A stretch of 64,000 nt of DNA from Comamonadaceae bacterium (lineage in GTDB: Bacteria; Pseudomonadota; Gammaproteobacteria; Burkholderiales; Burkholderiaceae_C), in the NCBI GenBank assembly GCA_947447355.1, contig CANFJF010000002.1, forward strand, positions 1 to 64,000, given 5' to 3'. This document shows positions 1-64,000 of this stretch, in pieces. The position numbers and the translations under genes are program-made. The notes under the pieces are model-generated. The model worked only from the letters and a program-made list of their open reading frames with translations, was not told where the DNA came from and made no database searches. Each line of letters begins with the position of its first letter. The first letter of the stretch is position 1.

Positions 1-1827
1 AATGGCATCACCAACAGCACGCTGCTGTCCATGCTCAGCGTGGATGCAACGCCGGTCATCGGCAATACGGCCACCACCGGCACGATCCACTGGGCGTTCA
101 ACTCCAACAGCCAGGCGTTCAACCACCTGGCGGCGGGTCAGACCTTGGTGCTGAGCTACACCGTGCGCGCCACTGATAGCAGCGTCAGCCCCGTCAGTGC
201 CGACAAAACCGTCAGCATCACCATCACCGGCACCAACGATGCGCCGCTGATCACGCTGGGTGCCGGCAACAGCGATGCTGCTGCTTTGACCGAAACCAAC
301 TCGGGGCTGAACACAGCAGGCACGCTGTCGGTGACAGATCTGGATGTCACCAACACTGTCTCAAGCTCGGTGGTGTCGGTGGCCAGCACCGGTGCCACCA
401 ATGGCATCTCCAACAGCACGCTGCTGTCCATGCTCAGCGTGGATGCAACGCCGGTCATCGGCAACACCGCCACCACCGGCACGATCCACTGGGCGTTCAA
501 CTCCAACGGTCAGGCGTTCAACTATCTGGCCGAAGGGCAGACTCTGGTGCTGACGTACATCGTGCGCGCCACCGACAGCAACGTCAGCGCAGCCAGCGCC
601 GACAAAACCGTCAACATCACCATCACCGGCACCAACGATGCACCGCTGATCACACTGGGTGCGGGCAACCGAGATGCCGCGACGCTGACCGAAACCAATG
701 CAGGCCTGAGCACGTCAGGCACGCTGTCGGTGACGGATCTGGATGTCACCAACACCGTCTCAACCAGGGTGGTGTCTGTGGCCAGCACCGGTGTCACCAA
801 TGGCATCGCCAACGGCACGCTGCTGTCCATGCTCAGCGTGGATGCAACGCCGGTCATCGACAACACCGCCACCACCGGCACGATCCACTGGGCGTTCAAC
901 TCCAGCAGCCAGGCATTCAACCACCTGGCCGCGGGACAGACCCTGGTGCTGACGTACACCGTGCGCGCCACCGACAGCAACGCCAGCGCAGCCAGCGCCG
1001 ACAAGACCGTCAGCATCACCATCACCGGCACCAACGATGCACCGCTGATCACGCTGGGTGCGGGCAACAGCGATGCGGCTGCGTTGACCGAAACCAATGC
1101 AGGCTTGACCAGTTCAGGCACGCTGTCGGTGACGGATCTGGATATCACTAACACCGTCTCAACCAGGGTGGTGTCTGTGACCAGCACCGGTGTCACGAAT
1201 GGCATCACCAACAGCACGCTGCTGTCCATGCTCAGCGTGGATGCAACGCCGGTCATCGGCAATACGGCCACCACCGGCACGATCCACTGGGCGTTTAACT
1301 CCAACACTCAGGCGTTCAACCACTTGGCTGCGGGTCAGACCTTGGTCCTGACCTACACCGTGCGCGCCACCGACAGCAGCGCCAGCCCCGCCAGCGCCGA
1401 CAAAACCGTCAGCATCACCATCACCGGCACCAACGATGCGCCGCTGATCTCGCTGGGCGCCGGCAACAGCGACGCTGCGACGCTGATGACAACCAAAGCA
1501 GGTCTGAGCAAGTCAGGCACGCTGTCGGTGACGGATCTGGATGTCTCCAACACGGTCTCAACCAGAGTGGTCTCTGTGGCCAGCACCGGTGCCACGAATG
1601 GCATCTCCAATAGCGCGCTGCTGTCCATGCTCCGTGTGGATGCAACGCCGGTCATCAGCAACACCGCCACCACCGGCACGATCAACTGGGCGTTCAACTC
1701 CAACACCCAAGCGTTCAACTACCTGGCCGCGGGGCAGACCCTGGTGCTGACGTACACCGTACGCGCCACCGACAGCAGCGCCAGCGCAGGCAGCGCCGAC
1801 AAAACTGTCACCATCACCATCACTGGC
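1..1827 (+). repeat. 399-bp (133-aa) in-frame tandem repeat; unit starts at 31, 430, 829, 1228 and 1627 (last copy partial)
   Basis: ATGCTCAGCGTGGATGCAACGCCGGTCATC (variant in last copy) recurs at exact 399-bp spacing. Confidence 0.95.
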
Positions 1828-1935
1828 GCCGGCGGCAGGGCTGTGCCGCTCATAGCGCTGTCCCCTAGCAGCGAGCCTTCCATGTTGGACCCGAGCGTCG
1901 TGGGTACGGGTGCAAGTGCGAGAAAGAAATCTTGA
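1..1935 (+). CDS. 3' end of giant VCBS-type repeat surface/adhesin-like protein (5' truncated by window edge)
   Basis: Open frame from base 1; repeated 133-aa units with ...SADKTVSITITGTNDAPLI... and GTLSVTDLDVTNTV signatures typical of VCBS repeats; stop at 1933-1935. Confidence 0.85.
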   Translation, partial: NGITNSTLLSMLSVDATPVIGNTATTGTIHWAFNSNSQAFNHLAAGQTLVLSYTVRATDSSVSPVSADKTVSITITGTNDAPLITLGAGNSDAAALTETNSGLNTAGTLSVTDLDVTNTVSSSVVSVASTGATNGISNSTLLSMLSVDATPVIGNTATTGTIHWAFNSNGQAFNYLAEGQTLVLTYIVRATDSNVSAASADKTVNITITGTNDAPLITLGAGNRDAATLTETNAGLSTSGTLSVTDLDVTNTVSTRVVSVASTGVTNGIANGTLLSMLSVDATPVIDNTATTGTIHWAFNSSSQAFNHLAAGQTLVLTYTVRATDSNASAASADKTVSITITGTNDAPLITLGAGNSDAAALTETNAGLTSSGTLSVTDLDITNTVSTRVVSVTSTGVTNGITNSTLLSMLSVDATPVIGNTATTGTIHWAFNSNTQAFNHLAAGQTLVLTYTVRATDSSASPASADKTVSITITGTNDAPLISLGAGNSDAATLMTTKAGLSKSGTLSVTDLDVSNTVSTRVVSVASTGATNGISNSALLSMLRVDATPVISNTATTGTINWAFNSNTQAFNYLAAGQTLVLTYTVRATDSSASAGSADKTVTITITGAGGRAVPLIALSPSSEPSMLDPSVVGTGASARKKS

Positions 1936-2053
1936 ACATGAACACTGCGCAATTGTTCAGTGAGGAGAGGCACAAGTACTGTGAGACTTCTCTCTCCGTA
2001 AGGCTGGTGTCACGCGACGATGAGGGTCGCGAGGTCTCTGCAGTGTTTCTTGG

Positions 2054-3463
2054 ATGAACACACTGATGCACGCAAATTTTCCCGGGAGACACGAGGTCAC
2101 TGCAAAGGCTTTGAACGCACTGCTCGACCTCTCCCAGCAGTCTCGCCAGGCCGCCGACCTGTCGGAGCTCGGCTTTCTGGCCGTCAACGGCACTCACACC
2201 CTTGCGCCTTATCGGCAGGGTGCATTATGGTTAGCCGAGGACGGCGTTAAGACCTTGTCAGGTGTCGTACAGCTCGAAGCGAATGCGCCCTACGCCCAAT
2301 GGCTTGATCGGGTCTGTCGAAGTGTGTCGCTAGACAACAATCCGCATCCCAGCCAGTTGGGTGCAGCACAACTGCCACGGGACTTGGCGCTGGAGTGGGA
2401 CACCTGGCTGCCCAGCTACGGCCTTTGGTTGCCCATCCCTCTGGATGTCGCGGGTGATCAAGACGCCATGCTGCTGGGTGGCTTGCTGTTGGCCCGCGAC
2501 ACGCCCTGGCAAGAGCAGGAAGTAGCTCTGCTGGCGGAGTGGTTGAAAATTTGGACATTCGCTTGGAACGCCGGCCACCGTCCGACAACTTGGTCTTGGC
2601 GTCGCTGGCTGCAACTCGTCCGCGATGAATGGCGCGGCCGTCAGGATCTGGTCTGGTGGAAGCGGCGACGTGTGCTCTGGGCCCTAGGGTTTGCCGTGAT
2701 TCTTCTCTTACCCGTGCGGCTCACCGTATTGGCGCCGGGAGAGTTGGTGCCTGCTCATCCTGCTGTGATCCGGTCACCATTTGACGGCGTGGTCGGCAGT
2801 TTTTCGGTTAAACCTAACCAAGTTGTCAGGGTTGGCCAACCGCTTTTTAACTTTGACGATGCCTCACTGAAGAGCAAGCTCGAAGTCGCCCGGCAGGCCC
2901 TCTCTGGTGCCCAAGCGGAATATCGTCAGTCAGCCCAACTGGCCGTCACCGACATTAAATACAAAGGCCAACTGGCCCTGCTCATGGGTAAGGTTGAGGA
3001 ACGCCAAGCTGAAGCCGATTATTTGAAGGGGCAATTGGAGCGGGCACATATCCTTGCACCGCAAGACGGAATCGCCTTGTTTGATGATCCCAGTGAATGG
3101 GTTGGCAAGCCTGTCGCTACCGGGGAGCGGATCATGCGCATTGCAGCACCGGGCGATGTCGAAGTCGAAGCCTGGCTGGCAGTTGGCGACGCGGTGCCGC
3201 TGCCCGTTGATGCTCCGGTGAGCCTGTATCTCAATTCCAGCCCTTTGTTCACGGTGGACGCACAGGTACGCTATGTGGCCCATGATGCGGTGCAGCGTCC
3301 CGATGGCAGCTACGCCTACCGGGTGCGAGCCAGTCTGGAGCACCCAACCGAGCACAGGGTCGGACTGAAGGGCACGGCCAAACTCAACGGCAGTTCTGTG
3401 CCGATGGTGTACTGGGTGCTGCGCCGCCCGATAGCTGCCATTCGTCAGATGATTGGCTGGTAA
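2054..3463 (+). CDS. HlyD-like periplasmic adaptor with N-terminal GAF-like cytosolic region and one TM segment
   Basis: TM RRVLWALGFAVILLLPVRLTVLAPGELVPAHPAVIRSPFDGVVGSFSVKPNQVVRVGQPLFNFDD plus coiled-coil and barrel regions typical of HlyD adaptors. Confidence 0.8.
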   Translation: MNTLMHANFPGRHEVTAKALNALLDLSQQSRQAADLSELGFLAVNGTHTLAPYRQGALWLAEDGVKTLSGVVQLEANAPYAQWLDRVCRSVSLDNNPHPSQLGAAQLPRDLALEWDTWLPSYGLWLPIPLDVAGDQDAMLLGGLLLARDTPWQEQEVALLAEWLKIWTFAWNAGHRPTTWSWRRWLQLVRDEWRGRQDLVWWKRRRVLWALGFAVILLLPVRLTVLAPGELVPAHPAVIRSPFDGVVGSFSVKPNQVVRVGQPLFNFDDASLKSKLEVARQALSGAQAEYRQSAQLAVTDIKYKGQLALLMGKVEERQAEADYLKGQLERAHILAPQDGIALFDDPSEWVGKPVATGERIMRIAAPGDVEVEAWLAVGDAVPLPVDAPVSLYLNSSPLFTVDAQVRYVAHDAVQRPDGSYAYRVRASLEHPTEHRVGLKGTAKLNGSSVPMVYWVLRRPIAAIRQMIGW

Positions 3464-3468
3464 AAAGA

Positions 3469-5598
3469 ATGCTGCCCCCGCTGCGAGAAGAACTCGTCCT
3501 GTACTGCGGACCTCATCTGGCCGATGGGCAGCCCACTTGGACCTTGCATGATCCGGTGCGCCATCAGTTTTTTCGGATTGATTGGCTGACGTTTGAAATC
3601 ATCAGTCGTTGGGCTATGGATGATTTGCAAGTCATCGCAGATGGCATCAATGCCGACACCGCCTTGCGACCCGATGTGAAGGATGTCGATGCTGTTCACC
3701 ATTTCTTGTGCGGGAACCAATTGGTCAAGCCCACCGCGGTGGGTAGTGCGCGGCAGTTCTCGGATCGTCTGCGCCGAATGCGTGGTGATTGGAAAACCTG
3801 GCTGTTGCACCATTACTTGTTTTTTCGGATTCCCCTGATTCGCCCAGATGGTTGGCTGGAACGATGGCAGGGCTGGGTGGCACCCTTTTACAGCCGCGGC
3901 TTTGCCCTGTTGACGCTGGCCGCACTGGCTGTTGGCTTGGTTGAGCTTTATCGGGATTGGGGTCGGTTTTCAGCCACCTTGTTGGATACCTTTTCCTGGA
4001 GTGGCCTCGTGGGATATGGGGCGGCCCTGATCGGCATCAAAGTGATGCATGAACTCGGCCATGCCTTTACCGCCAAACGTTTCGGCTGTCGGGTCCCCGC
4101 GATGGGGGTGGCCTTTCTGGTGATGTTCCCGGTCGCGTACACCGACACCAATGAGGTGTGGAAACTGGCCCAACGGAAACAACGACTGGCGGTGGCGGCG
4201 GCGGGGGTCGCGACAGAGTTGGTCATTGCTGCCTGGGCGACCTTGGCCTGGGGTTTGCTGCCGGAGGGCATTCCCAAATCCATCGCCTTCATGCTGGCCA
4301 CAACCACCCTGGTTGCAACCCTGGTCATCAACACCAGTCCCTTCATGCGCTTTGACGGTTATTTCTTGATGTCGGACTGGCTTGATATCCCGAATTTACA
4401 CAACAGAGCCTTTGCCTTGGCGCGCTGGGACATGCGTGAACGTTTGTTCGGTCTTGGCTTACCTGCGCCGGAGCACTTTCCGCGACATCGGAAAACCGGA
4501 CTGATTTTGTTTGCCTACGCCACATGGATTTACCGGCTGGTGGTGTTTTTGGGGATTGCCGCGCTGGTCTACACCTTTTTTATCAAAGCGCTGGGGATTC
4601 TGCTTTTTATGGTGGAAATCGGTTGGTTTGTACTGCTGCCATTTTGGAACGAGGTCAAACTCTGGCCGGCCTTGTTGGCAAAAGAGGGGCAGTCCCCTAG
4701 CCTCTTGGCGCTGCTGAGCCACGGCCCAAGGGTGCGGCGCAGTGCCTGGCTGGCGGTTGTCCTGATGCTCCTGTTTGTTGTTCCCTGGCCGACGCGGCAA
4801 GCGGCGTCTGGCATGTTGAAACCTGCGGACATCTTTCCGATTTATGCGCCTGCTGGCGCGCAAGTTGTGAGCTTGCCGATAACCGACGGCCGGGCTGTTG
4901 AAGAAGGCGCCATCCTGTTGGAGTTGACCTCACCAGAGTTGCAACTTCGCTGGCGGCGCGCTCAGGCGCGCCTGGAAGGCTTGCGCTGGCAGGCGAGGTC
5001 GGCTGGCGTCAGCACAGAGCAGCGTCACAACCTGAAAGTGTTTGCGCAGGAGGAGCAAACGGCACAAGCTGAACTGTCCAGCGTTCAAGCAGAAATGGCT
5101 TTATACGTGCCTGCGGCACCCTTTGCTGGAATTTTTCGTGACTTGCAGCCGGATCTAAAACCGGGGCAGTGGGTGGGTAACCGGGAGCGCTTGGGTGTAT
5201 TGGTTAAAACGGATCGCTGGCAAGTGGAAACCTATCTGGACGAAGAGTCTGTCAATCGAATCAAGGAAGGCGATCAGGCACGCTTTTTCACCGATGGCCT
5301 AGAGGGTCCGGTTCTCAGTTTGGTCGTGAGCGCGATTGACCAGGATGCTGCCCGGGTGTTGCCCAATGCGCAATTGGCATCCCAAGTCGGCGGCTCGATC
5401 ATGACGCGAGAAAAGCATGGGCAACTTGTGCCCGAGCGGGCGGTGTACCGCGTGACGCTGAGTGTTGAAGACAATGTGGGTGAGTTAGCTCAGCAAAGCT
5501 GGCGCGGCCGTGTGGTGATTCAGGGACGCTGGGAGGCGCCGGGGCTGGCGTTTTTACGCTCGGCGTTGGTGCTGGTTTGGAGAGAGTTGGGTTTTTAA
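3469..5598 (+). CDS. Peptidase M50 (site-2-protease-like) membrane protein with C-terminal HlyD/lipoyl-like region
   Basis: HELGHAFTAKRFG (HExxH) and NTSPFMRFDGYFLMSDW motifs, multiple TM segments, C-terminal APAGAQVVSLPITDGRAVEEGAILLELTSPEL. Confidence 0.85.
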   Translation: MLPPLREELVLYCGPHLADGQPTWTLHDPVRHQFFRIDWLTFEIISRWAMDDLQVIADGINADTALRPDVKDVDAVHHFLCGNQLVKPTAVGSARQFSDRLRRMRGDWKTWLLHHYLFFRIPLIRPDGWLERWQGWVAPFYSRGFALLTLAALAVGLVELYRDWGRFSATLLDTFSWSGLVGYGAALIGIKVMHELGHAFTAKRFGCRVPAMGVAFLVMFPVAYTDTNEVWKLAQRKQRLAVAAAGVATELVIAAWATLAWGLLPEGIPKSIAFMLATTTLVATLVINTSPFMRFDGYFLMSDWLDIPNLHNRAFALARWDMRERLFGLGLPAPEHFPRHRKTGLILFAYATWIYRLVVFLGIAALVYTFFIKALGILLFMVEIGWFVLLPFWNEVKLWPALLAKEGQSPSLLALLSHGPRVRRSAWLAVVLMLLFVVPWPTRQAASGMLKPADIFPIYAPAGAQVVSLPITDGRAVEEGAILLELTSPELQLRWRRAQARLEGLRWQARSAGVSTEQRHNLKVFAQEEQTAQAELSSVQAEMALYVPAAPFAGIFRDLQPDLKPGQWVGNRERLGVLVKTDRWQVETYLDEESVNRIKEGDQARFFTDGLEGPVLSLVVSAIDQDAARVLPNAQLASQVGGSIMTREKHGQLVPERAVYRVTLSVEDNVGELAQQSWRGRVVIQGRWEAPGLAFLRSALVLVWRELGF

Positions 5599-5607
5599 GT
5601 TGGCGCT

Positions 5608-5627
5608 TCGGCGGGGGTGTCCGCCGA
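5608..5627. terminator. Possible stem-loop between convergent genes
   Basis: TCGGCGG-GGGTGT-CCGCCGA perfect 7-bp stem; no clear T-tract. Confidence 0.35.
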
Positions 5628-5651
5628 GCCCCGAGTCTTTGAGAGTAGGTT

Positions 5652-6503
5652 TCACGCCTCGTCGCGAATCCCATTGCGCAGAATGCCGATGGCGTCGACT
5701 TCGATTTCCACCACATCGCCAGGCTTCATGAAGACCTGGGGGACGCGTTTGTTGCCCACGCCACCGGGCGTGCCGGTGACGATGACGTCACCCGCTTCCA
5801 GGGGAATGAAGGTGGAGATGTAGGCGATCTGGCGCGGAATGCTGTGGATCATCATGGCCGTGGTGGCGGTCTGCATGACTTGGCCGTTGAGGCGGGTGGT
5901 CAGCGTCATCAATTGATCCGGCTTGATCTCGTCGGCCGTCACCATCCAGGGGCCAAAACCGCCGGTGCGAAAGAAGTTTTTGCCTGCCGTCCACTGCGTG
6001 GTGGCGGCCTGCCAGTCGCGGATGCTGCCGTCGTTGTAGCAACTGTAGCCAGCGATGTGGCTCCAGGAGTCGGCCTCACTGATGCGGCGACCGCCTTTGC
6101 CGATGACGACAGCAATCTCACCTTCGTAGTCCAGACGTTGCGATTCTGGCGGACGCACGATGTCTTGGCCGTGCGCGACTTGCGACTCAGTCATGCGTAA
6201 AAAGAGCGCCGGGCTCTCGGTGAGTTCGCGCCCCGTTTCGCGCACATGCTCGCCGTAGTTCAGGCCGACGCAAATGATTTTGTTGGGGTTGGTGATGACG
6301 GGCAAGAGCGTGAGTTGCGAGAACTTCAGCGTCGCCGGATGGGTTTTGGCGGCGGCCGCATCAGCGCTCAGCAGGTCAAGCGCGATCAAGGCTTTCAGGT
6401 CTGGCGCTTGCGTGCCGAAGATGGGTGTCAGGTCTAGAACGTCGTCACCGTTGACGATGCCGTAAGAAGGGATGCCTTGATTTAGAAAGCTGATGAGTTT
6501 CAT
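5652..6503 (-). CDS. Fumarylacetoacetate hydrolase (FAH) family protein
   Basis: IICVGLNYGEHVRETG..., DYEGEIAVVIGKGGRRI, GDVIVTGTPGGVG motifs. Confidence 0.9.
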   Translation of the reverse strand: MKLISFLNQGIPSYGIVNGDDVLDLTPIFGTQAPDLKALIALDLLSADAAAAKTHPATLKFSQLTLLPVITNPNKIICVGLNYGEHVRETGRELTESPALFLRMTESQVAHGQDIVRPPESQRLDYEGEIAVVIGKGGRRISEADSWSHIAGYSCYNDGSIRDWQAATTQWTAGKNFFRTGGFGPWMVTADEIKPDQLMTLTTRLNGQVMQTATTAMMIHSIPRQIAYISTFIPLEAGDVIVTGTPGGVGNKRVPQVFMKPGDVVEIEVDAIGILRNGIRDEA

Positions 6504-6574
6504 GGTGAGAGTCCTTTGAAGTGAAGATAAAAAAGAAAAGGTTGAGTCAGGAAAATCAGGAATGCTGGGAAAAT

Positions 6575-7327
6575 TTAGGGTGTGCGCGACGTGATGTCTT
6601 GCGCCGCGCGCGACAGCATTTGCGTCAGCTTAGGCAGATCAATCACGGCCATGCGCGAGACGCTGCTGACCAGCGAAATGGCACCCAGAATGCTGCCATC
6701 CGCGCGTTGCAGCGGCGCGGCGAGGGCGGCGAGATTGGGTTCAAGTTCGCCGTTCGAAAAATAGTGACCGGCTTTGCGGATGGCGGCGAAGTACTTGCGG
6801 AATTCACGCCAGTCGGTTGGCAGGCCGGCTTGGACAATGTCGCTTTGATGGTCGTCGAAAATTTTGTGCAGCTGGGCGGGCGTGAAGCAAGACAGGATGA
6901 CCTTTGGCGCAGCACCTAAAAACAGCGGACGGGGCCGGCCACGTCCGTAACTTAGCTTGGCAGGCATGCTGCCAAACTCGCGGTGGGTGTCCAGAACCTG
7001 TTGACCGTAGAGCCCCGACATCACGCAGTCGAGGCCGGTTTGCTCGACCAGTTCGGCCATGAAGGGCACACCATGTTGCAGCACCGGATCGGCCATACGG
7101 ATGTAATGGTCCAGCACGATGATGCGCGGCCCCAGCGTGTAGTGCGAATCGACCACACGCTGCAGCAAGCCAGCGTCGACAAGCATCTTCACGTAGCGGT
7201 AGCCGGTGGGCAGTGAGACCTTGAGTGCCTCGGTGATGCTCTCGGCCGTCCAACTCAGTTGGTCGTCGGTGAACAGGTCCAGCACACTCAACATGCGCGA
7301 CAGGCTGGACGTTGATTTGTCGTTCAT
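6575..7327 (-). CDS. IclR-family transcriptional regulator
   Basis: N-terminal HTH and IclR effector-binding layout (GLDCVMSGLYGQQVLDTHR...). Confidence 0.85.
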   Translation of the reverse strand: MNDKSTSSLSRMLSVLDLFTDDQLSWTAESITEALKVSLPTGYRYVKMLVDAGLLQRVVDSHYTLGPRIIVLDHYIRMADPVLQHGVPFMAELVEQTGLDCVMSGLYGQQVLDTHREFGSMPAKLSYGRGRPRPLFLGAAPKVILSCFTPAQLHKIFDDHQSDIVQAGLPTDWREFRKYFAAIRKAGHYFSNGELEPNLAALAAPLQRADGSILGAISLVSSVSRMAVIDLPKLTQMLSRAAQDITSRTP

Positions 7328-7336
7328 GGGCTCAGG

Positions 7337-8830
7337 TCAATGGGGTTGGAGGGCCGTTGCGCACAAGCAGGCCGTGACAGCATCCAAGTCTTCAGACGTG
7401 CGAGCCGTGCCCATGATGTAGCGGTCGGGTCTGAGCATGATCGCAGCAAAACCATGCTCGTCCAGCCAGCTGAGCAGGGCCGGGTCTTGCGTCGGCATGA
7501 TCAGCACGTCCGTTTCGCGCCAGACTTGCTGCGTTTCTTCACTCACGCCGCTCAGCACGTGGGCACGACCGATCACTGCAAAGTGATTGCCGAGATGCTC
7601 GTCGAGCAGGCGGCCGTCAGCCAGCACGGGCTGCGGAAACGGTTGACCCACCGGGGCCTTGTTTCCATGCAAGACGCCGGCGCCCAGGCAGGGCGACGGA
7701 AATTCAAAAATTTCGGGCTGGCCAGCCTTGAAGTGCGCGTCGCGTTCGCGCGCCTTGTCGGGGTCGGTGGCCTGGATGATGTCGCCCAGCTTGACCGCCA
7801 GTTCAATGAAGGCATGGACGTGTGGTGAGCGTTCCGACTCGTAGGTGTCAAGCAGCGCTTCGCTGGCGCGGCCACGCAGCACGGCCTCCAGTTTCCACGC
7901 TAAGTTGGCAACGTCGCGCAGGGCCGCGCACATGCCTTGGCCGAGGAAGGGCGGCGTCTGGTGCGCTGAGTCGCCAGCCAGCAACAGGCGGTCTTTGCGC
8001 CAGCCTTCAGCGATGACCGAGTGGAAGGTGTAAATCACAGCGCGCTCGATGTCGGCGTGTTCTGGCTTCATCCAGCGGCTGACCAATGTCCACAGGGTCT
8101 CCGGCTGGACCAATACGGCCGGGTCATCGCCCGGCATGAGCATGATCTCCCAACGCCTGCGGTTCTCCGTGACGTTGCACCAAGTCATGGGGCGGGCCGG
8201 GTCGCAGTACTGAACTGTGTGATCGGGCAGGGCGGGCGCATGGCTTTTGAGCAGCACGTCAAAGACCAGCCAAGGCTGGTGCAGACCCAGGTCTTTCATG
8301 GGGCTGCCGATCACTTTGCGGACCAGCGAGCGGGCGCCATCGCAGCCAACCACGTAGCGGGCTTGCACTTCTGTGGCTTGCCCGGTGCGCGCGTCGGTCA
8401 CGCTCAAGTTGACGTGGTCAGCCTGTGGCGTGATGTCGGTGACTTCGTGCTGCAAGCGGACGTCGACGTTGCCAAAGTGCGACACGCCGTCGCGCAGCAC
8501 TTGCTCCAGTTGGGGCTGGTGGAAGTAATAGTTGCTGGCGCAGCCGTGCGGGCCTTGGTGCGCCGTGCCGCCGCGGGTCAGCAGGGTGTCACCCTTGGCG
8601 TTGACGAACTGCATGCCTTTGAGCCCGGCACGGGAGATCGTTTCGACGGCCTGACGCAGGCCCACCGATTGAAAAATCCGCATGACCTCACCGTCAAAAT
8701 GAATCGCGCGTGGCAGCGGATAAATGACGGCTTCTTTTTCAAGCACGAGGGTGGACAGGCCGGCTTGGCCTAGCAGATTGGCCAGCGTGGCCCCCGCCGG
8801 GCCATAGCCAATGATGGCGACATCGAACAT
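7337..8830 (-). CDS. FAD-dependent aromatic monooxygenase, MhpA-like (3-(3-hydroxyphenyl)propionate hydroxylase-like)
   Basis: FDVAIIGYGPAGATLANLLGQAGLSTLVLEK (GxGxxG), VGCDGARSLVR, LLLAGDSAHQTPPFLGQGMCAALRDVANLAWKLE. Confidence 0.88.
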   Translation of the reverse strand: MFDVAIIGYGPAGATLANLLGQAGLSTLVLEKEAVIYPLPRAIHFDGEVMRIFQSVGLRQAVETISRAGLKGMQFVNAKGDTLLTRGGTAHQGPHGCASNYYFHQPQLEQVLRDGVSHFGNVDVRLQHEVTDITPQADHVNLSVTDARTGQATEVQARYVVGCDGARSLVRKVIGSPMKDLGLHQPWLVFDVLLKSHAPALPDHTVQYCDPARPMTWCNVTENRRRWEIMLMPGDDPAVLVQPETLWTLVSRWMKPEHADIERAVIYTFHSVIAEGWRKDRLLLAGDSAHQTPPFLGQGMCAALRDVANLAWKLEAVLRGRASEALLDTYESERSPHVHAFIELAVKLGDIIQATDPDKARERDAHFKAGQPEIFEFPSPCLGAGVLHGNKAPVGQPFPQPVLADGRLLDEHLGNHFAVIGRAHVLSGVSEETQQVWRETDVLIMPTQDPALLSWLDEHGFAAIMLRPDRYIMGTARTSEDLDAVTACLCATALQPH

Positions 8831-8833
8831 GGC

Positions 8834-9409
8834 TCAGGCTTCCTCGTTGTAGCCCATGCGGCGCGCCATCTCGGCTTGCCATACAGAACGCAATTGGAAC
8901 CTAGGCCGGCTGCGGGCAATGGTTTCTGCGCGCGCCCAAATCACGTCGTCGGGCTGGTCCAGGTCGATGGCTTCGCGCAAGGGTTGCTCGCAATACCACG
9001 GAGAGTCGATGAAGACTTCCAGCCGGTTGCCTTCGGGGTCACGGAAATAAATGGACACAGCATTGCCGTGGGTGGCGCAGAGCAACTCGGTGACATCGGC
9101 ATCGGCGGCGACGCGATCGCGCATCATTCGCAGCGTGGCCAGATCAGGCACCCGCAGCGAGATTTGGTTGATGACGTTGAAGCTCAGATCTGCCGGCCGG
9201 CCCGTTGCCAGCACGATCTGGTGGTGCTCCGACGGGTCGCGGCTGAGAAACACCAGTTGTACCGTGCCCAAGTCGCCCCGATCCGTTTCGGTGAAGCACA
9301 TCACGTCTTGGTAAAAGCGCGCCATGCGCTCAAGGTCGCGCACATAAAAGCCCATGTGGCTGAAGACCAGTGCGTCGCGCTGGCGCAAGCTGCGTGTAGG
9401 TTGTGTCAT
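8834..9409 (-). CDS. VOC/glyoxalase-fold protein, candidate single-domain extradiol-type dioxygenase
   Basis: HMGFYVRDLERMARFYQDVMCF..., HHQIVLATGR, YFRDPEGNRLEVFIDSPW. Confidence 0.8.
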   Translation of the reverse strand: MTQPTRSLRQRDALVFSHMGFYVRDLERMARFYQDVMCFTETDRGDLGTVQLVFLSRDPSEHHQIVLATGRPADLSFNVINQISLRVPDLATLRMMRDRVAADADVTELLCATHGNAVSIYFRDPEGNRLEVFIDSPWYCEQPLREAIDLDQPDDVIWARAETIARSRPRFQLRSVWQAEMARRMGYNEEA

Positions 9410-9468
9410 GGGATTTCCAGTTGGTTTTAATGAAAACTGAACGGATTATGCCGTCTTGATTTCTATAA

Positions 9469-9519
9469 ATTATGCGTCAATTCTTATAATTTGACAATTT
9501 GATTAATTTATCTAAGAAT
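9469..9519. promoter_or_regulatory. Divergent promoter region with embedded dyad (GTCAA-N10-TTGAC at 9476-9495)
   Basis: Plus: TTGACA 9491-9496 with TAAGAA 9513-9518; minus: TTGTCA (9497-9492), N17, CATAAT (9474-9469). Confidence 0.5.
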
Positions 9520-9579
9520 GCGATGCGGGCAATTCTGATCCATTGCCAAGCCAATTTCACCCCCTCTGGAGACACCACA

Positions 9580-10572
9580 ATGAGCAGATTCAATCCATTC
9601 CATCGACGCGCTTGCCTGGCGGCAATCAGCCTCGCCTTTTTGGCCGTGACAGGCGCTGCAGCCGTTCATGCGCAAAGTTATCCGACCAAGCCGATCCGGC
9701 TGGTGGCACCGTTTCCAGCAGGTTCCGGTCCAGATGCCAATGCCCGAGAAATCGCCGCAGAACTCACCAAAATTCTGGGCCAGACGGTGATCGTGGAAAA
9801 CCGCCCCGGCGCTTCGTCCATCATCGGCACCGATGTCGTGGCCAAGGCAGTTCCGGACGGTTACACGCTGCTCGTGGGGACCACCACGTCAATGTCGGTG
9901 TTGCAGCACATGTATGCCAAGCTGCCGTTCAATGCGGAGCGGGATTTCGCGCCTATCAGTTTGCTGGGCTTGCTCAACACGGGTCTGATTGCCCACCCCG
10001 GGACTTCATTCAAGACGGTGCAAGAGCTCATCGCTCAAGCCAAGGCGCAGCCCGACGCTGTGAACGTGGCCACGCAGGGCATTGGCAGCTATTCACATTT
10101 GTCAGGTGAGTGGTTTGGTGCGGGTTCCGGGACCAAACTCAAATTTGTGCCTTACAACACCAGCAGCCCTTACAGCGACCTGCTGGCCGGGCAGATGAAC
10201 ATCATGTTCGATGGTTTGCCGGCCGCTGCGGGCAATATTCGCGCGGGCAAGCTCAAACTGTTAGCGATCACGGGCAAATCCCGTCACCCCGCCTTTCCGG
10301 ATGTGCCCACTTTTGCAGAGGCGGGCTTGCCGGATTACGCGCCCTTGGCATGGCAAGGTTTGCTGGCACCTGCAGGAACACCGGCAGCGATTTTGGAAAA
10401 ACTCAGCGCCGCCATGCAGAAGGCGACCCAGAACCCTGTGCTGGCTGAAAAATGGCGTCAATATGGTGGCGAACTCAAGGCCACGACACCCGCTGAGTTT
10501 GCGGCTTTCATCAAGGCCGACTCTGCCAAGTGGGGGCAGGTGGTCCGCCAAGCTGGCGTCAAGCTCGATTGA
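9580..10572 (+). CDS. TTT-family (Bug) periplasmic solute receptor
   Basis: Signal peptide then AQSYPTKPIRLVAPFPAGSGPDANAREIA; ATG at 9580 preceded by CTGGAGA; in frame with longer ORF from 9499. Confidence 0.9.
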   Translation: MSRFNPFHRRACLAAISLAFLAVTGAAAVHAQSYPTKPIRLVAPFPAGSGPDANAREIAAELTKILGQTVIVENRPGASSIIGTDVVAKAVPDGYTLLVGTTTSMSVLQHMYAKLPFNAERDFAPISLLGLLNTGLIAHPGTSFKTVQELIAQAKAQPDAVNVATQGIGSYSHLSGEWFGAGSGTKLKFVPYNTSSPYSDLLAGQMNIMFDGLPAAAGNIRAGKLKLLAITGKSRHPAFPDVPTFAEAGLPDYAPLAWQGLLAPAGTPAAILEKLSAAMQKATQNPVLAEKWRQYGGELKATTPAEFAAFIKADSAKWGQVVRQAGVKLD

Positions 10573-10659
10573 TGTTGTGCGCGCCGGCTCAGGGTTAAAC
10601 GCTATGGAATCCGGGTGAGGTTGAAACAACAATGACGCAAAGATGGAGGAGATTTCAAG

Positions 10660-11673
10660 GTGTTTAAAAAATTCCTGATGGTGCGCGCTCATGTCATGAG
10701 CGCTGGCCTTGGCTTGGCCGTGTTAGCCGGCATCGCGGCGGCTTTGACCGGTTACGCAGCGCCAGCGGCTGCACAAGACGGCTACCCGAACAAACCGATT
10801 CGCATTTTGCTGGGCTTCGCACCTGGTGGGGGCAGCGACGTGGTGGCGCGACTGATTGCCAAGTCACTGGGAGAGCGTTTCGGCCAAACTGTCATGGTGG
10901 ACAACAAACCCGGCGCGGGCGGCAACATTGCGGCGGACATGGCCGCGAAGGCGGCGCCTGATGGCTACACACTGGTCTTGTTGCCGAGCGGCCACGCCAG
11001 CAATGCCGCCATGAAAAAGTCGCTGCCGTTTGACCCGGTCAACGACTTCGCTTGGGTCTCGACCATCACCACCTACCCGCTGGCGCTGTCAGTCAAGCCC
11101 GATTCGCCGATTCGCTCGTTTCAAGATTTCATGTTGCGCACCAAGGCCGAACCGGGGCGCTACACCTACACCTCGGTGGGCGTCGGCACCGCCATGCACC
11201 TGGTGGGTGAATGGATCATGGCGGAAAGCGGTGGCACGGCCGTGCACGTTCCCTTCAAGGGCGGCAGCGCACCGTTGACCGAACTGCTGGCCGGCCGTGT
11301 CGATGTGATGATCGACACCATGACCAGCACCGCGCCCTTGCTGAAGGACAAGCGCTTGCGCGGCTTGGCCGTCACATCGCCCAAAGGACAGAGCAACATG
11401 TTTGGCGTGCCCAACGTGGCCGACACGTACCCGACGTTGGTGTTTGAGTCTTGGCTTGGCATTGCAGCGCCGCCTGGCACACCGCCAGCCATCGTGGTCA
11501 GACTACAGCGCGAACTCAAAGCCGTGATTGAGTCACCCGAGGTCAAACAAAAACTGACTGACTGGGGCGGTCAACCGCAGGCCAGCACGCCAGCCGAGTT
11601 CAAGGCGCGGGTTGAGAAAGACATCCAGAGCCTGCGCCGGGTGGTGGCTGACAGGCGTATTGAACTCGAGTGA
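10660..11673 (+). CDS. TTT-family (Bug) periplasmic solute receptor
   Basis: DGYPNKPIRILLGFAPGGGSDVVARLIAKSLGERFGQTVMVDNKPGAGGNIAAD; GTG start, GGAGGAGA upstream. Confidence 0.9.
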   Translation: MFKKFLMVRAHVMSAGLGLAVLAGIAAALTGYAAPAAAQDGYPNKPIRILLGFAPGGGSDVVARLIAKSLGERFGQTVMVDNKPGAGGNIAADMAAKAAPDGYTLVLLPSGHASNAAMKKSLPFDPVNDFAWVSTITTYPLALSVKPDSPIRSFQDFMLRTKAEPGRYTYTSVGVGTAMHLVGEWIMAESGGTAVHVPFKGGSAPLTELLAGRVDVMIDTMTSTAPLLKDKRLRGLAVTSPKGQSNMFGVPNVADTYPTLVFESWLGIAAPPGTPPAIVVRLQRELKAVIESPEVKQKLTDWGGQPQASTPAEFKARVEKDIQSLRRVVADRRIELE

Positions 11674-11830
11674 TGGCGCATAAGCTGATGTGAAATGGAC
11701 TGGTCTCTTTTAGATCTTTCGCCATAGCACCGCCGATACGGCCCCCGACCAGTTTGCGAGGTTGTCTAGTGATGAGTCTTATCGCGTCAATATTGACCTG
11801 TGGAATCTTTGCATGCAAAATTGCACGCAT

Positions 11831-13060
11831 ATGTCCAAATCATTTTCAACCTCCCCAAACAGCCCTAACGCCCCAAAGGCGATGATTCGCAGTGGCGAAG
11901 ACTCACCGTCTCTCAGCGACGAACAAATTGAAGACGCTCGAAAACTCATCGGTGTCTGGCTGCGGCGTGACGTGCACACGCCCTCCATCTATGAGCCCTT
12001 GTCGGTCCACGACATTCGCCGCTGGTCGCATTACAGCGTAGGGGATGACAACCCGCTTTTTTCAGAAGTCGACTATGCCAAGCGAAGCACATGGGGCACG
12101 GTGATTGCACCGCCGACTTTTTTGTACACCATTGACACCGGCATCGTGGCCCCGGGCATGCCTGGGATCCAGTGGATATTTGCCGGTTCGCGGTTTGAGC
12201 ACTTTATGCCGGTCAAAGCCGGTGACACCATCACCGCCCGCGCCCGTTTGATCGATGTTCAGATCAAGGAAGGCCGCAACATTGCGCGCTATGTCAACCA
12301 AGTCGGCGAGGTGCTTTACACCAATCAAAACGGGCAGCTCGTCACCCGCTACGAGGGTGACATTTACCGCGTTCCGCGCAAACGCAGTGGCGGTGGCTTC
12401 AAATTTGCGCTGAAAGAAAAAGAAGCACCACCGCCACCATATCGTTACACCGACGCAGAAATTGACGCCATTGCAGACGGCTACCGCAACGAATTCCGGC
12501 GCGGCAGTGACAGCTTGTATTGGGAAGACGTCAACCTGGGCGACACCTTGCCGGTGGTGCAAAAAGGCCCACTCACCTTGGTCGACATCGTTGGTTTTTA
12601 CTCCGGCAGGCGTACCGTCTACAACGTTATGAAGTTGGCGTTTGCCGACCGAGACAAGCACCCCAGCAACGTCTATTACTCACCGGCACGCAACATCCCC
12701 ATGCACCCGGCAGCGGGCCACTTTGACGTTGAAATTGCACATGAAATTGGCATGCCAGCGGCCTATGACCAAGGCTGGCAACGCATCGGCTGGGCGGGTC
12801 ACATGCTGACCAACTGGTGTGGCGACCGTGGCTTTGTGCGCCGCCTTGATGGCCGCGTGACCAAGCCCAATTTAATCGGTGACCTGACCAAGCTGACCGG
12901 CGAAGTCGTTGCCAAACGCAAAACCGAGGCCCTCAACGGCATGCCCGCAGAGTCGCTGATTGACATTCGCTGGTGGGGTGAAAACCAACGCGGGGAACGC
13001 AACTGCAGCGGCGAAGCCACCGTCCGACTCCCTTCCCGCGACATCAGCCTGCGTTGCTAA
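11831..13060 (+). CDS. MaoC-like (R)-hydratase / FAS1-like dehydratase (tandem hot-dog)
   Basis: SHYSVGDDNPLFSEVDYAKRSTWGTVIAPPTFLYTID; ORF extends upstream to 11762, start assignment uncertain. Confidence 0.75.
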   Translation: MSKSFSTSPNSPNAPKAMIRSGEDSPSLSDEQIEDARKLIGVWLRRDVHTPSIYEPLSVHDIRRWSHYSVGDDNPLFSEVDYAKRSTWGTVIAPPTFLYTIDTGIVAPGMPGIQWIFAGSRFEHFMPVKAGDTITARARLIDVQIKEGRNIARYVNQVGEVLYTNQNGQLVTRYEGDIYRVPRKRSGGGFKFALKEKEAPPPPYRYTDAEIDAIADGYRNEFRRGSDSLYWEDVNLGDTLPVVQKGPLTLVDIVGFYSGRRTVYNVMKLAFADRDKHPSNVYYSPARNIPMHPAAGHFDVEIAHEIGMPAAYDQGWQRIGWAGHMLTNWCGDRGFVRRLDGRVTKPNLIGDLTKLTGEVVAKRKTEALNGMPAESLIDIRWWGENQRGERNCSGEATVRLPSRDISLRC

Positions 13061-13072
13061 ACCCGATACACC

Positions 13073-14293
13073 ATGACCCCTACCCGCAGACCACTCGAAG
13101 GCATCAAAGTATTGGACCTGACCCATGGCGTCGCCGGACCCTATTGCACGATGGTGCTGGGCGACTTGGGCGCTGAAATCGTCAAGATTGAAAAACCAGA
13201 GCGCGGCGATGCTACGCGCTACATGAACGTGAGTGAAAAATTTCACACCGACATTCCGCGCGTCGGCGGTGATTATTTTTTAGCCGTCAACCGGAACAAG
13301 CGCAGCGTGGCGATTGAAATGAAAACTCCGGAGGGTCGTGCTCTGTGCGAAGAGCTGGCTGCCTGGGCCGACGTGGTGGTGCAGAACTTCAGGCCCGGCG
13401 TGACCCAGCGACTGGGGCTGGATTATGAGAGCCTCAAAAAGATCAATCCCAAACTCGTGTACGCCAATATTTCTGCTTACGGCATGGAAGGCGTGCTAGC
13501 CGACAAAGCCGGTATGGACATTGCCGTGCAGGCTCGCTCTGGTGTGATGCGCATCACCGGAGCGCTCGACAGCAATGAGCCCTTGCGTCCTGGCGCGTCT
13601 ATTGCCGACTTTGGTGGCGGTATTTATCTGGTCGCCGGTTTGCTGGCAGCGCTGTTTGACCGCGAACGCACCGGCGAAGGTCAGGAAGTCAGCGTGTCCC
13701 TGCTCGACGCCACCATGAGCATGCTCATCAATTACTCGGTCGCTGTGATTGACGGCGGTGCCAACGTCACACCGCTCGGTTCGGGTCATCCGCAACTGGT
13801 TCCCTACCAAGCCTTCCCCACGCAAGACGGCTTTGTGGTGGTGGCCACCGGCACCAACAAAACCTACCGCACCCTGTGCGATGCCTTGGGCCGACCTGAG
13901 CTCACCACCGATGCGCGCTTTGCGTCGAACCAAAGCCGCGTGGCCAACCGCGCTGCCATGGTCACCGAGCTGTCGGCCGTTTTCAGCCAACAAACCACGG
14001 CGCATTGGATTGACGTACTCGAAGACGCCGACATACCTTGTGCTCCGGTTAATGAACTGTCTGAAGCCTTTGAAGAGCTCAAGACCACGGCGCCCGACAT
14101 GGTGCAGCGCGTGGCGCACCCGGTGCTGGGTTCTGTTGCACAACTCGGTGTGCCGTTCAAATTTTCAGCCTGCCGCGGTGACATTCGCCGCCCGCCGCCG
14201 ATGCTTGGAGAGCACACGCATGAAGTCCTTAGCCAGTTGCTGGGCCGCAGTGAAGCCACCATCGCCCAACTGCACGCCGACAAGGTGATCTGA
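13073..14293 (+). CDS. CaiB/BaiF family CoA-transferase
   Basis: PLEGIKVLDLTHGVAGPYCTMVLGDLGAEIVKIEKPERGD; VQNFRPGV. Confidence 0.92.
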   Translation: MTPTRRPLEGIKVLDLTHGVAGPYCTMVLGDLGAEIVKIEKPERGDATRYMNVSEKFHTDIPRVGGDYFLAVNRNKRSVAIEMKTPEGRALCEELAAWADVVVQNFRPGVTQRLGLDYESLKKINPKLVYANISAYGMEGVLADKAGMDIAVQARSGVMRITGALDSNEPLRPGASIADFGGGIYLVAGLLAALFDRERTGEGQEVSVSLLDATMSMLINYSVAVIDGGANVTPLGSGHPQLVPYQAFPTQDGFVVVATGTNKTYRTLCDALGRPELTTDARFASNQSRVANRAAMVTELSAVFSQQTTAHWIDVLEDADIPCAPVNELSEAFEELKTTAPDMVQRVAHPVLGSVAQLGVPFKFSACRGDIRRPPPMLGEHTHEVLSQLLGRSEATIAQLHADKVI

Positions 14294-16422
14294 TGAACCT
14301 GCAGCTTGACAGTATTTTTCACGCCCGCTCGGTCGCATTGATCGGCCTGTCCAGCGACCCGCGCAAGATGACCGGAGCGCCGCTTGGCATCTTGCGCCAG
14401 ACCGGCTTCAGGGGAGCGATATACCCCGTGAACCCGAAGGCCAGTGAGATCGGCGGCCTGCGCGCTTACCCCAGCATCGCATCGCTTCCCGAAGCGCCCG
14501 ACGTTGCGATGATCATGCTGTCCGCAAAACACTGCGCGCAAGCCGTGCGCGATTGCGCCGCTAGAGGCACACGAGCCGTTGTGGTGCTCAGTTCTGGATT
14601 CGAGGAAACAGACAGTGGCCGCCAAGCTGCGGCAGACCTCGCAGCAGCGGCGAGAGACAACGGAGTCGCTCTGGTTGGGCCTAATTGCGAAGGCGTCTGG
14701 TCGGTGGCCGCACGCACTTTGCTCACGTTTGGGTCGGCCGCTAAGCGGGATGTTTTGCACCACGCACCCGTGGCGATTCTGTCGCAAAGCGGCGCCATGG
14801 CCGGTGCAATCGCCAGACATTTGCAAAATGATGCCATCGGTTGCGCTTACGTCGTCTCGGTCGGCAATGAAACCGTGCTGACGATCTCCGATTACATGGC
14901 GTGGATGATCCTGCAAAAGGATGTTCGCGTCGTGCTGTTGTTCATTGAAGGCCTGCGCGATGGCGCACGCTTGCTGAGCCTGATTCGCCAAGCCGGTTCT
15001 CGCGGCATCCGTGTCGCGGTGCTCAAGTCGGGCAACTCGAAAGAAGGTATGGATGCCGCCGCATCGCACACGGGCAAGATCGCTTCCGAATTCAATATTT
15101 ACCGCGACCTGCTTGCTGAGGCCGGCGCGATCCTGCTGGAAAGCTTGACTGAATTGATCGCAGCGGGCGAGGTCCTCAGCGTTGCGCCTTTGCCTTATGC
15201 ATCCGACCCCACGGCAGGACGCTACGGCCAAAACGGCGTGGCGGTCTTCAGCATTCCGGGGGGTACACGCGCACTCATGGCCGACCAGTGTGACGTCCAC
15301 GGCGTACCGCTTTCAACATTCGCGCGCAGCACGGTTGCGCAGCTGACACAAGCCTTGCCCGAGTTTGGGGGCGTCGAAAATCCGACCGACTTGACCGGTC
15401 AGGTTCTTTCGCACCAAGGGCTGTTCGACCAGACACTGTCGATCATCGCCGGGGACCCACACACGGAAGCGCTGGTCGTCCAAGTCGCCAACCGCGGACC
15501 GAGCGACGTGATGGAACGCACGGCTTTGCTGGGCAAGGTCGCCAGAGATACAGGTGTTCCAGTCATCGCTACTTTTCTGGGTGACAGTTTGCCGGCCTCG
15601 GACCGCGCGCAATTGAGGGCACTCAAGGTCTTGTGCGCGCGCGACCCAGCCGAGGCCGCGCTTTTTCTCGGCTGGCTGTACAAAGCACGCGCCGCCAGCC
15701 AAGCCGATCAATCGGGCGAAACCGCGCGCAAACCGAAGCCGAACCTTGGGGTTTCAGCGCCTTCAGACTGGGCCGAAACCATGGCGTGGTTCGCTGCCTG
15801 TGGCATATCGGTGCCGCGCTGGTTTGTCACTTGCGCCAATGACAAGGTTGCGCCGTTGTGCGCCGGCATGGGGCCGGTCGCGGTGAAAGCCTTGCCTGAG
15901 GATGCAGCGCATAAAACGGAACTGGGCCTGCTCGCCCTTAACGTGATTGGCGCTGACGCCATTACCGCAGAAGCGTCGCGTCTACGTAAAGCGCTGAACA
16001 AGCCCAGTGCCGGCATCTTGGTGCAAGAGATGGTCACGGGCGGTGTCGAAGTTCTGCTGTCTGCGACGCAAAATCCCGACTTCGGTCCCGTGCTGACGAT
16101 TGGGTTGGGCGGTATTTCGGTGGAGCTTTTTCGCGATGTCGCCTGGCTGGCCTTGCCAACCTCTGAAGCTGCCGCACGCAACGCAATTGGACGCCTCAAG
16201 CTCGGCACGGTACTGAAGGGGTTTCGTGGCCAACCGCCGGCAGACATCGATGCGCTGGTGCAAGCCATCATCGCATTCGGGGACCAGTTCGTCGCCACCA
16301 TGCCCGCCTTGCTAGAGTTTGAAATCAATCCCTTGCTCGTATTGCCGCAAGGCCGCGGCGTCATCGCTGTTGACGCCCTGGTGGTACTAAAGCCAAAACA
16401 ACCTGAGGCCGCCCAAAAATGA
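14293..16422 (+). CDS. ADP-forming acyl-CoA (acetate-CoA ligase type) synthetase
   Basis: CoA-binding SVALIGLSSDPRKMTGAPLGIL..., ATP-grasp region AVKALPEDAAHKTELGLLALNV. Confidence 0.88.
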   Translation: MNLQLDSIFHARSVALIGLSSDPRKMTGAPLGILRQTGFRGAIYPVNPKASEIGGLRAYPSIASLPEAPDVAMIMLSAKHCAQAVRDCAARGTRAVVVLSSGFEETDSGRQAAADLAAAARDNGVALVGPNCEGVWSVAARTLLTFGSAAKRDVLHHAPVAILSQSGAMAGAIARHLQNDAIGCAYVVSVGNETVLTISDYMAWMILQKDVRVVLLFIEGLRDGARLLSLIRQAGSRGIRVAVLKSGNSKEGMDAAASHTGKIASEFNIYRDLLAEAGAILLESLTELIAAGEVLSVAPLPYASDPTAGRYGQNGVAVFSIPGGTRALMADQCDVHGVPLSTFARSTVAQLTQALPEFGGVENPTDLTGQVLSHQGLFDQTLSIIAGDPHTEALVVQVANRGPSDVMERTALLGKVARDTGVPVIATFLGDSLPASDRAQLRALKVLCARDPAEAALFLGWLYKARAASQADQSGETARKPKPNLGVSAPSDWAETMAWFAACGISVPRWFVTCANDKVAPLCAGMGPVAVKALPEDAAHKTELGLLALNVIGADAITAEASRLRKALNKPSAGILVQEMVTGGVEVLLSATQNPDFGPVLTIGLGGISVELFRDVAWLALPTSEAAARNAIGRLKLGTVLKGFRGQPPADIDALVQAIIAFGDQFVATMPALLEFEINPLLVLPQGRGVIAVDALVVLKPKQPEAAQK

Positions 16423-17225
16423 CTTCACCTGTTATCGCCACCAGCGGCACACTTCGGCCACTGACCGGACGCACCGCCATCGTCACCGGCTCGGGTAGCA
16501 ATATCGGCCGGGCCATCGCACTGGGTTTTGCAAGGGATGGCGCAAACGTTGTCATCAACGGACACCGCAACCTCGAAGCGTTGGAAAGCGTTGCGCAGGA
16601 GGCCCGCACTCTTGGCGTTGAAGCGATGGTGGCGCTGGCAGATGTCGGCGATCATGCCGCTGTTGCGTCGATGGTCGACAACGCCGTTCAACGATTTGGC
16701 AGCCTGGACATCGCCGTGTCGAACGTGTCTTTACGCATGCACCAGCCGTTCCTAGACATCAGCATCGAGGATTGGCAGCGCATCATTAACACCAATTTAA
16801 GCGCGGCGTTTTACCTTGCGCGCGCGTGCCTTCCGCACATGTCCGCCAAACGCTGGGGCCGCATCATCCATATTTCGGGTCGTGATGGATTCTCACCCAA
16901 GGCCAACCGAGCCCACAACGTGACAGCCAAGGCGGGCGTCTTTGCACTAGCCAAAGCCATCGCCACCGAGTTCGGGCCGCTCGGCATCACGGCCAATGCC
17001 GTCGCACCGGGGATTGTTGACACCAGCCGTGATTTGGCCCATTACCCGGATGTCGCCAATGAGGCGATGCAGGACAGCTTCGCCGCACGAAAGTCCGCGA
17101 TGCCGCTGCGGCGCTTTGGACATGTCGATGAGATTGCCGCAGCATGCCGTTACCTGTGCTCTGACGCTGGCGGATTCATGACGGGTCAGATCATGCATGT
17201 CAATGGGGGAGAGTTCATGTTTTGA
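16419..17225 (+). CDS. SDR-family oxidoreductase
   Basis: TAIVTGSGSNIGRAIALGFA; C-terminal GQIMHVNGGEFMF; overlaps upstream stop. Confidence 0.9.
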   Translation: MTSPVIATSGTLRPLTGRTAIVTGSGSNIGRAIALGFARDGANVVINGHRNLEALESVAQEARTLGVEAMVALADVGDHAAVASMVDNAVQRFGSLDIAVSNVSLRMHQPFLDISIEDWQRIINTNLSAAFYLARACLPHMSAKRWGRIIHISGRDGFSPKANRAHNVTAKAGVFALAKAIATEFGPLGITANAVAPGIVDTSRDLAHYPDVANEAMQDSFAARKSAMPLRRFGHVDEIAAACRYLCSDAGGFMTGQIMHVNGGEFMF

Positions 17226-17289
17226 ATCCGCCAATGTTAAAAAGCCTCCTGTCACAGTCTCAATACAACGTCATACTGACATTCAAAAC

Positions 17290-18660
17290 ATGAGCAAAAA
17301 AATGCCAGACCTGACCCTTGCAATGGCCGACTTTGCCACCCGCAAACAGACTTATCCGCCGCTGGCACGATCGCGCGCGTTGGACGCCATGATTGATTGC
17401 ATCGGTTGCATGTTGGCCGGAAGTCGTGAGCCGCTGGCTGCGCCATTGTTGAAAGTGCTGCCCACGACGCAGGGCGAATCTGCGCTTCATACGGCTTTGT
17501 TGATCGGCACCGGCCGCTACGGCTCGCCCGCAGATGCTGCGCTGTTCAACGGCACGGTTGCGCATGCGCTTGACTACGACGACACCAACCATCCGGCCTA
17601 TGCCCATCCGAGCGCGGTGCTGGTCCCCGCACTTTTGGCCGCCGCACGAATCACAGGCGCGAGCGGCTCCGACCTGATCGATGGCTACATCGCTGGTTTC
17701 GAGATTTTTGGCAAACTGGGGCGTGCAATGAACACCCAGCATTACAAACGCGGCTGGCATGCAACCTCCAGTTTTGGCACCCTCGCGGCCGTTGTGGCTG
17801 TCGCCAGAATCCTGGGACTGAACCGGCAGAAAACAGTGATGGCACTGGGCATCGCGGCATCGTCTGCCTCGGGACTGCGCGCTAACTTCGGCAGCATGGT
17901 GAAACCGCTGCATGCGGGTTATGCCGCACGTAACGGTGTCTTGGCGGCGCAGCTGGCGCGGGAAGGTTTTGATGCATCGGAGGTCGTGCTCGAACATTCG
18001 TATGGCTACTTGTCAGTCTTCAACGCCGGCATTGGTTTTGACGTTGACCCGCTACTGGCGTTGGGTGAGTCTCTGGAAATTCAAACCGAGCACGGTTTGG
18101 CGCTCAAACCGTATCCTTCCTGCGGGGCCACGCATCCTGGGATTGAAGCGGCGCTAGCACTTCACGCGGAGCTCAATGGTGAAGAGATCGCCAGCATCGA
18201 GGCGGGCGTTTGCGAGATGGCTTTTTCACCGCTGATTCATGTGATGCCAAAGACCCCACTAGAAGGTAAATTCAGCCTGCATTTCTGCGTTGCGGCGGCG
18301 CTGGTGTTCGGTGAAGTCAAGCTATCAACCTTCACAGATGCCAAGGTGATGGATCCGCGCGTGCGCGCCTTGATTGCAAAGATGTCGATGAAAACAGATG
18401 AGCGCTGGAAAGATGACAGTGAATTTTCAACTGAGATCACCGTGATGACGCAGTCCGGCAGGCGGCTGTCACGTCATATTCCGCTGGCGGCCGGAAAACC
18501 GGAGCGCTGGTTCAGTCCGCAGCAGTTGCGCGCGAAATTCGATGATTGCACGGTGGCTTTTGGCGGGGTGTTTCAGAGTCGCGTCTACACCACGCTTCGT
18601 GCTCTTGATCAGATGCCAGACGCCATGGCGTTGATCTCGCAATTGACGATCAAGGAATGA
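17290..18660 (+). CDS. MmgE/PrpD family protein
   Basis: AMIDCIGCMLAGSREP..., NGTVAHALDYDDTNHPAYAHPSAVLVPALLA; ATG at 17290 in frame with ORF from 17197. Confidence 0.88.
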   Translation: MSKKMPDLTLAMADFATRKQTYPPLARSRALDAMIDCIGCMLAGSREPLAAPLLKVLPTTQGESALHTALLIGTGRYGSPADAALFNGTVAHALDYDDTNHPAYAHPSAVLVPALLAAARITGASGSDLIDGYIAGFEIFGKLGRAMNTQHYKRGWHATSSFGTLAAVVAVARILGLNRQKTVMALGIAASSASGLRANFGSMVKPLHAGYAARNGVLAAQLAREGFDASEVVLEHSYGYLSVFNAGIGFDVDPLLALGESLEIQTEHGLALKPYPSCGATHPGIEAALALHAELNGEEIASIEAGVCEMAFSPLIHVMPKTPLEGKFSLHFCVAAALVFGEVKLSTFTDAKVMDPRVRALIAKMSMKTDERWKDDSEFSTEITVMTQSGRRLSRHIPLAAGKPERWFSPQQLRAKFDDCTVAFGGVFQSRVYTTLRALDQMPDAMALISQLTIKE

Positions 18661-18736
18661 CCCGATTCGCTGAACACCTGATGCCCCCTTTTTTTGACCG
18701 GCACCGCCACCCACCTGTATTCAAGGAGACAACGTC

Positions 18737-19705
18737 ATGAAATCTGCATTCCTCATTGCCGCTGCTGGCGCCTGCGTCATGCTTGCCCTGGCACCCATCA
18801 CCCATGCGCAGAGCTACCCTAATAAACCGGTGCGGCTGGTGGATCCGTATGCACCAGGCGGCTCGACCAGCGTCGTGTCCCAATCATTCTCAAAAAAATT
18901 CCAGGAGTTCACCGATCAGCCGATGGTGGTCGACCACAAGCCGGGCGCGGGCAGCAACATCGGCAGCGATATCGTCGCCAAAGCCGTGCCGGATGGCTAC
19001 ACGGTATTGTTGGCCTCGAGCAGTCTGGCTATCAACCCCAATCTGTATCGAAGCATGTCATTCGATCCGATCAAAGACCTCACGCCTATCGCTCAGCTGA
19101 TCCGCACCCCGAACGTGCTGGCGGTTAATCCAGCCTTGCCTGTGCGCACGACGTCCGAACTGATTGCCTACGCACGCGCCAATCCAGGCAAACTGAACTA
19201 CGGCTCGTCAGGCAACGGCGCCACCAATCACATGGCCATGGAATTGTTCAAGTCAATGGCCAAAGTCGATATCCAGCACATACCCTACAAGGGAGGCAGC
19301 GAGGCGATGGCCGCGCTTCTGGGTGGACAGGTACAGGTGCTGTTCAACCCGGCATCGACGCTCGCGCCGCAGGATAAATCCGGCCGATTGCGCATGATTG
19401 CTGTCGGCAGCCCTGAGCGCATCAAAGGCCTTAATCTGCCGACGGTGGCAGAGTCAGGACTGCCGGGATTCCAGTCGGAAGTCTGGTTCGGTTTGTTCGC
19501 TCCCGCCGGCACGCCAGCGCCTGTGATCGCGAAACTCAACGCGGTTACGAACCGCATCCTGAAAGACCCCAGCGTCGCTGAAGTCCTGAACAAAGCCGGG
19601 CTGGAACCGGTCGGGGGAACCATCGAAGACATGGGCAAACTGCTTCAGACCGACACCGCGCGTTGGTCGGAGGTGGTCAAGGCCACTGGTGCGAAAATCG
19701 AATAG
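18737..19705 (+). CDS. TTT-family (Bug) periplasmic solute receptor
   Basis: Signal peptide then AQSYPNKPVRLVDPYAPGGSTSVVSQ...KPGAGSNIGSDIVAKAVPDGYT. Confidence 0.9.
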   Translation: MKSAFLIAAAGACVMLALAPITHAQSYPNKPVRLVDPYAPGGSTSVVSQSFSKKFQEFTDQPMVVDHKPGAGSNIGSDIVAKAVPDGYTVLLASSSLAINPNLYRSMSFDPIKDLTPIAQLIRTPNVLAVNPALPVRTTSELIAYARANPGKLNYGSSGNGATNHMAMELFKSMAKVDIQHIPYKGGSEAMAALLGGQVQVLFNPASTLAPQDKSGRLRMIAVGSPERIKGLNLPTVAESGLPGFQSEVWFGLFAPAGTPAPVIAKLNAVTNRILKDPSVAEVLNKAGLEPVGGTIEDMGKLLQTDTARWSEVVKATGAKIE

Positions 19706-19750
19706 TAAAGCCTCACATCGTTACTGCACAAACACCTCCTGATTCTCCTG

Positions 19751-20473
19751 ATGTCCAACCTGAAGCCAATCAAAGTCCCCACATCAGCTGATGTCGAGGC
19801 GCCTGATGTTCTGGTGCAAAGCACCTACCAAGCCATCAAGGATTCGATCCTGGGCAACCGCCTGAGGCCGGGGCACAAGCTGATTCACCAGACACTGGCC
19901 GAAAGTCTGGGTGTGTCGAGAACGCCGGTGCGCGAATCGCTGGAACGGCTGTACCAGGAAGGTTACGTCACACGCATTGCGAATCGTGGCTACTTTGTCG
20001 CAGAGATCGATGTGCAGGAAGTCAGGGAGCTTTACCAGACGCGTGAAGCGCTGGAAATATTCTCCTTGCAGCTTATCTTCAAGACCGAAATCGCCCCCGA
20101 GTCCATCACCGCACTCGAGGCGATTAATACACGTTATAAAACCCTGTGCATGGAAAACCTCAGCCGTGAGCGCCTGATGGTGGACCGCGAGTTTCATCTC
20201 GCACTGGCGGCCCTGTCTGGCAACCAGTATTTGCGTCGGACGCTGGGCGGCATCTTTGATCGGCTGATCCTCAAACGCCGGGTTGAAGGATTTCACGACC
20301 TGCGCGGCATCGAACCCTGCGAAGACCACGTTCGCATTCTGGCGGCAATCAGCGCAAACGATGAGCAAGCAGCGGTCGGGTTTCTAAGCAACCACATCGG
20401 TGGCGCGTGCGCCCGCTTTACCCGCTACCTCGAGCCCGGCGATGCGCCTACTTCGTCAACGGCCAAATCCTGA
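19751..20473 (+). CDS. GntR-family regulator (FCD-type effector domain)
   Basis: LRPGHKLIHQTLAESLGVSRTPVRESLERLYQEGYVTRIANRGYFV. Confidence 0.9.
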   Translation: MSNLKPIKVPTSADVEAPDVLVQSTYQAIKDSILGNRLRPGHKLIHQTLAESLGVSRTPVRESLERLYQEGYVTRIANRGYFVAEIDVQEVRELYQTREALEIFSLQLIFKTEIAPESITALEAINTRYKTLCMENLSRERLMVDREFHLALAALSGNQYLRRTLGGIFDRLILKRRVEGFHDLRGIEPCEDHVRILAAISANDEQAAVGFLSNHIGGACARFTRYLEPGDAPTSSTAKS

Positions 20474-20479
20474 ACGGTG

Positions 20480-20517
20480 TCGCTAAGGGGCAGAAAATAC
20501 ATCATCTGCCCCAGCGA
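20480..20517. other. Strong stem-loop downstream of GntR gene
   Basis: TCGCT-aa-GGGGCAG-N12-CTGCCCC-AGCGA: 12 paired bases with a 2-nt bulge, no T-tract. Confidence 0.55.
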
Positions 20518-20633
20518 TGATCGCTTGCGGCACCAGCGACAGCTTGAGATGTATTCAATCCCCGCCTGAAAAAGTCAATTGTCAGTTTCGCCCGCACGGT
20601 TCAACATGCTTCTATCGAAGAGGCAATTGCCAG

Positions 20634-20744
20634 ATGCGCACGAAACGAACCCTGATCACATGCGCCGTGGCCTTGATGGCCCTGCCTGCGTTCGCCTTGA
20701 CCCCGCCATGGACGAGCGGGTCATCGCTCAGCGTGGCGAGATGA
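20634..20744 (+). pseudogene. Orphan signal-peptide-like ORF (36 aa), possible remnant of a lost secreted protein
   Basis: MRTKRTLITCAVALMALPAFA resembles a Sec signal peptide but the frame ends 15 residues later. Confidence 0.35.
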
Positions 20745-20777
20745 CGTCAGCCTTCAACATCATAAAAAGGAAGCTGC

Positions 20778-21944
20778 TTGGGACCCCTTGCCGGATTGAA
20801 AATCGTCGAATTCGCCGCTGTTGGCCCAGCGCCCATGTGCGCTATGCTGCTGGCCGACCTCGGCGCGACGGTACTGCGCATCGACCGCGTCACGCCTGTG
20901 GAGCTGGGTAGTAAACGGCCGCTGGAATATGACTTGCTGCTGCGCAATCGTGAAGTCATTGCGCTGGACTTGAAAAGCGCGCAAGGCCGAGCGATGGCCA
21001 TGGAAGTGGTCGCTGGCGCAGACGCGCTGATTGAGGGGATGCGCCCGGGTGTGATGGAACGCTTGGGACTGGGGCCGGAAGAATGCTTGAAGCGCAATCC
21101 CAAACTCGTCTTCGGTCGCATGACCGGCTGGGGCCAGAAGGGTCCGCTGGCCGATGCTGCCGCGCATGACCTCAACTACATCGCTGTCACCGGCGCACTC
21201 GATGCTATCGGCCGCCAGGGTCAACCACCCAGTATCCCGATCAACCTGCTGGGCGATTACGCGGGCGGTTCGCTGTACCTGGCGCTCGGCATACTCGCCG
21301 CGCTGCGTGAAAGCGGCCAGTCCGGTCAGGGGCAGGTGGTGGATGCCGCCATCGTGGATGGCGTCACGTCGCTCATGACCAGCATGTATGGAATGCTCGC
21401 GGCGGGCATGTGGGCCCTCGAACGCGGGACGAACATCGCCGATTCCGGCACGCCTTTTTACGATGTGTACGTCTGTGCCGATGGCAAGTATGTTTCAGTC
21501 GCACCGATTGAGACCCGATTTTTTGAAGATCTGCTGCAGCGCTTGGACATCGCCCCTGCGGATTTTCCAGATCGGTGGGACCGGACGCAATGGCCGCGGC
21601 TGCGCGAGACACTGGCCGCTAAGTTCCGCGCACGCACACGTGCCGAGTGGTGCGAGTTGCTTGAAGGCACGGACGCCTGCTTTGCGCCCGTTCTCACGAT
21701 GGCTGAAGCGCCCAACCATCCTCACAACGCAGCACGCGAGGTCTTTGGCGACGTGGGCGGTGTGCGTCAGCCCATGCCGGCGCCGCGTTTTAGCCGCAGC
21801 GTGCCGGATCGGCCTACACCACCGCAAACGTCAAGTCGCGACCAAGCACTCACCACACTGCGCCAGTGGTTAGGCGATGACCGCTTCACCCATCTCGAAC
21901 TGTCGGGACATCTCCACGCCGTGCAGGGCAGCACTGGCGCTTGA
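20778..21944 (+). CDS. CaiB/BaiF CoA-transferase / alpha-methylacyl-CoA racemase-like
   Basis: MGPLAGLKIVEFAAVGPAPMCAMLLADLGATVLRIDRV; GMRPGVMERLGLGPEEC; TTG start with AAAAGGA upstream. Confidence 0.9.
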   Translation: MGPLAGLKIVEFAAVGPAPMCAMLLADLGATVLRIDRVTPVELGSKRPLEYDLLLRNREVIALDLKSAQGRAMAMEVVAGADALIEGMRPGVMERLGLGPEECLKRNPKLVFGRMTGWGQKGPLADAAAHDLNYIAVTGALDAIGRQGQPPSIPINLLGDYAGGSLYLALGILAALRESGQSGQGQVVDAAIVDGVTSLMTSMYGMLAAGMWALERGTNIADSGTPFYDVYVCADGKYVSVAPIETRFFEDLLQRLDIAPADFPDRWDRTQWPRLRETLAAKFRARTRAEWCELLEGTDACFAPVLTMAEAPNHPHNAAREVFGDVGGVRQPMPAPRFSRSVPDRPTPPQTSSRDQALTTLRQWLGDDRFTHLELSGHLHAVQGSTGA

Positions 21945-21961
21945 ATGAAGGAAACAAAGCC

Positions 21962-22717
21962 ATGATCAACGAATCCCGTGAAGGTGCTGTCGTCACCATC
22001 TGCATGCACGATCCGGAGCGTCGCAACGCGTTCTCGATGCCGATGCGTATCGCACTGCTCAATACCTTTCGTGCACTAGAGGCCGACTCGAGCGTGCGCG
22101 CCATCGTCTTCACCGGCGGCGACAAGTTGTTCTGCGTGGGGGGTGATGTGACCGCCATGGGCCACCAACCCATGGGCGCTGCTCTGGACCGCATGCGCAT
22201 CGTCCACGATCTGGTGCGACTGCTGGCCCAAAGCAGCAAGCCGATGGTGGCTGCCGTTGAGGGCTGGGCCGTTGGCGGTGGACTGTCGCTGGCGCTTCTT
22301 TGCGACACGGTGGTCGCTGCAGAAACCGCGCGTTTCAAGGCCGGCTTTGGCGAAATCGGCATGGCGCCGGACACCGGCATCCTGCACACCTTACCGGGCC
22401 GCGTGGGTCGTGGACGCGCACGACAGATCCTGCTGTACAACGAGGTCTTCAGCGCCAAAGAAGCGTTGGACTGGGGCGTGATCGACCGCATGGTCGGCGC
22501 CGGGGAAGCGGTCAAGGAAGCTTCGCGCCTTGCGGCGATTTTGGCGACCAAGGCGCCGTTGCCGATGGCGCTAACGCGCTCTGTGCTGGCCAGCGGCCTA
22601 GACGACGTCCTGCTGCGTGAACGTGAAATTCAGGCGATGCTGTTCAGTTCCACTGACCATGAAGAAGGCAAGGCTGCATTTTTCGAGAAGCGTGCCGCTG
22701 TTTTCAACGGCAGCTGA
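21962..22717 (+). CDS. Enoyl-CoA hydratase/isomerase family protein
   Basis: GDKLFCVGGDVTAM...KPMVAAVEGWAVGGGLSLALLCD. Confidence 0.9.
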   Translation: MINESREGAVVTICMHDPERRNAFSMPMRIALLNTFRALEADSSVRAIVFTGGDKLFCVGGDVTAMGHQPMGAALDRMRIVHDLVRLLAQSSKPMVAAVEGWAVGGGLSLALLCDTVVAAETARFKAGFGEIGMAPDTGILHTLPGRVGRGRARQILLYNEVFSAKEALDWGVIDRMVGAGEAVKEASRLAAILATKAPLPMALTRSVLASGLDDVLLREREIQAMLFSSTDHEEGKAAFFEKRAAVFNGS

Positions 22718-23778
22718 TGATGAGTCTTGACGATGCGCAGGAAAACCTGCGCCTGATCCGTCACAGCGCCAGCGCTGTGGTGCCCCGCGACAAGGGCCCG
22801 CAGCGCGCACGCAGCCTGCGCATGCGGCAACCCGGCTTCGACCGCGGACTGTGGAAGGAGATGTGCAGGCTGGGTTGGGCTGGCCTGCGTGTGCCCGAAG
22901 ATAGTGAAGGCTCGGGCCTAGACGTGGCGGCACTGTGCGCAGTGGCGCAACAACTGGGCGCCTCACTCAGCCCTGAGCCCTTTATTGCCGTTGCGGGCAC
23001 CGCTACGCTGTTGTCTGGCGCGCGGCTGCAGGCCGTGATACGTGGTGACTGCGTCGTCGTCCCGGCCTGGATGGAGCAGCCGCATGATCTGAACCCTGCC
23101 GGCCAGGCGCGCTTTGTGTCTGGCCGCGTGAGCGGCACCAAACTCCTCGTTGCCAGCGCTATGGCAGCTGACGCTTTTGTGGTGGCAACGCTCGACGGGC
23201 TGGCGCTGGTAGATCGCGACGCGCCGGGCGTGACCATCACCAGCGTCAGCCTGCATGACGGAAGCTTTGCGGGCGATGTGGTGTTTGCCGATGCGCCCGG
23301 AGAGATGCTACCTGGCACGCTAGAACGGGTGTTTGAAGAATCGGCTCTCGCCAGTGCTGCCTACTTGCTGGGCGCCATGGAAGTCGCATTCGACATGACC
23401 TTGAGCTACCTGTCTTTACGCCAACAGTTCGGCAAGCCGATCGGTAGCTTTCAGGCGTTGCAACACCGTGCGGTGGACTTGAAGATCCAGATTGAGCTCA
23501 CGCGCGCGGTCATCAATGACGCGGCTTGCGCGCTGGATCGCGACACCTGTGATCTAGCTGCACGGCACGCCTTGGTGTCTCGCGCCAAAGTGCGCGCGGG
23601 CGACGCCGCCATGCTGGTCGCTCGCGAGTCGGTGCAGTTTCACGGCGCCATGGGCATGACTGACGACTGCGACATTGGCCTGTATGCACGCAAGATATTG
23701 ACCGTTCACAATGATTGGGGCTCCGTGGTAGCGCACCGTCAGCGCTTCGCTGCCATCGAACAGTCGCGGGAGGGTTGA
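22717..23778 (+). CDS. Acyl-CoA dehydrogenase family protein (smaller partner of a pair)
   Basis: GLRVPEDSEGSGLD..., LRQQFGKPIGSFQALQHRAVDLKI, VQFHGAMGMTDDCDIGLYARK. Confidence 0.9.
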   Translation: MMSLDDAQENLRLIRHSASAVVPRDKGPQRARSLRMRQPGFDRGLWKEMCRLGWAGLRVPEDSEGSGLDVAALCAVAQQLGASLSPEPFIAVAGTATLLSGARLQAVIRGDCVVVPAWMEQPHDLNPAGQARFVSGRVSGTKLLVASAMAADAFVVATLDGLALVDRDAPGVTITSVSLHDGSFAGDVVFADAPGEMLPGTLERVFEESALASAAYLLGAMEVAFDMTLSYLSLRQQFGKPIGSFQALQHRAVDLKIQIELTRAVINDAACALDRDTCDLAARHALVSRAKVRAGDAAMLVARESVQFHGAMGMTDDCDIGLYARKILTVHNDWGSVVAHRQRFAAIEQSREG

Positions 23779-23779
23779 C

Positions 23780-24928
23780 ATGACCGTCGACTACAACGCC
23801 ATGAGTGATGACGCCTTCCGCACCTTGGTGCACGAGTTCGTCAGTCACCACTACCCCAAGGAACTGCGCTTCCAGATTGGCCAGCTCCATCATGAAGTCA
23901 CCAAAGGTTGGTACCAGACGCTGTCGAGACGCGGCTGGGTCGCCCCGGGGTGGCCCGTTGAAAACGGCGGCATGGGATTGAATCCCACCAAACGCATCAT
24001 CTTCAATGAAGTCTTTGATGCGCACGGCTGTGCGCGCTATGCCGACAACGGCGTGATGATGGCAGGCCCGTTGCTGATTGGCTTCGGTACGTCGGCACAG
24101 CGTGAGCGCTTCTTGCCGAAGGTCCTGAATGGCGAAGAGGTCTGGTGCCAAGGCTACAGTGAACCCGGCTCGGGGTCCGACTTGGCCAGTCTGCGTACCG
24201 AGGCCGTTTGGAACGGCGATGGCTGGAACATCACAGGCCAGAAAATCTGGACCTCGCGTGCCAACCAAGCCGACTGGTGTCACATGCTTGTGCGCACTGA
24301 CAAGAACGTGACCAAGCCGCAAGACGGCATCAGCTACTTCCTCGTGCCGCTCAAGGTGGCGGGTGTCACTATCCGCCCCATCAACATCTTGTCGATGAAG
24401 GACGACTTCTGCGAGGTCTTCCTGGACAACGTCAAGGTGCCGGCCGATGCACTGGTGGGCCAACTGCACAAAGGCTGGGCTATCGTCAAGGCGCTGATGG
24501 GCGGAGAGCGTCTTTTCATCGGCGCGTCAGCCCAGTCGTTCAATGCCTTGAAAATCCTGCGCCAGCTGGCCAAAGATACCGGGCGCTGGGGCGAACCCGC
24601 GTTCATGGACCGCTATGTGCGCTTGGTCGCCGATCTGTATGACCACAACAGCCTTTACGAAGCGGGGCTGGAAAAGGTTCGCGCAGGTGGCGAGCTTGGC
24701 CTTGAGGGTGCCATGCTCAAGGTGCATCAAACCGAAATGTACAAGCGCATTGCCAGCGCCGCCGTCGAGCTTGCGGGGCCGTATGCCGGCGTGAGCAGTG
24801 CCCAAGCGGATGGGCGTGACAGCCAAGTGGCGGCGCACTTCCTGGCATCGCTGTCCACGACGATTTACGGCGGCTCCTCCGAAGTACAACGCAACATCCT
24901 GGCCAAGCAGGCATTGAACCTGCCCTGA
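23780..24928 (+). CDS. Acyl-CoA dehydrogenase family protein (larger partner)
   Basis: WCQGYSEPGSGSDLASLRT, GQKIWTSRAN, STTIYGGSSEVQRNILAKQALNLP. Confidence 0.92.
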   Translation: MTVDYNAMSDDAFRTLVHEFVSHHYPKELRFQIGQLHHEVTKGWYQTLSRRGWVAPGWPVENGGMGLNPTKRIIFNEVFDAHGCARYADNGVMMAGPLLIGFGTSAQRERFLPKVLNGEEVWCQGYSEPGSGSDLASLRTEAVWNGDGWNITGQKIWTSRANQADWCHMLVRTDKNVTKPQDGISYFLVPLKVAGVTIRPINILSMKDDFCEVFLDNVKVPADALVGQLHKGWAIVKALMGGERLFIGASAQSFNALKILRQLAKDTGRWGEPAFMDRYVRLVADLYDHNSLYEAGLEKVRAGGELGLEGAMLKVHQTEMYKRIASAAVELAGPYAGVSSAQADGRDSQVAAHFLASLSTTIYGGSSEVQRNILAKQALNLP

Positions 24929-24937
24929 GAAAACAAC

Positions 24938-27058
24938 ATGACCGAAGTGACCTCACCGGGCGCGCGCGCCAGAGCTTTCCTGAACCCTCGCTCCATTGCC
25001 ATCATTGGCGCCTCGGCTGACGAAAATAAGATCGGTGGACGACCCATCCGATACCTCAAGCTCGCTGGCTACCAAGGCCCCGTTTACCCGATCAATCCGG
25101 GACGCGACACGGTGCAAGGACTCACGTCCTACCCTTCACTCGATGCCGTTGAGGGCGAGATTGACCTGGTCGTCATCGCGGTGCCTGCGCAAGACGTGCT
25201 GGCTGCCGTGCAAGCGTGTGTGGCTAAACGTGTGCAGGGCGCCATGGTGTTTTCCTCTGGCTTTGCAGAAGTCGACGACGAAGGCCGGGCCTTGCAGCAG
25301 CGCATTGTGGAAATCGCGCGGCAAGGCGGCGTGGCACTGCTCGGCCCCAACTGCGCCGGCACCTTCAACACGCGCATTGGCTTGCTCGCCACTTTCACCA
25401 GCGGCATCGTCGACAAGCCGCCGCGCGTGGGCTCGATTTCACTGGTCAGTCAGTCGGGCGCTTTCGGCATCCACATGATCGTGCTGGCCGCCGAGCGCGA
25501 CCTCGGCCTGAGTCTGTGCCTGACCAGTGGCAACCAAGCCGACGTGGACGTGGCCGAAGCGCTGGCTTATGTGGCCGAAGACCCCGACACAGAAGTCATT
25601 GCCATTTGCCTAGAGGGCGTGCGCGATCCAGACCGGTTGCTGGCTGCGTTTGAGGTTGCGCGTTTGCGCCGTAAACCAGTCATCGTGCTCAAGCTTGGTC
25701 GGTCGGAAGTCGGCGCCCAGGCGGCGGCTTCGCACACCGCCAGTCTGGCCGGCTCGGATGACATCTTTGAGGCGGTGATGCGCCAGCACCATGTGTACCG
25801 CGCCCATTCCATTGATGAACTGATGGATGTGGCCTACGCCTGCTCACTCAAGCGCTACCCGGTGAACGACAAAGTCGGCATCATCACGGTGTCGGGCGGC
25901 GTGGGCATCCTGCTGGCCGACCAGGCCGAAGAGGCCGGACTCGACGTTGCTGAAATGCCGGCCGCCTCTCAGGCTGCCATCAAGGCGCTACTGCCCTTTG
26001 CGGCTACCCGCAATCCGGTCGATGTGACCGCCCAAGTGATCACGCATCCGCACCTTGTGGGGCCGATGTTTGAGCACATGCTCACAGGCGGCTGTTACGG
26101 CTCGGCGATCGCTTTCTTCACGCACATAGCCAGAAACAAGGAACTGTTTGGCAAGCTACTGCCGCATTTTGAAGCCGTCGCTAAAAAGCACACAGACCGA
26201 TTTCTGGTGCTGTCCACACTCGCGAGCGCCGAAACCCGCCAGCACCTCGAAGGCCTTGGCTACGCGGTGTTCGAAGACCCTGCGCGTGCCATCAAGGTGA
26301 TCCGCGCGCTGGTGCATTTTCGCGCCGCGTTCGATGCGCCGGCCCTTGAGGCCTCGGCGACTTTGGCGGCGACTGCATTGTCTGTAATGCCAGGAGTGCG
26401 CTACGACGAGTTCGCGTCCAAACGACTGCTGGCGCTGGCTGGTATTCCCTGTGCCGCCGAAGAAGTGGTGACCTCCCAAAGTGCAGCCGTGCAAGCTGCC
26501 GGTCGCATCGGTTACCCGCTGGTGATGAAGATTGTCTCTGCAGACATTCCTCACAAATCGGAGATCGGCGGCGTGCTATTGAACATCACTAACGACGCTG
26601 ACGTGAAAAGTGGTTACGCCACCCTGATGGAGCGGGCACAGACACGCGCTGCTAGCGCGCGCATCGCTGGCATATTGCTGGCCCACCAGGTGAATGGCGG
26701 CGTGGAAACCATCTTGGGCGTGACGCGTGACCCCGTGTTTGGCCCGATGGTGATGTTCGGCCTAGGCGGTGTGTTCGTGGAGGTGCTCAAGGATGTGACC
26801 TTCCGGCGTGCCCCTTTCGGCCGTGACGAAGCCCGCCGCATGATCCGCGAGGTCAAGGGCTACGCCATGCTGCAAGGTGTGCGCGGTGCACCACCCTCGG
26901 ACGAAGCGGCGCTGGTCGATGCGCTCAGTCTTTTGTCGGTCTATGCCGCTGCACAAGGCGATGCGCTGGCGAGCATTGACATCAATCCCTTCATCGTCCT
27001 GCCAAAAGGCGAGGGCGCGTGGGCGGTGGATGCGCTTATCGAGTCGAGCGCAAGCTGA
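24938..27058 (+). CDS. ADP-forming acyl-CoA synthetase
   Basis: SIAIIGASADENKIGGRPIRYLKLAGYQGPVYPINP; ATP-grasp VMKIVSADIPHKSEIGGVLLNI. Confidence 0.9.
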   Translation: MTEVTSPGARARAFLNPRSIAIIGASADENKIGGRPIRYLKLAGYQGPVYPINPGRDTVQGLTSYPSLDAVEGEIDLVVIAVPAQDVLAAVQACVAKRVQGAMVFSSGFAEVDDEGRALQQRIVEIARQGGVALLGPNCAGTFNTRIGLLATFTSGIVDKPPRVGSISLVSQSGAFGIHMIVLAAERDLGLSLCLTSGNQADVDVAEALAYVAEDPDTEVIAICLEGVRDPDRLLAAFEVARLRRKPVIVLKLGRSEVGAQAAASHTASLAGSDDIFEAVMRQHHVYRAHSIDELMDVAYACSLKRYPVNDKVGIITVSGGVGILLADQAEEAGLDVAEMPAASQAAIKALLPFAATRNPVDVTAQVITHPHLVGPMFEHMLTGGCYGSAIAFFTHIARNKELFGKLLPHFEAVAKKHTDRFLVLSTLASAETRQHLEGLGYAVFEDPARAIKVIRALVHFRAAFDAPALEASATLAATALSVMPGVRYDEFASKRLLALAGIPCAAEEVVTSQSAAVQAAGRIGYPLVMKIVSADIPHKSEIGGVLLNITNDADVKSGYATLMERAQTRAASARIAGILLAHQVNGGVETILGVTRDPVFGPMVMFGLGGVFVEVLKDVTFRRAPFGRDEARRMIREVKGYAMLQGVRGAPPSDEAALVDALSLLSVYAAAQGDALASIDINPFIVLPKGEGAWAVDALIESSAS

Positions 27059-27074
27059 ACACGTCAGTGTTACC

Positions 27075-28058
27075 TCATTGATCGGTGCGAATGCCCGCGC
27101 TTTCAACGACTCTTTTCCACTTGGCCAGTTCGGCATCAACATGCTGCGCGAGATCGGCGGGCGTCCCACCGCGGGCGACGCCGCCACCAGCTGCGACCCA
27201 GTTGGCAAGCGTCGACGACCTCATGGCCTTGTTGGCCTCGAGATTGACACGCTGGACGATGGCGTCAGGTACGCCGGCGGGATAGTGCAGTGAGATCCAT
27301 GAGAGCACCTCGAAGTCGCCCATGCCTGGGGTCTCGGCGATGGCCGGGATGTCCGGCACCGCCGTTGAGCGGGCTTTGCTCGTCACGCCCAGCGCTCGCA
27401 GCGTGCCACTCCGAACATGCGGCAACGCCGTGGCGAAATCAGAAAACACGATGTCCACTTGGCCACCCAGAAGCGCTGTGATGGCGGGTGCGCCGCCCTG
27501 GTATTGGATGCCGGTGATGTCGGTATTTGACAGGGCCTTGAAAAGCTCCGCAGACAGATGAAAAGTCGTGCCAATGCCAGCTGATCCGTAGTTCAGCACG
27601 CCCGGATTCAGTTTGGCTAAGCCAATCAGTTCTTCCACCGTTTTCGGGGATTTGCTGGGGTTGATCACCAGCACCCCGGGATGGGCGGCGAGCAGGATGA
27701 CGGGCTTGAAGCTTTTGACCGGGTCGTAGTCCAGTTTCTTGTGCAGATTCGGCAAGGAGCCATGCGATGCAATCTGACTCAGGAACAAGGTGTATCCGTC
27801 TGCCGGTGCCTGGGCCGCCGCGCGCGTTCCCAGCAACCCGCCAGCGCCTGCCCGGTTTTGCACCACGACAGCCTGCCCGAGCGAGACGGACAACTCCTTG
27901 GCCACCATGCGCGACAACACATCGGTCACGCCGCCTGGAGGGAACGGCACGATGATCGTGATCGGCTTGTCATGGGGCCATTCTGCATGGGCAAAGCCGG
28001 AAGCCACAAGGCCCAACGCTATCAAGACTGTGGCGACACTATTTTTAAGGCTTTGCAT
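27075..28058 (-). CDS. TTT-family (Bug) periplasmic solute receptor
   Basis: Signal peptide then EWPHDKPITIIVPFPPGGVTDVLSRMVAKELS. Confidence 0.9.
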   Translation of the reverse strand: MQSLKNSVATVLIALGLVASGFAHAEWPHDKPITIIVPFPPGGVTDVLSRMVAKELSVSLGQAVVVQNRAGAGGLLGTRAAAQAPADGYTLFLSQIASHGSLPNLHKKLDYDPVKSFKPVILLAAHPGVLVINPSKSPKTVEELIGLAKLNPGVLNYGSAGIGTTFHLSAELFKALSNTDITGIQYQGGAPAITALLGGQVDIVFSDFATALPHVRSGTLRALGVTSKARSTAVPDIPAIAETPGMGDFEVLSWISLHYPAGVPDAIVQRVNLEANKAMRSSTLANWVAAGGGVARGGTPADLAQHVDAELAKWKRVVESAGIRTDQ

Positions 28059-28123
28059 TTGTTTGGCCGGTTAATGAGTGAAAAAGTTCGACGGGTTAAG
28101 GCGATGTGCTGCGTTGTCGGTTG

Positions 28124-29290
28124 CTACGAAGGCAGCCTCAGGACTTCGCGGGCCATGACGTTGCGCTGGATTTCGTTCGTGCCGCCGTAGATGGTGGAAG
28201 GCATTGCGCGAAAGAATGGTCCAAGCACATCGACCTCGCTGTCTCCGACCCTGGCCAGTCCACGCAGTTGGGCTGCTTCGCCTGCCGCGCGGATCACTTG
28301 GTCGGCAATGGCCTGGAAGCTTTCTGTGGCGATTATCTTGAGCATGGAGATGTCGGGCGGCACTGGTTCGCCACGCTTCACCATGTCGATAAAACGCTCA
28401 TAGCAAGCCGTGTGGTCCTCGACCGCCATCCGGAGCTTGGCAAACAACTGCACAAACGGTGGGTCCTGCATCAGACCGCGCGCTTGCGCAACACGTGCCA
28501 GCACGCCCAGCGCATATGTCGGGTACTTGGGACTGCCGAGGAAGATGCGCTCAAAGCCCAGCAGCCCTTTGGCAATGGCCCAACCTTCATGGGGTGCACC
28601 CACCAAGTTAGACACCGGGACGCGCACATCTTCGAGAAAAACTTCGCAGAGTTCATCGTGACCGGCCACATCGCGTATGGGTCGTACGCGCACACCAGGC
28701 TGGTTCATGTCGACTAAGAAAAAACTGATACCAGCCTGTTTCTTGGCCACCTTGTCGGTGCGAGCCAACACGAAGATGTGCGTGCCGTCGCTGGCTAGAG
28801 TGGTCCAAATTTTCTGACCGTTGAGGACGTATTCCCCGTCCTTCAGTTCAGCCTCAGTCCGCAGTCCGGCGAGGTCTGATCCAGCATTCGGCTCGGAATA
28901 GCCTTGGCACCACAGGTGCTCGCAAGCCAGAATGGAGGGCAGCCATTGCTTCTGCTGCGCAGTTGTTCCAAAGCGAATCAGCATCGGACCCACCATGAGA
29001 ATGCCCTGGTCGAGGAAGCGCGACACGCCCCAGCGTTCATGCTCCTCGTAGAAGATCAACAGTTTGCCCGTGTCGAGGCCCATGCCGCCATGCTCACGCG
29101 GCCAGTTGGGTGCAATCCAACCCACCGCTGACATCTTGCGGTACCAAAAACCGATTTCAGGCCAGAACAGGCGGCGGGACGGATAGCGCAGCTCAGATGG
29201 ATAGTTCGCTTCTAGAAAGCTGCGGATACGCTGCCGAAAGTCATCGTCGGTGATTGCGTTCCAGTCGCCAGGGGTGTCGATGATCGTCAT
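28124..29290 (-). CDS. Acyl-CoA dehydrogenase family protein (larger partner)
   Basis: WCQGYSEPNAGSDLAGLRTEA, NGQKIWTTLAS, PSTIYGGTNEIQRNVMAREVLRLPS. Confidence 0.92.
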   Translation of the reverse strand: MTIIDTPGDWNAITDDDFRQRIRSFLEANYPSELRYPSRRLFWPEIGFWYRKMSAVGWIAPNWPREHGGMGLDTGKLLIFYEEHERWGVSRFLDQGILMVGPMLIRFGTTAQQKQWLPSILACEHLWCQGYSEPNAGSDLAGLRTEAELKDGEYVLNGQKIWTTLASDGTHIFVLARTDKVAKKQAGISFFLVDMNQPGVRVRPIRDVAGHDELCEVFLEDVRVPVSNLVGAPHEGWAIAKGLLGFERIFLGSPKYPTYALGVLARVAQARGLMQDPPFVQLFAKLRMAVEDHTACYERFIDMVKRGEPVPPDISMLKIIATESFQAIADQVIRAAGEAAQLRGLARVGDSEVDVLGPFFRAMPSTIYGGTNEIQRNVMAREVLRLPS

Positions 29291-30393
29291 GCTTCTGCTG
29301 CCTCAAAGGGAGCCACGTGCTGTGCATAGCGCGCCACGTGCTCGTCAGCGTTGCCCAACCAGGCAGACATCACCAGCGCACGGTTCAGGTACAGGCTCAG
29401 GTCGTATTCGTCCGTGAAGCCTATGGCACCATGCAACTGCACGGCCATGCGCACAATGTGGTCCAGCGAATCACCCGCGCGCGCCTTGGCACGACTGGCC
29501 AAGCAGGCACGCTCTGCGGGGGGGCACCCGGCATCCATGCGGGCACAGGCGTTTTGTGCCACATCGCGCGCGAGTTGCTCAGCGATGTGCATATCCACCG
29601 CCTTGTGTTGCAAGGCCTGGAAAGAACCGATTGGTTTGCCGAATTGCACACGGGTGCGCAAGTAGTCCTGCGTCATGGTGTTGACCGTCCGCATGATGCC
29701 CGCCATGTAAACCGCCGCCATGACCAGCGCATGATCGCGCGCCAGTTCGCCGGCCTGGTCTGCCAGGGAGCCCTTCACGATGCACACCTCTGTCCCCAGT
29801 TTGACGCCCTGCAAGGTCAGGCAGGCGGCATCGCTGCCGTCAACCCGACGCTCGCGCGTCACGCTCAAGCCGCTCGCGCCCGCGGCAAGGTGCAGACACG
29901 GATGCCCGCTGCCCGGCTCAAACACCAGCAGAAAATCAGTCGCGTCAGAGGGCGTGACAAAGCGGGCTGTGCCGTTGATGACCCAACCTTGTGGTGTTGC
30001 AAGAATGCTGGCTGACGGCTCCATCCAAGCGATGGCGGGCAACACGTTGCCAGCCATCGTGCCGGCCAGCAGGTCGTCGCGCACCGGTCCATCGCCTTGC
30101 ACCAGCAGGCTCAGTGCGAGTACGCCAGAGGCCACCAGGGGTTCAGGCCCGCAGGCCGCGCCCCATTCGTACACCAGTTGCCCCATATCGGAGAGTCCGC
30201 TGCCAAGGCCGCCATCTGCTTCGGGTGCGAGCACGGCGAGCCAGCCGAGATTTGCCATGGCCATCCACACGTCGGCATCGTGGTTTGGCGTGCGGTCACG
30301 GCAGGCGCGCAGGCGGACGGATGTGCAACGCTTTTGCGCAAATTGCTTTGCCGCGTCGGCGAGCATTCGCTGCTGGTCAGTTTGGGGGTGCAC
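29287..30393 (-). CDS. Acyl-CoA dehydrogenase family protein (smaller partner)
   Basis: RVQFGKPIGSFQALQHKAVDMHIAEQL, VQLHGAIGFTDEYDLSLYLNRAL. Confidence 0.9.
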   Translation of the reverse strand: MHPQTDQQRMLADAAKQFAQKRCTSVRLRACRDRTPNHDADVWMAMANLGWLAVLAPEADGGLGSGLSDMGQLVYEWGAACGPEPLVASGVLALSLLVQGDGPVRDDLLAGTMAGNVLPAIAWMEPSASILATPQGWVINGTARFVTPSDATDFLLVFEPGSGHPCLHLAAGASGLSVTRERRVDGSDAACLTLQGVKLGTEVCIVKGSLADQAGELARDHALVMAAVYMAGIMRTVNTMTQDYLRTRVQFGKPIGSFQALQHKAVDMHIAEQLARDVAQNACARMDAGCPPAERACLASRAKARAGDSLDHIVRMAVQLHGAIGFTDEYDLSLYLNRALVMSAWLGNADEHVARYAQHVAPFEAAEA

Positions 30394-30413
30394 GAAGGGG
30401 ATACCTCAAGGGT

Positions 30414-31196
30414 TCAATAGGTCGGCGTGCGCTTGGCTTCGATGGCATCCAGCGCAGCGGCAAAGTCCGGCCCTGACAGCAACGTGCCCTGCTGCAGCAG
30501 GTTGAACTCCCACTCGCCAGCCAATGTGCCTTCCATGGATCGGCGCAGTGCCACCTTGGCGACACGCATGGCATTGGGCGAGCGGCAGGCCAAGTCTTTT
30601 GCGAAGAGATGGCCTTCGGCACGGAGGTTTTCAGCATCCTCCACGAGCTGACTGGCCAAGCCGATTCGAACGGCCTCTTCACCGTAAACTCGCTGGGCTC
30701 GCATGATCATGTTGGACGCGCGCTCCAACCCGATCAGCCGTGGCAACAGAAACATACCTCCTAGCGGCGGGATCGTGCCAATGGCCGTCCAGTTCTCATG
30801 AAAAAACGACTTCTTCGCTACCACGCGAAAGTCCGCGGCAATCGCCAGTTCACAACCTGCGCCCACTGCGCCACCATTGATCACCGCAACGGTCGGCTTG
30901 GAACACATCTTCACGGCTCGCACAACGCCCTGGAAGAAGCCGTAAACAGCGGTTTGCACCTGCTCGGGCGGCATGCTTTGCACCTCGCGCAGGAAGCCCT
31001 TGTCGCCACCCGAGGAAAAATCCGGCCCGTTGCCGGTGAACAGAATGGCGCGGACACCTTTGTCGGCTTCGAAGGTCTTGATGGCGTCCATCACTTCGCC
31101 CAGAAAGGCGGGTGTCAGGCCATTGCGAGTCTCGGGACGGTTGAAAATGATATGGGCCACCCGGTCGACGACCTCGGTTTGAAGCTGTTCGCTCAT
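30414..31196 (-). CDS. Enoyl-CoA hydratase/isomerase family protein
   Basis: FTGNGPDFSSGGDKGF...KPTVAVINGGAVGAGCELAIAADFRV. Confidence 0.9.
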   Translation of the reverse strand: MSEQLQTEVVDRVAHIIFNRPETRNGLTPAFLGEVMDAIKTFEADKGVRAILFTGNGPDFSSGGDKGFLREVQSMPPEQVQTAVYGFFQGVVRAVKMCSKPTVAVINGGAVGAGCELAIAADFRVVAKKSFFHENWTAIGTIPPLGGMFLLPRLIGLERASNMIMRAQRVYGEEAVRIGLASQLVEDAENLRAEGHLFAKDLACRSPNAMRVAKVALRRSMEGTLAGEWEFNLLQQGTLLSGPDFAAALDAIEAKRTPTY

Positions 31197-31228
31197 GTTG
31201 ATGTTTCCTTGTCTTTTGATGGGTCGTT

Positions 31229-32389
31229 TTAAGGCCGTGCTGAAGCACGCCGGATCATGTGCTTTGCGATAGTGACCTGCTGGATCTGTGTTGTGCCTTC
31301 GTAAATTCGGAATACGCGCACGTCGCGGTACAAGCGCTCGACCACGCTGTCCTGCATATAGCCCGCACCACCGAAGATCTGCACTGCGCGATCAGCCACG
31401 CGGCCGACCATCTCTGACGCAAACATCTTGCAGCAGGACGCTTCCATCGATATGTTTTCGCCGGCGTCGCAACGCGCGGCGCTCTCGATGACCAGTGCGC
31501 GCGCGGCTGCCATTTCAGCTTGGCTGTCGGCCAGCATGGCTTGCACCAGTTGGAAGTCGGCAATGGGCTTGCCAAACTGCTTGCGCTCAAGCGCGTAATG
31601 CAGCGCTTCGTCGATCAGGCGGCGGGCCACGCCGACACAGATGGCTCCCATATGCAAGCGACTCCGATCAATGCCTTGCATGGTGAGCTCAAAGCCGCGG
31701 CCTTCGACGCCCAACAACGCAGTGGCCGGTAAGGCGCAGTCATTGAACGACAGCTCGGCCACATGCGTGCCTTGTTGCCCCATCTTTCGCTCGGGCTTGC
31801 CGCGCATGATTCCCGGTGTGTCGCCGGGGACCAGAAATACCGATACGCCCTTGCCGCCAATGGACGACGGGTCGCTACGTGCCACCACAATGAACAGGTC
31901 GGCACAGTCGGCGTGCGTGATGTAGGTCTTGCGCCCGCTCAGCAGCCAGGAGCCATCGGCCTGACGCGTCGCCTTGGTCTTCAGCGCGGCAGCGTCAGAG
32001 CCGGACTCAGGCTCAGTGAGGGCGAAGGCGGTGAGGATCTCGCCACTGGCAATGCGTGGCAGGTATGTCGCCTGCTGTTCTTCAGAACCACCGACCAAAA
32101 TGGCGCGGCCGCCTAGGCCATTGTTGGCACCTAAGTAGCCACGGAATGCCGGCGCGGCATAGCAGAGTTCAAACACCACCTTTACCTCTTCAGAGGCGTT
32201 GAGATCAAGGCCGCCGAAGCGCTCGGGCAGAGTCATGCCAAACAGTCCCAGCTCACCCATGCTTGCGATCAACTCACGAGGAATATGGTCTTCAGTGGAG
32301 ACGGCTGATTCTGCCGGGATCAGGCGTTCGCGCACAAAACGGGCCACCGTTTCTGTGAATTGCGTCAAGCTTTCAGCGTCAAGTGCCAA
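31229..32389 (-). CDS. Acyl-CoA dehydrogenase family protein
   Basis: FALTEPESGSDAAALKTKA, RKQFGKPIADFQLVQAMLADSQ, IYEGTTQIQQVTIAKHMI. Confidence 0.93.
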   Translation of the reverse strand: MALDAESLTQFTETVARFVRERLIPAESAVSTEDHIPRELIASMGELGLFGMTLPERFGGLDLNASEEVKVVFELCYAAPAFRGYLGANNGLGGRAILVGGSEEQQATYLPRIASGEILTAFALTEPESGSDAAALKTKATRQADGSWLLSGRKTYITHADCADLFIVVARSDPSSIGGKGVSVFLVPGDTPGIMRGKPERKMGQQGTHVAELSFNDCALPATALLGVEGRGFELTMQGIDRSRLHMGAICVGVARRLIDEALHYALERKQFGKPIADFQLVQAMLADSQAEMAAARALVIESAARCDAGENISMEASCCKMFASEMVGRVADRAVQIFGGAGYMQDSVVERLYRDVRVFRIYEGTTQIQQVTIAKHMIRRASARP

Positions 32390-32404
32390 CTTGTTCTCCT
32401 TCTG

Positions 32405-32860
32405 CTAGCGGTAACGGCGCTGTAGAAATTCAGCCACACAGACCGGCTTGGCCTCACCCTCCCGCTCCACACTCATCTCCCAGTTCAGCTGCACGCCATC
32501 GCCGGCGACTTCTTCGCACGTCAGCAACTTGATGCGGCAACGCAGGCGGCTGTTCACGGGCACCGGCGCAGGAAAGCGCACCTTGTTGAGTCCGTAGTTC
32601 ACGCCCATCCGCGTCTTCTCAATGCGAATCAGTGAGGCATACATTTTGGGCAAAAGGGAGAGCGTTAAAAAACCGTGGGCGATGGTTGAGCCGTAAGGCC
32701 CTTCTTTCGCGCGCACCGGGTCCACATGGATCCACTGGTGGTCGCCAGTCGCTTCGGCAAACAAGTTGATCTGTTCCTGCGTGACCTGTATCCAGTCGCT
32801 CACGCCGAGGTCTTGACCCACGACCGGTTTTAGGTCGTCTAGGGTTGCAAATATTTTCAT
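32405..32860 (-). CDS. MaoC-family (R)-specific enoyl-CoA hydratase
   Basis: Start MKIFATLDDLKPVVGQDLGVSDWIQVTQEQINLFAEATGDHQWIHVDPVRAKEGPYGSTIAHGFLTLSL. Confidence 0.92.
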   Translation of the reverse strand: MKIFATLDDLKPVVGQDLGVSDWIQVTQEQINLFAEATGDHQWIHVDPVRAKEGPYGSTIAHGFLTLSLLPKMYASLIRIEKTRMGVNYGLNKVRFPAPVPVNSRLRCRIKLLTCEEVAGDGVQLNWEMSVEREGEAKPVCVAEFLQRRYR

Positions 32861-33870
32861 GTTTTGATCCTGTTTGAATTCATGGTGACGACAACTTTGC
32901 CCAATGCGCGGCGTCCAGACAGTTGTGCCAAGGCTTCGTTGGCTTGCTCGAGTGGAAATCTCTGTGAAATAAACGGCCGGATGTGGCCGGCGGCATACAG
33001 CTTGAACAGGTCTTGCGCGCTTTCTGCAAAAAGCTGCGGCTCGCGTCCGATCCATTCGCCCAAGCTGACCCCCACCACCTGGCATCCCTTGAGCAGCACG
33101 AGGTTGAGTGGTAACCGTGGGATGCCCGCTGGAAAGCCGACCACCAGAAAGCGCCCCTCCCAAGCGGTGGCGCGCAGGCAGGGCTCGGCAATGTCGCCGC
33201 CTACCACGTCGAGCACCACATTCGCGCCGTTCGGACCCACGACATCTTTGATGGAAGCGGCCAGGGCGCGCGACGCATCGCGGCTCAGCTCGCCGACCGG
33301 ATACACCCACCCGGCATCTGCACCATGGCGCAACGCGAAGTCAAGCTTGTCCGATGATGAGACTGCCACGACCACGCGTGCCCCCCAGGCTTTGCCGAGT
33401 TGGATGGCCGCAAGGCCCACCCCTCCGGCGGCCCCGGTCACCAGCAGCGTGTCGCCCGTACTGAGGTGGCCACGATGGCGCAAGGCATAGTAGGCGGTGC
33501 CGTAGGTTAACAACAGTGCGGCACCCTCGTCCATCGGCATGCCCGCCGGCATGTGGACGCATTGGTTGACGTTCAGCACCAAACTTTGCGACAAGCCGCC
33601 AAAGAGCGCGCGGCCCAACACGGCATCATCGAGCTTGAACCCCTGCACCCCAGGGCCGATGGCGTCTACATGTCCCGCAACCTCACCACCGGGCGCAAAG
33701 GGGCGCGATGGCTTGAACTGGTAACGGTCGTCCAGCAGCAGCGTATCCGGAAAGTTGATGCCGCATGCCGCCACTCGGACCCGAACCTGCCCCGGGCCTG
33801 GTTCGGCTGGCGTGATGTTGCGCACGACCAAAGGTTGGCCGGAAACTTCACTGAGGGCTGCCTTAGTCAT
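32857..33870 (-). CDS. NADPH:quinone oxidoreductase-like MDR protein
   Basis: VRVRVAACGINFPDTLLLDDRYQ, LLVTGAAGGVGLAAIQLGKAWGARVV. Confidence 0.9.
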   Translation of the reverse strand: MTKAALSEVSGQPLVVRNITPAEPGPGQVRVRVAACGINFPDTLLLDDRYQFKPSRPFAPGGEVAGHVDAIGPGVQGFKLDDAVLGRALFGGLSQSLVLNVNQCVHMPAGMPMDEGAALLLTYGTAYYALRHRGHLSTGDTLLVTGAAGGVGLAAIQLGKAWGARVVVAVSSSDKLDFALRHGADAGWVYPVGELSRDASRALAASIKDVVGPNGANVVLDVVGGDIAEPCLRATAWEGRFLVVGFPAGIPRLPLNLVLLKGCQVVGVSLGEWIGREPQLFAESAQDLFKLYAAGHIRPFISQRFPLEQANEALAQLSGRRALGKVVVTMNSNRIKT

Positions 33871-33895
33871 GCGTATTTTTTCATGCGTATTTTTT
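33868..33895. repeat. Perfect 14-bp tandem duplication (CATGCGTATTTTTT x2)
   Basis: 33868-33881 and 33882-33895 identical; overlaps start codon of the MDR gene. Confidence 0.9.
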
Positions 33896-33907
33896 AATAT
33901 GTCTGTT

Positions 33908-34657
33908 TCACCCGACCATCGTCAGGCCGCCGCTCACACTCAAGACCTGCCCGGTGACGTAGTCTGCGTTCGGCCCGATCAGGTAGCGAACGGCCTGCGC
34001 CACATCAGCAGGTTGCCCGAGGCGGCGAAGTGGAATCGCGCTGAGCAGCGCCTCCCGGAGTCCTTCGGAGGCTTGCGCATTAAACAGCGGTGTGTCGGTC
34101 GGTCCCGGGCAGACGCAATTCACGTTGATCTGGTAGCGCGCCATTTCGCGGGCAAGCGACTTGGTGAAGGCTATCAGGCCACCCTTGGTCGCCGCGTACG
34201 CCGTCTCACCCATGCTGCCGACACGCCCGGCATCACTGGAAATATTGACAATCTTGCCAGCCTTCGCCTCGATCATCGACGGCAGCACCAGTTGCGTGAG
34301 GCGCATCGCACCCAGCAAATTGACAGCCACGAGTCGCTCCCACAGCTCAGGATCGTTCTTGATAAAAGGGCCAACCTTGTCAAAGCCCGCAGCATTCACC
34401 AAACCATCAACCCGGCCATGAAGGCTCAGAACTTTGGCCGCGAAGGCCTTCACCGAATCGGCCGAAGCCAGATCCAGTTGTGTCGCAGTGATCTCGCCTT
34501 GTCCACCGGGATGCTCTTGAATCGTCCGCTCTGCACCAGCCATGTCCAGATCGCCAATGTGCACGGTTGCGCCTTGCGATGCCAACACCTGGACCGTGGC
34601 CTTGCCGATGCCAGAGGCGCCCCCGGTGACAACGATGATTTTGTCTTTCAATTCCAT
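33908..34657 (-). CDS. SDR-family oxidoreductase
   Basis: MELKDKIIVVTGGASGIGKATVQVLA; YAATKGGLIAFTKSLA. Confidence 0.92.
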   Translation of the reverse strand: MELKDKIIVVTGGASGIGKATVQVLASQGATVHIGDLDMAGAERTIQEHPGGQGEITATQLDLASADSVKAFAAKVLSLHGRVDGLVNAAGFDKVGPFIKNDPELWERLVAVNLLGAMRLTQLVLPSMIEAKAGKIVNISSDAGRVGSMGETAYAATKGGLIAFTKSLAREMARYQINVNCVCPGPTDTPLFNAQASEGLREALLSAIPLRRLGQPADVAQAVRYLIGPNADYVTGQVLSVSGGLTMVG

Positions 34658-34680
34658 GGCGATCCTTTGAGGTTTCTGTT

Positions 34681-35436
34681 TTACTTGACCGACCGAGCGA
34701 GGAAGGCCGCCACCAACTCTTGCGTGCACGGGTGCGCTAAGCAGCTTTTGACGCAGTCTGTCTCTACCGCATATCCGTCACGGCCTGACTCGAAGGCGAC
34801 GCGAATGGCCGCCTTCGCCGCTTGGGCCGCATGGGGCGGCACGGCAGCGAACTGCCGCACGACAGCCTCGACCGCTTCGTCAAACTGTGCTGCTGGCACG
34901 GCCCATTGCACCAGGCCAAGCGCCAGCGCCTGTGCGCCTGTCACTGGGTCGCCGCTGAGGATCATTCGCATGGCGGTGGCGCGACCGACCAGCCGTGGCA
35001 GCCGTTGTGTGCCGCCGGCCCCCGGCATGAGGCCCAACTTAACTTCGGGCAGGCCAAGCTTGGCTTCCTCGGAAGCAAAGCGCATGTCGCAGGCGAGCGC
35101 GAGCTCTAAGCCACCCCCCAGCGCAGAGCCCTTCAGCTCTGCAAGCGTTGGCCGCGTCAGCGCTTCGATGCGCGAAAACAGCTGTTGGTAACGCAGACCC
35201 GGCCCGGCTTGTTCTTCAATCGAGCGGCCAAAATTACCTTCGATTTGCTTCAGATCGGCGCCGCCAGAAAACAGCTTGAGGGCACTGCGCAGCCGCAAGA
35301 GCGACCAGTCGTCGCGCGACTCCAAGCCATCTAACAGATCGTGAAAACCCTGCACCCAAGCATCGTTCATCGCATTGACCGGGGCTCGCGTCAGCGTGAC
35401 CGTCGCTACTGATTGCGCTACGTTCAACTCAAACAT
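34681..35436 (-). CDS. Enoyl-CoA hydratase/isomerase family protein
   Basis: FSGGADLKQIEGNF...RPTLAELKGSALGGGLELALACDMRFA; ATG at 35436. Confidence 0.9.
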   Translation of the reverse strand: MFELNVAQSVATVTLTRAPVNAMNDAWVQGFHDLLDGLESRDDWSLLRLRSALKLFSGGADLKQIEGNFGRSIEEQAGPGLRYQQLFSRIEALTRPTLAELKGSALGGGLELALACDMRFASEEAKLGLPEVKLGLMPGAGGTQRLPRLVGRATAMRMILSGDPVTGAQALALGLVQWAVPAAQFDEAVEAVVRQFAAVPPHAAQAAKAAIRVAFESGRDGYAVETDCVKSCLAHPCTQELVAAFLARSVK

Positions 35437-35449
35437 CGTCGTCTCCGGT

Positions 35450-37483
35450 TCACAGGGCATAGGCGAGGCGCGTGCCCTCGTCGATGGCGCGTAGTGCGTC
35501 GAGTTCGGTCGCGATATGGGCACCGCCAATCACGTCGACCTTGACACCTGCGGCGATCAATTCGTCAGCCAGCGTGCGATTCACTTCCTGGCCGGCGCAG
35601 ACCACCACGGTATCAACCGCCAGCAGCTTGGGTTCACCATCGACCGTGACGTGAAAGCCGGCATCGTCGACCCGCTCATAGGTACAGCCGGTCATCGTCT
35701 TCACGCCGCGCAAGCGCAGCCGGCTTCGGTGGATCCATCCGGTGCTCAGGCCGAGGCGGTCACCTATCCGCGTGTTGGAACGTTGCAGTAATGTCACTTG
35801 GCAGTCCGCCTTTGACATGTGCATTTCTTTGAGGCCGGTAGGTGACTCAGGCGCGACATCAACGCCCCAGTCATTGAAGAACTCTTCCGAGGTCTCGCGA
35901 TGTGAAGCCGGGTGCGGCGCCGTGAGCAACTCCGCCACGTCAAAGCCAATGCCGCCGGTGCCGATGATGGCCACACTGCGACCAGCCGACTTCTTCCCCG
36001 TCAGGAGATCAAAGTAGGAGATGACCTTGGGGTGGTCGGCACCCGGAAAATTCACCTGACGCGGCACGATGCCGGTGGCAATCACCACCCGGTCGAACTG
36101 GTCCGATGCCAGTTGCCGCGATGTGGCGCGCGTATTGAGCTGCACGTCAACACCAAGGCGCGTGAGCTGTTCGCGAAAGTAACGCAAGGTCTCGGCAAAC
36201 TCCAGCTTCCCCGGCACACGCACGGCGAGGTTCAACTGGCCGCCGATCGCATCGGAGGCTTCAAACAAGGTGACCTGGTGCCCGCGCTCCGCCGCCTGCG
36301 TGGCAGCCGCCAGCCCGGCCGGCCCGGCGCCAACCACGGCGACACGCAGCTTGCGGGTAGGCTTCGGTGTCTGGAACTCGAGCTCGCGCCCAGCCTTCGG
36401 ATTCACCAAACAAGTGGTGGTCTTGTTGGCGAAGGCATGGTCTAGGCACGCTTGATTGCAAGCGATGCAAGTGTTGATCGTTTGCGGCAGGCCCGCAGCG
36501 GTCTTGGCGACGAAAAAGGGATCGGCTAAAAAGGGACGGGCCATGGAGACCATGTCAGCGTCGCCACTGGCCAAGAGTTCTTCGGCGAGCTCGGGTGTGT
36601 TGATTCTGTTGGACGCCACCACCGGGATGCTGATGCTGCGCTTGACGCGCGCGATCGCAAAACGGAAAGCGGCGCGCGGCACCGGATACGCAATGGTCGG
36701 CACGGCCGATTCGTGCCATCCGATGCCCGTGTTCAGCAGGTCTGCACCGGCCGCTTGCACCGCTTGTGCCAGAGCCACAATCTCCGCAGCGCTACTGCCG
36801 CCTTCGGCGAGGTCGAGCACCGAAATGCGGTAAGTGATCAGGAATTTTGGGCCCACAGCAGCCCGTATGCGCCGCACGATCTCCACGGGGAAACGCATGC
36901 GTTTTTCGGCGCTGCCACCCCATTCGTCGGTCCGGTTGTTGCAACGCTCAGCCACGAACTGGTGGATCAGGTAGCCTTCTGATCCCATCACTTCGACGCC
37001 GTCGTAGCCAGCCTCTTCAGCCAGCTTGGCGCAGCGCACAAAATCGTCTACCGTCTGCTCCACCTGATCAGTGGTCAAAGCGCGCGGCTTGCGCGGATTG
37101 ATTGGCGAACGAATGTCTGAGGCGCCCACGAGGTTGTCCATCTTGCCGTTACGCCCGGCGTGCAGCAGTTGCAACAAAATTTTGCCGCCGTGCGCATGCA
37201 CGGCATCGGTGACCGGGCGATGCTCATGCAGCGCCTGATCCGAAGTCAGCAGGGCGGGCGCACCGGGCTCAATCAGGCCTTCATCATTGGGCGAACAACC
37301 GCCGGTCACGATGATGGCCACGCCGCCCTTGGCACGCTCACCATAGAAGGCCGCCATGCGACGCACCGGGTCATCCCCCATGTCGATGCGCGTGTGCATC
37401 GAGCCCATGTAGGTCCTGTTGCGCAAGACCACACGGCCCAAGTCCAACGGCGCTAGCAGGCGCGGAAAGTGGTGAGCGCTCAT
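35450..37483 (-). CDS. NADH:flavin oxidoreductase / 2,4-dienoyl-CoA reductase (FadH-like)
   Basis: OYE-like N-terminus, CIACNQACLDHAFANKTTTCLVNPKAGRE Cys cluster, VAVVGAGPAGLAAATQAAERGHQVTLFEA. Confidence 0.9.
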   Translation of the reverse strand: MSAHHFPRLLAPLDLGRVVLRNRTYMGSMHTRIDMGDDPVRRMAAFYGERAKGGVAIIVTGGCSPNDEGLIEPGAPALLTSDQALHEHRPVTDAVHAHGGKILLQLLHAGRNGKMDNLVGASDIRSPINPRKPRALTTDQVEQTVDDFVRCAKLAEEAGYDGVEVMGSEGYLIHQFVAERCNNRTDEWGGSAEKRMRFPVEIVRRIRAAVGPKFLITYRISVLDLAEGGSSAAEIVALAQAVQAAGADLLNTGIGWHESAVPTIAYPVPRAAFRFAIARVKRSISIPVVASNRINTPELAEELLASGDADMVSMARPFLADPFFVAKTAAGLPQTINTCIACNQACLDHAFANKTTTCLVNPKAGRELEFQTPKPTRKLRVAVVGAGPAGLAAATQAAERGHQVTLFEASDAIGGQLNLAVRVPGKLEFAETLRYFREQLTRLGVDVQLNTRATSRQLASDQFDRVVIATGIVPRQVNFPGADHPKVISYFDLLTGKKSAGRSVAIIGTGGIGFDVAELLTAPHPASHRETSEEFFNDWGVDVAPESPTGLKEMHMSKADCQVTLLQRSNTRIGDRLGLSTGWIHRSRLRLRGVKTMTGCTYERVDDAGFHVTVDGEPKLLAVDTVVVCAGQEVNRTLADELIAAGVKVDVIGGAHIATELDALRAIDEGTRLAYAL

Positions 37484-37484
37484 G

Positions 37485-38276
37485 TCAGTCCTTGCGATTA
37501 CGGACGCCGCGGAAATCGGGTTTGCGCTTTTCACGAAAAGCGTTGGCCCCTTCTTTAGATTCGGGCGTCTGATAAAAGAGCGCCAGTGCTTCGAGGCCTG
37601 AGTTGCCAATGCCGCGGATGTTGTCGCTGTCGGCATTGAAAGAACGTTTGGCAATGGCGATCGCCGTTGGGCTCTTCTCCATCAACTCCGCGCACCAAGC
37701 GTCCACCGTAGCATCCAGCTGGTCATGCGGCACGACCACGTTGACGAGGCCCATGGCTGCGGCATCAGCGGCGCTGTAGCGGCGGCAGAAGTACCACATC
37801 TCGCGCGCCTTCTTCTCACCGACGATGCGCGACAAGTAGGCTGTTCCCCAACCAGGATCCACCGAGCCGACCTTGGGTCCGACTTGACCAAAGATGGCTT
37901 TGTCGGACGCAATGGTGAGGTCGCACATCGTGGCCAGTACATTGCCGCCGCCGATTGCAAATCCCTGCACCCGCGCGATCACCGGAACGCGGCTGTCGCG
38001 GATGCAGGCGTGGAGCTCTTCAATGGGCATACCCGCCACGCCGCGTCCTGCATATTTGCCGTCATGCGACGACTGGTCACCACCGGTGCAAAAGGCCCGC
38101 TCACCCGCACCCGCCAAGACAATGGCTCCGATCTCTGGATCGGCATCTGCATCGCGGAAAGCCAGAACCATTTCTTCCACAGTGTCGGGACGGAAGGCAT
38201 TCATCACCTTCTCGCGGTTGATGGTGATGCGCGCCACGCCATTTTTTTTGACGTAAATGATGTCGTTGTAGTCCAT
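37485..38276 (-). CDS. Enoyl-CoA hydratase, MenB-like
   Basis: FCTGGDQSSHDGKYAGRGVAGMPIEELHACIRDSRVPVIARVQGFAIGGGNVLATMCDL. Confidence 0.88.
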   Translation of the reverse strand: MDYNDIIYVKKNGVARITINREKVMNAFRPDTVEEMVLAFRDADADPEIGAIVLAGAGERAFCTGGDQSSHDGKYAGRGVAGMPIEELHACIRDSRVPVIARVQGFAIGGGNVLATMCDLTIASDKAIFGQVGPKVGSVDPGWGTAYLSRIVGEKKAREMWYFCRRYSAADAAAMGLVNVVVPHDQLDATVDAWCAELMEKSPTAIAIAKRSFNADSDNIRGIGNSGLEALALFYQTPESKEGANAFREKRKPDFRGVRNRKD

Positions 38277-38306
38277 AGTCAGTTTTCCTTTTCGCCGATT
38301 TACGCC

Positions 38307-39485
38307 TCAGATGGCACCGGCACTTTTCATTGAATCAATCTCACCTGTACTGAACCCCAGTTCGCCCAAGATGGAATCCGTGTGCTCCCCGAGAGCTGGC
38401 ACGGGGCCCATCAACGGATCATCTTCTCGTTGCATCCCGGGGGGAAGCAACGCCTTCAAGTTGCCTACCGGCGAGCCAATCTCGGTCCACCGGTTTCGCG
38501 CCTTCAATTGCGGATGCTGCCAAACGTCTTCCATGTCATTCAGCTGCGCATTGGCGATGCCGGCTTCGTCAAGTCGCGCAATCAACTGAGGTCCGGTCAG
38601 TTGCTTGAACACGCCTTCCAGCATCGGCTTGAGCACGTCGCGCTGCGCGACCCGCTTTGCATTTCCGGCATAGTCAGCGTTGGTCAAAAGGTCTGGCAGT
38701 TGCAGCACGGTGCGGCACAGTGAGGTCCACTCACGCTCGTTCTGCACCGCGAGGATGACGGTCACGCCGTCGCCGGCTGTGAAAGGTCCGTACGGATAAA
38801 TCGCAGCATGGGAGGCTCCGGCACGCGGTGGCGGGGGCGCGCCGTCATAGGTGTAATAAAGCGCATAGCTGGTCCACTCGGTCATGGCTTCCAGCATCGA
38901 CACTTCAATGTGCGAGCCCTTGCCGCTGACATGCCGCCGCAACAGCGCGGCCAGAATATTGCTGTAGGCGTACATGCCTGAGGCAATGTCGGCCACTGAA
39001 GCTCCCGACTTGGAGGGCTCCTCCGGCGTGCCGCTGATGGACACCAAACCCGCTTCGCTCTGAATCAGCAAGTCGTAGGCTTTTTTATCGCGGTAAGGTC
39101 CGTCCAGTCCGTAGCCTGAAATGTCGCACAGCGTCAGCTGGGGATGCTTGGGCGCCAGCTGATCCCATGACAGGCCTAAGCGAGCTGCAGCGCCGGGCGC
39201 CAGATTTTGAACCACCACGTCGGCCTTGGCCATCAAGGCATCGAGGACCGGTTTGGCCTGCGGATGCTTGATGTCTAAGGTCAGACTTTCCTTGGAGCGG
39301 TTGACCCATACGAAATGCGAAGCAAGCCCGCGCACACGCGTGTCATAGTTGCGCGCGAAGTCGCCAGAGCCCGGGCGCTCCACCTTGATCACACGTGCGC
39401 CAAGGTCTGCCAGATGGCGCGTGCAGAACGGCGCGGCAATCGCGTGCTCGAAGGTGACAACCGTCAGACCCTGGAGGGTTCGCAT
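38307..39485 (-). CDS. CaiB/BaiF family CoA-transferase
   Basis: MRTLQGLTVVTFEHAIAAPFCTRHLADLGARVIKVERPGSGDFARNYDTRVRG. Confidence 0.92.
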   Translation of the reverse strand: MRTLQGLTVVTFEHAIAAPFCTRHLADLGARVIKVERPGSGDFARNYDTRVRGLASHFVWVNRSKESLTLDIKHPQAKPVLDALMAKADVVVQNLAPGAAARLGLSWDQLAPKHPQLTLCDISGYGLDGPYRDKKAYDLLIQSEAGLVSISGTPEEPSKSGASVADIASGMYAYSNILAALLRRHVSGKGSHIEVSMLEAMTEWTSYALYYTYDGAPPPPRAGASHAAIYPYGPFTAGDGVTVILAVQNEREWTSLCRTVLQLPDLLTNADYAGNAKRVAQRDVLKPMLEGVFKQLTGPQLIARLDEAGIANAQLNDMEDVWQHPQLKARNRWTEIGSPVGNLKALLPPGMQREDDPLMGPVPALGEHTDSILGELGFSTGEIDSMKSAGAI

Positions 39486-39495
39486 AGGATGGCCC

Positions 39496-40656
39496 TCAGA
39501 AAGACCGCGGCAGGCCAAGCACATGCTCGGCCACGTAGGAAAGAATCATGTTGGTCGAAATCGGTGCCACCTGGTAAAGACGGGTCTCGCGAAACTTGCG
39601 CTCCACGTCGTATTCGGTGGCAAAGCCGAAGCCGCCATGGAACTGAAGGCATGCATTGGCCGCTTCCCAAGAGACATCGGCAGCCAGCAGCTTCGACATG
39701 TTGGACTCAGCGCCACAAGGTTGGTGAGCATCAAACAGAGCGGCCGCTTTGAATCGCATCAGGTCGGCCGCCTGAAGATTGACCCAAGCACGCGCGATTG
39801 GAAATTGCACGCCTTGATTCTTGCCGATAGGTCGATCAAAGACGATGCGCTCGTTGGCGTACCTCGTGATTTTTTCGATGAACCAGTGGGCGTCACCAAT
39901 GCACTCGGCGGCAATCAGCGTGCGCTCAGCGTTGAGTCCGTCCAAGATGTATTTGAAGCCCTTGCCTTCCTCGCCGATCAGGTTGTCCGCGGGGATCTCG
40001 AGGTTGTCAAAAAACAGCTCATTGGTCTCGTGGTTGACCATGTTGGCAATCGGACGAATGGTCATGCCGTTGCCGGTGGCGGCACGCACATCGACTAAGA
40101 AGACGGACAGACCGTCAGACTTGCGCGCCACCTGATCCACCGGGGTGGTTCGGGCCAGCAGAATCATCAACTCGGAGTGCTGCACCCGCGACGTCCAAAC
40201 CTTCTGCCCATTGACGATGTAGCGGTCGCCTTTTTTGACGGCCATGGTCTTGAGCTGGGTGGTGTCTGTCCCGGTGGTGGGCTCGGTCACTGCCATGGAT
40301 TGCAGCCGCAGCTCACCCGTGGCAATGCGCGGAAGGTAGCGCTCTTTTTGCGCCGTTGAACCGTGGCGCAGCAGCGTGTTCATGTTGTACATTTGGCCAT
40401 GGCAAGCCCCCGCGTTGCCACCGCAGCGGTTGATCTCCTCCATGATCACCGTGGCTTCAGTGAGCCCCAGACCAGAGCCGCCATATTCTTGAGGAATCAA
40501 TGCCGCCAGCCAACCGGCTTGTGTCAGTGCGTTCACGAATATTTCCGGGTACGCCTTGTCCTCGTCAACGCGGCGGAAATAGTCGCTGGGCAGCTGCGCC
40601 GCCAACGCACGGATAGCATCGCGGATATCTTGATAAGAATCGTGTGGACTGAACAT
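39496..40656 (-). CDS. Acyl-CoA dehydrogenase family protein
   Basis: VTEPTTGTDTTQLKTMAV, NGQKVWTSRVQHSELM, LQFHGGFGFATEYDVERKFRETRLYQVAPI. Confidence 0.92.
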   Translation of the reverse strand: MFSPHDSYQDIRDAIRALAAQLPSDYFRRVDEDKAYPEIFVNALTQAGWLAALIPQEYGGSGLGLTEATVIMEEINRCGGNAGACHGQMYNMNTLLRHGSTAQKERYLPRIATGELRLQSMAVTEPTTGTDTTQLKTMAVKKGDRYIVNGQKVWTSRVQHSELMILLARTTPVDQVARKSDGLSVFLVDVRAATGNGMTIRPIANMVNHETNELFFDNLEIPADNLIGEEGKGFKYILDGLNAERTLIAAECIGDAHWFIEKITRYANERIVFDRPIGKNQGVQFPIARAWVNLQAADLMRFKAAALFDAHQPCGAESNMSKLLAADVSWEAANACLQFHGGFGFATEYDVERKFRETRLYQVAPISTNMILSYVAEHVLGLPRSF

Positions 40657-40689
40657 GCGGGTCAGCTTCGCTTATGCGGGCCGTCATGA

Positions 40690-40718
40690 CAATGGAATTG
40701 TTTTAGCCTCGATTGAAT
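40690..40718. promoter_or_regulatory. Shared 29-bp motif, copy A
   Basis: CAATGGAATTGTTTTAGCCTCGATTGAAT, 24/29 identical to 43766-43794. Confidence 0.65.
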
Positions 40719-40808
40719 AATTTTGACTGTGTGGCTGACGATCTGGTTCCCGTTCGGATTGACTTATGATCCAAAAATGAATTGCACAACCATCGTCACT
40801 TAATCAAG

Positions 40809-41756
40809 ATGCGGGATCTACCGCCCCTCAACGCGCTGCGCGCGTTCGTTTTTACCGCCCGCCACCTGAGTGCGACCAAGGCGGCGGCAGAGCTTTCCGT
40901 GACGCTGGGGGCAGTCAGTCACCAGTTGCGCGCGCTGGAGGAATTCTTGGACGTGAGCCTGTTTGTTCGGGGTCACCGACAGTTGACGCTGACCGATGCG
41001 GGAGAACGCTATTTCCGCGACGTCTCAGCCGCCTTTGAGTCGATCCGGGAATCGACGGTCGCGCTGACCAATCCCGGCCACAAGGATGTTTTGCGGGTTC
41101 GCGCTTACACCACCTTTTCTCTGCGATGGCTGATTCCGCGCCTGTCGAGCTTTTGCATCGACAACCGATCACAAGAGCTGGTCCTTTCAACCGGCATGGA
41201 CCCCGTGGACTTCAGCCGCGACAAGCTGGACTTTGCGATCCGTCTGGGCTTGGGGCATTGGCCAGGCACTGTAGCCGAGCGACTGATTCCCAATGTGCTG
41301 GTTCCGGTCTGTAGTCCGGCGTTGCTCACGCGCGGCCCCGCGGTGCAAAAACCACAAGATCTTGCCCACCATGTGCTGCTGCAATCCACTTGGTCCGAAC
41401 GCCGAGACGACTGGTCGCAGTGGTTGCGTGAACAGAGCGTAGAGATGCAGGAAGACTATAGTTTTCTCTACTTCGAGAGTTCGGCGCTGAGCTATCAAGC
41501 CGCCATTGAAGGGCAGGGCTTTGCAATGGCGCAGCTGGCGTTGGTTGAGGAAGACTTGGCTGCTGGCCGCCTGGTCTGTCCGATCCGGCATTACCTCGAC
41601 AAGGGCGAGTTCACCTATTACCTGGTCTACCCAGAGAACAAACGGCTGACACCCCAAATGAAGCGTTTTCGAGACTGGCTGCTCGCGGAGTGCGATGTCT
41701 TCAACAACAAAAGCAGCGCGATCGCGGGATTGGCTGTCGAGCAAACTGCACGCTAG
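40809..41756 (+). CDS. LysR-family regulator, GcvA-like
   Basis: MRDLPPLNALRAFVFTARHLSATKAAAELSVTLGAVSHQLRALEEFL. Confidence 0.92.
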   Translation: MRDLPPLNALRAFVFTARHLSATKAAAELSVTLGAVSHQLRALEEFLDVSLFVRGHRQLTLTDAGERYFRDVSAAFESIRESTVALTNPGHKDVLRVRAYTTFSLRWLIPRLSSFCIDNRSQELVLSTGMDPVDFSRDKLDFAIRLGLGHWPGTVAERLIPNVLVPVCSPALLTRGPAVQKPQDLAHHVLLQSTWSERRDDWSQWLREQSVEMQEDYSFLYFESSALSYQAAIEGQGFAMAQLALVEEDLAAGRLVCPIRHYLDKGEFTYYLVYPENKRLTPQMKRFRDWLLAECDVFNNKSSAIAGLAVEQTAR

Positions 41757-41780
41757 CCAAGCCGGCGTCTGGTGTTTGGT

Positions 41781-42566
41781 CTACCGACCCATGAATGAAG
41801 CGGCTCGCTTGCCCAACATGGCTGCAATACCTTCATGCGCATCTTCGGTGGCTGCTGTCCGCGCAATGGCCAGCGCCTCGGCCTCCAACTGCCCCTGCAG
41901 TTGCGCTTGGCCAGCCCGCAGAAATAAACCTTTGATCTCGCCATAAGCCGCTGTCGGCCCTTGGGCCATCTGGCGTGCGCAGGCGAGGGCACGCGCTTCG
42001 ACATGATCTGGCGCAACGACTTCGTCCACCAGACCGCAAGCCAGTGCCTGCGCACTGTCCAGAACTTCAGCTTGCAGAACGAAACGCCGCGCGCGCGTCA
42101 CCCCCATGCGGGCTGTCAGCGTGACGCTTGTCCCTGAATCACAGCTGAGTCCGATGCGCGCGAAAGCCGAGCCGAATCGGCTGTCACTGGAGGCGATGAC
42201 GACATCGCAGCCTGCGGCCAGTGACAGCGCGCCGCCCATCACCGCGCCCTGAACTTGTGCCACCATCGGGACCGGCAAGGCCCACAGGCGTTGCAGGGCG
42301 GTGTGCAGATCAGCCGTCCAAGCATGGACCAGAGCCGGCAAGCCTTGGGGTGGCTCATGGAGGGATCGCAGGTCGCCGCCGTAGCTGAAGTCGCGTCCGG
42401 GTGCGCGCAACAACACGCAGCGCAGCCCCTGGCACTGCCAAAGCCAGAGCACATGTTCTTTCAGCGCCAACACAAATGCCTGATCCATCGGATTGCCGCG
42501 CAGCGGCTGAGCCAGCGTCAGGACGGCTAAGCCGTCAGAGAAATCGACGTCGATGGAAGAGGTCAT
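41781..42566 (-). CDS. Enoyl-CoA hydratase/isomerase family protein
   Basis: FSYGGDLRSLHEPP...VPMVAQVQGAVMGGALSLAAGCDVVIA; ATG at 42566. Confidence 0.88.
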   Translation of the reverse strand: MTSSIDVDFSDGLAVLTLAQPLRGNPMDQAFVLALKEHVLWLWQCQGLRCVLLRAPGRDFSYGGDLRSLHEPPQGLPALVHAWTADLHTALQRLWALPVPMVAQVQGAVMGGALSLAAGCDVVIASSDSRFGSAFARIGLSCDSGTSVTLTARMGVTRARRFVLQAEVLDSAQALACGLVDEVVAPDHVEARALACARQMAQGPTAAYGEIKGLFLRAGQAQLQGQLEAEALAIARTAATEDAHEGIAAMLGKRAASFMGR

Positions 42567-42579
42567 GCGATGCGCCAGC

Positions 42580-43734
42580 CTAGTACTGCACGGCCGCACG
42601 GCCGATGCGTTCGCGGGCGATCACCAGCTTCATCACGGCCGCCATTCCGTCGCCAATTTCGAGCCCCATGACATCGCGCATCCGCTGCTGGTGCGGCGAG
42701 TCCTTGGACCAGCCGTAATGCCCGAAGGTCAACAGGCACTGGTGGATCACGTCGAACGCATGGCGCGGCCCCATCCATTTGCACATGGCGGCCTCGGCAG
42801 TGTGCCGCTCACCTGCATCACGCAGCGCCAACGCGTGGTAACCCAGCTGGCGCACGGCTGCAATCATCGACTCGCCTTCTGCCAATGGAAAGGTCACGCC
42901 TTGAAACTGCGCGATCGGCCGACCAAAGGCCTCGCGCTCCTTGGCGTAGACCCACGCTTCATCCAAGGAGGCTTGTGCCGCGCCGCAGCATTGCAGGCCG
43001 ATGAGCGCGCGGCTGTAATCAAAGCCCTGCATGCCGATCACAAAACCCTTGTCCAGCTCTCCCAGCATATTTTCGGGTGGCACACGCACATCATCAAAAA
43101 ATACCGATCCCCGACCGGTGGCCAACCCGCCTACATCGTCAAAGCAGGTAGTGGCAATGCCTGGCGTACCGCTGGGCACAAAAAAGGCTGAGACGCCTTT
43201 GGCGCCAGAATCGGGCGCACCTGTGCGCGCAAACACGATGTAGCCATCCGCGCGGTCGGCAAAGCTGATCGATGTCTTCTCACCACGGATGACATAGCGC
43301 CCGTCCGTGGCGTCAAAGCGCGCACGCACTTGCAGGTTGCTGGCGTCGGAGCCACCGCGCGGCTCCGTCAGGCAGATCGCCACGATGGCCTGTCCGGAGG
43401 TCATGCGCGGCAACCATTCCTGCACGATAGACGGCCGCGCATTGCGCAGCAGGATGTCGCCGTTCAGGGATGTCAAAAGCATGGTTGCACCAATGTTGAA
43501 GTCGCCGTAAGCCACTTCTTCGAACAGCAGCCCAGCGGTCACGCCGTCGAGTCCCATGCCACCCACTTGCTCGGGCAAGTCCATGCCCAGCAGGCCGAGC
43601 TGCCCCATCTCCTGAAGCAGGTCCCGGTCTAGGGTGGCCTTCTTTTCACGCAGGATGTAATCGGGCAGCAATCGCTTGCGAGAAAACTGGCGCGCAGCTT
43701 CTTGCAAGGCTTTTTGTTCTTCATTGAGGATCAT
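42580..43734 (-). CDS. Acyl-CoA dehydrogenase family protein
   Basis: ICLTEPRGGSDASNLQVRA, GEKTSISFAD, REAFGRPIAQFQGVTFPLAEGE. Confidence 0.92.
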   Translation of the reverse strand: MILNEEQKALQEAARQFSRKRLLPDYILREKKATLDRDLLQEMGQLGLLGMDLPEQVGGMGLDGVTAGLLFEEVAYGDFNIGATMLLTSLNGDILLRNARPSIVQEWLPRMTSGQAIVAICLTEPRGGSDASNLQVRARFDATDGRYVIRGEKTSISFADRADGYIVFARTGAPDSGAKGVSAFFVPSGTPGIATTCFDDVGGLATGRGSVFFDDVRVPPENMLGELDKGFVIGMQGFDYSRALIGLQCCGAAQASLDEAWVYAKEREAFGRPIAQFQGVTFPLAEGESMIAAVRQLGYHALALRDAGERHTAEAAMCKWMGPRHAFDVIHQCLLTFGHYGWSKDSPHQQRMRDVMGLEIGDGMAAVMKLVIARERIGRAAVQY

Positions 43735-43765
43735 GATTTATTGGACTTCCGCGCTGGTAGTCGTG

Positions 43766-43794
43766 CAATCGAATTGTTTTGCACTTGATTGAAT
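43766..43794. promoter_or_regulatory. Shared 29-bp motif, copy B
   Basis: CAATCGAATTGTTTTGCACTTGATTGAAT. Confidence 0.65.
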
Positions 43795-43904
43795 GCAGCT
43801 CAAGCGCCGTGCTGGGTTGAGGCTCATTCCATCACGCCAAAAATAACTCAATTGCCGAGGCTTGACGATCTCTCCACAATCGGCTCGAAGAAGGAGGCTT
43901 CCGC

Positions 43905-44729
43905 ATGAATATCGCTGAGATTTTGCCGCGCACTCTGTTTTCCGGAAAGACCGTTTTCATCACCGGGGGCGGTAGCGGAATCAATCTGGGGATTGCCCGC
44001 AACTTTGCCAGCCTGGGCGCCAACGTGGCCATTTGCAGCCGCGACCTGGCCAAGCTGGAGCGTGCTGCAGCCGAGTTGCGTGAGCTGGGTCATCAGGTGT
44101 TGCCGGTGTCTGCTGATGTGCGCGACCCCGCCGCTGTGGCCGCCGCCCTGGCACGCTGCGAGGCAGAACTGGGTCCGGCCAGTGTCATCATCAGCGGAGC
44201 CGCAGGCAACTTTATCTGCGAAGCCGAAAAGCTGTCTCCCAACGGATTCAAGACCGTCGTGGACATCGACCTGCTGGGTTCGTTCAACGTGGCCCGTGCC
44301 GGCTTTGAGCAGTTGCGGCAAACGCGGGGGTCTGTCATTTTTATTTCAGCTGGTATTGCCTGGCTGCCGTACTCACACCAGATTCATGCTGCCGCGGCCA
44401 AGGCGGGTATTGACAGCATGATGAAAAACCTCGCCTTGGAATGGGGTCGCTATGGCATCCGCGCTAACAGCATTGCACCCGGCTATATCGGCGACACGGA
44501 GGGAACCAGCCGGGTCGCCGGGGGCCCCGTGATGGACGCCGTCATGGCCACAACGCCCTTGGGTCGCCTCGGCACCACCGACGACATCGGGCAGGCGGCT
44601 GTCTTCTTGGCCTCGCCCTTGGCGTCGTTCGTGACGGGCACTGTGGTCGTCGTCGATGGCGGTCACTATCTGGAAGGCTCAGCCATGCTCAATGCGGCGC
44701 AACGCGCACTGTCTGCGCAAGCAACATGA
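43905..44729 (+). CDS. SDR-family oxidoreductase (2,4-dienoyl-CoA reductase-like)
   Basis: GKTVFITGGGSGINLGIARNFASLGANVAICSRDLAKLERAA. Confidence 0.88.
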   Translation: MNIAEILPRTLFSGKTVFITGGGSGINLGIARNFASLGANVAICSRDLAKLERAAAELRELGHQVLPVSADVRDPAAVAAALARCEAELGPASVIISGAAGNFICEAEKLSPNGFKTVVDIDLLGSFNVARAGFEQLRQTRGSVIFISAGIAWLPYSHQIHAAAAKAGIDSMMKNLALEWGRYGIRANSIAPGYIGDTEGTSRVAGGPVMDAVMATTPLGRLGTTDDIGQAAVFLASPLASFVTGTVVVVDGGHYLEGSAMLNAAQRALSAQAT

Positions 44730-45532
44730 CCATGGACACGCAGGCGAGCGGTCTGGACCTCACGGTACAAGACGTGTCCGTCGCCTTTGGCGGTGTGCAG
44801 GCGCTGCGCAGCGTGAGTCTTCATGCGCCAGCGGGTCGCATTACCGCCGTGATTGGCCCGAATGGCGCTGGCAAGACCAGCCTGTTCAACACGATCTCTG
44901 GGTTTTACAAACCCTCTGGCGGACGCATTCATCTGGGGGGCACCGACATCACCTCGGCACCTTTGCACGCGCGCGCCGGCATGGGTCTGGCGCGTACCTT
45001 CCAGAACGTTGCTTTGTTCCGCGGGCTTTCGGTGCTTCAAAACATCAAGCTCGGCGGCCACCACGCCATGCGATCGGGCATGCTGTCTTCGCTGCTGGCG
45101 ACACCCGCTGCACGCCGCGAAGAGATGGCGCTGCGCAGCGCAGTGGAAGATGTTATCGACTTTCTAGAGCTGGACAACGTGCGCCACAAACCGGTAGAAA
45201 TGCTCTCGTACGGATTGCAAAAGCGGGTCGAACTCGCTCGCGGCTTAGCCATGAGTCCGAAGGTCCTGCTGCTGGATGAACCGGTCGCCGGAATGAACCG
45301 CGAAGAGACCGAGGACATGGCCCGCTTCATCCTGGATGTACAGGAAGAACGAGGCGTGACGATCGTGTTGGTCGAGCACGACATGGGCATGGTGATGGAT
45401 ATTTCACACCACGTTGCGGTGTTGAACTTTGGCGAACTCATCGCCCAAGGGACGCCCGCAGAGGTGGCGCGCCATCCAGAGGTGGTGAAGGCTTACTTGG
45501 GCGGTGAACCGGCTGCTGCAAACGCATGCTAG
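44726..45532 (+). CDS. Branched-chain-type ABC transporter ATP-binding protein (LivG-like)
   Basis: Walker A GPNGAGKTS; Walker B VLLLDEPVAGMN; H-loop VLVEHDM. Confidence 0.93.
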   Translation: MTMDTQASGLDLTVQDVSVAFGGVQALRSVSLHAPAGRITAVIGPNGAGKTSLFNTISGFYKPSGGRIHLGGTDITSAPLHARAGMGLARTFQNVALFRGLSVLQNIKLGGHHAMRSGMLSSLLATPAARREEMALRSAVEDVIDFLELDNVRHKPVEMLSYGLQKRVELARGLAMSPKVLLLDEPVAGMNREETEDMARFILDVQEERGVTIVLVEHDMGMVMDISHHVAVLNFGELIAQGTPAEVARHPEVVKAYLGGEPAAANAC

Positions 45533-46407
45533 ACGTCTACATCTTCATCGAGTTTCTGATTCTCGGGCTGCTGTCCAGCGGCGTGTCTGCGCTGATTGCA
45601 CTGAGTTTTGTGCTGATCTACAAAGGCACGCATGTGGTGAATTTCGCCGTTGGCGAAGTGATGATGCTGGGCGCTTATTTGTACTACACGGCTGCCGTCA
45701 TTTTGAACTGGCCGCCGGCCGCAGCGCTGGTGTTTGCCCTCGTCTTAGTTGCCGCAGCCAGCGCACTGATTGAGGCGATGGTCCTTCGCCCCTTGGCCGG
45801 GCAACCCACCATTTCCATCCTGATGGCGACTATCGGACTGGCCAGTCTGATGCATGGCGGTATTGAAATGGTCTGGGGCCAAAGTCCTCTGGAGACCCCG
45901 GCGCTGTTGCCGCGTTTCCCTTTGACCATCGGCGAAGTGATGATCCCCGGCGCAGCGATGGGTAACTTCCTGGTGTCCGCCGTTCTGATCGGGTTGCTGG
46001 TTGCCTTTTTCCGTTACAGCTTGACCGGTATCTCTATGCGGGCCACGGCGAGTGACCCAGTGACGGCTGCCACGCTGGGCGTTGATGTTCGAGCATCACA
46101 GCGCCTGACTTGGATTCTGGCTGGCGCCACTGCCACCGTCGCCGGTGTGCTGATTGTGAGTTCGGGCAGCGTGTCGCCAGCCCTGGCGTCTACCGCGCTC
46201 AGCGTCTTTGCGGTGGTTATTCTGGGCGGGCTGGACAGTGTGGCTGGTGCGATCATCGCCAGCCTCATCGTTGGCGTGCTGGAGAGCTTGACTGTGGGTT
46301 ACGTTGGCGGCAAGATGCGCGACGTCTTTCCTTACCTTGTTGTCCTGGCCATCTTGGTTATGCGGCCTTACGGGCTGCTGGGCACCCGCGAAATCGAGAG
46401 GCTCTGA
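45526..46407 (+). CDS. Branched-chain-type ABC transporter permease (LivH-like)
   Basis: ALIALSFVLIYKGTHVVNFAVGEVMMLGAY; VVILGGLDSVAGAIIASLIVGVLESL. Confidence 0.92.
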   Translation: MLDVYIFIEFLILGLLSSGVSALIALSFVLIYKGTHVVNFAVGEVMMLGAYLYYTAAVILNWPPAAALVFALVLVAAASALIEAMVLRPLAGQPTISILMATIGLASLMHGGIEMVWGQSPLETPALLPRFPLTIGEVMIPGAAMGNFLVSAVLIGLLVAFFRYSLTGISMRATASDPVTAATLGVDVRASQRLTWILAGATATVAGVLIVSSGSVSPALASTALSVFAVVILGGLDSVAGAIIASLIVGVLESLTVGYVGGKMRDVFPYLVVLAILVMRPYGLLGTREIERL

Positions 46408-46409
46408 CC

Positions 46410-47450
46410 ATGCGCACCGGCATCTATTTCGAAGGCTACCGCACCGAAGAACAACTTTGGGACTCGCCGGTTTCACGCGCATGGATGGCGATCTTTGTGA
46501 CCGCGATGATCTCGCTTCCTTGGTGGGGCTCGGACTATGTGTTGGCCATGGCCTGCATCGTCGGCATCCACCTCATCGCGACGATGGGCCTGAACATCAC
46601 CACGGGTGGCGCGGGGCTCATTTCACTCAGCCATGCCGCTTTCATGGGTGTGGGTTGTTATGCCGTTTCATGGTTTGCTGGCTGGGGCATTCCCTTCTTT
46701 CTAGCGATCCCGCTGGCGGGTGCAGTGGCCGCCGCTGTGGGCATGCTGGTCGGTGTGCCCAGCTTGCGGGTGAAGGGCATGTACTTCGCTATCGCCACAC
46801 TGGCCGCTCATTTTGTTTTGAGTTTTTTGTTTCGCGAATGGACACCGGTGACTGGCGGGCCGAGTGGGGTGAACATCGTTCCTGCTGAGTTGTTCGGCTT
46901 CGAGCTCACGGGTGACCGCCGGATGTTTTACCCGATTTATGGCTTTGCGCTGTTGCTCGGCTTGGGCGCGGCCAATCTGAACCGCAGCTATATCGGCCGC
47001 GCGTTCATCGCCGTTCGCGACCGCGACATTTCGGCAGAACTGATCGGCGTCAATTTACTGCACTATAAAGTGCTGGCCTTCATGACGGGCGCTTTCTATG
47101 CCGGCGTCGCCGGCGGATTGTTGGGCTACTTTTACGGTGCCATCACCTCGGAATACTTCACCTTCGGTCTGTCGGTGTTCTACGTGGCCGCCATCATCGT
47201 CGGCGGTCTCGGTCGCGTGTTGGGCAGCGTGCTGGGTGCTGTGTTCATGACGCTCGTGCCCGAATCACTGCGCTTGTTGTCCAGCGCTACCTCGTCTTGG
47301 TTGCCATCGCTGGCCACGTTGTTACTGCCCGTCGGACAAGTTGTCTTTGGCGTCCTGATCATTGCCTTTCTTGTGCTTGAGCCGCATGGCCTCGCCCAAG
47401 TCTGGGCCCGTGTACGCCGCATTTTTCATCTCTGGCCATTTCGCACCTGA
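46410..47450 (+). CDS. Branched-chain-type ABC transporter permease (LivM-like)
   Basis: GLNITTGGAGLISLSHAAFMGVGCYAVS; AAIIVGGLGRVLGSVLGAVFMTLVPE. Confidence 0.92.
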   Translation: MRTGIYFEGYRTEEQLWDSPVSRAWMAIFVTAMISLPWWGSDYVLAMACIVGIHLIATMGLNITTGGAGLISLSHAAFMGVGCYAVSWFAGWGIPFFLAIPLAGAVAAAVGMLVGVPSLRVKGMYFAIATLAAHFVLSFLFREWTPVTGGPSGVNIVPAELFGFELTGDRRMFYPIYGFALLLGLGAANLNRSYIGRAFIAVRDRDISAELIGVNLLHYKVLAFMTGAFYAGVAGGLLGYFYGAITSEYFTFGLSVFYVAAIIVGGLGRVLGSVLGAVFMTLVPESLRLLSSATSSWLPSLATLLLPVGQVVFGVLIIAFLVLEPHGLAQVWARVRRIFHLWPFRT

Positions 47451-47491
47451 CGACCGAGCACCTTTTCGTTACATCACACCAGGAGACAGTC

Positions 47492-48672
47492 ATGACGCAG
47501 AACCGCAGAACACTACTCAAGGCAGCCGCAGCCACCGCCGTGGGGGTCGGAACTTACCGCCCACTCTTTGCCCAGGCCAAGGCGGATATCGTCATCGGAG
47601 CGGCGCACCCGATGACGGGTTTCATGTCCTTCGCCGGGGTGGCCAGCAACTACGCCATGGGTGACTACATCAACTGGCGCAACCAAAACGGCGGCGTTCT
47701 CGGCCACAAGATTCGCTATGTCGGTGAAGACAGCGCCTACAAGGTGGACCAAGGCGTGGCCGTCGTGAAGAAAATGATCGCATCGGACAAACCGTCGTTC
47801 ATTTTTCTGGACGGCTCACCCTTGTCCAAAGCGGTCGGTCGCGATGTGCTGGCCACCGGCACCGTGATGACAGGCGGCTTCTCGTCATCGGAGGCGCTGC
47901 TCGATCAGAAACTCTACCCGCACCACTTTCTTTCGGGTCCGACATTTGGCGCAACGTGCCAGATCTTGATGGAGTACATCGGACGGGTCGCCAAGGCCAG
48001 CGGCAACGTGCCGAAGATTGCGCTGGTCACGACGGATCAGGAATGGGGCACTGAGTCGCGCTTCCATTTGATGGCGCACGCTGAAAAGTTAGGCCTGCCG
48101 ATCGTCCAAGATATCGTCACCAAACCCACTGGTGTGGACGTCACCTCCGAGGTCGCGAAACTGCGTCGCTCGAAGCCTGATATCGTGATTTTCCAAGGCT
48201 ACATCATGAATCCGGTGCCTGAGTTCGTGCGCCAGATGCGCGAGGCCGGTATCACTGCGCAGGTGATGTCGGCCACCTATGGCGTCGACCGCATCATGTA
48301 CGAGGCGCTGGCCAAAAACGGCGAACGTCTCACCGGCGTGATGCCTTACCGTTATGGCTACGACACTGATTCAAAAACGATGGTGACGATGCGTGAGTAC
48401 GTGGCCAAGGTGCGCCCGCAGCAGGAATCGATCTCCCTTTTCTACATTCATGCCTGGCTCACCGGCATGATCTTTTGCGAGGTCGCCGAGCGCTGCCTCA
48501 AGGCTGGCAAGAAGCTGACGCTGCCCAACATGAAGACTGCTTTGGAATCCATCCGCGACTGGGATACCGGCGGCCTGACGGGCCTGCTGGTCGACTTGAG
48601 CACGCACCAAATTAAAACCGGCCGGGTCTACAGCTACGACCCAGCCTCTCGTCGGATGGAGCCTGCCAGCGG

Positions 48673-48688
<16 letters not shown>
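47492..48688 (+). CDS. Branched-chain-type ABC transporter substrate-binding protein
   Basis: IVIGAAHPMTGFMSFAGVASNYAMGDYINWRNQNGGVLGHKIRYVGEDSAYK. Confidence 0.9.
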
Positions 48689-49505
<817 letters not shown>

Positions 49506-49509
<4 letters not shown>

Positions 49510-51332
49510 ACGAAGTCGCACCCGAAATCCTGCGCATGACGTTGCCCCAGCGGCTCTTTCACTGGGCTCGACTGCGCCCGCAAGAAGTTGCCCTGCGGCA
49601 AAAAGACAGGGGCATCTGGCAGCCCGTCAGTTGGTCGGGCTACGCCAATGCAGCCGCCCACTTCGGCCTCGGTCTGGTTGAACTCGGGCTCAAGCGCGGC
49701 GAGCACGTCGCGATCCTCAGCGAGAACCGCAAAGAATGGGTGTACACGCAGCTCGGCGTCGGCTTGGTTCAAGGCGTGCCGGCCGGCGTTTACCCAACGT
49801 CACCCGGGCCGGAAGTGGAGTACCTGCTCTCGCTGATCGGTGCGCCTTACATCGTCTGTGAAGACCAGGAACAATTGGACAAGGTGCTCGAAGTTCGCAG
49901 CCGCCTGCCAGGGCTGCGCTGCATCATCGTGATCGATCCGAAGGGGCTGCGTCACTACGACCAAAACGGCATCATGGCGTTCAGCGACGTCACGGCGCTG
50001 GGCCGCCAGCGCGCGCTAGTGCTGCCGCAAGCTATACCGGATTACTTGGCCGCGCAGGACATGAACGACGTCGGGCTTGTCGTCTTCACCTCAGGCTCCA
50101 CCGGCCGTCCCAAAGCCGCGATGCTCACCTGGCTCGGCCTGTGCCGCGCCGGTGAAGGACTCAACACCGTGCTGCGCGCCGGCCCGCAGGACAAGGTGGT
50201 GTCATACCTGCCGCTGTGCCACATGGCTGAGCAGATGTTCGCCGTGCAAGTGCCACTCACCACGGCGGCGGTTGTCAACTTTGCCGAGAGCTTGCGCACC
50301 GTCCAGGAAGACCTGCGGGAGATCGCGCCACAAATCTTTCTGGCGGTGCCGCGTATCTGGGAAAAGTTTCATTCCGGCATACAGATCCATGCGCGTGAAG
50401 CGGGTGGCATGCGCTACTTTCTTTACCAAACAGCGATGTGCCAGATCGCACCGTTTGCCCACATGCCGCGCGTGGGCTGGAGCCTGTGGCAACACGTGCT
50501 GTGGCGGTTCTGGTACCTCACGCTGCTGCGCTCCTTGCTGAACTACGTGGGACTGCGCCGTTGCCGCATTGCCGTGTCCGGCAGCGCGCCGATCTCACCG
50601 GACATTTTGAAGTTCTTCAAGTCGCTGGGGCTGTCCGTGCGAGAGGCCTACGGGCTCACCGAAGCCTCTGGCGCCAGCAGCCTGCAGCCCAGCGATGCAT
50701 CGCCGATGGGAACGGTGGGTGCGCCCTTTCCCGGCGTCGAAATGAAGCTTGCCGAAGACGGCGAGATCCTGCTGCGCGGTGAAGTGGTGTTTCGCGGTTA
50801 CTACAACGCCCCGGCGGCCACGGCCGAAACATTGGACGATCAAGGCTGGCTGCACACGGGCGACATCGGCCGGCTGGAGCCAGGCCCGATGGGGGATGAA
50901 TTGCGCATCGTCGATCGCAAAAAGGACATCATGATCACGGCTGGCGGTAAGAACATCACACCCAGCGAGATTGAGAATGCGATGCGCGTGAGCGCCTACA
51001 TCAAGGAAGCCATCGTCATTGCTGACCGCAGGCGTTTTGTGGCTGCGCTGGTTCAGATCGATCCGGAAAGTGTTGGCAAGTGGGCCGAGGAGCAAGGCAT
51101 CCCCTACACCAACTACCGCAGCCTCTCGGAGCTGGACCCCGTGCGCGAACTGATCCAGTCTGAGATCGACGCCGTCAATTCCCGCATGGCACAAGTGCAG
51201 CATGTGCGCAAATTCCACATTCTGGCGAAGGAGCTAGACCATGACGATGGCGAGGTGACCGCCACGATGAAGGTCAAGCGCTCAAGCATTGAGCAAAAGT
51301 ACGGACATGTGATTGAGCAGCTGTACAACTAA
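49506..51332 (+). CDS. AMP-forming long-chain/aryl-CoA ligase (FadD15-like)
   Basis: LVVFTSGSTGRPKAAMLTW; AYGLTEASGASSL; GWLHTGDIGRLE; DRKKDIMITAGGKNITPSEIEN. Confidence 0.92.
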
Positions 51333-51469
51333 CGTTTGTCACGCCTCAAGCCTTGAGCCAATTTCAACAAAAGTGAATAAATCTCCATTGCCTCTGCATC
51401 GGTAGACCGCGATGCTCGGCGTGCCGGCACCCTCCTGGCGCGTCCGGCACCTCAACATAAGGAGACACG

Positions 51470-52456
51470 ATGACCCTCGCAAGACTCACCCGACGGCGCT
51501 TCGCCGCGATGACCGGTGCAATGACCGGCGCCGCATTTGTTTCGCAACTGCACGCGCAAACAGCCTGGCCGAACAAGCCCGTCCGTTTTGTCTTGGGTTA
51601 CGCGCCTGGCGGTGGCTCTGATGTGATGGCGCGCACGGTGTCGCAGCCGATCGCGGATGCGATCGGCCAGAGCATCGTTGTCGATAACAAGCCTGGGGCC
51701 AGTGGCAACATCGGTACCGCCGAGGTAGCCCGCGCCGCGCCAGACGGCTACACCTTCATGGTCGGGCCAACCACGCAGGTCAGCGCCAATCCTTTTCTGT
51801 TCAAGCTGAACTTCAATCCGGCGACGGAACTTTTGCCGGTTGCCGCGCTCGGCCGCTTTCAGTTGCACCTCATCACCCGGGGGGATTTTCCGGCCAAGAC
51901 CGTGCGCCAGTTGATCGAGTACGCGCGTGCCAACCCCGGCAAGCTGACCTACGCATCGACGGGTCCTGGCACGCCGCCACACTTGGTGGCCGAAGCCTTC
52001 CTGAAGCAGGCCGGTATCACCGCCTTGGCGGTGCCTTATCGCGGCTCGGGTCCGGCGCTGCAGGCCATGCTGGCCGGCGAGACCGATTTCACCATCGACC
52101 CGGGCGTCGCTTTTCCGCACGTCAAGGCCGGCAAACTTAACATGCTGGGTGTTGCCAGCGCCAAGCGGCCGCCGCTCTTTCCCGATGTCCCCACGTTGAT
52201 CGAGTCGGGCGTGCCAGGCATGGAGTTCGATGCGTGGGTCGGCGTCTGGGCGCCCACAGGCACACCCGCGGACATCAGGGCCAAGATGTCCGCAGCCGTT
52301 GCGAAGTCGCTCATGCTGGCGTCGACAAAGGAGCGGTTTGCAGGGCTCAGCGGCGAAGCTTCTTTCCTGGACGCTGCCGCCTTTAAGGGGGTGATCGACC
52401 GCGAGACGGCCGTCTTCAGCACCCTGATCAAGGACCTCAACCTCAAGCTGGACTGA
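51470..52456 (+). CDS. TTT-family (Bug) periplasmic solute receptor
   Basis: Tat-like start (LTRRRFAAM) then AWPNKPVRFVLGYAPGGGSDVMARTVSQPIADAIGQSIVVDNKPGASGNIG. Confidence 0.9.
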   Translation: MTLARLTRRRFAAMTGAMTGAAFVSQLHAQTAWPNKPVRFVLGYAPGGGSDVMARTVSQPIADAIGQSIVVDNKPGASGNIGTAEVARAAPDGYTFMVGPTTQVSANPFLFKLNFNPATELLPVAALGRFQLHLITRGDFPAKTVRQLIEYARANPGKLTYASTGPGTPPHLVAEAFLKQAGITALAVPYRGSGPALQAMLAGETDFTIDPGVAFPHVKAGKLNMLGVASAKRPPLFPDVPTLIESGVPGMEFDAWVGVWAPTGTPADIRAKMSAAVAKSLMLASTKERFAGLSGEASFLDAAAFKGVIDRETAVFSTLIKDLNLKLD

Positions 52457-52463
52457 GCACGCC

Positions 52464-53339
52464 ATGAGCCAAGACAGCGTTGCTTTCATCGGTCTTGGTG
52501 ACATGGGCGAGCCAATGGCCCACAACCTGTTGGCTGCGGGTTTTCGCGTCACGGTGTTCGATGTGCGCGCGGAACCGCTGGCGCTGGCGCGCGACAAAGG
52601 TGCCAGCGTTGCGACCTCATTGGCCGACATTCCGGGGCAATGCCCGGTCATTGGTCTGTGCCTGTGGAACGAGCAGCAGTTTCATGAGGTGCTGCACGGC
52701 GAGCAGGGTCTTTTTCAGAGTACCGCCAAAGACGTGACCCTGCTGATCCACAGCACGGTCACGCCTCAACTGGTGGAGCGGGTGGCAGAGGCCTGCGCTG
52801 CCCGGGGCTGGACGGTGCTGGATGCGCCGGTCAGCGGCGGGCGCGCGGGCTCGGTGGCGGCAACGCTGACGCTCATGGTGGGCGGTGACAAAGCCGCCTT
52901 CGACCGCTGCCAGCCGTATTTCAAGGCGGTGGGCAAACATGTGTTTCACGTGGGCTCGTGCCCTGGTGCGGGGGCTGTGGCCAAACTGTGCAACAACCTC
53001 ATGGCGCTGTGCAATATCTTTGCCTTGGCCGAAGCCACGCAACTTGGCTCAGCCTATGGGGTGGACGAGAAGACGATGCTGGAGGTGGCTCGTGTCAGCA
53101 CCGGCAACTCTTGGTGGATTGAAAACTGGGGCTTCTTTGACAACCTCATCAGCACGCACGTACAACCCGATGTTCTGTCCAAAGACTTGTGGGAGTGTGT
53201 GGAAGCAGGGCGCGAGAAAGGTCTGGAGCTGGTGATTGCAGGTGTGACCGCGCTCAGCGCGCCTCGGCTGACGCGCGAGCGACTAGAGCGCTTGGGTCGG
53301 TTGGCGCAGCTAGGTGACGCTGCTTCGCACGACCAGTGA
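52464..53339 (+). CDS. 3-hydroxyisobutyrate dehydrogenase-like NAD(P)-dependent oxidoreductase
   Basis: VAFIGLGDMGEPMAHNLLAAGFRVTVFDVR; VLDAPVSGGRAGSVAATLTLMVGG. Confidence 0.92.
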   Translation: MSQDSVAFIGLGDMGEPMAHNLLAAGFRVTVFDVRAEPLALARDKGASVATSLADIPGQCPVIGLCLWNEQQFHEVLHGEQGLFQSTAKDVTLLIHSTVTPQLVERVAEACAARGWTVLDAPVSGGRAGSVAATLTLMVGGDKAAFDRCQPYFKAVGKHVFHVGSCPGAGAVAKLCNNLMALCNIFALAEATQLGSAYGVDEKTMLEVARVSTGNSWWIENWGFFDNLISTHVQPDVLSKDLWECVEAGREKGLELVIAGVTALSAPRLTRERLERLGRLAQLGDAASHDQ

Positions 53340-55325
53340 ATGTGTATGTCCACCACGCCTTCACAGATTGACGCTGGCGCTTACCGCTGGCACCCCACGC
53401 GCGAAATGGCAGAACAGAGTAATCTGCGCGCCTTCCTGGACACCCTTGGGCTTGCGAGTTATCAAGATCTGCTGGCGCTGTCGAACCATGACCCCGACCG
53501 TTTCTGGCGCGCCGTGCTCGACTTCGCTGACATCCGCTTTTTTCGGCCATATGACGCGATCAGCGACCTGTCGCGCGGACTGCCTTGGGCACGTTGGTGC
53601 GTGGGCGGCACGACCAATGTCGTCCTCAATGTTTTGGACCGGCACATGGAAGAAGGTCGCGGTGGCGCGACCGCGATCACTTGGGTCGCCGAGACGGGCG
53701 GTACCAAGGTCTGGACCTATGACGAACTCAACCGCCAGACCTGTCGGATTGCGGCCGGCTTAGACCGCCTAGGCTGCCGCAGTGGCGATGTCGTCGCGCT
53801 GTACTTGCCGACGGTGCCCGAGGCGGTCGCCACCTTGTTGGCGGTGGCCAAGCTCGGTGCTGTGGTGCTGCCACTGTTCTCGGGCTTTGGCGCCGAGTCG
53901 GTCGCCACGCGGGTCAATGCAGCGGGTGCACGCTTCATCGTCTGTGCCGATGGCACACGCCGTCGTGGCAAAACCATCGCCATGAAATCGGTGATCGACG
54001 AGGCCATGGCGGCCATGCCGGGTGTGGCGCATGTGGTGGTGCTGGACAGTGCCGGTGTGGCTTGTGAATTTGACCCGCAGCACGATGTGTCTTGGAAGGA
54101 CTTTCTGGACGGCACGCCCGAACACTATCCCACCGCAGAAGTGGACGCGGAGACGCCACTGCTGATCATGTACACCTCTGGCACCACCGGGTTGCCGAAG
54201 GGCGCCGTGCATACCCACTGCGGTTTCCTCGCCAAGATGGCGCTGGATTACATCATCTTCAACGATGTCAAACACACCGACCGCTGGCTCTGGATGTCGG
54301 ACCTGGGTTGGTTCGTGGTGCCTGCAAAAATCGTCGGCGCGTTTCTCGCCGGCGCCAGCATTGTGCTGGCAGAAGGCGTGCCTGACTACCCCGCCGGCGA
54401 CCGCCTGCTGCAAATCGTTTCTGACCAGCGCGTCTCTGTGTTCGGCATGTCGCCCACGGTGGCGCGCATGCTCCGGGCCGCGGTCAATGGCACAGCGCCG
54501 CGTCAAGACCTGTCGGCGTTGCGCATCATCATTTCCGGCGGTGAGCCTTGGGACATGCCGACTTGGGAGTGGGTCATGCAGCACATGTGCCACGGCGTTG
54601 CGCCCATCTTGAACCATTGCGGCGGCACGGAACTGGGCGCACTCGTCCTGTGTTCAATCCTCGACCCGATGAATCCGGGCGGCTTTTCGGGCCCTTCACC
54701 GGGCACGGGCGCAGACATTGTGAATGCGCAGGGCCATAGCGTCGGGCCCGGTGAAGTCGGCGAGCTCGTCATGCGCAACGCCTCCATGGGGACCACTCGC
54801 GGGCTGTGGCGAGATCCCGAGCGCTACCTCGCGTCTTACTGGTCACGCATCCCGGGTGTGTGGGTCCAGGGCGATCTTGCCTCGCGCGACGAACTCGGTA
54901 TTTGGTACGTCCATGGCCGCTCAGACGACACGCTCAAGATTGCCGGCAAACGCATGGGCCCGGCCGAGATCGAGACCGCACTGCTGGTGAGCGGCGAGAT
55001 CATTGAAGCGGCGGCCGTGGCCGTGGCCGACCCGATCAAGGGCTCAGCCCTCGTCTGCGTGGTGGTGCCCAAGCCCGGACTCGACTTGAAAGCACTGGGC
55101 GAGCGCCTGAAAAAAGTGGTCGTGCAAAAGCTGGGCAGTTCTTACGCGCCGCGTGACGTTTTGTTTGTGGATGAACTGCCCAAGAATCGCACCAACAAGC
55201 TGGTTCGACGCTTGGTGCGCAACGCACTGATGGACGAAACGCCCGGCGACTTGTCTTCCATCGTCAACCCGGAAGTGGTGGGCCGCATCCGCACCGACTG
55301 GCTGCAATTGAAGGATCACCCGTGA
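53340..55325 (+). CDS. AMP-forming acyl-CoA synthetase (Acs/acetoacetyl-CoA synthetase-like)
   Basis: LLIMYTSGTTGLPKGAVHTHCGFLAKMALDY; WYVHGRSDDTLKIAGKRMGPAEIETALL. Confidence 0.9.
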   Translation: MCMSTTPSQIDAGAYRWHPTREMAEQSNLRAFLDTLGLASYQDLLALSNHDPDRFWRAVLDFADIRFFRPYDAISDLSRGLPWARWCVGGTTNVVLNVLDRHMEEGRGGATAITWVAETGGTKVWTYDELNRQTCRIAAGLDRLGCRSGDVVALYLPTVPEAVATLLAVAKLGAVVLPLFSGFGAESVATRVNAAGARFIVCADGTRRRGKTIAMKSVIDEAMAAMPGVAHVVVLDSAGVACEFDPQHDVSWKDFLDGTPEHYPTAEVDAETPLLIMYTSGTTGLPKGAVHTHCGFLAKMALDYIIFNDVKHTDRWLWMSDLGWFVVPAKIVGAFLAGASIVLAEGVPDYPAGDRLLQIVSDQRVSVFGMSPTVARMLRAAVNGTAPRQDLSALRIIISGGEPWDMPTWEWVMQHMCHGVAPILNHCGGTELGALVLCSILDPMNPGGFSGPSPGTGADIVNAQGHSVGPGEVGELVMRNASMGTTRGLWRDPERYLASYWSRIPGVWVQGDLASRDELGIWYVHGRSDDTLKIAGKRMGPAEIETALLVSGEIIEAAAVAVADPIKGSALVCVVVPKPGLDLKALGERLKKVVVQKLGSSYAPRDVLFVDELPKNRTNKLVRRLVRNALMDETPGDLSSIVNPEVVGRIRTDWLQLKDHP

Positions 55326-56119
55326 AGTACCCTGACTACGAATCGCTGGTGCTCGACCGTCCGGCTGAACGCGTCCTGCGCGTGACGCTGTCGCGCGGCA
55401 CGATGAATGCGATGAACTACCAATTGCACAGCGACCTGGCTGAGATTTGGCGATTGATCGATGACGACCCAGATACGGCAGTGGCTATCGTGACCGGGCA
55501 AGGCGATGTGTTCTCTGCCGGTGCTGATTTTGCGATGCTCGATGCCATCGTTGAAGACAGTCTGTGGCGCGAACGCATGTGGAAGGACGGACGGCGCTTG
55601 GTCGAAAACATGATTCACATGAGCAAGCCCGTCATCTCGGCCATCAATGGCACGGCTGCCGGCAGCGGACTGGTCGTGGCCCTGCTCGCCGACATCTCGA
55701 TCGTGGGCGCTAATGTCAAGCTGGTGGATCCACACACCCGCATTGGTGTGGCCACGGGCGACCATGCCGCCATCATTTGGCCGTTGCTGTGCAGCTTTGC
55801 CAAGGCCAAGTATTACCTGTTGATGGGTGAGCCCATCTTGGGCGAAGAGGCCGAACGGATCGGGCTGGTCAGCTTCTCTGTACCAGACGACCAGGTGCAA
55901 CAGCGCGCGCTGGATATTGCGACCCGGCTAGCGTCCGGCTCCGCCTCGGCCACCCGCTTCACCAAGTATTCAATGAACAACTGGTTGCGCGTCATGTGGC
56001 CCACTTTTGATGCTTCTCTGGCTTTGGAAATCCTGGGTTTCAGTAGCCCCGACGCAAGGGAGGGCGTCGCCGCGTTGAAAGAGCGTCGTCAGCCGCGTTT
56101 CGGCCCCTCTGGCGCCTAG
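55322..56119 (+). CDS. Enoyl-CoA hydratase/isomerase family protein
   Basis: VFSAGADFAMLDA...KPVISAINGTAAGSGLVVALLADISIVG. Confidence 0.9.
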   Translation: MKYPDYESLVLDRPAERVLRVTLSRGTMNAMNYQLHSDLAEIWRLIDDDPDTAVAIVTGQGDVFSAGADFAMLDAIVEDSLWRERMWKDGRRLVENMIHMSKPVISAINGTAAGSGLVVALLADISIVGANVKLVDPHTRIGVATGDHAAIIWPLLCSFAKAKYYLLMGEPILGEEAERIGLVSFSVPDDQVQQRALDIATRLASGSASATRFTKYSMNNWLRVMWPTFDASLALEILGFSSPDAREGVAALKERRQPRFGPSGA

Positions 56120-56196
56120 CATGTGGTCACGCTCAACTCGCCAATCATGCAATCCACGCCAGTTGTAACAGACAACTCAAAGCATCACGCTTCTCA

Positions 56197-56988
56197 ATGG
56201 ATGACTGCGCTATGACAAGCCCTTTACGGCCACTCGCTAATCGAGTCGCTATCGTGACTGGCGGAGCGTCTGGCATTGGAAAGGCGATTGTTTTTGCCTT
56301 GTGTGCAGAGGGGGCCAGCGTGGCCATCATTGACAAAGACGAGTCGTTGCTCAACCACTTTGCAGAGGCATTGCGAGAGAAAGGGCTGCTCTGCAACGCG
56401 TATCGATTTGATCTCAGTCAGCACAAAGAGATTCCAGCTTTGGTTGATTCAATCCATCAAGCCTTCGGACGCATTGACATCTTGGTCAACTCTGCCGGTT
56501 TGATTGACAGTGGGCGAACTTTACTGGACATCGACGAAAGCACCTGGGACTTGATTCACGGTGTGAACTTGAAAGCGCCCCTCTGGCTCATGCAGGCGGT
56601 GGCCAAACACATGATTCAAAAAGGGGAGGGCGGGAGGATCGTCAACGTGACATCGAGTTCGGCTTTTCGCGCCGTCATGTCGTACCCCGCGTACGGCAGT
56701 TCTAAAGCCGGTCTGACACAACTCACGCGATCGGCTGCTGCCGAGTTAGGGGCTTACGACATCAACGTCAATTGTGTCGCTCCAGGGGTCACTGTGACGC
56801 CATTGGTTGAACGTATAGCGGGTCTTGCAGGGACTCAAAAACTGTCTGAAGAAGGGCCGCTGGCTAATTTGCTCAAACGCCCATCTTTGCCAGAAGACGT
56901 GGCAAGTGTGGTGCGGTTTTTATGCCTGCCTGAGAGCCGTCAGATCACCGGTCAGACGATTCATACCAGCGCCGGCGCCATTGTTTAG
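56197..56988 (+). CDS. SDR-family oxidoreductase
   Basis: NRVAIVTGGASGIGKAIVFALCAEGASVAIID; YPAYGSSKAGLTQLTRSAAAELG. Confidence 0.92.
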   Translation: MDDCAMTSPLRPLANRVAIVTGGASGIGKAIVFALCAEGASVAIIDKDESLLNHFAEALREKGLLCNAYRFDLSQHKEIPALVDSIHQAFGRIDILVNSAGLIDSGRTLLDIDESTWDLIHGVNLKAPLWLMQAVAKHMIQKGEGGRIVNVTSSSAFRAVMSYPAYGSSKAGLTQLTRSAAAELGAYDINVNCVAPGVTVTPLVERIAGLAGTQKLSEEGPLANLLKRPSLPEDVASVVRFLCLPESRQITGQTIHTSAGAIV

Positions 56989-57043
56989 GGTTGTCTATCT
57001 TGGTGGTTTTTTAATTGATTTTTCGATCAAAAAGGATTTCTAA

Positions 57044-57526
57044 ATGGCAGACATGATGAGCGACACGAATGCCGGGACGCTACGGGCCAAAAAGGAAACA
57101 GGCAATCGGTTCACCGACACAAACAAGATTCCCTGGACGGCTTTCTTCTTGAACGGTGTTGACTACAAATTGCTGGACTTTGCAGGTGACCGTTGCACCT
57201 TGCTGGTCAAGGTTGAAAAAGGCACCAAGTTGGCGATTCATCAGCACCTCAAGCCTGTAGAGCTCTATCTGATCTCGGGTTCATTTGGCTATACCGATCC
57301 TGAAACAGGGCACACCGACATGATTTATGCCGGTGGGTATTTGTATGAGCCGCCTGGCACCGTTCACGAGCCCACGTCGCCAGACGGTTTTATGGGCGTG
57401 GCGGTGATTCATGGGCACGTGCTTGGTTTTTCAGCGGATGGTCAGGAAGTTCGCATTGGCCCGGAGGACTACTACCGGCGCGCGAAAGAGAACAACGCCG
57501 TTGCCCATTTGGGCCTAGAGCCTTGA
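57044..57526 (+). CDS. Cupin-domain protein
   Basis: LLVKVEKGTKLAIHQHLKPVELYLISGSFGYTD...GGYLYEPPGTVHEPTS. Confidence 0.82.
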   Translation: MADMMSDTNAGTLRAKKETGNRFTDTNKIPWTAFFLNGVDYKLLDFAGDRCTLLVKVEKGTKLAIHQHLKPVELYLISGSFGYTDPETGHTDMIYAGGYLYEPPGTVHEPTSPDGFMGVAVIHGHVLGFSADGQEVRIGPEDYYRRAKENNAVAHLGLEP

Positions 57527-57590
57527 CGTTGATTCCGCTGATATCTTGAATATCAAGGGATGAGAGTACAGACCATAAGAGGGGTTTTTA

Positions 57591-58082
57591 ATGGGCAGAA
57601 GAAGCGGGAATTTTTCATTGGAAATCAAACAATCCGTCCGGGATCTGTACGACGACTACGCCGCCGTTCTGGACGCGATGGACATCGAGGGATGGGCGGG
57701 ATTTTTTACGGATGACGCTTTGTATCGCGTCATTGCGCGCGAGAGCTATGCCTTGGGACTTTCGCACGCCACTATTTATTGCGATGGCATCGGCATGATC
57801 AAAGACCGGGTGACGATGCTTGACAAGGTGGCCGTGTATGAGCCGCGTGTCCTCAGGCATTTCATCACGGGTGTAAGGATCCATTCCGTGACTGATCAAG
57901 TCATCAAGGCATCGGCCAACTTCCAAATCATCGAGTCTCTGTTTGATGCCGAACCGCAGCTGCTGATGGTCGGTGAATACAGGGATGAAATTGTCATGGC
58001 CGAAGCTGGCGCTAAGTTCCGTTGCCGTGACGCTATTTACGACCAGTATCGCGTCAGGACCACGCTGATCGTTCCTGTCTAA
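57591..58082 (+). CDS. Aromatic-ring-hydroxylating dioxygenase beta subunit
   Basis: Small SnoaL-like fold protein (LYDDYAAVLDAMDIEGWAGFFTDDALYRVIARES) directly upstream of Rieske alpha subunit. Confidence 0.85.
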   Translation: MGRRSGNFSLEIKQSVRDLYDDYAAVLDAMDIEGWAGFFTDDALYRVIARESYALGLSHATIYCDGIGMIKDRVTMLDKVAVYEPRVLRHFITGVRIHSVTDQVIKASANFQIIESLFDAEPQLLMVGEYRDEIVMAEAGAKFRCRDAIYDQYRVRTTLIVPV

Positions 58083-58108
58083 GCAGCCAATAAATCAAGG
58101 GAAACGTC

Positions 58109-59377
58109 ATGACTTTGAATGCAAGACCCGCAGCATCAGTACTTGTCCAACAGCGAAAGTGGCCCGATGAAGGGGTGAGTCGCGTCCCCGCTTGGATTTA
58201 TTCGGACGAGGCCTTGTTTGAGCGTGAAATGGAGACGTTTTTTGCCGGCAATACTTGGAATTACGTTGGGCTAGAAGTGGAGGTTCCAGAACCCGGTAAT
58301 TATTTGCGCACTTTTATCGGCACCAAACCAGTGCTTGTGACGCGCGATTTAGACGGCAAGATCAATGTCCTTGAAAATCGTTGCGCGCATCGTGGCGCAC
58401 CAGTTTGCTGGAAGCAGCGCGGAAAATCCACTGATTTGACGTGTCCCTACCACCACTGGACCTATGACTTGGGCGGCAACTTGCTGGGCGTTGCTTTCAT
58501 GCGCGGTAATCCAAAGCCGAACCCTGGCATGCCCAACGATTTTGACAAGCGCAACCACGGTATGCGGCAATTGCGCACGACCGTCAGGGGCGGTGCTATC
58601 TGGGCCAGCTTTTCAGACGCAACGCCAGAGCTTGACCACTACATTGGCCCTCAAGTTTTGGAGTTTGTGGATCGCGCTTTCAATGGGCGACCCTTGAGGC
58701 TTCTTGGCTACAGCCGCCAAACTATTCCATGCAATTGGAAGCTGTATTTCGAGAATGCTCGTGACCCCTATCACGCCACTTTGCTTCATACATTTTTCAC
58801 GACCTTCGGACTGTTCAGGGCTGACGCTCATACAAGGGCCACCCCCAGCGACGATGGTCGTCATGAGGTCACCTATTCTTGGTTTGACAGCAAGGCGCAA
58901 GAAAAAAATGCTGACTTGTCGAAGGACATCAAAAACATCATCACGGATTTGAAACTTCACGACATGGAAATCGTGAAGCCTAAGCAAGAGTTTGCTGACG
59001 GACGGATTGGAACGCTTGAAGTGTTTCCTAGCATGGTCTTACAGCAGCATGTCAATACACTGGCGGTCCGCCACATCATCCCGAAGTCGCCAACGGTCAC
59101 TGAACTGTCGTGGATTTATTTTGGCTACGAAGACGACGACGAAACACTTCGGCGCCTTCGTTTAAAACAGGGCAATCTGACCGGTCCTGCGGGTTATGTG
59201 TCGCTCGATGACAGTGAAGTTTTGAAGCAAATGCAGCCCGTTGTCCAGAACTATCCCGACTCAGTACAAGTTGTTGAGATGCATGGCCGTGATCATATTG
59301 GTGTGTCTGAAACCAGTGTGTCAGAAAGCATGATCCGGGCTTTCTATACCTTTTACCGGCGTGAGATGGGCCTGTAA
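58109..59377 (+). CDS. Aromatic-ring-hydroxylating dioxygenase alpha subunit (Rieske)
   Basis: Rieske CAHRGAPVCWKQRGKSTDLTCPYHHW (C-x-H-x17-C-x2-H); mononuclear iron D-x2-H-x4-H in ENARDPYHATLLH. Confidence 0.93.
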   Translation: MTLNARPAASVLVQQRKWPDEGVSRVPAWIYSDEALFEREMETFFAGNTWNYVGLEVEVPEPGNYLRTFIGTKPVLVTRDLDGKINVLENRCAHRGAPVCWKQRGKSTDLTCPYHHWTYDLGGNLLGVAFMRGNPKPNPGMPNDFDKRNHGMRQLRTTVRGGAIWASFSDATPELDHYIGPQVLEFVDRAFNGRPLRLLGYSRQTIPCNWKLYFENARDPYHATLLHTFFTTFGLFRADAHTRATPSDDGRHEVTYSWFDSKAQEKNADLSKDIKNIITDLKLHDMEIVKPKQEFADGRIGTLEVFPSMVLQQHVNTLAVRHIIPKSPTVTELSWIYFGYEDDDETLRRLRLKQGNLTGPAGYVSLDDSEVLKQMQPVVQNYPDSVQVVEMHGRDHIGVSETSVSESMIRAFYTFYRREMGL

Positions 59378-59414
59378 CTGTTATTTGAGTCGATAGCGAA
59401 AGAGTCGGGGGTAG

Positions 59415-59475
59415 CCACTTGCCATCAAGTGGTGCACGTCAATAGTGTCGGTGCGATCTATCAAATCGACCGACA
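59415..59475. other. Two adjacent stem-loops in intergenic region
   Basis: CCACTTG-CCAT-CAAGTGG (59415-59432) and TGTCGGTgcGAT-ctatcaa-ATCgACCGACA (59446-59475). Confidence 0.5.
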
Positions 59476-59669
59476 AGGCTACGTACCATGCCAAAGATGC
59501 GGGAAGAAATACGGTTAAGTTATTTGAAACTCTGGACCCGGTTTGCACTGCTTTTTCGGAGGCGGGGCCACCTGATAAATTGGGACAAATGGGTTGAAAG
59601 CTGACGATTGCGACCGGCGAAAACAGATTTGTTCAATAACGCCAAATTTATTTGGCATGATGTCGACCT

Positions 59670-60662
59670 ATGACTTCTCGACAACTTCGAACGCCCACCG
59701 TTTCTTGCGTGTTACCCGCTTTCAATGAGGCTGGCAATCTTCCCAATGTGGTCCCTGACATATTGAAGACGCTGCACGGACTTTTCTCGGCGGTTGAACT
59801 GATCATCATTGACGATGGCAGCCGAGACGACACGCTGAAAGTGGCTCGCCGTTTGAGCGAGATTCACCCCGAAGTCGTGGTGCTGGAGTTGTCGCGTAAT
59901 TTTGGCAAAGAGTCCGCCTTGACGGCAGGTCTGCAGGCTACTCGTGGCGACGTGGTTGTCCTGATGGATGCTGACGGTCAGCATCCGGTGTCACTTTTGC
60001 AGGAGATGCTGGCGCAATGGCGCAAGGGCATGGATGTGGTCTATGCCGTGCGCCGTTCGCGTCACGATCAAACACCCTTGCAACGGCATCTGACGGGCTT
60101 GTTTTATGAGCTGGTGAACTTTGGAAACCGTGTGAAGATTCCCGCCCACGCCGGCGACTTCCGCTTGATGGACTCCTCGGTGGTGAATGCGCTGAATGCC
60201 CTGCCGGAGCGCAATCGCTTCATGAAGGGCTTGTACGCCTGGGTCGGTTTCCCAAGCATCGCGATTGACTACGAACCGCTCCTGCGGCAAGCAGGAAAGA
60301 GCAATTTTGGGTTGATGGGATCCGTGAAGCTGGCCTTGACCGGTTTCACCGCATTCTCCATTGCGCCGTTGCGCTTGTTGGCTTTGCTTGGTCTGATGAT
60401 GGCCGTCTTGTCCGTGGCTTATGGCGTGTGGATCACCATCGACTATTTCGTCTGGGGCATCGATGTGCCGGGTTATGCGACCGTCATGGTCAGTACCTTG
60501 TTTTTAAGCGGCGTTCAAATGCTGGGCATTGGCGTGGTGGCCGAATATGTCGGGCGCATTTATGAAGAAGTCAAACAGCGTCCGACCTTTCTGGTGCGTC
60601 AGCGCGATGGCGCCGGGCTGCCAGCGCCGTCCATTGCGCCAACCGACACCCCCTTGCGCTAA
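59670..60662 (+). CDS. Glycosyltransferase family 2 (DPM1/GtrB/ArnC-like, two C-terminal TM)
   Basis: SCVLPAFNEAGNLPNVVPDILKTL..., VVLMDADGQHPVSLLQEML, C-terminal hydrophobic segments. Confidence 0.92.
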   Translation: MTSRQLRTPTVSCVLPAFNEAGNLPNVVPDILKTLHGLFSAVELIIIDDGSRDDTLKVARRLSEIHPEVVVLELSRNFGKESALTAGLQATRGDVVVLMDADGQHPVSLLQEMLAQWRKGMDVVYAVRRSRHDQTPLQRHLTGLFYELVNFGNRVKIPAHAGDFRLMDSSVVNALNALPERNRFMKGLYAWVGFPSIAIDYEPLLRQAGKSNFGLMGSVKLALTGFTAFSIAPLRLLALLGLMMAVLSVAYGVWITIDYFVWGIDVPGYATVMVSTLFLSGVQMLGIGVVAEYVGRIYEEVKQRPTFLVRQRDGAGLPAPSIAPTDTPLR

Positions 60663-60670
60663 GCCGGTTC

Positions 60671-61045
60671 ATGTCTTCGCGTCTGGTCGGTGTGTGGTTT
60701 TTGGCGGTTGGCGCAAGTGCTGCTTTGACGCATGTGCTGGTGTTTGCGTTCACCAAAAACTGGGTGTTTCCGGAACTTGCCAACGCGCTTGGTTTTTGCG
60801 TGGCATTTTCAGTCAGCTTTTTAGGCCATCGTTGGCTGAGTTTTCAGGACACGACGACGACCTTGCTGCAAAGTCTGCGCCGCTTTGCCGTGACAGCCGT
60901 GGCCGGGTTTATTTGCAACGAACTGGTTTTCATGCTGATGCTGCGCGGCTTTGGCTGGGCAGACATGCCTGCCCTCCTGTTGGCTCTAGTGCTTGCAGCC
61001 GGCCAGACCTTTTTGCTGAGCCGGTTCTGGGCTTTCGCTCGTTGA
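60671..61045 (+). CDS. GtrA-like membrane protein
   Basis: Four hydrophobic segments; VFAFTKNWVFPELANALGFCVAFSVSFLGHRWLSF. Confidence 0.85.
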   Translation: MSSRLVGVWFLAVGASAALTHVLVFAFTKNWVFPELANALGFCVAFSVSFLGHRWLSFQDTTTTLLQSLRRFAVTAVAGFICNELVFMLMLRGFGWADMPALLLALVLAAGQTFLLSRFWAFAR

Positions 61046-62521
61046 ACGCAGCAGTGTCCAACTGACACCTTCCTGCACAGGCGTCCAGCCGGCCGGGCGT
61101 TGTTGCTGTGTCATGGCGCTGGGAAGAATCAACCAGTTGCCGGGTTGACTCCTGGCGGTGGCCAGCGCCTCTAACTCTTGTAAGGCGCTTCCGGCAGCCG
61201 CATCGAAATCAGCGCCTTCAAAGAGTTCACGTTGCCAGCTGTCTCCCGCGCTGCGGCGTAATTCGGCCCAGTCCTGAATGACCACCATGGGTTTTGTCGC
61301 GCCAGTATAAAAAGGCAGATCGTACGGAAATCCGTTCAGCGCATAGACCGTGTCGGTCGGGCTGGCTTCACAGGCTAAAGTTTGCGCCACGTCGAGGGTG
61401 CTTTGGGTCAGGCTGAATCGGCCACCCAGCATGGTTGTTCCCGTCGCGATCAGCACGGCCAGCAGCGCCAATGTGGGCAACAACCAGCGGCTCACTTGCG
61501 GTCGGTTCTTCATCCACTCGCCGTAGCCGATGGCCGCGAGCAGCGCCAAGGCGGGCATGACTGGCAGCACGTAACCAATCAGTTTTGAATGAGGGATTGA
61601 GAAAAATCCGACGATGGCGACGACCCAGATCCACAGCAAAGACAGCCAAGCTTTCTGCCGTGTGTCCAGCGCTGCATAGGGCGTCGGGCGAACAAAAAAG
61701 GCCCATGGAAATAGCAGTAGAACCAAGCAAAGCAGGTAAAACCACCAGGCTCTGGCGTTGTTGAACGTTGTGCCGGTGAAGCGACTGAATTGCTGAGTGC
61801 CAAACATGTAGTTCAACATGCTCGGGAACTGTTGATGCACCAGCGCAAACCAAGGCAACGCCAGCACTGCAAACAGTGCCAGCCCGCGCAGCCATGGCAG
61901 CCGGGTGATTTTGCGCAATTGACGCGTCCAGATCAGCCAAAGCAACAGCACCAGTCCGGGCAGGGCGATGCCAATCAGCCCCTTGGTCAGAACCCCTAAG
62001 GCGCAGGCCACAAAACCGATCAGCGCCAAGCGCACATCGGGCTTTTCGCCGTGCATGAACGATCCGGCGAAAGACCAGATGGCGACGCCGATCCAGCATG
62101 CCACCAGCATGTCGTGGTTGATGTATTGCCCGCCGATGAGAAATGACAAGCTGCACCCCAGCATGAGGGTTGCGCGCCGCGCCAAGAGTTCACCACCCAT
62201 GTGCCTTGCTGCGAGATACAAGGCCGTCAACATCAGGCCGGCATGCAGAGCCGGCACCAATCGCGCGGCCCAGGCATGAACGCCGAATAGGCCCAAGGAG
62301 ATGGCTTCAAGCCAGTAGAGAAGCGGCGGTTTGTGAAAAAAGGGAATGCCGTTCAGGCGCGGCGTGAGCCAATCGCCAGAGACCAGCATCCAGCGACCAA
62401 TCTCGCTGTAGCGTCCTTCATCCGGGATGGCCAAGGGGCGCCAAGCTGAGATCAGCAGCAGCATGCCCCACAGCATGACGAGCAGTAACCACGAAGATGT
62501 CGGGGCTCTTGGTTTTTCCAC
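60986..62521 (-). CDS. ArnT-like glycosyltransferase family 39 protein
   Basis: LLLISAWRPLAIPDEGRYSEIGRWMLVSGDWLTPRLNGIPFFHKPPLLYWLEAIS. Confidence 0.9.
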   Translation of the reverse strand: MEKPRAPTSSWLLLVMLWGMLLLISAWRPLAIPDEGRYSEIGRWMLVSGDWLTPRLNGIPFFHKPPLLYWLEAISLGLFGVHAWAARLVPALHAGLMLTALYLAARHMGGELLARRATLMLGCSLSFLIGGQYINHDMLVACWIGVAIWSFAGSFMHGEKPDVRLALIGFVACALGVLTKGLIGIALPGLVLLLWLIWTRQLRKITRLPWLRGLALFAVLALPWFALVHQQFPSMLNYMFGTQQFSRFTGTTFNNARAWWFYLLCLVLLLFPWAFFVRPTPYAALDTRQKAWLSLLWIWVVAIVGFFSIPHSKLIGYVLPVMPALALLAAIGYGEWMKNRPQVSRWLLPTLALLAVLIATGTTMLGGRFSLTQSTLDVAQTLACEASPTDTVYALNGFPYDLPFYTGATKPMVVIQDWAELRRSAGDSWQRELFEGADFDAAAGSALQELEALATARSQPGNWLILPSAMTQQQRPAGWTPVQEGVSWTLLRSTSESPEPAQQKGLAGCKH

Positions 62522-62526
62522 GTTAA

Positions 62527-63339
62527 TTAGGCTTTGTACAGGCGCGAGCCGCGAACCAGTTGAATGCCGCGCGCTTTGAGTTGTTTCTGGAATTCTGCGC
62601 CGGCCAGGTAGCGGTATTCGGTCAGTCGGGCCCGGCCAATCGAATCATGGACCTCGATACTTTGAGCGGGGTGGCACATCAAAATAGTGCCCTCAGGGCT
62701 GGTCCGCAGCCAGTCGTTCATTCTTTGAGCGTAGCTGATGGGGCCATCGCTGAAGTCATACACACCGGAGAGTGCCGGTGCGCTAGGTACGCCATTCAGG
62801 CCCGTCAAACGACGCAGCGGCTCTGCGCCCATGGCCGCGATGATGCGGGCTTTGAAGTCGGCTTGCAGGGGAGGGAGCTGAGAAATCCGCACATAGGGTC
62901 GCGTGCTGGCGCTGCCGTAGCGTTCAGCAAGCAGCTGCAACAGCGCTTCCCGTATGACAGGAAATTGATGGACATGTTGGTGTCCGTCAACGAAGTCTGG
63001 TGGTGCTTGCCAGACTTTTTCAAAGTCATTCAGTTGCTGTTCGATCACGGTCTTGGCTTGCACCGGTTTGATTTGTCTCAACCAAGCTGACAGCATGGTG
63101 CGCGGGAGTGTCATGCCGTGGCCGGCGGTGATGGCGAATTCGCTGGTCCAGTCTACATGCAGGCCAACGTCGATTTGACCTCTCAAAGCTTGCAGCAGTT
63201 TCGCATCTGTTGGCCAGCGTGGCGACAAAGCCATGACGCTGGTTGCGGTGATGCACCCCTTTCGTGCAAGCGTCACAATTCCCTCAGAGGCTGCGCCGTG
63301 CAATGCAAAATCGTCGGCACAAAAGACCAGTTTTTTCAT
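62527..63339 (-). CDS. ChbG/HpnK-family carbohydrate deacetylase
   Basis: KLVFCADDFALHGAASEGIVTLARKG; VGLHVDWT; DFVDGHQHVHQFP. Confidence 0.9.
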   Translation of the reverse strand: MKKLVFCADDFALHGAASEGIVTLARKGCITATSVMALSPRWPTDAKLLQALRGQIDVGLHVDWTSEFAITAGHGMTLPRTMLSAWLRQIKPVQAKTVIEQQLNDFEKVWQAPPDFVDGHQHVHQFPVIREALLQLLAERYGSASTRPYVRISQLPPLQADFKARIIAAMGAEPLRRLTGLNGVPSAPALSGVYDFSDGPISYAQRMNDWLRTSPEGTILMCHPAQSIEVHDSIGRARLTEYRYLAGAEFQKQLKARGIQLVRGSRLYKA

Positions 63340-63606
63340 TTGAAAAGTTCTGAGTTCCAGTAACGACCGTCCTGCGGTGTCCTGTCTGCGGCTTGATTCG
63401 GGTGGAATTATAAAGAGACGGATAAGTTATCCCGATCCATCAGATGCTTATTTTATTGATGATTAATTGGTGTTTCCGCTGTTGCTTTGTTTTTGTTGTG
63501 GAACGTTGAGCGGGGCGTGTTTGTCTGCTTCTGAATGGCGAGCTTCGCGCTTGATTTGTTCAACCTGCTCTAGGCGTTCAGTTTTTAGGCTAGAATACGA
63601 GGCTTA

Positions 63607-63683
63607 GCGGCTGTAGCTCAGTTGGATAGAGTACTTGGCTACGAACCAAGGGGTCGTGGGTTCAATTCCTGCCAGCCGCACCA
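63607..63683 (+). tRNA. tRNA-Arg (anticodon ACG), CCA encoded
   Basis: Acceptor GCGGCTG/CAGCCGC, anticodon arm TTGG-CTACGAA-CCAA, T-arm GTGGGTTCAATTCCTGC, terminal ACCA. Confidence 0.95.
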
Positions 63684-63688
63684 TACGT

Positions 63689-63723
63689 AAAGCCTGCAAC
63701 GAAAGTTGCAGGCTTTTTCGTTT
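63689..63723 (+). terminator. Rho-independent terminator after tRNA-Arg
   Basis: AGCCTGCAAC-GAAA-GTTGCAGGCT perfect 10-bp stem with GNRA-type loop, followed by TTTT. Confidence 0.93.
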
Positions 63724-63791
63724 GTGGCGCCATACTGTCTGCAGGTTGCCATTCGGTTGCCATTTTGCGAAGCTTAACTTCTCGCCACATC

Positions 63792-64000
63792 ATGAGCAAA
63801 GCCTTCACCAAAGAGACCGATTCGGACGATGACGAGGTGCAACTGCCGCCGCTCCCCGTGGGTGGCAAAAACTACATCACGCCGGCAGGTTACGCACGGC
63901 TCAAAGCCGAGCTGCTGGACCTCATTGACAACGAGCGGCCAAAGGTAGTGGACATTGTTCATTGGGCCGCCAGCAACGGTGACCGGTCTGAAAACGGGGA
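63792..64000 (+). CDS. greB: Transcription elongation factor GreB, N-terminal part (truncated by window edge)
   Basis: MSKAFTKETDSDDDEVQLPPLPVGGKNYITPAGYARLKAELLDLIDNERPKVVDIVHWAASNGDRSENG. Confidence 0.9.
   Translation, partial: MSKAFTKETDSDDDEVQLPPLPVGGKNYITPAGYARLKAELLDLIDNERPKVVDIVHWAASNGDRSENG

Follow-up and report, generated by a model that had tools for sequence, protein, structure and literature searches.

Giant adhesins influence biofilms and host contact, and those of Gram-negative bacteria are assumed to leave the cell by ABC-driven type I or autotransporter-like routes. LapA-type giant adhesins usually depend on an ABC exporter (LapB), a HlyD adaptor (LapC), and a TolC-type protein. 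The gene cassette described here resembles LapA/LapBCE (and also SiiE/SiiCDF) in that giant repeat substrates (VCBS or Ig-like), a TolC-type channel, and HlyD-type adaptors are encoded in one operon. Unlike LapA/LapBCE, it has no ABC exporter, its adaptors number three (one is joined to an RRE-M50 protease and another to a GAF-like domain), and its giants share a conserved N-terminal motif. The Methylomicrobium S-layer system, for comparison, has an ordinary PrtD-type ABC gene. Sequence-related membrane M50 proteases and a similar leader-peptide logic are found in EpeP/YydH and the daptide HExxH protease, and EpeP has been proposed to act on its own peptide as both protease and exporter (PMC10885120); the cassette protein differs from these in its fusion with RRE and membrane fusion protein (MFP) domains, its giant partner, and its TolC channel. 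Residues 1 to 90 of the fusion have the predicted fold of PqqD, lasso-peptide B1/TbiB1, and CteB, but here the RRE lies outside a RiPP pathway and the putative leader is carried by proteins of 1,000 to 10,000 amino acids (aa). The system is apparently undescribed, as we found no account of its parts or their combinations in the open-access literature; neither M50 nor HlyD appears in the main text of a 2025 mSystems paper on RRE discovery, and no open-access paper that we found links the LEPR-XLL domain (NF012209) or the Planctomycete extracellular motif (PF07595) to an export machine.

The window (the whole 64,000-nucleotide stretch of DNA analyzed) starts at base 1 of its contig, which itself begins within the giant gene, and the upstream side is therefore unreadable in this assembly. 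We confirmed all three open reading frames (ORFs) that an earlier note on this DNA had described in positions 1 to 5598, each on the plus strand: a VCBS giant, of which only the 3′ end is present, at 1 to 1935; an adaptor with GAF-like and HlyD regions at 2054 to 3463; and a fusion of an M50 protease with HlyD at 3469 to 5598. The features are as follows.

1..1935, plus strand: 3′ end of the giant gene with VCBS repeats, open at the contig's first base, with five VCBS stretches
1953..2048, plus strand: relic of the C-terminal domain of related giants (LSVRLVSRDDEGREVSAVF), in another frame after the giant's stop, found by tblastn
2054..3463, plus strand: GAF-like/HlyD adaptor, 469 aa (HlyD_3 match, 2.8e-21)
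3469..5598, plus strand: RRE-M50-HlyD fusion, 709 aa (Peptidase_M50 [PF02163], 1.7e-9; HlyD_3, 1.1e-12)
3469..3738, plus strand: predicted RRE/PqqD-like leader-peptide-binding domain, aa 1 to 90 (AF2 model, Foldseek)
4048..4062, plus strand: HExxH zinc-protease motif HELGH, aa 194 to 198, conserved in homologues
4330..4359, plus strand: second S2P active-site motif NTSPFMRFDG (NxxPFMRFDG), aa 288 to 297, with Asp296, assigned by conservation
4786..5595, plus strand: C-terminal membrane-fusion (MacA/AcrA-like) adaptor domain, aa 440 to 709 (Foldseek)

The adaptor and fusion ORFs are separated by 5 bases, and the next gene starts at 5652 on the opposite strand. The note had also claimed that no ABC exporter lies downstream, and none was found in positions 1 to 12000. 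The window probably holds the right-hand half of an export or processing cassette for giant surface proteins. In relatives, the cassette order is giant, TolC-type channel, short HlyD, GAF-HlyD, and M50-HlyD, with no ABC exporter. About 100 such loci (linkage was counted in 80 named loci and then in further genomes) are spread over beta-, gamma-, and alphaproteobacteria, Nitrospirota, Desulfobacterota, and E. coli plasmids. Hosts include environmental and plant-associated bacteria, and the cassette occurs as one unit on mobile E. coli plasmids and on E. coli chromosomes, and also on Azospirillum plasmids. The TolC-type channel (OEP PF02321, 5e-33 in the G039 cassette) recurs in relatives; HlyD_3 is matched by both intact window proteins, and relatives' cassettes add the third, short HlyD. 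At the genome level, M50-HlyD was present in 26 of 34 genomes with a DUF4347 giant versus 15 of 242 others (Fisher p = 3e-19, with related genomes counted as independent, as in all our Fisher tests). The linkage of the HlyD/M50 pair with giants, on which the earlier note had staked its proposal, is strongly conserved. To the parts that the note named at the locus, a TolC-type channel, a third HlyD, and the RRE domain have to be added.

These cassettes bear directly on whether ordinary type I secretion, with an ABC exporter encoded elsewhere and M50-HlyD merely processing the substrate, could account for the locus. The TolC and HlyD parts do resemble those of type I systems, the window genome encodes two LssB-type ABC exporters (both on other contigs), and unlinked parts occur in some RTX systems (Legionella; PMC7730722). 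However, one of the two LssB operons has its own HlyD and its own 1,737-aa candidate substrate, and plasmids carry the cassette from one E. coli strain to another with no ABC gene. No exporter of the HlyB/LapB/PrtD type was present in the cassettes of relatives with a readable upstream side, including the LapB-type exporter of the complete LapBC/TolC-like set for which the earlier note had allowed upstream. Among 31 M50-HlyD genomes, every one scored at least 90% complete, 23 had no HlyB, LssB, or PrtD exporter above the curated cutoff, and about half still had none when subthreshold full-length ABC matches were included. Finally, the motif common to the giants is N-terminal, whereas classical type I signals are C-terminal. 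We therefore regard an unlinked type I exporter as improbable.

The fusion protein has the features expected of an M50 (site-2) protease, with an HExxH motif and a downstream Asp motif within transmembrane helices, in line with a helical model. Residues H194, E195, and H198 were invariant in 47 homologues, as were N288, P291, and D296, which are shared across both clades of the protein (the window clade, clade 1, and a sister clade). The M50 active site is intact and may cleave a leader. The best PDB matches of the adaptor domain (aa 440 to 709) were the MFPs Spr0693, MacA, and AcrA (Foldseek E about 1e-13). By sequence, the N-terminal domain gave only chance-level matches to the PDB, and its assignment needed fold comparison. 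The AF2 model of aa 1 to 90 (pLDDT, 94.6) is a beta-beta-beta-alpha-alpha-alpha, winged-helix fold whose top six PDB matches were lasso-peptide B1/TbiB1 RRE-leader complexes, at modest Foldseek E-values (1.6e-3). Pfam PqqD was matched below threshold in 2 of 43 window clade members (best, 0.011) and above the cutoff in sister-clade members L047 and L158. The RRE fold at the N terminus of the fusion suggests that what it recognizes is an N-terminal motif of the giant.

Such a motif, LExRxMFDGA, is common to the partner giants and takes the place of a Sec signal. It was present in every complete giant N terminus observed beside clade-1 cassettes, and none of the giants adjoining these cassettes has a Sec-type signal peptide. 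Relatives' giants begin with this leader, where a LapA-type adhesin has an N-terminal retention module with a LapG cleavage site. In being only weakly hydrophobic, the leader differs from classical substrates of intramembrane proteases. Sister-clade giants instead carry LExRLLLSAD, and this S-type motif is the LEPR-XLL domain (NCBIfam NF012209). Motif flavor followed protease clade among linked giants (31:1 versus 0:8) and agreed with it in 13/13 assignable cases among unlinked giants (combined one-per-genome Fisher test, 6e-13). The motif was found in 15 of 16 DUF4347 proteins from genomes with M50-HlyD but in only 2 of 8 from genomes without it (P = 0.0013). DUF4347 itself was rejected as an export mark, because most such proteins in genomes lacking M50-HlyD have Sec-type signals or no motif. 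Recognition of the leader by the RRE is well, though indirectly, supported by the predicted fold and by the correlation of motif with clade, and the two probably bind.

Daptides and epipeptides mature by the same pairing of an RRE with an M50 protease (PMC10885120), and NCBIfam matches of the fusion included daptide_HExxH (1.2e-42) and YydH/LiaK (4e-9). By analogy, M50 could free a small signaling or antimicrobial peptide from the giant's N terminus for export by HlyD/TolC, the body of the giant being incidental. Against this, the residues flanking the motif on either side are variable, no modification enzymes were seen in the cassettes as annotated in public records, and giants of 2,000 to 10,000 aa are conserved as partners. 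We consider RiPP-like export very improbable.

The GAF-HlyD adaptor consists of an N-terminal region of ~200 aa, one transmembrane segment (aa 207 to 225), and a HlyD/MFP domain. The segment at about residues 207 to 225 is the only hydrophobic one over threshold, and so the N-terminal ~200 residues are likely cytosolic and the HlyD/MFP domain periplasmic. Pfam found no GAF match in the window adaptor itself; GAF was matched in 4 of 45 adaptor homologues (best, 2.4e-6).

In 22 sister-clade loci, M50-HlyD is adjoined by a SecA paralogue that retains the Walker A and DEAD motifs. These paralogues are 571 to 728 aa long and score 340 to 480 bits, against curated SecA/SecA2 cutoffs of 725 or more. 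Like accessory Sec (SecA2), they are SecA paralogues that keep ATPase motifs and are encoded next to large surface proteins, but they are shorter, score low, occur in Gram-negative bacteria, and are linked to M50-HlyD and TolC. No SecA paralogue lies beside M50-HlyD in the window clade (100 rows), leaving clade 1 with no dedicated motor, and only housekeeping SecA was found in the window genome. The motor is likely the SecA paralogue, seen directly in the sister clade alone, and in clade 1 it would probably be housekeeping SecA/SecYEG. M50 itself is therefore unlikely to supply the energy that an ABC exporter would provide. The core of the earlier note's proposal, noncanonical export or processing with M50-HlyD standing in the ABC exporter's place, fits the comparison with relatives.

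The motor also bears on whether the giant crosses the inner membrane otherwise and the RRE-M50-HlyD/TolC complex only trims it or tethers it to the surface. The intact M50 active site fits such a role, the adaptors could serve as anchors, and a conserved hydrophobic segment closes the C-terminal end of some partner giants, most of them from the sister clade. However, clade-1 giants have no Sec-type signal peptide, so any other passage across the inner membrane would itself call for an explanation; tethering alone should not require three adaptors plus a TolC channel; and sister-clade cassettes encode a translocation motor. Processing or anchoring alone is therefore unlikely.

Taken as a whole, the data are best explained by an ABC-less cassette that recognizes, trims, and exports giant surface proteins, which we consider probable. 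We hypothesize that the giant is synthesized with a short N-terminal LExRxMFDGA leader (the motif seen in relatives) and no Sec signal peptide and that the cytosolic RRE of the fusion docks this leader. The intramembrane M50 site would cut off the leader while the chain is entering the membrane, and SecA, as a dedicated paralogue in the sister clade or the housekeeping SecA/SecYEG in the window clade, would drive the chain across. Together, the TolC-type channel and three adaptor domains (those of M50-HlyD, GAF-HlyD, and short HlyD) would make up a conduit to the surface. In the giants, the last, retained part may be the conserved C-terminal tail, and the GAF-like domain might conceivably gate the machine on a small-ligand signal. 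We give even chances to the broader proposal of an undescribed Gram-negative export class, with an RRE-guided intramembrane protease-adaptor fusion instead of an ABC exporter, an N-terminal LExR leader, a TolC conduit, a dedicated or housekeeping SecA motor, and two clades, each with a leader dialect to match (FDGA or LLSAD). A widespread gene set with no ABC motor would then carry a leader-reading domain previously tied to small-peptide antibiotics. The proposal predicts a specific receptor-leader pair for each clade and offers a function-level hypothesis for orphan LEPR-XLL and DUF4347 proteins.

The window locus is a poor model of the cassette because its giant lacks the family's usual C-terminal tail, GRxSLxxQLRxA. 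When relatives' giant C termini were searched against the whole 64-kb window by tblastn, the top three matches over all queries landed at 1953 to 2048 (best E, 8e-5), and this out-of-frame relic weakens the VCBS protein as a clean substrate. Since its giant has no conserved C terminus, this copy may be decaying or nonfunctional or may serve another substrate. Neither a LEPR motif, DUF4347, a TolC partner, nor the giant's N terminus was found in the incomplete assembly of the window genome; the left half is likely missing through an assembly gap, and we predict that the leader motif, short HlyD, and TolC gene lie off the contig. The giant ORF matches VCBS in NCBIfam (E, 1.3e-39). Its repeat is confined to this contig, with no further copies in the rest of the genome, and the repeats are arranged in tandem, each 399 bp (133 aa) long and about 89% identical.

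The window opens with three genes on one strand, in the order that an earlier note on this DNA had claimed, and the open reading frames bear that order out:

1-1935, + strand, 3' end of the giant gene, with 399-bp VCBS repeats
2054-3463, + strand, adaptor of 469 aa with a GAF-like region (GAF-HlyD), directly after the giant
3469-5598, + strand, M50-HlyD fusion of 709 aa, after the adaptor

Because base 1 of the window is base 1 of the contig, the upstream side of the giant was read from relatives. The adaptor and fusion genes are both intact. The giant's end differs from the G(R/K)xSLxxQLxxA tail of related giants, and a relic of their conserved C-terminal domain is found past its stop codon, in another frame (1953-2048); the giant gene is either decaying or rearranged, or the metagenome assembly is in error at that point.

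A scan of named genomes, with an alignment of the fusion as query, yielded at least 320 relatives and at least 80 loci. The loci listed come from Burkholderiales, Methylophilaceae, Chromobacteriaceae, Enterobacterales, Pseudomonas, Methylococcaceae, Azospirillum, Nitrospira, Geobacteraceae, Desulfobulbaceae, and one Pelagibacteraceae single cell, and among them local annotation revealed a recurrent set: GAF-HlyD and M50-HlyD accompanied by the giant, a TolC/OEP channel, and a short HlyD protein that appears to bear a signal peptide. Among the relatives whose upstream side is readable, those nearest to the window (loci L061 and L069; L055 in part) have the genes in the order TolC, short HlyD, giant, GAF-HlyD, and M50-HlyD; the window thus corresponds to the right half of the cassette. 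An Escherichia coli plasmid and an Azospirillum plasmid, both annotated independently, likewise carry the giant, TolC, M50-HlyD, and two adaptors and lack an ABC gene. Matches occurred in 24 of 5,426 E. coli genomes, in 22 of them spanning most of the query; of 25 places, 21 were plasmid borne. The complete cassette on E. coli plasmid NZ_CP081687 (44829-64580; L135/L180) includes a 4,459-aa giant; cassettes of this type, on E. coli and Citrobacter plasmids, adjoin a malT-like regulator and IS elements. A typical betaproteobacterial cassette also lies on a contig titled as an Akkermansia muciniphila metagenome-assembled genome (L064, CALPVM020000056.1), a label that is probably a binning error.

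Linkage of fusion and giant exceeds chance. The class to which the window belongs was represented by 276 genomes: M50-HlyD was found in 41, DUF4347 giants were found in 34, and both were found in 26 (Fisher P = 3e-19, with genomes treated as independent and kinship ignored). The earlier note's proposal required such conserved linkage. The cassette itself contains no ABC exporter: ABC transporter genes annotated near the listed loci were scattered, and none belonged to it. An HlyB, LssB, or PrtD exporter scored above the curated cutoff in just 8 of 31 M50-HlyD genomes (HlyB in G107, G110, and G131; LssB in G000, the window's genome, G047, and G292; PrtD in G039 and G224), and about half of the 31 were still exporter free when subthreshold full-length matches in six further genomes were counted. 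In relatives with a readable upstream side, no LapB-type exporter forms part of the cassette. The two LssB exporters of the window's genome lie on contigs other than that of the window (C27, 32669-34564, L209; C130, 3320-5392, L208), the former accompanied by HlyD and its own 1,737-aa candidate substrate.

The active-site residues of the fusion are conserved, and its AlphaFold model (mean pLDDT, 90) has a C-terminal part matching MacA/AcrA-type adaptors. The first 82 residues (pLDDT, 94.6) form three strands and three helices. When these were compared by Foldseek with 350,542 PDB chains, the six best matches were structures of TbiB1 and a second lasso-peptide B1 protein in complex with their leader peptides (E values of 1.6e-3 to 7.5e-3; probability, 1.00; TM, 0.62 to 0.66), followed by the RRE-bearing enzyme CteB. 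An RRE, a PqqD-like leader-binding domain, had been proposed from sequence pattern before the model existed; two members of a sister clade pass the Pfam PqqD cutoff, and some members of that clade are labeled "PqqD family" in PLSDB. As modeled, the N terminus of the fusion is an RRE-like, leader-binding fold.

The giants carry a candidate leader. At every complete N terminus readable beside a window-clade cassette, LExRxMFDGA or a near variant of it lies within ~10 to 80 residues of the predicted start (LESRQLFDGA on the E. coli plasmid). The stretch is only weakly hydrophobic and thus is not an ordinary Sec signal. The motif was present in 15 of 16 readable DUF4347 proteins from genomes with M50-HlyD (one, L192, by eye: LEPRFLFDVA), whereas in eight control genomes with DUF4347 but without M50-HlyD, four giants had a Sec-type signal, two had neither, and two, on short or edge contigs, had the LExR motif (Fisher P = 0.0013).

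The M50-HlyD tree falls into two parts: ~100 rows, including the window, and ~29 rows that form a sister clade. A SecA gene adjoins M50-HlyD in 22 of the sister rows versus 0 of 100 window-clade rows; these SecA genes retain Walker A and DEAD motifs and score far below curated SecA/SecA2 cutoffs. Giants linked to the window's clade had the FDGA-type motif by 31 to 1, the exception (L041) being in a genome with both machines, and those linked to the sister clade had the LLSAD type (8/8). Unlinked giants in the same genomes agreed with the clade in 13 of 13 assignable cases (combined Fisher P = 6e-13, with genomes treated as independent and kinship ignored). Such agreement would be expected of a machine that reads the motif. 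A sister-clade cassette on Mesorhizobium ciceri plasmid NZ_CP088148 (16982-55951; L178/L181) combines a giant gene of 31.5 kb, encoding about 10,500 aa with a LEPRLLLSAD start, and a SecA-like gene annotated as a DEAD/DEAH helicase. SapC-family (PF07277) genes recur beside cassettes, mostly of the sister clade (L041:907-1635, L051:12430-13308, L138, L156, L158, and L172). The giant N-terminal region at L041:1-881 has a match to NCBIfam LEPR-XLL and a weak one to the Planctomycete extracellular motif PF07595; the system may also occur in Planctomycetes.

We hypothesize that the RRE binds the giant's leader and that M50 cuts it; the adaptors and TolC-type channel would assemble into a conduit, with SecA as a putative motor of export, and the giant would be displayed on the surface. 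The nearest functional precedent is the M50 protease EpeP, for which both cleavage and export of a peptide have been proposed (PMC10885120). The cassette differs from type I secretion in missing the defining ABC exporter and from RiPP pathways in missing the defining small peptide and modifying enzymes. Full-text searches of the open-access literature returned no paper on this combination of parts. We regard the cassette as a new kind of system that is assembled from known modules and has a putative function. In Burkholderia thailandensis, a DUF4347 protein (BTH_II1339) is among those most raised in stationary phase (PMC12322963).

Window-clade giants frequently terminate in a small conserved domain followed by the G(R/K)xSLxxQLxxA tail (30 of 50 by strict pattern and more by eye). 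A different, hydrophobic conserved C terminus, SxGxVxWLLRxGxLxxSLLSxxPxWxxxDPL, occurs at L047:2268-11234, L035:2296-15372, L112, L132, and L162 and could serve as an anchor that stays in the inner membrane.
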